A stretch of 38,244 nt of DNA from a virus (IMGVR_UViG_3300047547_000454:1-38244), one strand, 5' to 3'; shown: positions 1 through 38,244, counted from the stretch's first letter. Program-made: numbers and translations. The notes: a model not told the origin generated them from the letters alone.

Positions 1-127
1 AACGTATCCGCTTTAACATCGGCGGTGGTTATGCTTACTTGAGTAATATTGCCGGCTGTTGTGCGACGTGCGACAATGGTAAAGGTACCCCCTGTCGTGT
101 CTGTGTGGGCAGTATTTGAGCCTATAA
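1..127. repeat. Terminal direct repeat, left copy (circular overlap)
   Basis: These 127 bases are identical to 38118-38244. The repeat lies inside one open reading frame that continues in frame across the join. The simplest reading is a circular molecule of 38,117 bp whose ends overlap in the assembly. A length of 127 is a common maximum k-mer size in assemblers, which favours an assembly overlap over a biological packaging repeat. Confidence 0.95.
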
Positions 128-1310
128 CGGTGCCAGTAACGGTTATGGCTTCTTCCTCATTCAAAACAATAGAGGCTATGTTTGTTGTTGTGGCGTTTGC
201 AGTTGTTAGGAATGCTTGATCTCTAACAAAGTAAGATCCTGAAAAAGCAGATGAAAACCTATTTCTAAAGATTTCCGTTCCTGTGGATAATGCCCTATCT
301 GGGTTTGAAAAAGTAGCGCAATTTACCATTTGGGTTAATGTTGCTGTTCCTGCTACAAATGTACTGCAAAAACAATCCCGAAGGACTGAGTTAGCGGTTT
401 GAGAAAAAGCACCTGTTGCTGTAATCTGGCATTGCGTTGCAATAAACGAATGCCCAGGATCTGTGGAGGTGAGAATTGGATTTACTCCAATTGCTTGAAT
501 GTTACTGTAAGTACATTTAAGAGTAAAACTCCCTGCTGCTGTTGAATCAAAAGAAGCTGCAACAGTAGCGTTATTTACAAGAATATTCCTACTTGCTGTA
601 GATGCTGGAAATGAAACCGCACCAGACGCTAATGAGCAATCATTTACGGTTAGATTTCCTGTCAATGACGTATCCGCCAGTAAAGCCCCAGTAGCAGAAG
701 AAAAATAGCAACCCTTTAAAAATAGTTGGACTATTGTTCCTGTTATATTAAGAATTGTAGCTGGATTAACTGTTTCAAGGTAAACAATATTAGTCAAATA
801 TGATTCACAATTCCCACTAAAAACAAAAGGAGAAGATCCAGTTGGAATCACTTGTATATTTTCAACTCTACTTAAACCGCCTGAAAAGTCGATAACCCCT
901 TGCAATTTTACGGCCATTCCACCTGAGACTTGCAGTTGAGAAGAGCCCGAATCAGGGAAGCCAACGATATTTATCCCATCGGATAAAGTTAAGCTTTCAA
1001 CGTATAAATCGGGTTTAACGTAAATATTAATTTGATTTGCTGCGCTTGCTCCATCCAGAACAGCTTGAGCAATCGCCGCAGATATGGTCGTGAAGTCACT
1101 TTGCGTAGGACCAACAATATAGGGACTTAAATTGACTAACGAGGCAGCCCCTGGTGTTTGCCACTCTACACCATCAGCTTGCGCAGAATTAGCCGTTAAA
1201 ACCTGTCCATCAGTGCCTACAGTTCTCACTTCTGGGCGTGTGCCATCCCCAACAAGAATTGATCCTTTTGCTGAGTTGTAGTTCGCATTCCATCCATTTT
1301 GGCTAGACAT
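1..1310 (-). CDS. Right-handed beta-helix tail protein, N-terminal 436 codons (continues across the circle junction to 37991)
   Basis: Starts with ATG at 1310 and reads without a stop to base 1. On the circle it continues from 38117 to a TAA at 37991-37993, giving 478 residues. An N-terminal linker (about residues 1-55, ending near a EWQTPGAASL motif) leads to the signature ending in SPYIVGP and then FTTISAAIAQAV, as in the two other beta-helix paralogues of this cluster. After this come repeated short beta-strand coils and a C-terminal beta-sandwich-like domain ending RVTGLLATTYNW. That end resembles the C-terminus of the protein at 8036-8782. The likely role is a tail spike or fibre subunit in host attachment. 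It is downstream of a free-standing HNH gene. The family assignment is by pattern; the receptor and any enzyme activity are unknown. Confidence 0.85.
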   Translation of the reverse strand, partial: MSSQNGWNANYNSAKGSILVGDGTRPEVRTVGTDGQVLTANSAQADGVEWQTPGAASLVNLSPYIVGPTQSDFTTISAAIAQAVLDGASAANQINIYVKPDLYVESLTLSDGINIVGFPDSGSSQLQVSGGMAVKLQGVIDFSGGLSRVENIQVIPTGSSPFVFSGNCESYLTNIVYLETVNPATILNITGTIVQLFLKGCYFSSATGALLADTSLTGNLTVNDCSLASGAVSFPASTASRNILVNNATVAASFDSTAAGSFTLKCTYSNIQAIGVNPILTSTDPGHSFIATQCQITATGAFSQTANSVLRDCFCSTFVAGTATLTQMVNCATFSNPDRALSTGTEIFRNRFSSAFSGSYFVRDQAFLTTANATTTNIASIVLNEEEAITVTGTVIGSNTAHTDTTGGTFTIVARRTTAGNITQVSITTADVKADT

Positions 1311-1317
1311 CGTGTCC

Positions 1318-1830
1318 TCAATTTGTTAAGTTTTTTATTTCCCAATGAACCTTGCAGTGACATGAATTGCAAAGAGTAACTCCATTTTCTACATCAAATC
1401 TTAATTCTGGATATTTTTTCCAGCACTTAACATGATGTACGACTAATGGTTCTCTTTTTTCGCAAACTGTGCACATATATTTATCTCTTTCTAGGCAAGA
1501 TTTTTTCCAGTTTTTGTTTTCAACTCTACCTCTTTGTATTTGATTTCCCGTTAATCCACCTTTCCAGAAATGGCAATTTTCTTCTCTTGCTTGAATTAAA
1601 GGAATTCCAGTATTCCAAGGTTTACACCCCGTTCTTAAAGGAGGCTTTATGCCTTGAGCTTTCTTTATATCTGAAAGCTTTTTTTTCAGTTCTTCACTAT
1701 GGGGCTTTCCCTTATTCCAAGCAACTTGACCTTTCGGCCCACCTGTATAAGTCGATTTGTCTCTTTTAGCAGCTGCTTCTCTTAAAGCTCGCTTATGTTC
1801 TTCTGAAAACTTGACTCCTTTAATTGCCAT
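1318..1830 (-). CDS. Free-standing HNH homing endonuclease with NUMOD3 repeats
   Basis: 170 residues from an ATG at 1830, preceded by the strong Shine-Dalgarno GAGGTGA; a longer reading to 1884 has no such site. N-terminal SEEHKRALREA and WNKGKPHSEELKKKLSD segments are NUMOD3-type DNA-binding repeats. The C-terminal HNH/zinc domain shows CTVC, then VVHHVKCW, then NGVTLCNSCHCKVH, with the paired cysteines and the H-N-H residues present. The family nicks or cuts DNA at homing sites. The gene sits tightly between two tail-fibre genes (8 bases to the next start), so it has probably inserted between genes rather than inside an intron. It is one of three HNH genes in this genome. Confidence 0.9.
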   Translation of the reverse strand: MAIKGVKFSEEHKRALREAAAKRDKSTYTGGPKGQVAWNKGKPHSEELKKKLSDIKKAQGIKPPLRTGCKPWNTGIPLIQAREENCHFWKGGLTGNQIQRGRVENKNWKKSCLERDKYMCTVCEKREPLVVHHVKCWKKYPELRFDVENGVTLCNSCHCKVHWEIKNLTN

Positions 1831-1888
1831 AATCACCTCTTTTCCAGTGATTATACAATGAATTCCAAGATCGGTCAAGCCCAATACC

Positions 1889-2332
1889 CTAAATTAAATA
1901 AAATCCTGTTAAGTCAACCGTTCCTGTTGCATCCATTCCCACAGGTAAATTTGTGTTGTTGTTCCGTGTTGCTTCCAAGACCAGTGTAGTTGTATTCGCT
2001 GTCAACTCTGCGTTAATCTCTACCACACCAGCGGGGAGAGAAATATTCGATAAAATTGCGTTTAGGTCGTAATGGTAGCCCGCGACGTTTCGAGATGTAA
2101 AAGGCAATCCCGTTAGCAACATATTTCCTGTTCCAGTATGAGCTGTCCATGTAACAGTTCCCGAGAGGAAAACCATGTTACCTATGCGTGTGTATGTTCC
2201 ATTTTGAACGGTGTATGTTCCAGCTCCTGCAACGGTAGATCCTGCGATTGCAGGAGTCCATGTCCCCTCAGTGTATTGAGTGAGTGTATTAGAGGGATTC
2301 TGGACTATGTTTGCGCTGTTATTTGTTACCAT
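1889..2332 (-). CDS. Putative tail fibre/appendage protein
   Basis: 147 residues. The start at 2332 is chosen because its ATG overlaps the stop of the preceding gene (TAATG), a translational coupling arrangement. The sequence begins MVTNNSANIVQNPSNTL and continues with YTEGTWTPAIAGS, a pattern common near the ends of phage tail fibres, followed by alternating beta-strands such as YTVQNGTYTRIGNMVFLSG. It is probably an all-beta fibre tip or appendage domain made as a separate polypeptide, acting together with the upstream protein. No catalytic motif is visible. Assignment to the tail is by composition and by position inside the fibre array. Confidence 0.75.
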   Translation of the reverse strand: MVTNNSANIVQNPSNTLTQYTEGTWTPAIAGSTVAGAGTYTVQNGTYTRIGNMVFLSGTVTWTAHTGTGNMLLTGLPFTSRNVAGYHYDLNAILSNISLPAGVVEINAELTANTTTLVLEATRNNNTNLPVGMDATGTVDLTGFYLI

Positions 2333-2922
2333 TAAACCACCGTAATATTTCCTACAGAACTCAAAACTTGCCATCCAGTGTTTGCCGTTGTGCATAGCAA
2401 TTCAACACAATCACCCACTGCAGTTGAAGAAATGCTGCCACCCGCCCCTACAGTCGAGACCAGAGAGCCTACACGAATACTTTGACCTGCACCCTGCGCA
2501 ACTGTAAATGATGTACCACCGCTTAGCGCGATTCTGATGATTGAATGTTGAGCTGCAACAGCTGGAAGGGTTAGGACAACCGCACCTGACGTAACATTAA
2601 ATCCATTGTTTACAACTAGAGTAACGCTACCTGTTACCGCACTCCAAGTAAGCCCACCACCTACCACTGAGATGGAATAGCTTCCAGGGCCTCCTGTTGC
2701 GCTTAAACCCGTTCCAATACCGATTGTAGAGGGTACAGGATTCGCTCCAGTAGAACCGATAAGGACTTGGCCATTCGTCATCGCTGCAACGGTTGTAATG
2801 TTGTCTGCTGCATCTCCAACGACAACGCCGAACTGTGTCAATGCAGGGGAGGAAAATACTCCTGTGCCATTATAGTAAGCTACACCTTGATCGGAAAGAT
2901 TGATTGCGTTGTTGGTCGGCAT
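2332..2922 (-). CDS. Tail fibre protein with the shared C-terminal domain
   Basis: 196 residues. The N-terminal part (AINLSDQGVAYYNGTGVF, then a GDAADNITTV segment and NGQVLIGSTGANP) is a fibre-type repeat often seen in phage tail proteins. Residues 91-196 form the roughly 100-residue C-terminal domain that also ends the proteins at 3774-5081, 5119-6564 and 6635-8026. Its pattern is LTW, NNGF, LTLP, SIRVGS, GGS, STAVGD, W and finally GNITVV. The gene is coupled to the next one by TAATG. The likely role is a trimeric fibre or its cap; the shared domain could mediate trimerisation or docking to a common tail site. Function is inferred from context only. Confidence 0.8.
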   Translation of the reverse strand: MPTNNAINLSDQGVAYYNGTGVFSSPALTQFGVVVGDAADNITTVAAMTNGQVLIGSTGANPVPSTIGIGTGLSATGGPGSYSISVVGGGLTWSAVTGSVTLVVNNGFNVTSGAVVLTLPAVAAQHSIIRIALSGGTSFTVAQGAGQSIRVGSLVSTVGAGGSISSTAVGDCVELLCTTANTGWQVLSSVGNITVV

Positions 2923-2930
2923 CGTTTACC

Positions 2931-3113
2931 TCAAGTTAAAGTTACTTCTTTCCACACTGCATTATCAGGAGTCAAATCTGTAGAGAACCAAAGTGTTCCT
3001 CCTGCTTCGTTAAACCAGAACCATTGTTGGGTATAATCGCTATCTAGTGCTCCTGGGTCATGATCGGTTACTAAGCAGAAACTTGTTCCTGTTTCAATTG
3101 GTGCATTTGCCAT
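2931..3113 (-). CDS. Small tail-associated protein
   Basis: 60 residues, MANAPIETGTSFCLVTDHDP through TQQWFWFNEAGGTLWF to WKEVTLT. The aromatic WFW..GGTLW stretch resembles the ADLWFWNGTTWILIG segment of the protein at 8036-8782, so it may be a detached fibre-attachment module. It lies 8 bases upstream of the fibre gene at 2922 and directly downstream of an HNH gene whose insertion probably separated it from the beta-helix gene at 3774-5081. No enzymatic motif is visible. Confidence 0.7.
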   Translation of the reverse strand: MANAPIETGTSFCLVTDHDPGALDSDYTQQWFWFNEAGGTLWFSTDLTPDNAVWKEVTLT

Positions 3114-3120
3114 GTTTTAC

Positions 3121-3732
3121 CTATGGTGTAATTGTCCATCTATTTGTTTTTCTGTGTCCATGACCAACCTGAAATCCTTCAAGCTTCGCATGACATGATC
3201 TACAAAGAGTTATTCCGTTTTTCACATCAAACCTTAATTCTTCTTTGTCCTTCCAAGGAATAATATGGTGGGCGTGTAATCCCTTTTCTGTTCCACATTT
3301 TGTGCATTTTTTTCCGTCTCGTTCCTTTACTGCTTCAGACCATTCTTTAGTTATCAAAGAGTTTCTTTTTGTGCTTTTTCTGGTCTTTTTTCCTTTATTC
3401 CAAGGGATCCTTCCAGTCTTTTTTCCTTTCATTGGATGGCCATTGTCGGCTATCCATTTTTTCATCCATTCGCTATGGGAGGTATTTTTCCTTCCTGTTA
3501 AGGTAATGGCGATCTTTCGTTTATGCTCCTCTGATTTGGGTCTAGAGTTAGCCTCACGAATCCTCTGCTTTTGATATTCACCCATTGGGATTAATCGTTT
3601 TCTTCCCCTTCTTTTGCTTGCTCCATTTCTAATATTTTCAATCGCTATTTCAGAAAAGTTCCTTTTTTTTCCTATTTTTGATTGTCTAATCTTTTCCTTA
3701 TGCTCTTCACTTAAAATCCTTTTTTTTCTCAT
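3121..3732 (-). CDS. Free-standing HNH homing endonuclease with NUMOD3 repeats
   Basis: 203 residues, rich in lysine and arginine. Several NUMOD3-like segments (LSEEHKEKIRQSKIG, KSEEHKRKIAITLTG, then PWNKGKKT) precede a C-terminal HNH domain with CTKCG, HAHHIIPW, and NGITLCRSCHAKLE. Both zinc CxxC pairs and the HH/N/H core are intact. It is similar in plan to the gene at 1318-1830 but clearly diverged, so it is a separate acquisition or an old duplicate. It lies between two tail genes with only a few bases on the downstream side. The reaction is expected to be site-specific DNA nicking or cleavage that drives its own spread. Confidence 0.9.
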   Translation of the reverse strand: MRKKRILSEEHKEKIRQSKIGKKRNFSEIAIENIRNGASKRRGRKRLIPMGEYQKQRIREANSRPKSEEHKRKIAITLTGRKNTSHSEWMKKWIADNGHPMKGKKTGRIPWNKGKKTRKSTKRNSLITKEWSEAVKERDGKKCTKCGTEKGLHAHHIIPWKDKEELRFDVKNGITLCRSCHAKLEGFQVGHGHRKTNRWTITP

Positions 3733-3773
3733 GGTATCTTCCCTTTTTAGGGATCATACCACATATCAATTAC

Positions 3774-5081
3774 CTATGACACCAAAAAGTTCCCGATTGC
3801 AGAATTAGCAATCCAAATTCCTAGATCATAGTGCGTCAATTCAATCGCATCTCCGCTAGCCGTGCTTGTGATAGTTGTTCCAGATTGATTCCCTAGCTGC
3901 AAAACATCTCCAACATTACCAGCGATAACCAATGTGTCATTAGTCACAACCTTGAATTTGATGGTTGTTCCCATTGGCTGAGGTTGAGCTGGTACCGTAA
4001 GGGTAATATTTGCAACACTGAAATTACCCTCATTTGGATTGACTGTGACCGATGAGTTTTGCTCTACCCATGGGAACAAACCTGAAAAGTTCCCTTGGAC
4101 AAATCCATCAACCACGGTAAACTGGCTAGAATCAAATGAGCAGGTTCCCCTAACGACACCAGTTCCAGGAGCTGCGCCCGCTTCTGCGTAGGGCTTCCAA
4201 TCTGATACAGTGATAACCCCAATTGCAGGATCAAGCGCAATCGCTGTGCCATTATTGATAATGTTGCAGTAGGTTAGATTGCCTGTGCCAGCTATGCAAA
4301 ATCCGCTAGCAGCTGTGGAGTTAAATGACGTGTTGAAGACGTTTGCAGAACCGGCCGCCGTCATGTCTATCGCTGAATCAAGAGCTGATATAGAGCAATC
4401 GATTAAAGTGCATTGGTTAGCGGATGTGGCAAAAAATATACCTGCTCCACCTGCTCCCGCAACTGTAGCTTGAACCCCTTGGAATCGAGAGGAACTATCA
4501 AGGAATACCCCAATGCTGCCACCAGAAATACGGCAATTGTCTGCAAAGACCACTGTTCGGCTATTGGCATTGATTGCAGTCACATCACTAGTAAGAGCAC
4601 ACTCTATCATCAAGAAAAATCCGAGGGTTCCCGATGTGTTTTGCAGGTCGATGACATTGAATCCAGAATCTGCGATTAGAGTACAGTTTTTCACTGAGAA
4701 TCGAACAGGAGTTACACCACCAGCAACACTAATCACAGGAGCAGCAGAGCTGATGATTTGCATATTGCTGATTGAAAAGCCATTTGTTCCAGTGATTGTG
4801 CAGGAGATGTTTCCAGTCAAAAATACAGACTGAGCGCCAATAAGGTTCACTGCCCCTTGTAGCTCTATTCCACCATCAACGATTGAAATATTTTCTGTAT
4901 AAATTCCTGGACGAATTAGGATGGTTGCTGGGTTGAATACCCCATGCCCATCCGCAATAGCTTGGTTAATCGCTGCTTGGATAGAAGTGAAGTTTACACC
5001 ATTCCCAAGTCCATTAGCTGGAGTTCCAACAACATAACTTGAGTATCCAAATTTGTTTGTGCTATTTGAAGGGCCTGGCAT
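3774..5081 (-). CDS. Right-handed beta-helix tail protein
   Basis: 435 residues. The N-terminus MPGPSNSTNKFGYSSYVVGT is shared with the neighbour at 5119-6564 (MPGWSNADNKFG). It is followed by FTSIQAAINQAI and ILIRPGIYTENISI, the usual lead-in of phage pectate-lyase-like beta helices. Coils of short strands follow to about residue 285. Then comes a linker module (WKPYAEAGAAPGTG, CSFDSSQFTVVDGFV), and residues 336-435 are the C-terminal domain shared with three neighbours, ending IGNFLVS. The likely role is a spike or fibre that binds or digests a surface glycan; no catalytic residues can be assigned. The start has AGGA seven to eight bases upstream. Confidence 0.85.
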   Translation of the reverse strand: MPGPSNSTNKFGYSSYVVGTPANGLGNGVNFTSIQAAINQAIADGHGVFNPATILIRPGIYTENISIVDGGIELQGAVNLIGAQSVFLTGNISCTITGTNGFSISNMQIISSAAPVISVAGGVTPVRFSVKNCTLIADSGFNVIDLQNTSGTLGFFLMIECALTSDVTAINANSRTVVFADNCRISGGSIGVFLDSSSRFQGVQATVAGAGGAGIFFATSANQCTLIDCSISALDSAIDMTAAGSANVFNTSFNSTAASGFCIAGTGNLTYCNIINNGTAIALDPAIGVITVSDWKPYAEAGAAPGTGVVRGTCSFDSSQFTVVDGFVQGNFSGLFPWVEQNSSVTVNPNEGNFSVANITLTVPAQPQPMGTTIKFKVVTNDTLVIAGNVGDVLQLGNQSGTTITSTASGDAIELTHYDLGIWIANSAIGNFLVS

Positions 5082-5118
5082 TATTTATCCTATGTTTTAC
5101 CTGTTATCAGATTAACAA

Positions 5119-6564
5119 TCATAAAAGCGTCCAATTTCCGATCACGGATTCTGCCGACCAGCGGGATGCTGATGCGACATACACCAACACTAAACAGTCT
5201 CCCGTATCGCTTCCCGTGGCTGTTCCACCAGCACTTGATGTTACATTTCCAATAGTGATTGTATGGGCAACATCGGCCTGAACAACTGTTGGAGCATTCA
5301 CTGATAAGATGCGCACCTGTTCGCCTTGTGCGGGTGCTGCTGGCAATGTAATTGTTGTTGGGCCGAAATCCATGTACCCTGTATCTACTACTGCAAGCGT
5401 TGGAGCTGCGACATCTTGCCACTCTACAGATGACACTGTAAGGATCGAGCCACCTGCTGATGTTGTTACACCAGCACCACCTTTGATAGTGATTACACCC
5501 GCTGTAGGGATTGCAAAGCCTGAATCAGCATCAAGTTGCGTAACCGCTCCAGAAGTAGAACCATTGAGAGAAACAAACCCATCTGTTACGGTGAAGTCAT
5601 TGTTATAAAAGCTAGCTGTACCACGATTAGAGCCAAATGCACCTGCTGCTGTTTCTGCGTAGGGCTGCCAGTTAATCTTTTGTTGGGTAACTGCTGCTCC
5701 AATCCCCAGAGCAGATCCGCTAAGCAAAATGTCCCCGAATGAGGCCGTAGTTCCAAGGACTCCATCTACCCAGAAACCGCCCGCTCCTGAACTGGTAACT
5801 TCACTGTGTCTAATGTCTAAGCTTCCAGCTACAGGGAAGAATCCTGTTTCTAGGCCACTGAACAATCGAGAATGGTGAACAGTCATGCTTCCACCAGCTG
5901 TTCCCCCAAAAATGTAGATCGCCGCGTTTAATGTAGTATATTCACCTGTAAGAGAATTGCTTCCAGCGGTTGATTCATACACGTTAGCCGATTGAGAATT
6001 GCAGTTTCCAAGGCTTATAAAAGCGGCTTGAGATCCCGCTCCAATTCCTTCGAAGCAATGACTTGCGGAATTAACATTCGTGTTATCCGTAGAAAATTGA
6101 GCCGCTCCTCCTGCTGTAGCATCTAAAACAAAAGCCCTTTGACCTGGGTTTGTAAAGGCTTCAACACCGCAGAACTTCATAGCAATAATTGCTTGCGCTC
6201 CCGCTGCTGCTTGAACTGTGAAAGCATCTCCTGCAAGAGCTGAGAATGTGATATATTGAGATAGCTGTGCACCAACTCCAGCTGCTATTGCAAAAGTGTG
6301 GTTACCTTGGATAAGAACTTTTGCTAATGGGGAAGGCAATCTACCATCAACATCAAAACCGTACAAATCGACACCAGCACGTAATGTGAGGTTTTCGACA
6401 TAAGGAAGAAGAGATGATCGAATCCCTACAACTCCTCCACCTGCTGCAAAACAGTCGTCAATTGCAGTCTGTATAGATGAGTAGTTGCAGCCATCGCCAA
6501 GAACTGTTCCAACGATGAAGGGGGTTAGACCGAATTTATTATCTGCGTTTGACCATCCAGGCAT
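5119..6564 (-). CDS. Right-handed beta-helix tail protein (paralogue of the 3774-5081 product)
   Basis: 481 residues. MPGWSNADNKFGLTPFIVGT, then YSSIQTAIDDCFAAGG and VENLTLRAGVDLYGF, mark the same beta-helix family. The central coils contain many short conserved-length strands. A linker (INWQPYAETAAGAFG, TASFYNNDFTVTDGFVSL) leads to the shared C-terminal domain at residues 380-481, ending GNWTLL. The start has AGGAGA just upstream, inside the end of a 19-codon leader frame (6566-6625). Its TGA stop is overlapped by an ATG of a 10-codon frame that ends before the next gene, so reinitiation is possible. It is probably a second spike/fibre of the same attachment apparatus, or an alternative adhesin. 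Confidence 0.85.
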   Translation of the reverse strand: MPGWSNADNKFGLTPFIVGTVLGDGCNYSSIQTAIDDCFAAGGGVVGIRSSLLPYVENLTLRAGVDLYGFDVDGRLPSPLAKVLIQGNHTFAIAAGVGAQLSQYITFSALAGDAFTVQAAAGAQAIIAMKFCGVEAFTNPGQRAFVLDATAGGAAQFSTDNTNVNSASHCFEGIGAGSQAAFISLGNCNSQSANVYESTAGSNSLTGEYTTLNAAIYIFGGTAGGSMTVHHSRLFSGLETGFFPVAGSLDIRHSEVTSSGAGGFWVDGVLGTTASFGDILLSGSALGIGAAVTQQKINWQPYAETAAGAFGSNRGTASFYNNDFTVTDGFVSLNGSTSGAVTQLDADSGFAIPTAGVITIKGGAGVTTSAGGSILTVSSVEWQDVAAPTLAVVDTGYMDFGPTTITLPAAPAQGEQVRILSVNAPTVVQADVAHTITIGNVTSSAGGTATGSDTGDCLVLVYVASASRWSAESVIGNWTLL

Positions 6565-6565
6565 A

Positions 6566-6625
6566 TTATCTCCTTGTGCCGTTGTACAATTCTAACCACT
6601 GTGCATAACTCACGAAGGGCCACAT
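6566..6625 (-). CDS. Possible 19-residue leader peptide
   Basis: ATG at 6625 preceded by a perfect AAGGAGG seven bases away, which itself overlaps the TAA stop of the upstream gene. The frame reads MWPFVSYAQWLELYNGTRR and stops one base before the ATG at 6564. It also contains the AGGAGA that serves the next gene. The very good ribosome site and exact fit between two genes suggest it is translated. It could couple translation of the two fibre genes or be a real aromatic-rich micro-protein. It is too short for homology to settle this. Confidence 0.5.
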   Translation of the reverse strand: MWPFVSYAQWLELYNGTRR

Positions 6626-6634
6626 ATATCCTCC

Positions 6635-8026
6635 TTAAGCGAGAAGCCAGTTACCACCCGCACCTGGGTAGCACTGCCATTCTCCAATAGAGCCTCTATA
6701 AATCAGCCTTAATGCATCCCCAAATTGAGTGCTGGTTGCAGTACCACCAGCTGACGAATTAGTATTCTGAATTCGAATTGTCTCTGCGCCAGATGCTGTA
6801 ACCACTACACCACCACCAATGTTATCGATGATTTCAACTACATCACCTGTGGAAGCTCCTAGTGGTAATGTATACGCACCTGCTCCTGTAGCAAAATATC
6901 CATTGTTAAATGACATAACTACTGGTGCGGAGTCTTGCCATGTGATACCACCAGAAGACAGAGATTGCACAAAACCCGTGGCCGATACACTGAACTGGCT
7001 AGAATCAAAGGAACACATACCCGCAGCTGCTGGAGTATCTACCGCTTGAGCAGAGGAGTATTGTGTTTCAATGTCATAGGCATTTGCTGCCAGAGAGTTG
7101 GTTCGAATTGGGATAAGTTGAGCTGCAACGATAGTTCCATTAACCTGAATGACACCAGAAGCATTTGCCAGCACAGGATCTGTTCCTGGGGCGGTGTTGG
7201 CCTGTACATCCACTCTTGTTACTGCTAATCCATTCAGATTTGATACATAGCCATTTCCGTCCACTAGAAAGTGCGCACTATCAAACGAGGCGACCCCCTG
7301 AGAGGTTACATCAGATACAGCAGAAGAAGCGGCTCTTTGAACTTCAATTTGAAGTTGGTTTAGAGCGATAGAATGTGATCTAACAGGGATTGCTTGCTGT
7401 GCTACTGCAACACCATTAACAGTTATCAATCCTAGAGCTGTAGGATCAACGGGAGTTACCCCTGGTGCTGTTGCAAAATCTACACCAATCTGATCAATTG
7501 CAAGTCCACCACCCGCTAGAGATACAAAGCCATTTCCATCTACTGTAAACTGTCCATTGTTAAAGCTCGCAAGTCCTGCATTGGCTGCACTAGATAATGC
7601 TTGTCCTGATGCTCTTTGCACTTCAATTTGTAAAGCATTGGCTGCAATACTGTTTGATCTTACTGGGATACCAGCTGCTGCAACGGATGCACCATCAATA
7701 GTAACTACACCTGCTAAAGGAACGACAGGATCTGTGCCTGGTGCAACGAAGTTTTGGACGTTGAAAGCAGTGGCGGGTGAGCCACCACCTGCTAAGTCAA
7801 TAGTGATGTTTGGGTTTGCATATCCAATATTTAATGTTCCCAAGGGGGAAACAATCGTACCCGCTTGGATCTGAACTAAAGGATATCCATTACCATTTGC
7901 AATCGCAAAATTACCTGGAACAGTTAGCTCTCCGTAAGCACCTGGAAGAGTTCCATAGTTAACGTTATCTCCATTAACAACAGTTCCGCTGATAGTTGTT
8001 GAATAAAAACCTGAATGTGTAGGCAT
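6635..8026 (-). CDS. Tail fibre protein with three tandem repeats of about 91 residues
   Basis: 463 residues. Residues 1-87 are a beta-rich head (MPTHSGFYSTTISGTVV). Three tandem repeats follow at about 88-177, 178-269 and 270-360. Each has APGTDP or APGVTP, then ITVNG-like, then IPVRSNSIA or a close variant, then IEVQRA or IETQYS, then ASF..xxF.VDGNGFVS. Residues 361-463 form the C-terminal domain shared with three neighbours, ending GGNWLLA. The repeat architecture suggests an elongated fibre shaft whose length could change by gain or loss of repeats. It sits between a fibre protein gene (8036-8782) and the leader frame. Its role in adsorption is inferred from repeats and position. Confidence 0.85.
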   Translation of the reverse strand: MPTHSGFYSTTISGTVVNGDNVNYGTLPGAYGELTVPGNFAIANGNGYPLVQIQAGTIVSPLGTLNIGYANPNITIDLAGGGSPATAFNVQNFVAPGTDPVVPLAGVVTIDGASVAAAGIPVRSNSIAANALQIEVQRASGQALSSAANAGLASFNNGQFTVDGNGFVSLAGGGLAIDQIGVDFATAPGVTPVDPTALGLITVNGVAVAQQAIPVRSHSIALNQLQIEVQRAASSAVSDVTSQGVASFDSAHFLVDGNGYVSNLNGLAVTRVDVQANTAPGTDPVLANASGVIQVNGTIVAAQLIPIRTNSLAANAYDIETQYSSAQAVDTPAAAGMCSFDSSQFSVSATGFVQSLSSGGITWQDSAPVVMSFNNGYFATGAGAYTLPLGASTGDVVEIIDNIGGGVVVTASGAETIRIQNTNSSAGGTATSTQFGDALRLIYRGSIGEWQCYPGAGGNWLLA

Positions 8027-8035
8027 GCTTCCCTC

Positions 8036-8782
8036 TTATGGTGTTGGTAATAGGTTAACGTTTACTCGCCAATCTAAAGTTTCTCCTGCTACACCTGTGA
8101 CCTGTATACGAATAGTTGACGGAGCAACTCCAGGTATGCAATTGAAATCAATGCCTGACAAAGCAGGATCTTCACAGATTGATACATCTATGAAGTCTCC
8201 AAGAGTGATGCTTACAACACCACCCATACAACAAACAGACGTGTTAGCTAAATCAGAAGCGCATAGAGTGCGTGTAGCATTTCCAACAGAGAAAATTGCA
8301 AATACAGATGTGGCTTGATTATTAACTACTGGGATATCAGGAGTTTCATCACTTGTTGCTCCAACTGTTTGCAATGAGTAGCTTGTTGAGCCAAAGACTT
8401 GGAGCTGATTGCTTGAGTTGATGACAATTGATGTGCCATCTACCTGAACTTGAGCGTCCATTTGCCCAGCGCCGCCATTTGTAAATAAAATGGCTCCTGA
8501 TGCTCCACCTTGTACGTCAATGTTTCCCGCAACAGGGGTGACAGGTACTAAATCATCACCAGTTAAGGTATTTAAAGACCCCCCACCAGCCCCTATTAAA
8601 ATCCAAGTTGTACCATTCCAAAACCATAAATCTGCTGGGTTTAAGCTATCATTAAACCATTCTTGACCCGCTGGATATTCATTATCCGCTGAAGTCGGTG
8701 CTCTTTGTGAATGAATTGGAATCGGAAAGCAATCGATTAGAGGTGCTCCAACTCCGTATACTTTAAAAATTCGTGTTCCCAT
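8036..8782 (-). CDS. Putative tail fibre protein at the head of the fibre cluster
   Basis: 248 residues. It begins MGTRIFKVYGVGAPLIDCFP and contains EYPAGQEWFNDS..ADLWFWNGTTWILIG, a module common in phage tail/fibre proteins. It also has an NIDVQGGASGAILFTNGG-type repeat segment and a C-terminal beta domain ending TIRIQVTGVAGETLDW. That end matches the C-terminus of the junction-spanning beta-helix protein (TVRIRVTG..TTYNW). It is the first gene of the leftward fibre cluster. Upstream (8783-8919) is a divergent intergenic region facing the excisionase-like gene, so a fibre-specific promoter may lie there. A structural role is likely; details are unknown. Confidence 0.75.
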   Translation of the reverse strand: MGTRIFKVYGVGAPLIDCFPIPIHSQRAPTSADNEYPAGQEWFNDSLNPADLWFWNGTTWILIGAGGGSLNTLTGDDLVPVTPVAGNIDVQGGASGAILFTNGGAGQMDAQVQVDGTSIVINSSNQLQVFGSTSYSLQTVGATSDETPDIPVVNNQATSVFAIFSVGNATRTLCASDLANTSVCCMGGVVSITLGDFIDVSICEDPALSGIDFNCIPGVAPSTIRIQVTGVAGETLDWRVNVNLLPTP

Positions 8783-8865
8783 TTTTACTCCCTCTCCATA
8801 TTCATAAGCTCAGAATAGGTAATAAATTTTAAATTCATCAAACAATTTTATTCGTGTAACAAATG

Positions 8866-8895
8866 TTGACAAAATATGTGAATAAATGTCATAAA
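8866..8895 (+). promoter_or_regulatory. Candidate promoter for the excisionase-like gene
   Basis: A consensus TTGACA at 8866-8871 is followed after 18 bases by CATAAA at 8890-8895 (a TAAAAT also sits at 8892-8897). AGGAG at 8907-8911 and the ATG at 8920 follow. The surrounding 8783-8919 interval is very AT-rich and separates divergent genes. The -35 is strong and the -10 poor, which would suit a regulated promoter. Confidence 0.45.
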
Positions 8896-8919
8896 ATGTT
8901 AAAAATAGGAGTTTAGAAA

Positions 8920-9204
8920 ATGGAAGAGAAATTTTACTCTGTGAAAGAATACGCTGATTTAATGAAGATTCATGAAAATACAGTGTACAATCACATCAAG
9001 ACTGGACAGCTTCAAGCTTTCAGGATTGGATCTGGTAAAAAGGCATCCTATAGGATCTCAAGCAATGAGATACTAAGGATTCGGGAATTTGATACTCTAA
9101 AAGTTATAGATGAGCTGGTAGAGAAGAAACTATTTAACATCTTGAAGCAGGAAAACTTTCAGGAATGGGTATCTGCTTACTTGGAGAAGCATGATGATGA
9201 GTAA
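8920..9204 (+). CDS. Excisionase-like winged-helix DNA-binding protein (HTH_17 type)
   Basis: 94 residues. The N-terminal 55 residues, FYSVKEYADLMKIHENTVYN then HIKTGQLQAFRIG and SYRISSNEIL, are the standard MerR-like/excisionase helix-turn-helix plus wing. The C-terminal tail is acidic and helical (VIDELVEKKLFNILKQ). AGGAG lies eight bases before the ATG. In temperate phages such proteins steer the integrase towards excision or act as regulators. Here it is about 14 kb from the integrase and inside the late region on the opposite strand. The unusual distance makes a regulatory role for the flanking fibre genes equally possible. Confidence 0.8.
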   Translation: MEEKFYSVKEYADLMKIHENTVYNHIKTGQLQAFRIGSGKKASYRISSNEILRIREFDTLKVIDELVEKKLFNILKQENFQEWVSAYLEKHDDE

Positions 9205-9577
9205 TAACTATTTTAGAGAATATGTGCTTCAAACGCTGAAAGAAAATTTCGGTGAAAGGATACTACAAATTCCTCCATCTCTAGCAATTCCAAACTGTAA
9301 TAGAATTGAAATAGACAAAACACTATTTGAAATAGGTTATGATAATAATTCAATTACTAGAAACACAGATTATATTATTGAAAACCTAATATATGTGATT
9401 AAAGAAAAAGGACTAAACAACTACTTCTTTAACTTTAGTTTTTTCATTCGTCCAGATTTGCTACAAAATAGACCGTGTCTTGTTGCTAGATGTCAATACT
9501 CTTCAGAAAATGTCCCAGAGATAGTTAAAAGGTATGAAGAAAAACAAGAAGCTTTGATGGATCCTAAACTTTCTTAA
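9191..9577 (+). CDS. Hypothetical protein, second gene of the excisionase-like island
   Basis: Up to 128 residues. Three successive ATG codons (9191, 9194, 9197) overlap the end of the previous gene and follow GGAGAAG, so the two genes are translationally coupled. The sequence (NNYFREYVLQTLKENFGERI, later YFFNFSFFIRPDLLQNRP) shows no motif I recognise and no signal peptide. It may be a partner of the HTH protein or a moron product. It converges with the ejection-protein gene ending at 9640, with a 62-base gap that contains T- and A-runs but no clear terminator hairpin. Confidence 0.7.
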   Translation: MMMSNNYFREYVLQTLKENFGERILQIPPSLAIPNCNRIEIDKTLFEIGYDNNSITRNTDYIIENLIYVIKEKGLNNYFFNFSFFIRPDLLQNRPCLVARCQYSSENVPEIVKRYEEKQEALMDPKLS

Positions 9578-9639
9578 TTTTTTCCAAGGATTTGCCAAAA
9601 GCCCTAAGAGATAAGAGAAGCCTTCCAAGAAACCTGCTA

Positions 9640-11034
9640 TCACGTTTTTTTTCTTTTTTTTCTTTTTTCTGCATCCTTTTCCTCTTTAATTCTATTTTTT
9701 TCAGCTTTTGCATCCATTCGCTGCTGTTGTAATTTTATGTTCTTTGCTTCATAGGCTGCATCTAAAGAGAAATAAACAGGCTGATATTTTCCTGAATACT
9801 CCTTCCCTCTCCCCCTTTCTGATTGAAGCCTTTTTACTAGATTTGACATTTCATGACCAATAGGAGATGAAGTCCCTTTTACCCATGACCCAACTAGACT
9901 GTTACCAGTTGTTTTTCTCTTGGCTAAAATATTTGTTAGCATCTCAACATCTTCAGGAGTTATGTTGTTGTAGATATACAAAGACCCATCATGAGGCAGA
10001 TACGCAAGCTGATTTAACTCGGGATCATAACCCGCCCAGTTTACATTGCGTGAAACATCTCCACCTATTTCCTCTTCTATGCCCTTAATCAAATCTTCAT
10101 ATAGTTCGGCTAGATCCTTTTTAGGAAGAGGAGAAGGGATAACTTGGCTAGCCTCTACCTGCTTGAGCTTCCCATTTTCAGAAACAATGGCTTTACCGTT
10201 CCTATTAGCCTGTAAATCCCCTAAATCTCCAGTTGGTGTAACAACTGCATTACCCTTCTCAAAAACCTCTTCTTCCTCTTCTTCGATATCTTCTATTGGA
10301 GGTTCTTGTACAGGGGCTGATTCTTTTGGTTGTTCCCTTTGCAAAGAGAAAACATCCCTTACCATTTCAGCTAGAGGCTTGGCTTGTCCTGATTTTATCT
10401 GTTCATCAAGCCACTTCTTTTGCCCTGGTTTGAGAAAATGTTGATCTAATACGCTCTCTATATCTTCTGGTGATGTGCCGCTTCTTATCATCCCTCGAAC
10501 AGGAGAGATAACGCCCATGTTACTTAATATCTCTATGCTTTTTTGTGGATCCTGAGTAGTGGCTGGCTGTTCTGGGGGTTGTTGGATATCCGTTGGGAGC
10601 TGAGCGGCTTCTTGTATAGGGGGGATATCTGGTTGAGGTGTTGGGGGTTGATCGGTTGGTCTATTCAACAGACCAGAGGCGCTTTGAATGCCTTGAGCAA
10701 TTGCTGGCAATCCTCTGACAGCTCCATATGCACCACCAGCTAAAGCAACTCCAGTCCCTATGTTTTTGGCTAAACCCTTCCAATCCGTGCCTTGGTTGAA
10801 AATTCTTGTGCCTTTTTCCTGTTCTGTTTGACCAGAAAGCATCTGATTTCTTTGGCCGTGGGTAGCATATTTCCCTTTAGTGAGATACTTCAGTATGTCA
10901 TCTTGTGTGTAACCTTGTGATAGGGCAGATTTGATCGTTCTAGCTAGTTTCTTGTTGTTGTTAGATAGCCATCCAACAATTTGAGAGGCATTATAGCCCT
11001 GTGCAAGGGCTGATAACATACTAGAAATCGTCAT
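9640..11034 (-). CDS. Putative virion internal/ejection protein with a KTSC-like domain
   Basis: 464 residues. Starts with ATG at 11034 overlapping the TGA of the upstream gene (ATGA). The N-terminus is helical (MLSALAQGYNASQIVGWLSN). A glycine-rich apolar stretch near residues 90-115 could contact membranes. A proline/glutamine-rich disordered part and an acidic run follow. Around residues 332-390 the pattern WAGYDPELNQLAYLPHDG, then YIYNNITPEDVEML and SLVGSWVKG, resembles a KTSC domain. The C-terminus is a very basic coiled stretch. In podoviruses the genes after the tail nozzle commonly encode proteins ejected with DNA into the cell. That role is inferred from position and composition. Confidence 0.65.
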   Translation of the reverse strand: MTISSMLSALAQGYNASQIVGWLSNNNKKLARTIKSALSQGYTQDDILKYLTKGKYATHGQRNQMLSGQTEQEKGTRIFNQGTDWKGLAKNIGTGVALAGGAYGAVRGLPAIAQGIQSASGLLNRPTDQPPTPQPDIPPIQEAAQLPTDIQQPPEQPATTQDPQKSIEILSNMGVISPVRGMIRSGTSPEDIESVLDQHFLKPGQKKWLDEQIKSGQAKPLAEMVRDVFSLQREQPKESAPVQEPPIEDIEEEEEEVFEKGNAVVTPTGDLGDLQANRNGKAIVSENGKLKQVEASQVIPSPLPKKDLAELYEDLIKGIEEEIGGDVSRNVNWAGYDPELNQLAYLPHDGSLYIYNNITPEDVEMLTNILAKRKTTGNSLVGSWVKGTSSPIGHEMSNLVKRLQSERGRGKEYSGKYQPVYFSLDAAYEAKNIKLQQQRMDAKAEKNRIKEEKDAEKRKKRKKT

Positions 11035-12455
11035 TGTTTCCCTTTGAAAAAGTCAAACACACTTCTTTTGCCTTCCATAATGCTATCTAAATCTAGCCTT
11101 TGTGGAATGGAAAGCTTGTTTCTTTCATTAGCCTGATAATCCGAAAGCTTCAATCTGCCCGATTGAATCGCAATGTTTAAAGCCTCATTGAAAGCTTGAT
11201 CATCGAAATTATTTTGCAGGGCTTTTTCTCTAATGAGCAAAAGAGAATCCTCTGGTGAAATCCTTGATAAGGCATTAGCAAGCTCAAAAGTGGATTTTTC
11301 TCTTTCTTTAGGTGATCCCATATAAACAGTTTCAAATAATGTTTCTTTTGGCTTAGAAGCTTTTGGGATCAATTTTTCTGTATTTGGAGACAAATTGGAA
11401 ACAGCATAAGCCGCTTGCGCAATTCCATAATCCTTCATACCCATTGCATTGAAATACTGGTTTCTAAGCTGATTCTTAATGAGTGATCTTAAGTTTTCTG
11501 GAAGGTCTTTTCTTTCGTCAATTCTTCTTAAATGGTCTTGTACAGATGTTCTTGCATCGTTTAAACGGGTTTGTATCTCACCAGGTCTAAGAATTGATCC
11601 TGTAGGCAAACCCCTTTGACTATTTTCGAATTCTATTAATGGTTGGCCAATTAAAGTGTTGTAAGCTTGTTCTGTATTTGCAAACCTTTCTGAAGCGGGA
11701 GCATCAGCATATTGTCTAGATAACTCTTTCCAGATAGATTTTTCACCTTCTGTCATTTTTCCGTGAGCCTCTCCCAATCTCATTTCAGAATCTTGGAAGA
11801 AATCAATATCTGCTTGTTGTCTAGCTTTTTGGTATTCCTCTATATTGGAAAACCCTTCTTTTTGTGCCTGGTAAAAATCTTTTTGGTATTGCTTTACTTT
11901 ATTGATCTCTTGATCAACCACTTGAGGATTAGTTATCCCTGATGCCCTTAATTTTTGTCTGATAAGCGCTTCTTCTGCTGGACCGATAGGAGTAGGAGGA
12001 GATAAAGGTTTCTGAGGCTTTAAACTCTCTGGAGAGCCAGGAGTTGGAGGAGGTTCAACATTCGGAAAATATCTTTCCCCTAGGGTATTTTGTAATTCTG
12101 AAAAAGATAAAGTGGAGCTATAACCTGGGGGTTGTTGTCCTGATAAATCGGTTCGTTCACTAGAGGATCTAATCTTTTCTGATTCTGCCTGTTGTCGCGC
12201 TGCTAGATCTTGAGATAAGGCTTGATACAGAGGTTGAACATACCTTTCAGCGCCAGGGATTCCAGCAGTTGCGAATATAAGCTTTTGGGCTAATTGGCCA
12301 GGGGTTGTATCTGCTGGAAGGTCTCCTAATCCAGAAATAGCATTTTGAAGCATTCCCCTTTGAAGACCTATTTCTGACCCTCTTCCAATTCCCTCTCTAA
12401 GGGCTTGGCCTATTTCATTACCGATATTTGTTTTTTGAGGTAGGATTTGAACCAT
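11031..12455 (-). CDS. Putative virion internal/ejection protein
   Basis: 474 residues from the ATG at 12455 (MVQILPQKTNIGNEIGQALR); the frame is open further upstream but that part overlaps the previous gene. The sequence is mostly helical with long glutamine/glutamate-rich segments (IEEYQKARQQADIDFFQ), a proline-rich linker near residues 115-160, and no transmembrane helix. Such long alpha-helical proteins between the nozzle and fibre genes of P22/T7-like phages are usually DNA-ejection proteins (compare P22 gp20/gp16 by position). No enzyme motif is visible. Its ribosome site is weak (GAG), so translation may depend on the preceding gene, which stops seven bases earlier. Confidence 0.65.
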   Translation of the reverse strand: MVQILPQKTNIGNEIGQALREGIGRGSEIGLQRGMLQNAISGLGDLPADTTPGQLAQKLIFATAGIPGAERYVQPLYQALSQDLAARQQAESEKIRSSSERTDLSGQQPPGYSSTLSFSELQNTLGERYFPNVEPPPTPGSPESLKPQKPLSPPTPIGPAEEALIRQKLRASGITNPQVVDQEINKVKQYQKDFYQAQKEGFSNIEEYQKARQQADIDFFQDSEMRLGEAHGKMTEGEKSIWKELSRQYADAPASERFANTEQAYNTLIGQPLIEFENSQRGLPTGSILRPGEIQTRLNDARTSVQDHLRRIDERKDLPENLRSLIKNQLRNQYFNAMGMKDYGIAQAAYAVSNLSPNTEKLIPKASKPKETLFETVYMGSPKEREKSTFELANALSRISPEDSLLLIREKALQNNFDDQAFNEALNIAIQSGRLKLSDYQANERNKLSIPQRLDLDSIMEGKRSVFDFFKGKQ

Positions 12456-12462
12456 TTTTTTC

Positions 12463-13098
12463 TCACAGTAATAAAGGAAGGAGTTTTGCCATGCTTGCCA
12501 TTCCAGCAGCTTGACCGGCTCCTCCTGCAAATCCTGATGTTAATCCCCCGAAAAGACCAGTAGAGCCAGGTTGATACAGATTTTCGAATGATCTTGATCC
12601 AAGTCCAAGATTTGCTAGGTTTGTATAGTTTCCCATAGCTTGCTGCGCTGCATTCTGCTGCATTTGAGCATACAAGTTAGAAAGGTTGCTTTGAAATTGA
12701 CTTGCAGCACCGCCTAGAGCCTGACCGAATCCAGAAGATCCTAAAGCTCCTCCACCAAGACCACCACCTAACCCTGCAAATCTCTCTGCTAATCGTGGTA
12801 CTGTTTGTTCTTGGAATTCTGTTCTGAAAGGGGCTGCAAATTGGTCAAAAGATCCTCTATCACCGCTAAGTATTCGAGACAAGTAGTTTTGAGATTGGGA
12901 ATAATTCCCGCCAACTCCACCACCCATGCCCAATTGGCCAAGCAGTGATGATAAAGCTTGCTGCTGTTCAGGTGTATAAGTAGGGGCTTGTATAAGCTCA
13001 TCCTTATCCCCAAATAGAGCACTTCCTATTCTGTCGAAAATGCCAGTTTTCTTGTTTAACCAATTTCCGCCAGGGGCTAACAATGGAGATAGACTCAT
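12463..13098 (-). CDS. Glycine-rich putative ejection/DNA-transfer protein
   Basis: 211 residues from the ATG at 13098. AGAGG lies six bases upstream; a GTG two codons earlier falls in that ribosome site and is not used. The N-terminus MSLSPLLAPGGNWLNKKTG is followed by QQALSSLLGQLGMGGGVGG and a long Gly/Ala/Gln-rich region (GLGGGLGGGALGSSGFG) with a hydrophobic end (MASMAKLLPLLL). Proteins of this composition and position are found in podoviruses as small internal virion or DNA-transfer proteins. The apolar tail may insert into a membrane during ejection. The assignment rests on gene order and composition. Confidence 0.65.
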   Translation of the reverse strand: MSLSPLLAPGGNWLNKKTGIFDRIGSALFGDKDELIQAPTYTPEQQQALSSLLGQLGMGGGVGGNYSQSQNYLSRILSGDRGSFDQFAAPFRTEFQEQTVPRLAERFAGLGGGLGGGALGSSGFGQALGGAASQFQSNLSNLYAQMQQNAAQQAMGNYTNLANLGLGSRSFENLYQPGSTGLFGGLTSGFAGGAGQAAGMASMAKLLPLLL

Positions 13099-13147
13099 AC
13101 ACACCTCTTTTTCTTTATCTTATGCGATAAAAAAAGTAATATCAAAA

Positions 13148-13624
13148 TTAATTTTTCAGGTATTCACAGACAGCTAAAACAGATGTTAAGTCCGTTGCTG
13201 CAAGTGGATTCGTGAAAAATATATCGGTAGTGGTTAGATAAATCGTTGGATATCCCATGACGGAAAAGAATTCTGGAACTGTGCTCGTGCATCCTGCATA
13301 GATCAATGTAGCCCTTGCTATTCCTACAATGTTATGAGGAAAGTTAACAGTTGCACCCGCTAGAATGTTTCCACCATTCAGCACCGTGAGATCAAAGCAT
13401 TTTCTGTATACGTTAGATGAAACCGTTGTTGTGGATACGTTGTATAGGCTGGAATTTGCAAACTCTTGAGAAGAAAATAGACCCCCGATCTTTGTGTTAA
13501 CAACATTGGATACTCTCTTAGAAAAAAGTTCTATTTCTTCTAGGAACCTTTCTTGGTCTTTTGGGAAGTCTATTGAGATAGGAAGCTGATTTGTCAATAG
13601 AGGCTGATCTGATGAAAAACTCAC
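13148..13624 (-). CDS. Putative tail protein
   Basis: 158 residues from a GTG at 13624 whose last bases overlap the TGA of the nozzle gene (GTGA), indicating translational coupling. The N-terminal helix (FPKDQERFLEEIELFSKRVS) is followed by an all-beta part with RKCFDLTVLNGGNILAG and YPTIYLTTTDIFFTNP. Phages of this kind often carry a small beta-rich protein immediately after the nozzle gene, possibly a tail knob or fibre-adaptor. No homologue comes to mind with certainty. It is part of the tail operon by position. Confidence 0.65.
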   Translation of the reverse strand: MSFSSDQPLLTNQLPISIDFPKDQERFLEEIELFSKRVSNVVNTKIGGLFSSQEFANSSLYNVSTTTVSSNVYRKCFDLTVLNGGNILAGATVNFPHNIVGIARATLIYAGCTSTVPEFFSVMGYPTIYLTTTDIFFTNPLAATDLTSVLAVCEYLKN

Positions 13625-15924
13625 TGGGTTAATCCTCCTCCAGGTCTAGTCCAAGCATTAATCCCCAGCAATGTCCAAGCCTGTGCATGAGTTTCTAAAA
13701 GGTTCATAAGCTCATTGCTATATGTTATGTTTATGCTGCAAAATTGACCAACGGTTGTCGCATAGAAAGAATACCATGCATAATCAGATGTGGTTGCAGG
13801 AGGATAGAAGGTATTTGTAGGCGCTGAACTCATGTTCTTATTACCAACTAGGATATTTCCAACCACTGATGTGCTTGCATTAAGAAGCAAATTGATAGTC
13901 ATTTGAGCTTGTGAGGTCACTTCTACAAGGAAATCTATATGAGAAATCTTTGTTTGAAGCCCTTTATCTTGGTAGAGACCAAAATCCTTTGTAATCACGT
14001 TCAGTCTTGGAAAGATGGTTATATTTCCACAACCTGCATATATCACAGGAGTTGTTGGAGTAAATGGGAATGGGTAGACATACTGTTTTGTGATAGGATC
14101 TAGTTTTAAGAGTCCGAATGTGTTCTGATCTATTACGTGCACTCCAAAAAGCTGCCCATTTAAGTCAGTTGCAACAGGCAAGAATGTAACAGAGTCTATG
14201 AAATGCATATCATTGATCTGTATTACCTCTTCATTTTGCAGGTTGTGGTCAGGGCTGGTTACAGTAATAGGATTTGTTGTAAGATCGATATCTTGGACGA
14301 ATAGGGTTTGCTGGTCGGGCAGCTGCCAGTTGTATAGAAATATAAATCCCTGTTGATTGCCTCCTGTAACGGAAGGGAATAGAGCTTGATTTTCACCTGA
14401 ATCCCAGAATACATCATAATCATCCCAGTATACATCCGTGCTATCCCATGTTAAATCTTCGCTTAGCTGAAACTTACCAAATGCTGTTACATTATCGCGA
14501 AAGACTGACCAAGCTCCAGTTCGATAATTATATGTTAATACTTTGTTTGGAAATTTTATGTTAACACCAGGTGCTGCTTCTGTGTTGGAATCGGGATAAC
14601 ACCAATATACAATTTCATTTCTATAGTCTCTAGCTCCCCAAACGCGTTTAACCCCGTCATTTTCATTCTCTATCTCAAACACCTGATCTGGTATGTCTAG
14701 ATCGATTCTATCCGATCCTGTGCCATTTGAAGCGGTAATTGCTTTGTCGCCAACTGACAACATTTGGTTTTCAAATAAAACTTGTGAGAAAGTAGACTCT
14801 GATCCGAAATCAGAGGATATCCTTTCCCAAATGAATGGCATCCCATATTCGCCTACATATCTAAGCTGCCATGTCGTCTGTTCAAACTGGACAACTAGGG
14901 TATTCTTAACGAATATAGCCCCAACGATTGCCTCTGCTGTTGGAGCATCTATTAAACCACCCTTTCCAAATATGTCCCCTCTCCATGCATCTACTTGAAT
15001 GGGTGAGCCAAGCTGTGAGAACCTGCAACGGTTTTGTATGTTAACAGCACCACCCGCGCCCCCTGCTGTTAACCCTTCCCAGCAATTCAATGCAAGGAGC
15101 CTGCCATAGTAAGGAACAAGGATTCTACAGCTAAAAAGAGAGTCATTAGCAGTGATTAAAGGAACAAAGTTTGTCCATGTAGCCCCATCAGTATACCTCA
15201 TGGGGTTTGCTGCTGTGCTAACAAAGTTGGTTACAAAAAACAACTTGTCTTGAGGAGCTGCCCCACGATAGTTGCAAGCTTGAAAAAAGTCTGAATCGGT
15301 TGAGTCCCATGCAGTCCCAGGGATGAACTCATCAAACCCAGAACCGTTCCATGCATAAGCATAATGCTGATCGAACCATAGAGTTTGTTCGTCATTGAGT
15401 TGAAAGATATCTCTTAGATGAATCCCCATGCATGGCAATGCTGGGAAGTATTGAATATTGGCTGTGACAGTCGTGCCAAGAGGAGGTATAACTGTAAAAT
15501 TCAATACAACCTGACCAGTTGTATAGATAACATATCCGCTTGAGATGGTATATACCCCTGATGTCATTACAAGAACACCATCGCCGTTCACATCTTCATA
15601 TATAGTCTCATTGGCTCCGCCTAAGTCTATTACGATCTCGACACTACCACATTGAAGCTCTGCATTGGGTTCAGTGGGTCTAAATGAAGATAAGATATCG
15701 GGATTATTATAGACGGCTGTTCCATCAGTGACAGCAAGAGAAATGTTTGTCACTTCACGTCTGAGCCTTCCAAGGAACTTAACCCCATTCCTTTTTTTTA
15801 CTCTTTCTCTCCATACAAAGGCATTTTCCAAAGTTTGCCACGCTTGATCGGGTAACAAAAAAGGCTTTTTGTTTTTCTGTAACCCTGATGAAATCCCCGT
15901 GATAAACTTAGGTATTAAGGCCAT
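13621..15924 (-). CDS. Tail hub/nozzle protein, P22 gp10-like
   Basis: 767 residues. It begins MALIPKFITGISSGLQKNKK, then PFLLPDQAWQTLENAFVWRE and RVKKRNGVKFLGRL, the characteristic opening of phage nozzle proteins. These have a long beta-propeller body with WFDQHYAYAWNGSGF, MRYTDGATW and AWRGDIFGKGG segments. It would form the hexameric tail nozzle that closes the packaged capsid. It follows the adaptor gene (16534-17817) with one small gene between, matching the usual adaptor-nozzle order. Its ATG is directly next to the TAG of the preceding gene. Size is above P22 gp10 (about 470 residues) and close to T7 gp12 (about 790). Confidence 0.8.
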   Translation of the reverse strand: MALIPKFITGISSGLQKNKKPFLLPDQAWQTLENAFVWRERVKKRNGVKFLGRLRREVTNISLAVTDGTAVYNNPDILSSFRPTEPNAELQCGSVEIVIDLGGANETIYEDVNGDGVLVMTSGVYTISSGYVIYTTGQVVLNFTVIPPLGTTVTANIQYFPALPCMGIHLRDIFQLNDEQTLWFDQHYAYAWNGSGFDEFIPGTAWDSTDSDFFQACNYRGAAPQDKLFFVTNFVSTAANPMRYTDGATWTNFVPLITANDSLFSCRILVPYYGRLLALNCWEGLTAGGAGGAVNIQNRCRFSQLGSPIQVDAWRGDIFGKGGLIDAPTAEAIVGAIFVKNTLVVQFEQTTWQLRYVGEYGMPFIWERISSDFGSESTFSQVLFENQMLSVGDKAITASNGTGSDRIDLDIPDQVFEIENENDGVKRVWGARDYRNEIVYWCYPDSNTEAAPGVNIKFPNKVLTYNYRTGAWSVFRDNVTAFGKFQLSEDLTWDSTDVYWDDYDVFWDSGENQALFPSVTGGNQQGFIFLYNWQLPDQQTLFVQDIDLTTNPITVTSPDHNLQNEEVIQINDMHFIDSVTFLPVATDLNGQLFGVHVIDQNTFGLLKLDPITKQYVYPFPFTPTTPVIYAGCGNITIFPRLNVITKDFGLYQDKGLQTKISHIDFLVEVTSQAQMTINLLLNASTSVVGNILVGNKNMSSAPTNTFYPPATTSDYAWYSFYATTVGQFCSINITYSNELMNLLETHAQAWTLLGINAWTRPGGGLTQ

Positions 15925-16533
15925 CTATACAAGTCCAAAAGCTAGATAGGTAAATGATACGTTTGTTGCAACCCCATTTAAATCAGATGTTGTCAATGTA
16001 AAATTGTTATTATTGGGTGTGGATAATACTTGTGCAAATCTTCGTGCTGCTGGGGATGGACTTTCTATGGTGAGTTGAATGCTTTGAGGTGCACCAGTAA
16101 ATGGAATTGCAAAAGGTACAACTGTTCCTGATGGGAAGCCGCCAGCTTGTGTAGCTGATCCCCATGTAACTCTTGCTGCGCCTAGGGTTAGGCTATATTG
16201 CAAAAATGGATTTCCGCCTATCAAGATATTACTAGTGGTTAAAAATGGAGTGCAATTGATAGGTGTTCCATTATTCTCTGGTCTCATAAAGAGAGCAGGG
16301 ACAGCTCCCAAAAGCTTGCAATATACTGCTACTTCATTGGCTGCTGTTGTTGGGTCTGTTGTGGGAACATGAATAGGATACGTTGATTTGTTGTGCTTCC
16401 CTTCCCCTACGAGGTTAGGAGCTATATGATCTTGAGATACCACGTTATAGTAGTTTGAGAAGTTGTTTAGAACCTGCGTTCTGGAAGCTCCAAGGCTTTG
16501 TCCAGAGGCTGGTATACCTGGCGTGAATGTCAT
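15925..16533 (-). CDS. Putative tail protein between adaptor and nozzle
   Basis: 202 residues. MTFTPGIPASGQSLGASRTQ, VLNNFSNYYNVVSQDHIAPN and GKHNKSTYPIH open the protein. The N-terminal GQSLGASRTQVLNNF motif recurs in tail or head-closure proteins of related metagenomic podoviruses. The rest is beta-rich (TIESPSPAARRFAQVL, SFTYLAFGLV). AGGAGG precedes the ATG, which abuts the TAG of the adaptor gene. It is likely a minor tail component such as a plug or fibre-attachment protein. I cannot name a specific family. Confidence 0.65.
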   Translation of the reverse strand: MTFTPGIPASGQSLGASRTQVLNNFSNYYNVVSQDHIAPNLVGEGKHNKSTYPIHVPTTDPTTAANEVAVYCKLLGAVPALFMRPENNGTPINCTPFLTTSNILIGGNPFLQYSLTLGAARVTWGSATQAGGFPSGTVVPFAIPFTGAPQSIQLTIESPSPAARRFAQVLSTPNNNNFTLTTSDLNGVATNVSFTYLAFGLV

Positions 16534-17817
16534 CTATCCTCCTGAACCAAATCCCCATCCTCCACTGCCATAGTTGTAGGATAGTTGGTCTGCAAAAATT
16601 GTGTTTACTCTTTGGCTTCCTAACTGTGCGTATGTCCTTGTCTGACAAACGCTATAACGTTCTTGTAACATCTTATCCATGAGCATTACACCATCAGAAT
16701 CAAGCCTATCTTCATAGATTTTCTTAGCTGCTCCAATGGCAATACATTCCCACCATTCGCTAAGCTCTGGCCTGCCTGCTAGACCTGGAGTATCCATAAG
16801 TGCTTGTGTTGGTTGGCGTGATGCCATTAACTCTATGGTATATCCCTTATCTGGAACTGGACGCAGTGTGAATTGGTTTTGGTAAAACAAAATTGATAGG
16901 GGAATAGATAGCTTTACTGGGTTGTACTGTATCTGAATCTGTTGTCCGCTTGGCACTGAGCTTGTGAACACTAGGTTTGCGATAGTTCCTGTATCATAGT
17001 CTATGATCCCAGAAAAGCAATCCCCTATCAAATTTCCGTTTCCATCATCGGTAACATTTAAGGTGTTTCCATTAGAAACGTTAGCGGTTATCAAGATGTT
17101 TTGTACCCTAGAAGCAGGATAATTCAAGGCTGCTGAAGTAGAAGAAGCAGTACCACCGCCTATATAAGTTAAGCCTGTTGAAACCGCTGCTATGGTAACG
17201 GTTGTGGCCGTAGCAAATGAGATTGGATAGGTGATGTTATTGAGAAGAGGGGCAATCGTTCCTGTAACATTCTGAAAGTAGATGTTTTGAGAAGCTGAAA
17301 ACTGGTTATTCGCAAAGGTAATGGTTGTGAAGCCAACGGCTGGTGAGTCTACTATGATATTTGTGATGGCTTGTTCATAGTATGGCTCATTGTTTACGCT
17401 ACGAATTAGCGGTCGTGCTGTTGTAGTGCCAGAATATGGCCCCGCTGTTCCATCTCCTGTGGCAAAGTTGGTATAGTTTTGCCAGTTGAAATTGACTCCA
17501 TAGAAGCTCCACGGGTCTTGAAACAGCCTTATTTCCCTCTTAGCGCAATAGCATGGCATTTGAACTGTGGTATATTTTTCAGAATCAAACTCATAGGTAT
17601 CTATACCCCTAACAGTGTTAAAGGTGAGCTTATCCTGAAGCTTTAAGCTTCTAAATTGTGCAGGAAAGTCGTATAGGTAGAAGCTATCTACATAATCTGC
17701 AAGACCCACGCTGTTTGCGTCATTTGGATCTGCAAAATCAGGCATCTGCAAAGTGCTTGCAGTGCCTGTTAATCTTCTTATTTTAGCAAAAATTGCTGAA
17801 AGCTGAACAATAGCCAT
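16534..17817 (-). CDS. Head-to-tail adaptor, P22 gp4-like
   Basis: 427 residues. The opening FAKIRRLTGTAS.LQMPDFA, then LADYVDSFYLYDFPAQFR and LQDKLTFNTVRGIDTYEFD, is typical of adaptor proteins that bind the portal ring and the nozzle. After a beta-rich insert, the C-terminal part (MASRQPTQALMDTPG.., LSEWWECIAIGAAKKIYEDR, MLMDKMLQERY) is helical, as in the family. No Shine-Dalgarno is visible before the ATG at 17817; instead a 10-bp inverted repeat (17824-17874) sits immediately upstream. It is larger than P22 gp4 because of the insert of about 200 residues. Confidence 0.75.
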   Translation of the reverse strand: MAIVQLSAIFAKIRRLTGTASTLQMPDFADPNDANSVGLADYVDSFYLYDFPAQFRSLKLQDKLTFNTVRGIDTYEFDSEKYTTVQMPCYCAKREIRLFQDPWSFYGVNFNWQNYTNFATGDGTAGPYSGTTTARPLIRSVNNEPYYEQAITNIIVDSPAVGFTTITFANNQFSASQNIYFQNVTGTIAPLLNNITYPISFATATTVTIAAVSTGLTYIGGGTASSTSAALNYPASRVQNILITANVSNGNTLNVTDDGNGNLIGDCFSGIIDYDTGTIANLVFTSSVPSGQQIQIQYNPVKLSIPLSILFYQNQFTLRPVPDKGYTIELMASRQPTQALMDTPGLAGRPELSEWWECIAIGAAKKIYEDRLDSDGVMLMDKMLQERYSVCQTRTYAQLGSQRVNTIFADQLSYNYGSGGWGFGSGG

Positions 17818-17823
17818 AAAACC

Positions 17824-17874
17824 AACGGTGCAAGTGTTAATTTGCTTATAACAAAACTATTTTTTTGCACCGTT
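17824..17874 (-). promoter_or_regulatory. Perfect 10-bp inverted repeat in the leader of the adaptor gene
   Basis: AACGGTGCAA at 17824-17833 and TTGCACCGTT at 17865-17874 form a perfect stem with a 31-base AT-rich loop. Read on the minus strand it lies between the gene ending at 17882 and the adaptor start at 17817, which has no clear ribosome site. It may be a processing site, an attenuator or a translational control element between the head and tail genes. Confidence 0.5.
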
Positions 17875-17881
17875 AGATTTT

Positions 17882-18241
17882 TTAGAAAAAGTCTAAGGGG
17901 ATGAATTTAGTTCGTGAAGTGACCTCGATTTGATCTTTTGTTCCATCAAGATTTTCTCTCCACTTTCTCACCTTCTTCTTAACGTTGTTAAGGTGTTTAG
18001 CTAAATCCATGGGAATATCTATCTTTTCACCATGATTGATTTTAACAGTTCGGATTGGCTCGCCTGGGTAGAATCTATAAGAGAAATCAAACCATCCGCC
18101 TTGAGCATCTGTGAACTCAAATATTCCAGTTACAAGCTTCTCACCATCTTTTTGCAACTTCTTAATTTTCTCAGCTGCTTTTGACTTCTGTTCAGCTGTA
18201 AGTGTGCAAATGCTTCTTGCTCGCGTTTCTTGAATTAACAT
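17882..18241 (-). CDS. Hypothetical protein in the head-tail gene cluster
   Basis: 119 residues, charged and helical at the N-terminus (LTAEQKSKAAEKIKKLQKDG). A beta segment follows (VTGIFEFTDAQGGWFDFSYR, FYPGEPIRTVKINHGEKIDI), then a basic coil (LNNVKKKVRKWREN). The pattern is found in small proteins next to capsid genes of several podoviruses, perhaps a head-completion or virion-assembly factor. AGAGGT lies before its ATG. It follows a hairpin with a T-run (18259-18282) that could reduce transcription from the capsid genes. The function is unknown. Confidence 0.65.
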   Translation of the reverse strand: MLIQETRARSICTLTAEQKSKAAEKIKKLQKDGEKLVTGIFEFTDAQGGWFDFSYRFYPGEPIRTVKINHGEKIDIPMDLAKHLNNVKKKVRKWRENLDGTKDQIEVTSRTKFIPLDFF

Positions 18242-18258
18242 TTTTACCTCTTTAAAAA

Positions 18259-18282
18259 GCCCCCCTAAGTGAATAGAGGGGC
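18259..18282 (-). terminator. Hairpin plus T-run after the capsid genes
   Basis: On the minus strand GCCCCT pairs with GGGGGC (one T.G) around a short loop, followed directly by CTTTTTAAA. It lies between the stop of the gene at 18289 and the start of the gene at 18241. Because co-directional late genes continue beyond it, it may act as a partial terminator that raises capsid expression over the tail genes. Confidence 0.5.
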
Positions 18283-18288
18283 AATTGC

Positions 18289-19335
18289 TTACTGTTGGTT
18301 ATATTGGTCGTATTTGAATGCTCTCCATTCCCATACGTCATCAACGTTTCCAGATGCAAACATTGCAGAACCACAATGGATAACCCGTGTGTTTCTGTTG
18401 TCGAATGCGTCTAGAAGGTTTGTTCCAGGGGGTTGTTGTGCAACTGTTGCACTGCCCATAAATGGAACAACACCAGAAGATGAAGGCACGCAAACAGCTG
18501 GGCTTACGCCTGCTGCTGCAACTGCCGATGTTGGGTATGTAAAAGCAGTGAATCCGCTTGTATCCAAGTCTAAAGTGACAGAGGAGACAGAGCCAGAATT
18601 CACAACACTTAGCACTCGAGCTGATCGATTGTTAATTTCATCCATGCCGAAATCTGAAGACACACGGAAGGAGATAATTTCTCCAGGTGTGAAATCATTT
18701 CTCTCTGTGAAATAAACAACCGCTTGAGCTGCTTGAGTGATATTCGCAATAAATTTCCATCGTGGATACATTCTGCTAGGAATGAATTTGGTTACATTCC
18801 CTGCTGTAGCGTTAGCTGCAAAGGTAATCCCAGATGAAGCCATATAGCCTAATGTGATGCTCACGTTAGGTGTAACGGCTGTTACTTGGAATGTATATCC
18901 AGCGATTTGAAATTCACCAGTGGTTTGAGTAAGTCTTACATAATCACCAACTGCAATGGTTCCAGTGTTAGCCATGCTAACAATGAAAGTACCCGCTGCA
19001 CCTGTGATAGAGGTAAGAGGTAATGCTGCAAATTGTGGAGGATTTGCAGTGTCATAAGTGGTGATACCATCTGATGACAAAAATGTAGCAATCATGGCTG
19101 GGTCTACAGCATCAGAGGATTGTCTAATCCCTTTTGCTGTTCCTTGAGCCATTGAACGCTGCCAAAACCATTCAATTGGTAATGCTGCGTTAAATTCACC
19201 CCATCCACTTGAAACTGCAGAACCTAGGTTCTTCATTTCAATGTAGTCAGGGGGATTTTGGCTGATCAATTCTAGATCAACTTGTTGCTGGGCAGGAACA
19301 AATGTACCACCCGCAATCATTTGATAGGGTAACAT
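18289..19335 (-). CDS. Putative head decoration or minor capsid protein
   Basis: 348 residues, directly downstream of the major capsid gene with AGGAGG before the ATG. It begins MLPYQMIAGGTFVPAQQQVD, then LPIEWFWQRSMAQGTAKG. The middle has a compact beta module (TFIVSMANTGTIAVGDYVRL, GYTFQVTAVTPNVSITLGY) resembling the FCCH-like small barrels found in other structural proteins. The end is WEWRAFKYDQYNQQ. Position right after the capsid gene and the beta-rich content suggest a decoration or head-associated protein. I do not recognise the family with confidence. Confidence 0.6.
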   Translation of the reverse strand: MLPYQMIAGGTFVPAQQQVDLELISQNPPDYIEMKNLGSAVSSGWGEFNAALPIEWFWQRSMAQGTAKGIRQSSDAVDPAMIATFLSSDGITTYDTANPPQFAALPLTSITGAAGTFIVSMANTGTIAVGDYVRLTQTTGEFQIAGYTFQVTAVTPNVSITLGYMASSGITFAANATAGNVTKFIPSRMYPRWKFIANITQAAQAVVYFTERNDFTPGEIISFRVSSDFGMDEINNRSARVLSVVNSGSVSSVTLDLDTSGFTAFTYPTSAVAAAGVSPAVCVPSSSGVVPFMGSATVAQQPPGTNLLDAFDNRNTRVIHCGSAMFASGNVDDVWEWRAFKYDQYNQQ

Positions 19336-19347
19336 ATCTATTCCTCC

Positions 19348-19438
19348 TTAAATTCCGGTTGATCTTAAGTTTTGAATCCAAAGATCGTTTGTAATGCACT
19401 GGCCTTGGTAAAACGAGCAACCCGCTGTATGTCTTAAC
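19348..19438 (-). CDS. Major capsid protein, exon 3 (C-terminal 29 residues)
   Basis: After splicing of intron 2 the first base (G at 19438) completes an ATG codon begun by AT at the end of exon 2. The exon then reads LRHTAGCSFYQGQ and CITNDLWIQNLRSTGI, stopping at TAA (19348-19350). The ending N-D-x-W-I-x-N-L-R-S/A-T is the usual C-terminus of N4-gp56-type capsid proteins, which proves that this piece belongs to the capsid gene and is not the tail of a separate reading frame. Without splicing it would be joined to meaningless intron sequence. Confidence 0.88.
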
Positions 19439-20234
19439 CATTCTATTACTTTCAGCAACAGCTTGCTTACTGACCTATTTCTAGGCGGGGGAACTGCTTC
19501 GAATTCCCCTCTACAGGTTTCCTCTGTAGTTTGGACTATCGCATCTCCTTTCGGAGTCCAAAGATTTAGTCTCTCACGCTGGCAAATTTGTTCTATGCTC
19601 TTCTCCATGACATTTACGACACACCCAAACAACTTCCAAAGGTTTGGTGTAATCATTGTGGTGAGCCTGTGGCATACAATTCGTTTTACATCTTTCACAA
19701 AAATCAGGTTTGATAAGTTGTCCAAACTTAACCGCGAGAGCAACATAGTTGTGACATTCGATCTTCTCCCGATTTTTTTTGCGATAAGCTTTAGTATTTG
19801 CATACCCATTTTTCTTTCTTGATTCTTTAAGCTTTTCAAGGATTTTTTCTTTGTTCCTTTGATAATAAGCTCTTTGATTAATAAGAATTTTGTATGGATT
19901 ACGTTTAGCCCATCGTTCATGTTTAGCAAGACAGATTTCAGGACGGCTCTTGTAATATTCTCGACCTTTAGCAAGTCGACATACTTTACATTGTTCTGCG
20001 TATCCATTTTTTCCTTTCTTGCTTTTGTAAAAACTACTGTATTGTTTTTCAACCTTGCAAACAGTACAGATCCTTGTATCTTGCATAAAACCCCCTTTGA
20101 TGGAGTATTATTATATACTGCAGGATTCATACTATTCAACATATTTACCTTGCGCCTTATCGCCTTAAGCTGCTTGCTCGTAGGCTTCTAAGTCAATTAC
20201 TTCGGATTTTACATGCACATTTAAAAAGATTTTT
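19439..20234 (-). ncRNA. Group I intron 2 in the major capsid gene (796 nt)
   Basis: 5' site: exon ATGCAT (20235-20240) pairs with intron GTGCAT (20213-20218), with the U.G pair at the cut, forming P1. 3' site: the intron ends in G at 19439. Core elements on the minus strand: R/P7 AGACTAAAT (19564-19572) and S/P7' GATAGTCC (19533-19540) pair as GACTA/TAGTC. P8 is CTCC-GAAA-GGAG (19545-19556), P9 is CTACAG/CTGTAG (19511-19529) and P9.1 is GGGGAA/TTCCCC (19488-19509). The HNH frame ends two bases before the R element, the usual place for intron-encoded endonucleases. The subgroup is not assigned. Confidence 0.9.
19574..20086 (-). CDS. Intron-encoded HNH homing endonuclease
   Basis: 170 residues inside capsid intron 2. 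An N-terminal zinc finger (RICTVCKVEKQYSSFYKS, then EQCKVCRLAKGREYYKS) is followed by a very basic helical spacer with repeated KNREK-type units. A C-terminal HNH zinc domain follows (DFCERCKTNC, then AHHNDYTKPLEVVWVCRKCH). Both CxxC pairs and the catalytic HH and downstream H are present. The family cuts the intronless capsid allele so that the intron is copied in. Translation must come from unspliced RNA; a weak purine-rich site precedes the ATG. It is unlike the two NUMOD3-type HNH proteins elsewhere in this genome. Confidence 0.92.
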   Translation of the reverse strand: MQDTRICTVCKVEKQYSSFYKSKKGKNGYAEQCKVCRLAKGREYYKSRPEICLAKHERWAKRNPYKILINQRAYYQRNKEKILEKLKESRKKNGYANTKAYRKKNREKIECHNYVALAVKFGQLIKPDFCERCKTNCMPQAHHNDYTKPLEVVWVCRKCHGEEHRTNLPA

Positions 20235-20551
20235 ATGCATGGATCATTGTTGTACCCAGGCGGCAAGTAAATAAACTTAGCCTTGCCTCCAGCTTGCCAA
20301 ACAACTTTGTAAGCTTCTTTAGCTGCTACAAAGCAGTTAGCAACGTCTTGTCCGAGTAATGAAGCATTAGGAGTAACAGAGCCTTGTTCAGAAACAAAGA
20401 ATCTCACGTTATTCACTCCGCCCCATTCTGTTGCCAGAGTGTCTCGGATGTTCGGATACTGGAATTTACGGGTAAACCCGAGTATTCCATTCATAACTGG
20501 GATCATGCGAGTTGTAAGCATACAACCGTATGAATCGCCAATTGGAGCTGT
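20235..20551 (-). CDS. Major capsid protein, exon 2 (105 residues plus 2 bases)
   Basis: Begins with the ACA codon of TAPIGDSYGCMLTTR directly after the intron 1 terminal G, and ends GYNNDPC plus AT. Family members show a comparable FGTAP-I-x-x-x-Y stretch followed by a helix, FxxxxQYP, EWG.v.nvrf.vs..gs..pnas, and IY.PP.YsDP. These are all present here (FQYPNIRDTLATEWG, VRFFVSEQGSVTPNASLLG, KFIYLPPGYNNDPC). Read without splicing, this segment looks like a 129-residue gene with a TTG start and a short false tail. That reading is rejected. Confidence 0.92.
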
Positions 20552-21048
20552 CAATTCTGTTACTTTTGAGACCTAAATTTCTGTCAATTCCTAACTGGGT
20601 GACAGTTTTAGGCGGGGAAGCCTATTGCACTTCCCTCACTGTGTTTCCACAGTGTTCAGAGCACCGCATCCATAATATTTAGGGTCTTTTCTTTGTGCTT
20701 CTTGAAAAGCAATCCATCCCTCTGTTTTTTCAGGATGTTCACTTATATTCCAAGGAGGAGGAAAATATCCTATATATTCATGGTCTTCTCGCTTGCTACG
20801 TTCAGGCTGATTAGGATGGAGATGTATTTCCCAAGTAGGGTTTAAAATTCCATCTCCAGCATAGTAAGTGTTTTCCTTTCCACAGGAATGCACATATGCC
20901 AACAGATTGAATACACCATTAGGATTTTCCCTAATCTCCCTTTCCATTTCACATTTATCACACATCATAATCTTGCCCCTTGTTGTCTCCGTCTTTACGC
21001 TGAGAGTTTCAAGTCTATTAGAGAAGATTTTAATTCGGCACACACTTT
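20552..21048 (-). ncRNA. Group I intron 1 in the major capsid gene (497 nt)
   Basis: 5' site: exon TTCGGT (ending at 21049) pairs with intron GCCGAA preceded by GTGTGT, giving P1 with U.G at the cut. The exon 2 start ACA can pair with TGT next to it (P10). The intron ends in G at 20552. The 3' core parallels intron 2: P7 AGCAC/GTGCT (different bases from intron 2 but still complementary), P9 CACTGTG-GAAA-CACAGTG (20637-20654), P9.1 GGAAG/CTTCC, then the shared CCGCCTA. A long nested hairpin (CCTAAA/TTTAGG around CTGTCA/TGACAG) closes the 3' end. It carries an open frame of unknown family. Confidence 0.88.
20636..20968 (-). CDS. Intron 1 encoded protein of unknown family
   Basis: 110 residues from the ATG at 20968 (a second ATG is next to it), preceded by AAGGGG; the frame is open upstream to 21043 but there it overlaps the 5' splice region. 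It begins MMCDKCEMEREIRENPNG and continues VFNLLAYVHSCGKENTYYAG, WEIHLHPNQPERSKRED, HEYIGYFPPPWN and ends GALNTVETQ. There is one CxxC and a possible third cysteine, but no HNH, GIY-YIG or LAGLIDADG signature. Its last codons read through the P7 and P9 elements of the ribozyme, so RNA folding and translation compete. It could be a degenerate or new type of homing enzyme, or a protein unrelated to homing. Confidence 0.6.
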   Translation of the reverse strand: MMCDKCEMEREIRENPNGVFNLLAYVHSCGKENTYYAGDGILNPTWEIHLHPNQPERSKREDHEYIGYFPPPWNISEHPEKTEGWIAFQEAQRKDPKYYGCGALNTVETQ

Positions 21049-21588
21049 ACCGAATTTCAAATCTGCTTCAACAATCTGTGTGATATACTCACCAGAGTTG
21101 TTTTGCAGAGTTGTTACAACGTCGTCTACGTCCGAAATATTCATTTCGGTGGGCAAATCGCCGTTTGTTCCGCCAACGCAGTTAATAACAGAAGCTGTTG
21201 CTTCTAGTTCGTCACGAACGAGGGCATCTTGCGTTTCGCGTAATGCTTGTCCTAATCTGGCTGCTGCACTATTTAAAACTGGGTCTTCATTAGTAATTGT
21301 GACTTGTCTAGTCAACACAATATAAGTAGCATAAACACGAACCCTGCAATCAACGTCAACGCGATTAAGCTGCTGAGCTGGAGGGTTAGTTTGCGCATCA
21401 TCCAAGGGAACTTGGAATAGATCCAGCCTATCATAGCGGGACTGTCTATCAATGAACCCTTGATTATCTGGAAGCTCCACTGGGGAAGCAAACAGCATAT
21501 GCACAAGGTTTCTCTCTGGTGTAGAAAGTAGCTTAGCATTATACCGCTGCTGAACCTGTGGAGGCATTGTTGAAATGCTCACGGTCAT
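21049..21588 (-). CDS. Major capsid protein (N4-gp56 family), exon 1; full gene joins 21049-21588, 20235-20551 and 19348-19438
   Basis: Exon 1 encodes 180 residues from the ATG at 21588 (MTVSISTMPPQVQQRYNAKL) to LKFG. Typical features are the helix PPQVQQRYNAKLLSTPERN, the beta segment DVDCRVRVYATYIVLTRQVT and the long helix SAAARLGQALRETQDALVRDE. The three exons total 540+317+91=948 bases, giving 315 residues in one frame, close to the usual family length. The protein would form the icosahedral shell with an HK97-like fold. It follows the scaffold gene by 16 bases. Reading on past the splice site gives only 17 foreign residues and a stop, so an unspliced gene would yield a useless fragment. 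Confidence 0.9.
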
Positions 21589-21604
21589 TTTTTGGGTTTC
21601 CTAT

Positions 21605-22357
21605 TTAGTAACCCATGCCTACCTGACCAGCATATTGATACATCTCGCGCTGAAGCTCTTTTTTCATTTCATCTGTAAGTTGGAAAGCTTGAGCCATTGG
21701 ACGTTTTTCAAAAACATGAGGACTAGGAACAGTTTTTTTGTTCTGCTCAATCCTTTTTTCTGCTTCTGTAACCTTTCCATTAGATGATTTAGAGAGACCC
21801 TTAGCCTTAAGATATTCATATGATTGAATAGCAATTAAATAGGGGTCATTACTCCTTGCAATAGCTGCTGCTAAGCGTGGGTTTGTTTCCTCTAAAATTT
21901 CTAAATTCTCAGGGTTCACAACATCATCGAAATCGGGGAATTCGCGCTTGAGATCATTGAGCAAAGAACTTTGATGTTTTTGGTTGTATCGGGATTCGAT
22001 TTCCTCTAGTTTTTTCTCAAACTTTTGGTTAATTTTTTTTAAACCCCTTGCAACCTTTTCACCAGCAACAAACTCTTCATTGGCAATCTCCTCTAAAATA
22101 TCAGTTTCAGGGTCTGATTGCGGTTGTTGAGCTGTTTGAGCTAAAAGCCTTTGATTGATTTCTCTTTGAATCCTAGCTTCTCTTTCCCATTCTTCCTTTT
22201 GCTTACGCAATTCACGCCAGTTACGATCGTTTCTGGACTCTCTAAACTGTGTGTATTGTGTATTGTTTTGAGGTTGATCCTGCTGAGTTTCCTCAGGCTG
22301 TGGATTGATGATTTCCTGCTCCTGTGGAGCTGCATCTAGATTTTCGCCTTCAGTCAT
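21605..22357 (-). CDS. Capsid scaffolding protein
   Basis: 250 residues, highly charged. The N-terminal third is Glu/Gln/Pro-rich and disordered. A long helical coiled section follows (NRDRNWRELRKQKEEWERE-like and KKINQKFEKKLEEIESRYNQ), then DLKREFPDFDDVVNPENLEI and a C-terminal helix near LTDEMKKELQREMYQY. This composition, plus its place 16 bases upstream of the major capsid gene, is typical of tailed-phage scaffold proteins that guide procapsid assembly and leave or are degraded. The C-terminal basic/helical end is the probable coat-binding part. Confidence 0.8.
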   Translation of the reverse strand: MTEGENLDAAPQEQEIINPQPEETQQDQPQNNTQYTQFRESRNDRNWRELRKQKEEWEREARIQREINQRLLAQTAQQPQSDPETDILEEIANEEFVAGEKVARGLKKINQKFEKKLEEIESRYNQKHQSSLLNDLKREFPDFDDVVNPENLEILEETNPRLAAAIARSNDPYLIAIQSYEYLKAKGLSKSSNGKVTEAEKRIEQNKKTVPSPHVFEKRPMAQAFQLTDEMKKELQREMYQYAGQVGMGY

Positions 22358-22482
22358 ATAAATCCGCCTTGGCTAGAGACAATAAACGCCGAACATACCG
22401 AATAGGTCGGTAGCACCTTCTAACTGGACAATATTTAGAAGATATTTTAAATAGAAGAAAAAAATCATTATTTAGATTTTTC

Positions 22483-22728
22483 ATGATATGTCCAAAATGT
22501 TCAGAAGATAGGAAAGATTCGGATTTCTTAGGAAAGGACACCTGTTATAAGTGTCAATTTAAAGAAAAAGTAAAGAAGCTTAAACAATCTTCACCATCTT
22601 GCAAACAATGCGGAAAGGACAGGCCTGTCCATCGCTGGGCTTATTGCTCTGAATCGTGCCAACAACAGGGAGCTATCTCAAAAAGAAAAACATATTGGGT
22701 TAGAAATATAAAAACCCCTCCTGTATAG
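22483..22728 (+). CDS. Small zinc-ribbon-like protein upstream of the integrase
   Basis: 81 residues with four cysteine pairs: CPKC near residue 3, CYKC near residue 21, CKQC near residue 40 and CSESC near residue 56. This suggests two zinc-binding knuckles separated by a lysine-rich helix (FKEKVKKLKQ). There is no Shine-Dalgarno in front of the ATG. It is the first gene of the plus-strand integrase island and diverges from the scaffold gene. A DNA-binding or regulatory role, for instance in integration control, is possible but unproven. Confidence 0.65.
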   Translation: MICPKCSEDRKDSDFLGKDTCYKCQFKEKVKKLKQSSPSCKQCGKDRPVHRWAYCSESCQQQGAISKRKTYWVRNIKTPPV

Positions 22729-22750
22729 TATTTGCTCACATAACAACCCT

Positions 22751-22756
22751 TATAAT
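22751..22756 (+). promoter_or_regulatory. TATAAT just upstream of the integrase start
   Basis: A perfect TATAAT lies 11 bases before the integrase ATG. Transcription from it would begin within a few bases of the start codon, giving a nearly leaderless message; no ribosome site is visible. The -35 side is weak. ATTTGC (22730-22735) and GCAAAT (22759-22764) form an inverted repeat around the box that may be an operator. Confidence 0.35.
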
Positions 22757-22766
22757 GGGCAAATAG

Positions 22767-23720
22767 ATGGCCACTCAATATTTTATTAACGACTCAAATC
22801 AATACAGCTTTGTAGATATTTTTGACCCTTGGAAAGATTTAAGCGACACCACCATTCAACACGCATTAAATCTTTTTCTTGAAACATTAACGCATCATAC
22901 AAAAATCGCTTACTCCAATGCTTTCAAAAAGATATTTGGATATCAGATTCTTGATGGCTTCAAACCTCTCTCATTTCTTGTTGAAGCAAACCTAGAGAAC
23001 CTATTAGACAGCATTCAGTCTCAATCTATAGGTGTTTCTGTTTCAACCAAACAGAACAGAGCGGCTGCTTTCATATCTTTCACAAGATTCCTTTCCAGAA
23101 AAACTGGAGGAAAAATAAGGCAAGCCATACCTAATAGAGAAAAAAGCAATCCAACTTTTAGAACTGATAGGCACAAGGCAAAGACTGAAGCCCTTAACGA
23201 GCTGCAATGTCGCCAATTCTTTCAAGCAATGAATCCTACTAAACCCATGGACATTTTAATCGCAAAAATGCTTTTACAGGGTGCTAAGCGACTCAATGAA
23301 GTACTGGAAGCAAAAATAGAAAACATCAATTGGGAAAAGGGGCAAATCTCATTTGTACAGTCCAAGACAACACAACGTGATAAGGTGACGGTTATTACCT
23401 ATTCAGCTGAATTTATGGCTGATCTAAAAAAGTATCTGGGTGATAGGGAAAGTGGCCTTATTTTCATTTCAAAAAAAGGTAATAAAATAACCAAAGAACA
23501 GGTATATAAAAAATTTGTGTCGGTGGGTGAAAAAGCGGGAATCCCATTCAAAGTCCATCCGCACACTTTCAGAACAACTGCAATCACAAGGTTTGTAGGT
23601 ATGGGCATTTCTGCTGACAAGATCGCTAAGGTTAGCGGTCACTCTTCTGTAGATCAGGTTATCTATTATGATAAGACATCCATAGAAGACAACATAACCA
23701 AACAAATTTCCTTAATCTAA
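22767..23720 (+). CDS. int: Tyrosine recombinase (integrase) of the chlamydial plasmid pGP7/pGP8 type
   Basis: 317 residues. The N-terminal core-binding region holds STKQNRAAAFISFTRFLSR (residues 93-111). The catalytic set is R175 in LLQGAKRLNEVL, K200, H266 and R269 in HPHTFRTTAI, H292 in VSGHSSVDQ and the nucleophile Y301 in IYYDK. From memory, Chlamydia pGP8 has TKQVRAASYISLTRFLNR, MLQGGKRSSEVL, IPFKITPHVLRATAV and a YDKSSREDN ending, nearly the same spacing; pGP7 also fits. This is the strongest host clue. The enzyme would integrate, excise or resolve the phage circle. A GTG-started gene follows 11 bases later. Confidence 0.93.
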   Translation: MATQYFINDSNQYSFVDIFDPWKDLSDTTIQHALNLFLETLTHHTKIAYSNAFKKIFGYQILDGFKPLSFLVEANLENLLDSIQSQSIGVSVSTKQNRAAAFISFTRFLSRKTGGKIRQAIPNREKSNPTFRTDRHKAKTEALNELQCRQFFQAMNPTKPMDILIAKMLLQGAKRLNEVLEAKIENINWEKGQISFVQSKTTQRDKVTVITYSAEFMADLKKYLGDRESGLIFISKKGNKITKEQVYKKFVSVGEKAGIPFKVHPHTFRTTAITRFVGMGISADKIAKVSGHSSVDQVIYYDKTSIEDNITKQISLI

Positions 23721-23731
23721 GTGGGTACCCT

Positions 23732-24244
23732 GTGGACAAAAATAAAAGCTTATATGATCCAACACGCGATACTGTTGGCAAAATTTATAGAGATGCTCAG
23801 CTAAACAATACCGAAGACTATATAGAAGTCGGTGACATGAGCCGTGAGATCATGACATCACTAGTCGAGGATCTAAATACAGCATTCAAAAGTTTTGATA
23901 AAAAAGAAAAGCCCTACTATTTGGTTGTTCACGAGAAAAAGGATTTGCAAATGAAGAACGCTATCCTTAGAAGGCTTATATATGTTCCATACAGGCCATG
24001 GCCAGAGGATGATACCACTGTATTTTGGAGAGACCCAAAGACTAATGAGACTAGATTTTGTTGGTGTTTGCCCCATTGGTCAGAAATGGACAATGTTCTT
24101 CAAAATCCATCTTTGTTTGACAAAGAATTTGTGTACCAAATCAAGAAGTGGAAGGATTTCGATCTAATCCCGTTTGGTTTTTATGAGCACCCAACAGAGA
24201 AGTGGATACCTAACCCTAAGTGGAAGGACAGGACAATATCCTAA
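23732..24244 (+). CDS. Hypothetical protein downstream of the integrase
   Basis: 170 residues from a GTG at 23732, MDKNKSLYDPTRDTVGKIYR, in the same transcript as the integrase. The first half is helical (EIMTSLVEDLNTAFKSFDKK). The second half is rich in aromatic residues and proline (VPYRPWPEDDTTVFWRDP, then RFCWCLPHWSEMDNVL, and FYEHPTEKWIPNPKW). I recognise no family or catalytic motif. Its position right after int suggests an accessory lysogeny or moron function. The C-terminal WIPNPKWKDRT pattern resembles small substrate- or peptide-binding segments, but this is not evidence of function. Confidence 0.7.
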   Translation: MDKNKSLYDPTRDTVGKIYRDAQLNNTEDYIEVGDMSREIMTSLVEDLNTAFKSFDKKEKPYYLVVHEKKDLQMKNAILRRLIYVPYRPWPEDDTTVFWRDPKTNETRFCWCLPHWSEMDNVLQNPSLFDKEFVYQIKKWKDFDLIPFGFYEHPTEKWIPNPKWKDRTIS

Positions 24245-24268
24245 GTTATACCTGATTTCGAGTATAAC
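24245..24268. repeat. 7-bp inverted repeat in the gap after the integrase unit
   Basis: GTTATAC (24245-24251) and GTATAAC (24262-24268) flank a 10-base spacer, directly after the stop of the gene that follows int. A third related half-site lies in AAGTTGATATAACT a few bases on. Two inverted arms around a short spacer is the form of a tyrosine-recombinase core site, so this is a candidate attP core. It could also be an operator. Confidence 0.4.
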
Positions 24269-24306
24269 CATATATAAGTTGATATAACTCGGTGAACCAA
24301 ATTTCT

Positions 24307-24361
24307 TTCATGCGTAAAAAACTGAGAAATCTACACACGTCCTATTCTTCATGCGTAAAAA
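24307..24361. repeat. Two 14-bp direct repeats
   Basis: TTCATGCGTAAAAA occurs at 24307-24320 and 24348-24361, 41 bases apart (about four helical turns). They sit between the candidate recombination core (24245-24268) and the antitoxin gene. They could be arm-type binding sites for the integrase or its excisionase, or operator sites of the toxin-antitoxin operon. The rest of 24245-24463 holds no reading frame that I trust. Confidence 0.6.
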
Positions 24362-24463
24362 GTGTGCACCACCGTGCGCGCAAGAAAATCCTCTTTTGTG
24401 CTAGCTAACTTCTTGTCGTAAATGGTGCATAAGTGGTACAATTATTGCTAATGTGGGGTAACT

Positions 24464-24685
24464 ATGGACAAGAAAAAAGATAAGCGAATTCACGTAACTT
24501 TTTCAGATACAGATAGAGAGATACTGGAGATTATTTCATCAAAAGAAAACAGGTCTCTTTCTGATGTTGTCAGGAGAATGGTCGAGAATTGGATGGAGAG
24601 ATATGAAGATGAGTATTGGTGCGATATTATCTCTATCAAGTCTAAAGAGACTATTTCTCTAGAAGAGGTAAAAAATAGTGTTTAA
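24464..24685 (+). CDS. Ribbon-helix-helix antitoxin (RelB/CopG-like)
   Basis: 73 residues. KRIHVTFSDTDREILEIISS then ENRSLSDVVRRMVENWME is a ribbon-helix-helix DNA-binding fold, and the C-terminal tail (SIKSKETISLEEVKNSV) would wrap the toxin. The stop overlaps the toxin start by eight bases, the normal antitoxin-first arrangement. It should neutralise the toxin and repress the pair's own promoter, probably through the repeats just upstream. Such modules stabilise plasmids and prophages or act against other phages. Confidence 0.85.
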   Translation: MDKKKDKRIHVTFSDTDREILEIISSKENRSLSDVVRRMVENWMERYEDEYWCDIISIKSKETISLEEVKNSV

Positions 24686-24938
24686 AGTAGAGTTTGAAGC
24701 ATCTTTCTGTGAAAAATATTTCTCTAAGATACCAAGGGATCAAAAAGAAAAAATATTGTCCTATATAGAGAATCGCATTGCATTTGATCCCAGAGGCGCT
24801 GGAAAGCCTTTAAAAGGTAATTTGCAGGGAAATTGGAGTGCTAGATGTGGAGACTATAGAATAATATACACTATCTTAGACGAAAAAGTGATAGTGTACG
24901 TGGTCAAGATAGCTCATAGAAAAGAAGTATATAGTTAA
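24678..24938 (+). CDS. RelE/ParE-family toxin
   Basis: 86 residues from a GTG at 24678 inside the antitoxin gene. The pattern FEASFCEKYFSKIPRDQKEK, then DPRGAGKPLKGNL, WSARCGDYRIIYTI and the end AHRKEVYS is the RelE-superfamily signature. The arginine and tyrosine in R-x-G-D-Y-R-I-I-Y and the terminal R..VY are conserved as in mRNA interferases of the RelE type. The fold cannot by itself separate ribosome-dependent mRNA cleavage (RelE) from gyrase poisoning (ParE). The GKPLKG..W..R.GDYR pattern is nearer RelE. Confidence 0.88.
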   Translation: MFKVEFEASFCEKYFSKIPRDQKEKILSYIENRIAFDPRGAGKPLKGNLQGNWSARCGDYRIIYTILDEKVIVYVVKIAHRKEVYS

Positions 24939-24977
24939 CAAAACTCTTAAAAATTGGCATGTGGAAAAAGCGAGAAA

Positions 24978-25006
24978 CCCTCCAATGCGTTTTAAGCACT
25001 GGAGGG
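24978..25006 (-). terminator. Terminator-like hairpin downstream of the portal-linked small genes
   Basis: CCCTCCA (24978-24984) pairs with TGGAGGG (25000-25006), with an inner TGC/GCA extension after one mismatch. On the minus strand it is followed by TTTCTCGCTTTTT, so it would end leftward transcription after the gene at 25021-25173, before the antiparallel toxin gene. The T-run is interrupted, so strength is uncertain. Confidence 0.55.
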
Positions 25007-25020
25007 AAAACAAGGAGAAC

Positions 25021-25173
25021 TTATTTTTTGGGTGATTTGTAGCCAAGGGTTTGCCCCTCTCGTACCTGTCTTAATTCTCCAGCTCTCTCCGAAACCTTGC
25101 TCGGGTAAAGAGTGGTTTTAGATGTTTTAGGGCTTGAATTGATAGCCCCTTTTTGTACGGGGACTTTAGGCAT
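25021..25173 (-). CDS. Small basic protein of the portal operon
   Basis: 50 residues (MPKVPVQKGAINSSPKTSKT, then LYPSKVSERAGELRQVREGQ, ending YKSPKK). Its ATG overlaps the stop of the gene upstream (TAATG), so it is coupled to it and thus to the portal gene. It is basic, low in hydrophobic residues and probably unfolded alone. Both this protein and its neighbour may be small virion or assembly components. No family is recognised. Confidence 0.6.
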   Translation of the reverse strand: MPKVPVQKGAINSSPKTSKTTLYPSKVSERAGELRQVREGQTLGYKSPKK

Positions 25174-25367
25174 TATGAATATCTCCCTTTATATCCCTGC
25201 TTACGGATCTCTGATGCTTCCTTGTTTTCAAAAGCATCTTTTCTACCAATGTAATCAGTGGTCTTGCTAAATCCTTCTTGAGAGAAAGAACGCATTGGTT
25301 TTTCATAGTTCTCTACACTAGGAGACATATCCCCTTGTGTGTAACCTTTTTTTGACATCTTTTCCAT
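25173..25367 (-). CDS. Small protein of the portal operon
   Basis: Up to 64 residues (MEKMSKKGYTQGDMSPSVEN, then FSQEGFSKTTDYIGRKDAFE, ending RKQGYKGRYS); a start at the fourth codon is equally possible. It follows the portal gene by seven bases and ends in a TAATG overlap with the next gene. It is polar, Gly/Lys/Tyr-rich and lacks known motifs. Position between portal and scaffold suggests a head-assembly or head-completion helper. Confidence 0.6.
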   Translation of the reverse strand: MEKMSKKGYTQGDMSPSVENYEKPMRSFSQEGFSKTTDYIGRKDAFENKEASEIRKQGYKGRYS

Positions 25368-25374
25368 ATTTCAC

Positions 25375-27387
25375 CTATGGTTGTTGTATTTGTTCCGTTG
25401 CTTGCTCCACACCTTGGAGAATGTTTAAAGAGTGCTCAATGTTGGCTAGATCCATAGATTGGATATCCTTCAATGCTTTTATCACGTTGAGCAATCCAGC
25501 TGTTTTTTCCTCTTCGGCTCTTTGCAGCCTTTCAGCATTAACAGCTTGATCCAAAGAAATCTTAGCCATCCTTTCGTTGGCTAATGACTCTTGAGACTTG
25601 GCGTATGATAACTTTGTTTGGTTATCAACCTGCAATTGCTGCATCTGTAGTTGAGCCATCGCCTGTTGCTGCTGAGCTGCTGCTTGCTCCCTTTGAGCAA
25701 TCCTTTGTAATAGCTCATCTTTGTTTTGCAGGTTCATCTTTGGAAGGATATCCGACCACTCAATAGGAGCGCCAAGCTCTTTTGCGTATAATAGCTGCTG
25801 AGCCTCCATTTGCTGTTGAGTCTCTGTTAATACCCCTGTTGCTACTTTGCAACCGTATTTGAAAAACAACTTCTCTCTAAACTCTGGTGTAGGTTCTTCG
25901 CCTAATATTTGAGATATTTTCCCAAATGTAAACTTTCTTTGGGCTATCTCTACCGTTAAATCTCCATCTAATCTCTGAAACTCATCGAACTGATCGAATA
26001 GGGTTTGCAATCGAGTTACAGAGGCTGCTTGTCGGATCATAGTTATGATCCCTGCTTTGTCATCTATATCTTGCCCCATCATTTCAGGGGTAACGCCTGC
26101 AATCTCAAACATGTAATTCTTTAGAGTGTCCACCATCTGCAGAAAAACCGGTGATGGGGGATCAATATGCATTTTCTCAACAAGATTAAACATGCCAGGC
26201 TGTGTTATCAGAACTCTGCCATTTCCTGGGTTTAGTGAATCATCTGGGTTGACTAGAGCGCCTTTTTCCATCTTTAGTCCAGATTGCTGCGCTTCTACCT
26301 GATCCATTCCATTTACCTGAAATCTGTTGAAGCAGTACTGAGCATCCCTACAATCTCTAGCTATTCCCCTGAACTTGTAGGCATAGTATGGTGTATCAGG
26401 GTTGAAGTACCCAAGACAGGCAGTCAGGGGGTATTTATCAATTCCCAATGGGTTCGGCTCATCAACCATTACCCTATCATTGATCAGGATTGTCCTTCTA
26501 ACTGTTGGCTTTTGCTGCTTAACTATGGCAAGCTTTTTGCGCAATGGGATGCCATCATTCTTATCTCTGTATTGCATTACATCGCGTAACTGTTCCTCAT
26601 CACCCATCCACTCCTGAGCTTCTTCTGTTTCTTTGTCTACCAGGAATGTTGCTTCTCTAGTAGTGAGATACCAGTACTCATCCACTGCCACTAAATTGGG
26701 GGCTTGGATTTGATACACTTCTGGCATGTAATAGAATGTTTCATCTCTATACATACCTGAAGGTATCTGCATGATCTCATCTTGGAACTGGCTATATAGG
26801 AGGGCTGCTTCATGCTTATCAAAAAATTGCCTTGTCATCCAGAAACGCATATCAGATAAATCGTGCTTGCGAAAATAGGGATCCCACAAGCAGGACTTCA
26901 TGTCTATATACTTCTTTTTAATATCACCTGACAGAGGATCTTCTGTGTAGTCCATATAGGTATACAGAAATCCCAGACCTGTAGTTAAAGCGCCCTTTTC
27001 AAAAGCATCGGAATACTTTTGATAAACTCCGTTCTTGTTTATCACATGAAAAAGGAGTTTCGTTAGTTGGTCTGCCGTCTTTTGAAAGGGGCTAAGTACT
27101 GGTATAACAGTAGAAGTCTTTCTGTTTCTTCTCTGGTACCCTGATGGGGTTTGAATAAGACCGTTTGTAATGTTAAAGTTGAAAACTTTTCTGCGATATG
27201 TTGCAACCCCTGGGAATATAAGCCCCCAGATATCTTGATCGCCCATAACAAACCGCTGATCCAGATCAGCCTGATACCATTGGGTTTGTAAGATGTTGAT
27301 GCAATCCGACTTGTTTCGATTGATCTGCTGTCGGATATCATTTTCAATAGATGTCTCTGGCCAAAATATAGGGTCTGAGTTTTTCAA
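25375..27387 (-). CDS. Portal protein, P22 gp1-like
   Basis: 670 residues, near the 725 of P22 gp1. The N-terminal domain has RFVMGDQDIWG, then FNFNITNGLIQTPSGYQRRN and SPFQKTADQLTKLLFHV. A stem/wing section follows with ALTTGLGFLYTYMDYTED and YIDMKSCLWDPYFRKHDLSD, the classic portal pattern. The C-terminal 150 residues are glutamine-rich coiled helices (QQMEAQQLL, AAQQQQAMAQLQMQQLQV), the barrel-like extension seen in P22. It forms the dodecameric channel for packaging and ejection. It is downstream of the plus-strand island at 27553-28411 and has lost contiguity with the terminase genes. Confidence 0.92.
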   Translation of the reverse strand: MKNSDPIFWPETSIENDIRQQINRNKSDCINILQTQWYQADLDQRFVMGDQDIWGLIFPGVATYRRKVFNFNITNGLIQTPSGYQRRNRKTSTVIPVLSPFQKTADQLTKLLFHVINKNGVYQKYSDAFEKGALTTGLGFLYTYMDYTEDPLSGDIKKKYIDMKSCLWDPYFRKHDLSDMRFWMTRQFFDKHEAALLYSQFQDEIMQIPSGMYRDETFYYMPEVYQIQAPNLVAVDEYWYLTTREATFLVDKETEEAQEWMGDEEQLRDVMQYRDKNDGIPLRKKLAIVKQQKPTVRRTILINDRVMVDEPNPLGIDKYPLTACLGYFNPDTPYYAYKFRGIARDCRDAQYCFNRFQVNGMDQVEAQQSGLKMEKGALVNPDDSLNPGNGRVLITQPGMFNLVEKMHIDPPSPVFLQMVDTLKNYMFEIAGVTPEMMGQDIDDKAGIITMIRQAASVTRLQTLFDQFDEFQRLDGDLTVEIAQRKFTFGKISQILGEEPTPEFREKLFFKYGCKVATGVLTETQQQMEAQQLLYAKELGAPIEWSDILPKMNLQNKDELLQRIAQREQAAAQQQQAMAQLQMQQLQVDNQTKLSYAKSQESLANERMAKISLDQAVNAERLQRAEEEKTAGLLNVIKALKDIQSMDLANIEHSLNILQGVEQATEQIQQP

Positions 27388-27442
27388 TTTTCCACCATGG
27401 TTAATCGCATGTTATTAATTAAAAATTTTTAATCAAAGCACC

Positions 27443-27471
27443 TTTCAAGGAAATTGATAGAGTGATACACT
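27443..27471 (+). promoter_or_regulatory. Candidate extended -10 promoter in front of an attenuator
   Basis: TTTCAA (27443-27448), a 17-base spacer and TACACT (27466-27471) preceded by TGA give an extended -10 form. Initiation would occur near 27478, so transcription meets the strong terminator at 27505-27534 after about 55 bases. Confidence 0.35.
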
Positions 27472-27504
27472 GACAGGTGTAGATGACCCTTAAGTTGACA
27501 CGGT

Positions 27505-27534
27505 GGAGGCAAAACTTTTTTTGCCTCCTTTTTT
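27505..27534 (+). terminator. Strong intrinsic terminator/attenuator upstream of the 27553 gene
   Basis: GGAGGCAA (27505-27512) pairs perfectly with TTGCCTCC (27521-27528) around an eight-base loop and is followed by TTTTTT. It lies between the divergent portal gene and the plus-strand gene at 27553, with no coding region upstream on that strand. It therefore appears to stop a short leader RNA or to attenuate the island. Confidence 0.8.
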
Positions 27535-27552
27535 CTTATACAGGATAGGATA

Positions 27553-27822
27553 ATGAAAGAACCTTGCACATGTCACATAAGCAATTTGCGCTGTAAGTCT
27601 GAAAGATGTGCGATTTTAATACGCGCAAGAGAGACGTTTAAACTGCATGTCGGGAAAATCTTACATTTAAGCTTTGAAGAACTTGAGGAAAGGGGTTTCA
27701 GCAGAAAAGAGTGTGTGAGGGCTATGCGTAGAGAGATACTGCATAGGAATAGGATGCAACAAGATGTCTTTGATGAAATAGCTAATAATGTTTGGGGTTC
27801 AACTGATAATCAGAAGACTTAA
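27553..27822 (+). CDS. Hypothetical protein with a cysteine-rich N-terminus
   Basis: 89 residues. MKEPCTCHISNLRCKSERCA gives a C-x-C-H then C-x4-C arrangement that may bind a metal. The rest is a charged helical protein (FEELEERGFSRKECVRAMRR, NRMQQDVFDEIANNVWG). AGGATA lies just before the ATG. It is preceded by an intrinsic terminator and followed with no gap by a 21-codon membrane peptide frame. It is part of a plus-strand island between terminase and portal, so probably a moron-type gene. The function is unknown. Confidence 0.65.
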   Translation: MKEPCTCHISNLRCKSERCAILIRARETFKLHVGKILHLSFEELEERGFSRKECVRAMRREILHRNRMQQDVFDEIANNVWGSTDNQKT

Positions 27823-27888
27823 ATGATTTTAGAGTTTGCTATATGCTTTCTTTCTATTTCCATTCTTATTTTCTTCAGAGACATATGA
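27823..27888 (+). CDS. 21-residue membrane peptide, copy 1
   Basis: ATG directly follows the TAA of the gene before. MILEFAICFLSISILIFFRD is almost entirely apolar and would span a membrane once. The same 5' coding sequence recurs at 28256 after the next gene, with most base differences spread over codon positions. Short hydrophobic peptides can act as toxins, holin-like pores or leader peptides. Coding status is supported by the duplication but not proven. Confidence 0.45.
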   Translation: MILEFAICFLSISILIFFRDI

Positions 27889-27898
27889 TAGAGGTTTT

Positions 27899-28255
27899 AT
27901 GAACGAACAGACAAGGAAAGAATTGAAGAGTATCATCGATGCGGACATATTGAGGTGCACAGAATTCTTGAAAAAAGAATTTCCAGATATGGACTTTCAA
28001 TATGAAATTCCATCACTAAAAACAGATGCAGTTCTAAAGTGGGATTCTGAGCGTGGATTAATAATAGCATTAAGTGGCTGCCATTTTCCTTTAATTCAAC
28101 TTAGCACAGATGAAAAGATTTACTTTCAAGACTATCTCGTTCCATTTATAGAGAAAGGATTTGAAGCGCGACTTATAGAAGATAGAAAAATCGTTAAAAT
28201 TAGCAAAAACAGTGAACGCCTTAAAGAGAAAATGTCACATAATCAGAATAATTAA
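27899..28255 (+). CDS. Hypothetical protein of the terminase-portal island
   Basis: 118 residues from the ATG at 27899 with AGAGG before it; the frame is open upstream but that part overlaps the membrane peptide. MNEQTRKELKSIIDADILRC opens a mixed alpha/beta protein with DFQYEIPSLKTDAVLKWDSE, GLIIALSGCHFPLIQL and VPFIEKGFEARLIEDRKIV. No family is recognised and no signal peptide remains with this start. It ends with TAA followed at once by copy 2 of the membrane peptide frame. Confidence 0.65.
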   Translation: MNEQTRKELKSIIDADILRCTEFLKKEFPDMDFQYEIPSLKTDAVLKWDSERGLIIALSGCHFPLIQLSTDEKIYFQDYLVPFIEKGFEARLIEDRKIVKISKNSERLKEKMSHNQNN

Positions 28256-28411
28256 ATGATTTTAGAGTTTGCTATCTGCTTTCTTGTTATTTCTATGCTT
28301 ACGTTCTTCAGCGACAACGGATTTTACCCGAAATACTTCCTTAGAGCAGACATATCATTCTCTAATCCACCTACTGTTCCAGATAGCCTCTTTACACCCG
28401 AGCAAAGATAG
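28256..28411 (+). CDS. Membrane peptide, copy 2 with a longer tail
   Basis: 51 codons. MILEFAICFLVISMLTFFSD matches copy 1 at 27823 in its first ten residues and in overall design. It then runs on into a polar tail that is antisense to the 3' end of the large terminase gene. The conserved part is only the first 20 codons, and the tail may be read-through after loss of the original stop. The low confidence concerns the tail more than the repeated start. Confidence 0.4.
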   Translation: MILEFAICFLVISMLTFFSDNGFYPKYFLRADISFSNPPTVPDSLFTPEQR

Positions 28412-29874
28412 CGTATAGCATCTGCACAATGGCTTGAGTCATCATGAACAGGCTCACTAGTCCATCCGCCAAAAGAAGAAGACCAGCGTTTCTTGTAATT
28501 CTCAAGCAACTTCAAACCTTCAGCACACTTGTTCTTGTCAAACCAGCACTTAGAAAGTGTTGTTTTCACAAGGTTAATCCCCTGCAAAAGACCATGAGGC
28601 TCTAATACAATCCCCTGCAATCCTATTGTTCTGCATTGATCCACAAATGTTATGCCGCTTCTGTCTCTAGCTTTTGCATCATGAGGCCAAATATGCATCC
28701 CATAGTTATATCCTTTTGCTTTTAGCATAATAGATATTTGATCGAGTGGGGTGGATGCCTTTTGCCAGAAGTCTATAATATTTATATCATCAGAACGGTT
28801 GACTTGGAAGAACCAAATGCTTGTAGAGTCTGCTTGTCCTAAGTCCCATGCTGTGTGCACTGGCAATGCACGGTCATATGCAACGTTTGTAACCCTTCCT
28901 GCATCATATAGCTCCTTAATAGTGGTAGCATACCAATATCCCTCTTGAGAGGCTTGGAAAGCTTCCTCTGGAAGGCTTGGGAATTCGCGGAGCATATCCT
29001 CTTTTTGCGTGGTATATTTGTTAGCATACCACCACTTCTGAGGATCAGAAAGCTTGACACCTTGCAGTTCAAGCTTGTTGAAGTAATCGTTTAGATCGGG
29101 TGAGATTGGACATTCAACCCCTTGAGTATACTCTGAGTGCTCATACCAAGGGAAGAAGAAGAACTTAAAGTCTTGGGGGGATTTTGGAGGATTTGATCTA
29201 GCATGTTCACACATCTCATAAAACTTTCCCTCTTTACCCTCTGCTGTGGACTCGATAAAGATCTTTTGTCCTATGTGAACAGTGTTCAATGACCCTGTAA
29301 TAATCTCACGCGATCTGTATGGATCCCTTGCACATATTTTTCCAAATTCTGAAATGTGGAGGAGCTGAAGAGTTGATGAGCGGAGAGATGTGCCCACACG
29401 CAAGATCGAGCCATTGTCGAAGGCAAGCTCTTTTGCAGAGTCACTGCGAAGTCTAAAAAGCTCCCTGATGTAGGGATGCAAACTATCGAACGCGAATTTA
29501 AGCTTGTCCCTGAAGATGTTGCTCGCGTCATCAAGGGTATGAGCGATAATGCCAGCTTGGATGTTAGGAGTCCACAACGCGCTATCAAGGAAGAAGATCG
29601 ATAGAAATGTTGTGATCCCGAGCTGTCTGGCTTTGAGGATAATGTTACACGCATGTTTCTCCTTCCAAAGAATTTCCTGAAACTTGTTCATCTGAAACTT
29701 GATCTTCTTCCCCTGAGCATCCTTGATCCAATAGAGATTGTTGATCCTCCACTCCTGATTGGCCATCTCCTCCAGTGTGTATGGAATCTTCCAGCTTTTG
29801 GAGCTTTTGGAGCAAAATGATGCTATCTCTGCTTTCGCTTCCTGCAGAGTCTTCTTTAACTTTTCCTTGGTCAA
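28324..29874 (-). CDS. terL: Terminase large subunit
   Basis: 516 residues. The start is a TTG at 29874 with a very strong GGAGGAG before it. RINNLYWIKDAQGKKIKF then LKARQLGITT (residues 80-89) is the variant Walker A region, and LLHISEFGK (171-179) the Walker B with glutamate 176. The nuclease domain has D344 in HTAWDLGQADST, D399 in WPHDAK and D478/D479 in HDDSSHCADAIRY. It is the packaging motor ATPase and headful or site nuclease. The first 77 codons overlap the end of the small subunit gene in another frame. The 3' end faces a convergent plus-strand island. Confidence 0.95.
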   Translation of the reverse strand: MTKEKLKKTLQEAKAEIASFCSKSSKSWKIPYTLEEMANQEWRINNLYWIKDAQGKKIKFQMNKFQEILWKEKHACNIILKARQLGITTFLSIFFLDSALWTPNIQAGIIAHTLDDASNIFRDKLKFAFDSLHPYIRELFRLRSDSAKELAFDNGSILRVGTSLRSSTLQLLHISEFGKICARDPYRSREIITGSLNTVHIGQKIFIESTAEGKEGKFYEMCEHARSNPPKSPQDFKFFFFPWYEHSEYTQGVECPISPDLNDYFNKLELQGVKLSDPQKWWYANKYTTQKEDMLREFPSLPEEAFQASQEGYWYATTIKELYDAGRVTNVAYDRALPVHTAWDLGQADSTSIWFFQVNRSDDINIIDFWQKASTPLDQISIMLKAKGYNYGMHIWPHDAKARDRSGITFVDQCRTIGLQGIVLEPHGLLQGINLVKTTLSKCWFDKNKCAEGLKLLENYKKRWSSSFGGWTSEPVHDDSSHCADAIRYLCSGVKRLSGTVGGLENDMSALRKYFG

Positions 29875-30133
29875 GCCACTCCTCCCCGAGCAATTTAAGC
29901 ATTTGAGTATTACCCCTCATAGCAGACTGAAACTGTTTCCATCTAATTAGGGCATAACCCCCTTTTTTTCTCTCTTCAGATAGAGCCGAAAAAGATTCTT
30001 TGTGCTCCTTCTTGAAACGGCTGTAAAAAGTGTCACTATCAATCTTGAGATATCCAGCAATCTCCCTTCCACTGCAACCAGCTGTCATCATCTGGTCAAC
30101 CATTTTCCAGTCAATTGTAATGATTTTTGGCAT
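29645..30133 (-). CDS. terS: Terminase small subunit
   Basis: 162 residues from the ATG at 30133, which overlaps the TGA of the ParB-like gene (TGATG). MVDQMMTAGCSGREIAGYLK is the helix-turn-helix DNA-binding part; ALIRWKQFQSAMRGNTQMLK and LLGEEWLDQG give the oligomerisation helices typical of the family. The remaining 70 or so residues (KEDSAGSESRDSII and beyond, acidic, Gly/Ser-rich) overlap the start of terL and are probably a flexible tail. It recognises the packaging site and hands DNA to TerL. Confidence 0.85.
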   Translation of the reverse strand: MPKIITIDWKMVDQMMTAGCSGREIAGYLKIDSDTFYSRFKKEHKESFSALSEERKKGGYALIRWKQFQSAMRGNTQMLKLLGEEWLDQGKVKEDSAGSESRDSIILLQKLQKLEDSIHTGGDGQSGVEDQQSLLDQGCSGEEDQVSDEQVSGNSLEGETCV

Positions 30134-30672
30134 CACTTAACCTTTTTAACAGCATCAGGGTAAAGCTTTAGCAATGCATCTAATCCAGCCTCAAAATCAA
30201 TGAAATCTGACTCGCTTACAGTGATACATATCTTCACTACACCCGAAGAACCAGATACGTCGCTACCACCTTCGCAATCTTCAGAACAATCAGATCCATC
30301 TATAGAAAGACCCCATTCTGTCAATGCATCAGCATCAAATTCGTTTGCCAATATGTCATAGTCCCAATAGCCAGTGTTAGCATTGCTACGGATCAGATAC
30401 TCACGCATTTCAGCATCGGAAAGAGTCCTGTCAGCCACCCTAACAGGGATTAGCCTGTCTTTCCACCCCATTGCAAGCATTGCTCTATAGCGCATATGTC
30501 CAGCAATGATCTGTCCATTGGGTTGAATGGCAATTAGCTCCACATAGTCAAACTTGTAGAAAGATTTCTTTAACTCTTCAAATTGCTCTTTAGAAATCTG
30601 CCGCGGATTCTTATCATAAGGTGTAAGAGAGGACAGTTTCCTGTCCTCAACTGTCCATAGAATTGGTTTCAT
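30133..30672 (-). CDS. ParB-like nuclease domain protein
   Basis: 179 residues. LTPYDKNPRQISKEQFEELK, then VELIAIQPNGQIIAGHMRYR and GWKDRLIPVRVADRTLSDAE match the ParB/sulfiredoxin N-terminal domain with the GHxRYRA box, the CTP/NTP-binding signature. It lacks the helix-turn-helix and dimerisation parts of chromosomal ParB. The C-terminus has an acidic Ser/Cys/Gly linker (DCSEDCEGGSDVSGSSG) and a small beta-alpha end. Such proteins are common beside phage terminase genes. Packaging control or nuclease activity are possible roles. It overlaps the previous small gene by ATGA. Confidence 0.88.
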   Translation of the reverse strand: MKPILWTVEDRKLSSLTPYDKNPRQISKEQFEELKKSFYKFDYVELIAIQPNGQIIAGHMRYRAMLAMGWKDRLIPVRVADRTLSDAEMREYLIRSNANTGYWDYDILANEFDADALTEWGLSIDGSDCSEDCEGGSDVSGSSGVVKICITVSESDFIDFEAGLDALLKLYPDAVKKVK

Positions 30673-30845
30673 CGTCTTGCCAAGATTTCCTTAATTTCCT
30701 TAATTTCTCCCACAAGAGACCGCAAGTGAAAACCAATAGAGTTAACATTTTCCTCTAATGTGTATTTCTTTTTTTCCCCGCCCCATTGTTTTTTGTGTGG
30801 GCGATCCTCTGATCTTGCCCAGTCTGGCTCTTCATCTCTGTACAT
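30669..30845 (-). CDS. Small charged protein before the ParB-like gene
   Basis: 58 residues, MYRDEEPDWARSEDRPHKKQ, then a helix ending EIKEIKEILARR. A GAGGATAT ribosome site lies before the ATG, and the stop overlaps the ParB-like start (ATGA). The N-terminal half is charged and disordered and the C-terminal half is a probable coiled coil. Such small genes upstream of terminase often encode packaging or DNA-binding helpers, but no family is recognised. About 90 bases separate it from the next upstream gene, with no clear signal. Confidence 0.7.
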   Translation of the reverse strand: MYRDEEPDWARSEDRPHKKQWGGEKKKYTLEENVNSIGFHLRSLVGEIKEIKEILARR

Positions 30846-30934
30846 ATATCCTCAGCGATTTAGTAGTAGCTCACCTGCATGGTGTGCACAAAACACAAAT
30901 AACAAATCTAAATTTAATATTGGCAAGCAAAAAT

Positions 30935-31186
30935 TCATCGAACCATATCCAAATCAATTTCATCGCGGATCAATTGCCTGATTTTTTCAGCAAATTCAGC
31001 AACCTGTGGATTATTGCCATGCTTATACTCAGTCCTGCATGTTTGATCTACTTCCCATAAAACCGAATGCATTCTAGACCCATTCATTGCCATCCAGAAA
31101 TCATCTCTGTCCCTAGGAAGAGACCATTCAGCTGTTACTGTTGTTCTTGGGTCTTCCGAGTCCATGATCAATCCTGTTGATGTCAT
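30935..31186 (-). CDS. Conserved phage protein near terminase, unknown function
   Basis: 83 residues from the ATG at 31186, which overlaps the previous stop (ATGA). An internal ATG at 31165 has AGGA upstream and could be the main start, giving 76 residues. The core DDFWMAMNGSRMHSVLWEVD followed by a RTEYKHGNNPQV segment resembles a small protein widespread next to terminase genes in phages of Gram-negative hosts (pattern AMNGxxxxxVLWxxDxxLR). The role is unknown. Confidence 0.75.
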   Translation of the reverse strand: MTSTGLIMDSEDPRTTVTAEWSLPRDRDDFWMAMNGSRMHSVLWEVDQTCRTEYKHGNNPQVAEFAEKIRQLIRDEIDLDMVR

Positions 31187-31350
31187 TTTTTTCTGGATTC
31201 GCTTAAGGCAATGGCGATAGCTTGCTTAGGTTTCTTGACAAGCGGGCCTTTTTTTGATCCCATATGCAGTTTGTTTTCCTTAAACTCATGCATTACTTTT
31301 TCAATCTTCGCTTTTTTCCCACCAATACTCTTTTTCTTCGAATAGTTCAT
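31183..31350 (-). CDS. Small basic phage protein (DUF6496-like)
   Basis: 55 residues. MNYSKKKSIGGKKAKIEKVM, then HEFKENKLHMGSKKGPLVKK and KQAIAIALSESRKK. The block HEFK-x-G/N-x-L-H-x-GSKKGP-x-V-x-x-x-KQAIAIALSE is a well-known short phage protein pattern (DUF6496 as I recall). AGGGGTG precedes the ATG; the start lies inside the end of the gene before it and its TGA overlaps the next ATG. It is too short to have appeared in a 60-residue cut-off listing. The function is unknown. Confidence 0.8.
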   Translation of the reverse strand: MNYSKKKSIGGKKAKIEKVMHEFKENKLHMGSKKGPLVKKPKQAIAIALSESRKK

Positions 31351-31495
31351 CACAATACACCCCTATAAAAATTCTTATATCATCCACAAAACAAGCGGAT
31401 ATCATTTCTTTGTTAGCAATCCTTTCTATGTCACCCTTGGTTAAGATAACGTCTATGTAGAAATCTTCATCAATTTTATCTGCCACAAGCTTCAT
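31301..31495 (-). CDS. Small acidic hypothetical protein
   Basis: 64 residues (MKLVADKIDEDFYIDVILTK, then DIERIANKEMISACFVDDIR and a YWWEKSED end). The ATG overlaps the RusA stop by ATGA, and its last 50 bases overlap the start of the basic protein gene. It is acidic and mixed alpha/beta. No motif known to me is present. It is probably translated from the same message as RusA and may modulate that enzyme or packaging. Confidence 0.65.
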   Translation of the reverse strand: MKLVADKIDEDFYIDVILTKGDIERIANKEMISACFVDDIRIFIGVYCDELFEEKEYWWEKSED

Positions 31496-31884
31496 AGGGA
31501 TCCTATGTTAATTAAAACTTTTCCTTGTTCCCCATATATCTTCTCTGAAGAGATTTTTGCAATATATCTGTCATCTTCAATCAAGATATCTTTAATGCAA
31601 TCTTCGTAAAACTTTTGGCAGTTGGTAGCGTCAGAACAGGTGGGGCGTATCTCACCCCTTAACATTGACTCGCGTTTTTTCTTGGAAGCAGATTTAGGGA
31701 TTGGGTAGACAAAAACGAAATCTACCCATACAAAGCCTAGAATTTTTTGGCATTTAAGCTCAGCAAGACACAACCTTTGATTCTTCAGTTGTTTCGCTCT
31801 CGGTGAGAAACTTCCTCTTGCGGTTATGCGCGCTGGAGCCCACGGGATGGGCTTTTCGCACCCTATCGCAATTGATATGCTCAT
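31492..31884 (-). CDS. rusA: RusA-like Holliday junction resolvase
   Basis: 130 residues. KPIPWAPARITARGSFSPRA, then VDFVFVYPIPKSASKKKRES and a catalytic stretch RPTCSDATNCQKFYEDCIKD-ILIEDD match RusA. D85 replaces the D-x-D start of the usual PDxDN motif and the D104/D105 pair is present. The family makes a dimer that cuts recombination junctions, useful before packaging or with the Bet/exonuclease pair. GGAG lies before the ATG. The first 41 codons overlap the end of the repressor gene in another frame. A single Asp in the first motif is slightly unusual. Confidence 0.82.
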   Translation of the reverse strand: MSISIAIGCEKPIPWAPARITARGSFSPRAKQLKNQRLCLAELKCQKILGFVWVDFVFVYPIPKSASKKKRESMLRGEIRPTCSDATNCQKFYEDCIKDILIEDDRYIAKISSEKIYGEQGKVLINIGSL

Positions 31885-32071
31885 AATACTCCAACAATGC
31901 CGAAGCTGTTACCTTTCCACGAGTCCTAGCCTCTATAGCCATCGCCACATCCAGTGGAGGCATCCTTCTACCCGCTAGGTAGTTATGTAGAGCTGGTTCG
32001 CTAATCCCGATTATGTGTGCAAATTCTTTTTTTTCAATATTTCTTGTTTCCATATACTCTTTTAAATTCAT
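31760..32071 (-). CDS. XRE/Cro-type repressor
   Basis: 103 residues from the ATG at 32071 (MNLKEYMETRNIEKKEFAHI), with AGGTGA five bases before it. The frame continues upstream to 32125 but lacks a ribosome site there. IGISEPALHNYLAGRRMPPL is the helix-turn-helix and VAMAIEARTRGKVTASALLE the last helix of the domain. The remaining 37 residues overlap rusA and are basic. It is divergent from the early gene at 32236 and next to the paired operator-like motifs, so it is the most likely lysogeny or early repressor. Confidence 0.85.
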   Translation of the reverse strand: MNLKEYMETRNIEKKEFAHIIGISEPALHNYLAGRRMPPLDVAMAIEARTRGKVTASALLEYYEHINCDRVRKAHPVGSSAHNRKRKFLTESETTEESKVVSC

Positions 32072-32146
32072 TAGATCACCTTTGCTTAGAGCTCCAATCA
32101 TATCATACTTGGGGATTACAAGCAAAACAAGCGTTTATGATAAATA

Positions 32147-32187
32147 AAACATTCGTATTGCCAAAATTCAACGCGACCCATTAGTAT
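32147..32187 (+). promoter_or_regulatory. Early rightward promoter with repeated operator motif, copy 1
   Basis: A 23-base motif AAACA..CGTATTGCCAA.AT.C occupies 32147-32169 and recurs at 32821-32843 (19 of 23 bases the same). It contains TTGCCA (32158-32163), and TAGTAT follows at 32182-32187 after 18 bases. The interval 32126-32235 separates the repressor from the first early gene, so this is probably the operator and promoter for 32236 onwards. Confidence 0.55.
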
Positions 32188-32235
32188 ATTGACTATACAA
32201 ACGAAAAGTGCAAAAACAAACCAAAAGGACAGAGA

Positions 32236-32484
32236 ATGGGAAATTTCAAGGATTCACTAGAAGAGTTTCAGTTAAAAGTCGCAGATTTATGGATTGATAT
32301 AGCGTTTGGAGGAAAGAAGATCTGCATAAATGATTATGAAGAACTTGCAAGAAGACTTGATAAAACAACCTTGATAGCAATCGAAATTTGTTTTAAACAT
32401 GGGTTACAAGAAGCTGAAAAGTTTTTAGAAAGCGATGCTCAAGAATTTGCAAGAAATCATTTACCAAGAGAATACTATGACTAG
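32236..32484 (+). CDS. Early hypothetical protein
   Basis: 82 residues, helical and acidic (MGNFKDSLEEFQLKVADLWI, then NDYEELARRLDKTTLIAIEI, CFKHGLQEAEKFLESDAQEF). AAAAGGACAGAG before the ATG supplies the ribosome site. It is the first gene of the rightward early region, immediately after the repressor-controlled promoter, and overlaps the next small gene by eight bases. No family is recognised. Early location suggests host takeover or regulatory roles. Confidence 0.7.
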   Translation: MGNFKDSLEEFQLKVADLWIDIAFGGKKICINDYEELARRLDKTTLIAIEICFKHGLQEAEKFLESDAQEFARNHLPREYYD

Positions 32485-32611
32485 AGATTTTGAAACAAAA
32501 GAAGAATTAAGACAATGGCTTTTGGAGACTTTTCCAAATGATCCAATTGAAGAAGAAGAAGTGCACGAAATGTTCTTCTCTCAAGATATGTACCGAGAAT
32601 TTGTTATTTAA
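32477..32611 (+). CDS. Small acidic early protein
   Basis: 44 residues (MTRDFETKEELRQWLLETFP, NDPIEEEEVHEMFFSQDMYR, EFVI). The ATG lies inside the end of the preceding gene (ATGACTAG), preceded by AGAG. The sequence is acidic with a helix in the middle. DNA-mimic or inhibitor functions would fit such a small acidic early protein, but nothing in the sequence proves that. It is followed by AAAAAGGA and the next start. Confidence 0.6.
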   Translation: MTRDFETKEELRQWLLETFPNDPIEEEEVHEMFFSQDMYREFVI

Positions 32612-32633
32612 AAACAATCTTAAAAAGGAAACT

Positions 32634-32822
32634 ATGACACCAGACAAAAAGAAAGAACGCATGTTTGTAAGGATCGTGATAGCTATAGCGACTATATTAG
32701 TTCTGAAGGCCACGTTCGGATATGTTTTTGATATGAAAAGAGACATACGATGTCTTGGAGATCGTATACATGTATTAGAACAAAAATTAAATGTCACCAG
32801 AACTCATTATCCATACCCATAA
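32634..32822 (+). CDS. Small single-pass membrane protein
   Basis: 62 residues from the ATG at 32634, preceded by AAAAAGGA; a frame open further upstream has no ribosome site. A basic N-terminus (MTPDKKKERM) is followed by one membrane segment (FVRIVIAIATILVLKATFGY) and a charged C-terminal half with a heptad-like pattern (LGDRIHVLEQKLN). It could be a holin-like, spanin-like or membrane-anchor protein. The early location is against a late lysis role. Orientation by the positive-inside rule would put the N-terminus in the cytoplasm. Confidence 0.7.
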   Translation: MTPDKKKERMFVRIVIAIATILVLKATFGYVFDMKRDIRCLGDRIHVLEQKLNVTRTHYPYP

Positions 32823-32860
32823 ACAAACGTATTGCCAATATACAGGAAGATGTGTTACAT
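32821..32860 (+). promoter_or_regulatory. Repeated operator motif, copy 2, with TTGCCA/TTACAT promoter
   Basis: The 23-base motif of 32147-32169 recurs at 32821-32843, starting at the end of the membrane-protein gene. TTGCCA (32832-32837) and TTACAT (32855-32860) are 17 bases apart. It precedes the recombination operon, so the same protein probably controls both early promoters. Confidence 0.55.
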
Positions 32861-32885
32861 TGTTGGCACAACGTTTGACAAAACG

Positions 32886-32928
32886 TTAAAAAACTAAACC
32901 AGTTGGGCTATAATATATAATATTATAG
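32886..32928 (+). promoter_or_regulatory. TATAAT promoter overlapped by a 21-bp palindrome, upstream of the recombination operon
   Basis: TTAAAA (32886-32891), 17 bases, TATAAT (32909-32914). CTATAATAT (32908-32916) and ATATTATAG (32920-32928) form a perfect inverted repeat around ATA that covers the -10 box. Upstream, AACGTT occurs twice near 32871-32887, which may be further operator half-sites. ATG of the Bet gene is at 32949. Confidence 0.55.
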
Positions 32929-32948
32929 TCCAAAACAAAGAGGCCGTT

Positions 32949-33716
32949 ATGACCCCAGAAGATAGAGATAACTTAATCAGAAAAACTGTTGCCAAGGATT
33001 TGTCTAATGAAGAATTTGAGAAGTTCAAGCACATTTATAAATCAACTGGTCTTGATCCATTGCTCAACCACATCTATTGCTTGCCATTAAACGGAAGGAT
33101 CTCTTTTCACGCATCCATTGATGCTTGCAGGATGACAGCAGAGAGGACAGGCAAGTATTCCCCTGGAAAAGAAACCGTGTTTGAATACGATGCAAAAGGA
33201 AAACTTATTTCTGCAACAGCATTTGTCAAGAAGATGACACCTGATGGCACATGGCATGAAATAGGATACAGTGCTTTTATGTCTGAATTTGGTTCATCAA
33301 GGGGTGTATGGGCTACAAAGCCTAGAGTTATGCTTTCTAAATGCGCGGAAATGAATGCACTTAGGAGAGCCTTCCCAGCTGAACTATCTGGCCTATATGC
33401 TGAAGAAGAACTAGATCAAGAAAAAGAAAAGCAAGAAAAAACGCAGAATCCCAAAGTGAAGGTTGAAAATACCAAAGTAGAAGAAGAATACAAGGAGCCA
33501 ATAACAGAACAAGAGGAAATCGATGAAGAAAAATGGGCTGTATTAGACTTCCTTTGCTGTGAGCTAGATGATAAAGAAGCCGAAGCAACAATTTGCAGAG
33601 GTCTAAAGATAGACAACCTATATGAAATGAAATCATGCGACTATGAAAGAGTCTTCGACTACCTGAATAAGAAGTTGAAAGCTAAGCGATCAAAACAAGA
33701 ACAACAAATAGCATGA
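32949..33716 (+). CDS. bet: Single-strand annealing protein, Bet/RecT type
   Basis: 255 residues. EEFEKFKHIYKSTGLDPLLN then HIYCLPLNGRISFHASIDAC-RMTAERTGKY is the Bet-family core. It continues AFMSEFGSSRGVWATKPRVM and LSKCAEMNALRRAFP. A long Lys/Glu-rich linker (about residues 155-190) leads to a helical C-terminal domain with CRGLKIDNLYEMKSCDYE. It would load on 3' ends left by the exonuclease and anneal homologous strands, for genome circularisation or recombination-dependent replication. The stop overlaps the next ATG (ATGA). The C-terminal part may contact host SSB or the exonuclease. Confidence 0.92.
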   Translation: MTPEDRDNLIRKTVAKDLSNEEFEKFKHIYKSTGLDPLLNHIYCLPLNGRISFHASIDACRMTAERTGKYSPGKETVFEYDAKGKLISATAFVKKMTPDGTWHEIGYSAFMSEFGSSRGVWATKPRVMLSKCAEMNALRRAFPAELSGLYAEEELDQEKEKQEKTQNPKVKVENTKVEEEYKEPITEQEEIDEEKWAVLDFLCCELDDKEAEATICRGLKIDNLYEMKSCDYERVFDYLNKKLKAKRSKQEQQIA

Positions 33717-34570
33717 GAGTATATATGAATAGAGAAAAATGGCTTAACTGGAGATTGGACGGAATAGGGGCAAGTGATGCCCCTGTTGTAATGGGTTTAT
33801 CACCTTGGAAAACCCCATATGAACTGTGGGAAGAGAAAGTGAATAGGGTTGTCTCTCAAAAGACAAACTGGGCTATGGAGCGCGGGATTGAAATGGAAGA
33901 TACCGCAAGGCGCGCATTTGAGAAAGAAATGAGCACAATTGTTTTCCCTGAAAACATGGTACATCCAGAATACCCTTTCTTGAGATGCTCCTTAGATGGC
34001 CTATGCATTGATAAGAAAATCGCTGTAGAGATTAAATGTCCAGGTGTAAAGGATCACTTGACAGCTACAACTGGGCAAGTACCTGAAAAGTATTATCCAC
34101 AACTCCAACACCAGATGTTTGTATCAGGCCTTGACCACATCTACTATTTCTCGTTTTACGATAACAAGGGAGTGGTTGTTTTTGTAAAAAGGGACAATCT
34201 TTTCATAGAGAAAATGTTAAAGATGGAGATGGCGTTTTGGAAGAATGTGCAAGAAAAAACACCCCCTCCAAAAACAGATAAGGATGTAAAAAGCATCGAA
34301 AACAAGGAGTGGGAGGAGCTTTGCTTAAAGAGACAAGAACTAACAGATAGAATCTCTGAAATGGAAAAAGAAGCCGATAGGATCAAGGAGCAGTTGATAA
34401 AGTTGGCTGAAGGTGAAAGTGCAAAGGGAAGCGGATTTTTGCTTCAGAAGCAGAATGTAAAGGGATCTATCGATTACAAGGCTTTTTCTAAAGAAAACCC
34501 GCAAATTTCGTTTGAAGAGTACAGAAAAGACTCTTACGAGAAATGGGTGCTCAGATCATTAGTTGGTTAG
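33713..34570 (+). CDS. YqaJ-type lambda-exonuclease family protein
   Basis: 285 residues. GIGASDAPVVMGLSPWKTPY opens the domain, the ERGIEMEDTARRAFE helix follows, then the catalytic set CSLDG (D95) and VEIKCPG (E106, K108) and a QLQHQMFVSGLDHIYYFSFY end. A coiled-coil segment (LCLKRQELTDRISEMEKEAD) lies near residues 205-235, and a C-terminal domain ends YEKWVLRSLVG. It is a 5'-3' double-strand exonuclease that pairs with Bet just upstream; the genes overlap by four bases. ATG at 33713 is used because of that overlap; a second ATG lies four codons on. Confidence 0.92.
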   Translation: MRVYMNREKWLNWRLDGIGASDAPVVMGLSPWKTPYELWEEKVNRVVSQKTNWAMERGIEMEDTARRAFEKEMSTIVFPENMVHPEYPFLRCSLDGLCIDKKIAVEIKCPGVKDHLTATTGQVPEKYYPQLQHQMFVSGLDHIYYFSFYDNKGVVVFVKRDNLFIEKMLKMEMAFWKNVQEKTPPPKTDKDVKSIENKEWEELCLKRQELTDRISEMEKEADRIKEQLIKLAEGESAKGSGFLLQKQNVKGSIDYKAFSKENPQISFEEYRKDSYEKWVLRSLVG

Positions 34571-34733
34571 CACTCAAGTTCTGCAACTGCTTGTTTAGGT
34601 CAAAAACAATTTGCTCAAGCTCATTGCAACGCTGATCTAAAATAATGATTTGCTTTCTCATGGATTCACGATATAGATTAACAACCTCAGATCGTGAATC
34701 AGTGGATTGTGGTAACTCGAAAATCTTTTGCAT
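34551..34733 (-). CDS. Small coiled-coil protein, opposite strand
   Basis: 60 residues from the ATG at 34733 with AGGGGGG nearby. MQKIFELPQSTDSRSEVVNL then YRESMRKQIIILDQRCNELE and QIVFDLNKQLQNLSANQ form a clear heptad-repeat helix. It is the only leftward gene inside the rightward early region and its last 20 bases overlap the end of the exonuclease gene. It could be a small regulator of the replication region. A plausible leftward transcript comes from the palindrome region at 34968-35104, but the hairpin at 34906-34928 would stop much of it. Confidence 0.6.
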   Translation of the reverse strand: MQKIFELPQSTDSRSEVVNLYRESMRKQIIILDQRCNELEQIVFDLNKQLQNLSANQLMI

Positions 34734-34905
34734 AATAACCCCCCTGCTTAAATAACAAAAAACATTACTCAGGATGTTAATTTTTTGCAAAGAAATAATG
34801 CTTATCTGTCAAGAAAATTGCATGATTGAAGGGTTTGATAAGGGGATATAGAGTAACAAAGTGATTCACAAAAACTAAGAGATGGATTAGCCTGTAGAAA
34901 GAAAA

Positions 34906-34928
34906 ACCCCCTAGAGTTGCTAGGGGGT
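34906..34928 (-). terminator. Strong intrinsic terminator, leftward
   Basis: ACCCCCTAG (34906-34914) pairs perfectly with CTAGGGGGT (34920-34928) over a five-base loop. On the minus strand the stem is followed by TTTTCTTTCT. No minus-strand gene ends just upstream of it, so it seems to terminate a short leftward RNA from the 34930-35030 interval. Read rightward it has no T-run. Confidence 0.7.
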
Positions 34929-34967
34929 AACTAACACAACGAGTTTCCGAAGCATTCCCACGCAGAA

Positions 34968-35104
34968 GAAACCGTTGTTACTGAAACCCAACAAGGATCA
35001 GGATCAGAATCTAGCCCAAGTTTATAACAAAACTCCGGTTTTGTAAACAAGGGAAATCAAAAAGATCTCAGATTCTCTTCCTAAGGTTTCAGAAACAACG
35101 GTTC
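34968..35104. repeat. 137-bp imperfect palindrome upstream of the replication gene
   Basis: The outer arms are 34968-34988 (GAAACCGTTGTTACTG..) and 35085-35104, the latter being its inverted copy with one base lost and one changed. The centre is ACAAAAC-TCCG-GTTTTGT (35027-35044), extended by GTTT/AAAC and CCC/GGG. AGAATCT (35006-35012) and AGATTCT (35070-35076) pair between. The whole gap 34734-35164 holds no gene that I trust. It could be a replication origin, a cruciform, or a structured leader controlling the gene at 35165. Confidence 0.7.
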
Positions 35105-35164
35105 AAGCGGTCAAATGATCTTAAGAAACTCTTTGTGCTCAAACAACAAGGAGTCAATGGATCA

Positions 35165-36118
35165 ATGTCTAATATTCGAGTAGTCCGACACGAAAACAAC
35201 TTCGTTCAAATTCAGAAAGAAGTTTTCCAGAACAAAAATTTATCATTTCAGGCCAAGGGATTCCTTGCCACTGTCCTAGCCTATCCACCAGATTGGGAGT
35301 ATAATGTTAACTTTTTTGTTAAATTATCCACGGATGGAGAAACTGCGGTATACAATACAATTAATGAGTTGATTAATGAGGGGTATTGCTCTCGATTCAA
35401 GGATCGTTCAGAAAACGGATGCTTTGAGAAAACAGAATATGTCTTCTATGAAACAAAAAATTTAAACCCTAATTTCAAAAAATTTCAACCACAACCAGGT
35501 TTCCCAGACGTGGTAAACCCCGATGCGGTTCCCAGTGCCCCTCCTTATACAACTAAGAAACTCTCTACTAAGAAGAAGAAAGAAATAGATAAAGAAAGTC
35601 CAGCTGGCTCTAAAAAAGTGAAGGGTAATGAAGACCCCCTAACCCCCCAAGGGGGGAATTCGCCTTCGGCGACTCTTTCTATTTCTTTTGGAAAATTCGT
35701 GAAAATGCAAGAGAGAGACTATGCAACTCTTTGTGAGATATTTGGCAAGGTATTGGTTGATGAAACCATTGAAAATATTAATGATTATTTGATTTCAACA
35801 GGGAAAAAGCCCTACAAGTGCTATGTGGCAACATGTAGAATGTGGATTAGAAGAAATGCAAAAAATAAGCCCGCTTATGCGGACAAAGCTCAAGAAAATA
35901 GAGAATGGTCTGCAAAAATTATCAAGATCATCCAAGAAAAAAACCTGATACCACCCCAATACCGCTCAATGGTTTCCATAGAGCTTGGCAAAGATGGGAT
36001 CAGCTTCCAAGCAGGGCAAGGAATGAAATTGATTGCCTACAAGGAATTGGGCTACAAAGACCAGGTTTTGAACCATTTAATGAAAATGGGGGTTAGCACC
36101 AAGTTGCTAGACGCCTAA
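35165..36118 (+). CDS. Winged-helix replication-initiator-like protein
   Basis: 317 residues from the ATG at 35165 with AAGGAG 11 bases upstream; a longer frame from 35135 lacks one. NIRVVRHENNFVQIQKEVF, then NLSFQAKGFLATVLAYPPDW and LSTDGETAVYNTINELINEG is the helix-turn-helix domain used by phage O/DnaD-like and plasmid Rep-like proteins. A Lys/Pro-rich disordered linker follows, then a C-terminal helical domain (DYATLCEIFGKVLVDETIEN, YKCYVATCRMWIRRNAKN) resembling the replication-loader part. No helicase or polymerase gene exists here, so it would recruit host machinery to an origin, perhaps the adjacent palindrome. Confidence 0.75.
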   Translation: MSNIRVVRHENNFVQIQKEVFQNKNLSFQAKGFLATVLAYPPDWEYNVNFFVKLSTDGETAVYNTINELINEGYCSRFKDRSENGCFEKTEYVFYETKNLNPNFKKFQPQPGFPDVVNPDAVPSAPPYTTKKLSTKKKKEIDKESPAGSKKVKGNEDPLTPQGGNSPSATLSISFGKFVKMQERDYATLCEIFGKVLVDETIENINDYLISTGKKPYKCYVATCRMWIRRNAKNKPAYADKAQENREWSAKIIKIIQEKNLIPPQYRSMVSIELGKDGISFQAGQGMKLIAYKELGYKDQVLNHLMKMGVSTKLLDA

Positions 36119-36125
36119 ATTCGCG

Positions 36126-36152
36126 TTTTAAGGCATGTTTTAGGCCTTAAAA
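36126..36152. repeat. 9-bp inverted repeat after the replication gene
   Basis: TTTTAAGGC (36126-36134) and GCCTTAAAA (36144-36152) around a nine-base loop start eight bases after the stop of the replication gene. There is no T-run after the stem on either strand beyond the stem itself, so it is not a standard terminator. It may be an operator or an mRNA 3'-end stabiliser. Confidence 0.55.
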
Positions 36153-36165
36153 TGAACTGGGGGCT

Positions 36166-36273
36166 ATGGATATACCAAAAAAGAAAAAGAGTCGATTTTT
36201 GGGGCTTTTAAATCAATCCATGGGTTTTTGTGTATTTTTAGGGTTCTTGCAAAAAATGGATCTTTGGAAATAG
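36166..36273 (+). CDS. Possible 35-residue basic/hydrophobic peptide
   Basis: ATG at 36166, MDIPKKKKSRFLGLLNQSMG then a FCVFLGFLQKMDLWK end. A basic start followed by an apolar stretch resembles a small membrane-active peptide, but the ribosome site is only a GGGGG run and the frame is short. It fills part of the 179-base gap between two genes. Coding status is doubtful. Confidence 0.25.
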   Translation: MDIPKKKKSRFLGLLNQSMGFCVFLGFLQKMDLWK

Positions 36274-36297
36274 AATACTCGAAAGATTGGAGACAAC

Positions 36298-36567
36298 GTG
36301 ATAAAATTTATTATATTAAGCATTATTTCCTTTGTTGTATTTCAATCCCTTGTGATGTGTGGAGAGCCAGATAGCCGCGAGGAGCACATTCAAAGAAACG
36401 AACAAGAAAGCTTTGATAAAACAATATATGTAATGAAAAAAATGAATGCTTTCATGGAAAGAAAAGTCTTTGAAGATTTAAGAAACGCCTCGGATAAAGA
36501 AATTGAGTCGTTTTGCATAGAGAAAAATCTTAACTTAGAGGACGTGAAATATGTCATTGGTCGCTAA
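36298..36567 (+). CDS. Small exported or membrane-anchored protein
   Basis: 89 residues from a GTG at 36298 with GGAG before it. The N-terminus (MIKFIILSIISFVVFQSLVM, then C) is a signal peptide or membrane anchor, and the mature part is charged and helical (TIYVMKKMNAFMERKVFEDL, SFCIEKNLNLEDVKYVIG). The LVMC stretch is a poor lipobox. It overlaps the start of the lipoprotein gene by 17 bases. A pair of exported proteins after the replication gene could form a lysis or superinfection-exclusion unit. This is inference. Confidence 0.65.
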   Translation: MIKFIILSIISFVVFQSLVMCGEPDSREEHIQRNEQESFDKTIYVMKKMNAFMERKVFEDLRNASDKEIESFCIEKNLNLEDVKYVIGR

Positions 36568-36901
36568 AGTTGTTTTGGCCGTTAGTGCACTTTGCCTAAC
36601 AAGTTCCTGCGTTGCAGAGGATCAAGTATGGGTACCTATCATCGATAGCAACGGTGAGATTATTTGGGTTCCTGGTATCAAAAAAGATGATGGTACTGTG
36701 TGGATTCAGCTAAATGCACACCCCTATTGCACTGATCGAAGAGGAAAAGACACAGAGTCACGCGCTCCAGAAAGAGACGGCAATGAGAGCAGCTTGCAAC
36801 GAAAACCAGGAAAAGACAAAGGGTTTGGCAAAGAAAAGGATTGGACAGAAGATCCATCGGACTATGACAATCGCAGATTTGTTCCAGATAGTGATAAGTA
36901 A
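36551..36901 (+). CDS. Putative lipoprotein
   Basis: 116 residues. The signal sequence MSLVAKVVLAVSALCLTSSC has a lipobox-like LTSSC at residues 16-20, so the cysteine is probably lipidated. The mature part begins VAEDQVWVPIIDSNGEIIWV and PGIKKDDGTVWIQLN, then becomes polar, charged and disordered (KDTESRAPERDGNESS, KGFGKEKDWTEDPSDYDNRR). It is translationally overlapped with the preceding small exported protein. A spanin-like outer-membrane partner, surface exclusion or a phage-coded host envelope protein are all possible. Confidence 0.65.
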   Translation: MSLVAKVVLAVSALCLTSSCVAEDQVWVPIIDSNGEIIWVPGIKKDDGTVWIQLNAHPYCTDRRGKDTESRAPERDGNESSLQRKPGKDKGFGKEKDWTEDPSDYDNRRFVPDSDK

Positions 36902-36910
36902 AGATATTTT

Positions 36911-37171
36911 ATGGTTGAATGGATTAAATGCAGCGATAAACTCCCTGAAGTAGGACAGCTTGTTTTATCCATAGACGAAAAGAATACGTATTGTCTTGGT
37001 AAATATGTATACAAAAAAATCTTTAATCACACATCTGAAACATGGGTAACCACAACAGATCGTGAGTTTGAGATCGAGCATATGAGCTGTGGGTGTTGTG
37101 AAGAAGATTTCAAGCCTACTCATTGGATTTTATTACCTGATGCGCCAAAGGAGCCTAAGACTTCGATCTGA
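36911..37171 (+). CDS. DUF551-like protein
   Basis: 86 residues. The pattern WIKCSDKLPEVGQLVLSIDE at the start and THWILLPDAPKEP at the end is the usual DUF551 layout (W-I-x-C-S-x-x-L-P ... T-H-W-x-x-L-P-x-x-P), common in phages and prophages and of unknown function. The middle segment has a CGCCEED motif that might bind a metal. It sits in the early region between small hypothetical genes; the ribosome site is weak. Confidence 0.85.
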   Translation: MVEWIKCSDKLPEVGQLVLSIDEKNTYCLGKYVYKKIFNHTSETWVTTTDREFEIEHMSCGCCEEDFKPTHWILLPDAPKEPKTSI

Positions 37172-37183
37172 GGAACAATAGAT

Positions 37184-37567
37184 ATGGCTTGTGAAAATGA
37201 CAAATGCGAAAAATATGGTATGCATCACGAGTACAAAGATGGAGTAGAGATACGCAAATGTCAGTTTTGTGAATTAGAAGATCAGCTTAAACTCCCAGAG
37301 GGACTAAAAGACGATAGGGATTTAGGATTTTGCTATGAGAAAAAGGTAATTCTATCTGATTTAGTCTTCTTTGAAGAAGACAGAACCATTTATACACAAT
37401 TAATGATTATCAATAGTCTTTTGATGTGCATGAAAGAATCAAATGAAAAAAACAATGTAATTTTCCCATATTACCAGCTAAGGGTAAGACCAACTAGAGC
37501 GGGCGAACTTCCTGAGGGAATATGTTTTGAGTTGCGATGGGGTAACAGAGACAATCTCAAGAAATAG
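37184..37567 (+). CDS. Hypothetical protein with N-terminal zinc-binding motif
   Basis: 127 residues. MACENDKCEKYGMHHEYKDG then RKCQFCELEDQLK places CxxxxC, a histidine pair and CxxC within 30 residues, a likely zinc knuckle. A long alpha/beta body follows with LGFCYEKKVILSDLVFFEED, IINSLLMCMKESNEKN and YQLRVRPTRAGELPEG. GAGGA precedes the ATG. It is the last rightward gene and faces the leftward lipoprotein gene across 75 bases. No family is recognised. Confidence 0.7.
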   Translation: MACENDKCEKYGMHHEYKDGVEIRKCQFCELEDQLKLPEGLKDDRDLGFCYEKKVILSDLVFFEEDRTIYTQLMIINSLLMCMKESNEKNNVIFPYYQLRVRPTRAGELPEGICFELRWGNRDNLKK

Positions 37568-37642
37568 CTATTGCCTCATGAGCAGTATAATGTAAAGACC
37601 ATAACCGACATCATTAATAGTAATATACAAATGCTAGCGCAC

Positions 37643-37849
37643 TCAGTGGTTTCCATTGACTATAAGCTTGTGATACAGATTCTCAGGAGACTTAGGGGTA
37701 AAATCAACATCTAGCCCTGTTTTCATACGCAGAACTTCTTCAGCTGATTCTTCTACAATATTGTCATCCTGCCAAGACTTAAAAAAAGAGCAAGATGTAA
37801 AAAAAAACGTGATAAATAGTCCAGCAAGCAAAAAAACTGTTGTTTTCAT
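37643..37849 (-). CDS. Small lipoprotein at the end of the late region
   Basis: 68 residues. MKTTVFLLAGLFITFFFTSC is a lipoprotein signal peptide ending in a cysteine; the mature peptide SFFKSWQDDNIVEESAEEVL-RMKTGLDVDFTPKSPE resembles short phage/plasmid lipoproteins with a D-D-N-x-x-E-E-x-x-E and TGxDxDxTPxSPE pattern. It is the last gene of the leftward late series, after the fibre array and a small lysine-rich protein. A lysis (spanin-like) or superinfection-exclusion role is plausible. A terminator is not evident in the 37568-37642 gap. Confidence 0.75.
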   Translation of the reverse strand: MKTTVFLLAGLFITFFFTSCSFFKSWQDDNIVEESAEEVLRMKTGLDVDFTPKSPENLYHKLIVNGNH

Positions 37850-37853
37850 AGAC

Positions 37854-37982
37854 TCACTTTTTCATTTTCTTTAGCAATTCTTTGTCTTCTTTTTTCTCTT
37901 TGTCGAACGTTTTGATATCGTCCTTCAAATGCTCCTTAACTCTAGCTTTGAAGCCTTTTGGCTTTTTCCCCTCGTGTCGCAT
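37854..37982 (-). CDS. Small lysine-rich protein
   Basis: 42 residues (MRHEGKKPKGFKARVKEHLK, DDIKTFDKEKKEDKELLKKM, KK), very basic, one amphipathic helix. The ATG at 37982 has AGGGAC a few bases upstream and its stop is four bases before the lipoprotein start, suggesting coupled translation with it. Similar short lysine-rich proteins occur next to phage tail or lysis genes. They may be DNA- or membrane-binding; the function is not known. Confidence 0.6.
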   Translation of the reverse strand: MRHEGKKPKGFKARVKEHLKDDIKTFDKEKKEDKELLKKMKK

Positions 37983-37990
37983 AGTGTCCC

Positions 37991-38244
37991 TTAGGTTGCT
38001 AACAGCATCTTTTGATATTCAAATGTACAAGCCCAGTTATACGTTGTAGCAAGCAATCCTGTCACACGAATTCTTACGGTTTGTGTGCCAATGTCAACAT
38101 CAGCGGTAAAAGAAGCTAACGTATCCGCTTTAACATCGGCGGTGGTTATGCTTACTTGAGTAATATTGCCGGCTGTTGTGCGACGTGCGACAATGGTAAA
38201 GGTACCCCCTGTCGTGTCTGTGTGGGCAGTATTTGAGCCTATAA
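37991..38244 (-). CDS. Right-handed beta-helix tail protein, C-terminal end (continues from 1-1310)
   Basis: This segment holds the last codons of the junction-spanning tail gene; 38118-38244 duplicates 1-127. The unique part (37991-38117) encodes the C-terminal ASFTADVDIGTQTVRIRVTG and LLATTYNWACTFEYQ, then KMLLAT and TAA at 37991-37993. The frame is the same as that of 1310-1 when coordinates are joined at 38117/1. The join is therefore real and the full protein has 478 residues. The ending matches the domain at the end of the product of 8036-8782. Confidence 0.85.
   Translation of the reverse strand, partial: IGSNTAHTDTTGGTFTIVARRTTAGNITQVSITTADVKADTLASFTADVDIGTQTVRIRVTGLLATTYNWACTFEYQKMLLAT
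38118..38244. repeat. Terminal direct repeat, right copy (circular overlap)
   Basis: Identical to bases 1-127 over its full length. See the left copy: it marks closure of a 38,117-bp circle. Confidence 0.95.

Follow-up and report, generated by a model that had tools for sequence, protein, structure and literature searches.

The major capsid gene of the phage analysed here is split by two group I introns, which belong to a family in which translation running into the unspliced intron follows one fixed reading frame and often ends on Ala-Ala. Judging from the sequences, it is likely that such introns encode ssrA-like degrons that remove the truncated capsid protein made from unspliced mRNA, the degradation itself being putative. 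In the proposed mechanism, a ribosome translating the unspliced message would enter the intron and read 15–31 codons, always in one frame, and the reading would end on a short tail in which hydrophobic residues are followed by Ala-Ala or by some other small residue. This tail would imitate the C-terminus of the tmRNA (ssrA) tag, and the host ClpXP or a similar protease would destroy the tagged fragment before shell assembly is poisoned. As a consequence, introns would be tolerated at little cost in the most highly expressed and assembly-critical gene. Within the E. coli ssrA degron, the terminal Ala-Ala-COO matters most to ClpXP, and appending YALAA to GFP is enough to have it degraded (PMC7652416).

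Organization of the capsid gene

The window, that is, the whole stretch of viral DNA analysed (38,244 nt), carries the capsid gene on its minus strand (Table 1). The first-pass annotation, made from the sequence alone, had read it as an N4-gp56 capsid gene split by two group I introns, and this reading, including the exon boundaries, is supported by the joined frame, the profile match, the empty sites and the covariance-model matches. When joined, the exons (540 + 317 + 91 = 948 nt) give a single frame of 315 codons, and the spliced protein, aligned with NCBIfam TIGR04387 (N4-gp56) as had been suggested, scores 106.1 bits against a cut-off of 60 over its full length (profile positions 4–317 of 324); it also matches the major head protein phrog_1357. 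In dozens of IMG/VR relatives, with 80–90% identity, residues 1–315 run uninterrupted, and both exon junctions are contiguous DNA in intron-free relatives, representing exact empty sites.

On the minus strand, 19348–20142 also reads as a spurious ORF of 264 aa that crosses intron 2 and continues into exon 3, and gene callers would misannotate this region. Elsewhere in the window, a 127-nt direct terminal repeat is common to both ends (1–127 and 38118–38244), and the record is therefore probably a complete circular genome cut at the assembly k-mer. Two more HNH endonuclease genes (1318–1884 and 3121–3732, minus strand), one with a weak NUMOD3 match, are flanked by genes resembling tail or fibre genes.

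Table 1. Position of the capsid gene, its introns and their elements in the window, and of the short insertions in other loci
Feature	Position	Strand	Basis or remark
Major capsid gene, whole, three exons	21588-19348	minus	N4-gp56 family
Capsid exon 1, 540 nt, residues 1-180, ends ...LKFG	21049..21588	minus	intron-free homologues, TIGR04387
Group I intron 1, 497 nt, phase 0	20552..21048	minus	5' domain E 1.2e-12; 3' core E 1.7e-8
Capsid exon 2, 317 nt	20235..20551	minus	joined frame, intron-free homologues
Group I intron 2, 796 nt, phase 2	19439..20234	minus	covariance model 90.6 bits, E 1.6e-22
Capsid exon 3, 91 nt, through stop codon	19348..19438	minus	joined frame, TIGR04387, homologues
P1 of intron 1, exon TTCGGT / internal guide GCCGAA, U.G at cut	21034..21054	minus	sequence
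P1 of intron 2, exon ATGCAT / GTGCAT, U.G at cut	20213..20240	minus	sequence
P3 5' strand of intron 1, TCTTCTC; partner GAGAAGA 20790-20784	21021..21027	minus	P3 covariation, 162 introns
Intron 1, revised (probable) P7 5' strand G(T)AGCA 20799-20794 and P3 3' strand GAGAAGA 20790-20784	20784..20799	minus	also in L095
Intron 1, P7 3' strand TGCTC, revised (probable) assignment	20663-20659	minus	
Intron 1, P7'-P9-P9.1 core region	20611..20709	minus	model R1, 38 bits, E 1.7e-8
Intron 2, P7-P3'-P8-P7'-P9-P9.1 core	19484..19580	minus	model R1, 90.6 bits, E 1.6e-22
Intron 2, P7 GACTA / TAGTC	19571-19567 / 19538-19534	minus	
Intron 1, 111-aa ORF, overlaps P7-P9 core	20636..20971	minus	without recognised domain
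Intron 2, 170-aa ORF	19574..20086	minus	phage endonuclease family phrog_2340, E 1.5e-34
Intron 1, in-frame tail of unspliced product, KVCAELKSSLIDLKLSA-stop (...KLSA-stop)	20995..21048	minus	frame of 194 read-through introns
Intron 2, in-frame tail, IKIFLNVHVKSEVIDLEAYEQAA-stop (...EAYEQAA-stop)	20165..20234	minus	first codon AT|A spans junction
Short insertions in ten other capsid genes	L300:2835-2883; L290, L264, L224, L307, L309, L310, L355, L378, L389		

Splice signals and ribozyme core

Both window introns have a P1 with U.G at the cut, as had been seen in the sequence at first pass, a core with covarying P3, P7 and P8, and a terminal G. The covariance model R1, which describes the P7–P9.1 core, was built from 30 introns of other phages only and shows compensatory changes in 17 of its 23 pairs. 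A scan of the window with this model gave exactly two places, one per intron, which agrees with the earlier claim that the two introns share a 3' core. Additionally, across 162 introns the P3 strands form on average 6.5 of 7 pairs, versus 5.3 when the strands are permuted (largest permuted mean 5.4), and P1 was present in 203 of the 218 introns of sets A and B. Because of the P1 pairing, the covarying core and the exact empty sites, both insertions are considered real group I introns, with self-splicing predicted.

The first-pass annotation had proposed Rfam Intron_gpI as a check, with the absence of any covariance-model match counting against the introns. Taken literally, this check went against them, since RF00028 gave no match in the region at gathering or loose thresholds, whereas the purpose-built model matched both. 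RF00028 likewise misses related intron-bearing loci with the same core; it is insensitive to the whole intron family, and membership of the class does not hinge on the Rfam cut-off. Rfam is thus blind to these introns, and common tools leave the capsid gene fragmented with spurious ORFs. Since Rfam misses the introns and the capsid appears in pieces, capsid-based virus surveys may discard phages with such intron-split capsid genes.

Regarding P7, the pairing proposed earlier holds for intron 2, whereas AGCAC (near 20698), the 5' strand proposed in the case of intron 1, was probably misassigned and has been replaced; AGCAC is absent in the intron of locus L095. Intron 1 carries a canonical CAGCCTGAACG...GAGAAGAC element at 20809–20782, whose P3 strand pairs at 7 of 7 positions, and L095 has the same element. 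With the CAGCCTGAACG element and its fully paired P3 strand located there and repeated in L095, the P7 5' strand of intron 1 probably lies at 20799–20794, rather than at the place given by the earlier reader or by model R1. With this revised P7, P8 would therefore contain an insertion of about 110 nt.

Each intron also holds an ORF. That of intron 2 likely encodes a homing endonuclease, given its family match, and domain and profile searches with the 111-aa ORF of intron 1 gave no known domain. Part of the latter (YFPPPWN.SEHPEKTEGWIAFQEAQRKDP) resembles stand-alone small phage genes (L095:4023-4125 and L096:418-486), a similarity that would fit the capture of a gene fragment within P8.

Distribution of the intron family

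The finding of two introns in one capsid gene had been called rare at first pass, a view that does not hold for related environmental phages, in which multiple family introns per capsid gene are common: two were found in 78 loci, three in 37, four in 4 and five in 5. The family was collected with a pattern for the intron P3–P4 region, independent of the host gene and blind to frame (more than 120 introns), and with a second frame-blind pattern, disjoint from the first, which gave 97 further stretches. An initial 3'-end pattern, CCGCCTN{20,50}RAAGTAAYAG, was abandoned as too unspecific, its matches being mostly without a capsid link. A capsid match was present in 192 of the 222 loci with a family intron, and 77 occupied residue-and-phase positions were mapped on the capsid, a number inflated by alignment noise; the placement of sites on the alignment of divergent capsids is approximate.

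The site of intron 2 is filled in L081 by an 80% identical intron of nearly full length, and a third site, close to residue 301, is occupied by introns in L071, L074 and L079. The capsid genes of L300, L184, L346, L362, L367, L380, L396, L257 and L333 contain four or five family introns each; L300 harbors five in addition to a short insertion, with exons down to about 13 codons. A few members lie outside the capsid, for example in a portal-like gene (L158, L365) and an NrdD-like gene (L236, L328), these gene identities being assigned by eye; they follow the same reading frame, with the tails EAEVALS, EALA and ASVMVA. In the searches performed, no member of this family was found in cultured phages. 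A match in a Desulfovibrio phage adjoins an NrdD-like gene.

A single reading frame into the intron

The reading frame was followed in 237 introns in which homology of the exon reached the splice site and the splice site was given by P1. In 43 of these, translation from the exon halts near the junction, within the P1 loop or close to it, and each of the three frames is represented, whereas all 194 read-through introns pass the conserved P3–P4 segment in one frame. It was thus observed that the introns of this family do not simply halt the ribosome at the splice junction. The single frame was recovered in three disjoint sets (57/57, 76/76 and 61/61, the last matching neither pattern), the second being a replicate of a frame prediction written beforehand (82/82 under the first cut-off); as the introns share descent, these raw counts overstate independence, and the deduplicated result is 177/177. 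Furthermore, intron length compensates for insertion phase: the distance from splice site to motif, modulo 3, is 0 in the 144 phase 0 introns, 2 in the 13 of phase 1 and 1 in the 37 of phase 2, with zero exceptions. The read-through tails comprise, with few exceptions, 15–31 codons.

It could be argued that the fixed frame serves only to halt ribosomes ahead of the catalytic core, the sequence of the tail being meaningless. Most group I introns are known to have an in-frame stop shortly after their 5' end, which protects folding (PMC3073962). The T4 td intron, with a stop as its first codon, and the 43 early-stop introns of the family, halting in all three frames, would agree with this explanation. 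However, it appears improbable, as the P3–P4 linker of most members (CTAATTGACTTG) offers stops in both other frames, yet the 194 introns use the third; the TAA of the linker is used by two introns and its TGA by none. Stop placement also leaves unexplained the Ala-Ala termini, the synonymous codon variation and the ALAA and LAA tails in unrelated RNA contexts described below.

The position of the stop is related to the length of the truncated product. Early stops lie at capsid residue 124 or before in 37 of 43 cases, versus 69 of the 194 read-through introns (p 1e-9); tails go to long, assembly-competent fragments, and early stops are found where the truncated product is a short fragment. The family thus includes functional introns that stop early, and the tail is dispensable.

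Splicing could alternatively time capsid production, as suggested at first pass, a suggestion that the analysis neither supported nor contradicted, or the unspliced product could be a functional minor capsid form or part of a translation-coupled splicing switch. Translation of the upstream exon does help the splicing of T4 introns (reviewed in PMC3073962), and a nascent tail with a frame-dependent effect on splicing is conceivable. Nevertheless, since the truncation points are scattered from about residue 24 to about residue 308, the fragments cannot share one structural role, the C-terminus being their only common element, and these possibilities are regarded as exceedingly unlikely. The evidence favours, instead, a fail-safe by which the products of unspliced translation would be eliminated.

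C-termini of the unspliced products

The tails of the window end in KSSLIDLKLSA (intron 1) and KSEVIDLEAYEQAA (intron 2), so that only intron 2 has an Ala-Ala terminus (QAA), the LSA of intron 1 being a partial fit to an ssrA-like degron. Among the 194 tails of the family, 129 end in Ala, 90 (46%) in Ala-Ala and 57 (29%) in Leu-Ala-Ala, compared with 0.9% for Ala-Ala and 0.4% for Leu-Ala-Ala in random readings of the same loci; in the two other frames of the introns, Ala-Ala occurs in 2–3%. Six tails end in ALAA, including EQYALAA, EHYALAA, YEYALAA and CDYALAA, at different sites. With 90 of 194 tails ending in Ala-Ala, the family fits what an ssrA-like degron requires at the C-terminus, namely Ala-Ala or something close to it on an accessible tail about five or more residues long. 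The tmRNA tags in two MAGs containing related phage contigs end in LQAA and VLVA, the host link of these contigs being putative.

The tail residues might instead be a by-product of RNA structure, if the P5 hairpin or its tetraloop needs a GCNGCNTAA-like sequence. Indeed, the P5 hairpin contains the tail codons, its loop in some cases resembles GNRA (GTAA), and tails ending in Ser or Asn fall in a base-paired stem. This explanation is nonetheless very doubtful, since in the LAA codons of the commonest length class the first and second positions are nearly fixed (0–0.45 bits of variation) and the third is nearly free (1.6–1.9 bits), with all four Ala codons and all three stops in use. The early-stop introns of the family do without the sequence: at the tail position, in the motif frame, Ala-Ala occurs in 0 of 43, versus 90 of 194 read-through introns (p 9e-11; 0/40 versus 80/177 after deduplication). 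Moreover, the short insertions and the mycobacteriophage introns discussed below lack such RNA and have the same ending, and an RNA by-product leaves the compensation of insertion phase unexplained.

RNA constraints do account for other parts of the tail. KSxxIDLE was rejected as a conserved protein motif, KSxx being the P3 strand, which covaries with its partner, and IDL the J3/4–P4 RNA; the L095 intron also contradicts such a motif by stopping at its first codon. The IDL part is explained by the P3/P4 RNA constraint, and protein-level conservation in the tails is limited to the frame and the terminal residues. A sizeable subgroup of tails ends in VVAIS, EVVFN, LLS or similar instead of Ala-Ala, and in this subgroup the P5 hairpin may set the last residue. 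The many tails without an Ala-Ala end, the functional early-stop introns, and the T4 td and nrdB introns, which have no tail, are points against the degron.

Short insertions and mycobacteriophage introns

Ten capsid genes carry an insertion of 32–79 nt after ...AQMAFFG (residue 89) that has no ribozyme core (Table 1). These mini-insertions have a P1-like pairing, TTCGGT/GCCGAA (TTTGGT/GCCAAA in L378), and a terminal G, and in most of them a second hairpin pairs the insertion with the downstream exon. Although their in-frame readings are unlike in sequence and length, 10 of 10 end in [LQE][AV]A (LAA, QAA, EAA, LVA or QVA). Downstream of each copy that was inspected, a complete group I intron is present within about 25–110 nt, and the mini-insertions are possibly removed by this neighbouring ribozyme. 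Translational bypass, as in T4 gene 60, was considered for these elements and rejected, because take-off and landing codons mismatch in several copies and residues would be lost; their P1 and terminal G, as in introns, further contradict it.

Similar endings are found in the capsid intron of LittleE and the tail-gene intron of Baka, two cluster J mycobacteriophages, for which splicing was proven by RT-PCR (PMC3706429). The in-frame reading into the LittleE intron ends in ...WNSVATAAA-stop, and that into the Baka intron in ...LSDDLAAAAA-stop. It seems somewhat more probable than its opposite that an in-frame 5' tag mimicking ssrA has arisen repeatedly in mobile group I introns as a general self-insurance in genes whose truncated products are toxic (capsid, tail), frame-selected across sites and in unrelated lineages, and that the core-less mini-introns share this tag and depend on the ribozyme of another intron. 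If true, selfish introns would persist in abundant, assembly-critical virus proteins by tagging their failures, not by perfect splicing. This would link mobile introns with host protein quality control and would predict which introns enter which genes.

Comparison with known systems

The introns described here resemble those of LittleE and Baka in being group I introns of a virion gene, in which the exon ends in U and the intron in G, often with a homing endonuclease ORF, and in having an in-frame tail ending in Ala residues, which goes unmentioned in the section of PMC3706429 on those introns. They differ in capsid fold family and host group, and in number, with one intron per gene there and up to five here. 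A further group I intron of a phage structural gene, in the Tuc2009 capsid gene, is cited in the same paper. With the T4 td and nrdB introns, the family shares the ribozyme class and the P1 architecture; those genes are non-structural, and in-frame reading ends at the very first codon of the td intron and after no more than a few codons in nrdB. Orf142 of Twort likewise belongs to the phage structural genes with group I introns. A reference title listed in PMC6669764 reports three introns in a Twort gene.

Like the tmRNA (ssrA) tag, a ClpXP degron, the tails have an (L)AA-COO end and are appended to incomplete proteins, several being exactly the YALAA of E. coli. Unlike that tag, they come from the intron itself, in cis, and would be translated only from unspliced message; neither a stalled ribosome nor tmRNA is needed. 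In the literature searched, mostly outside subscription journals and preprints, no such degron device in self-splicing introns was found. The nearest parallel comes from yeast, where the HAC1 intron begins with a degron, reported by Di Santo et al. as described in PMC8002603. Nevertheless, the HAC1 intron is, by that description, a eukaryotic, Ire1-spliced regulatory intron of one gene, whereas those considered here are mobile phage introns, predicted to be self-splicing, that occupy many sites and would carry a different degron.
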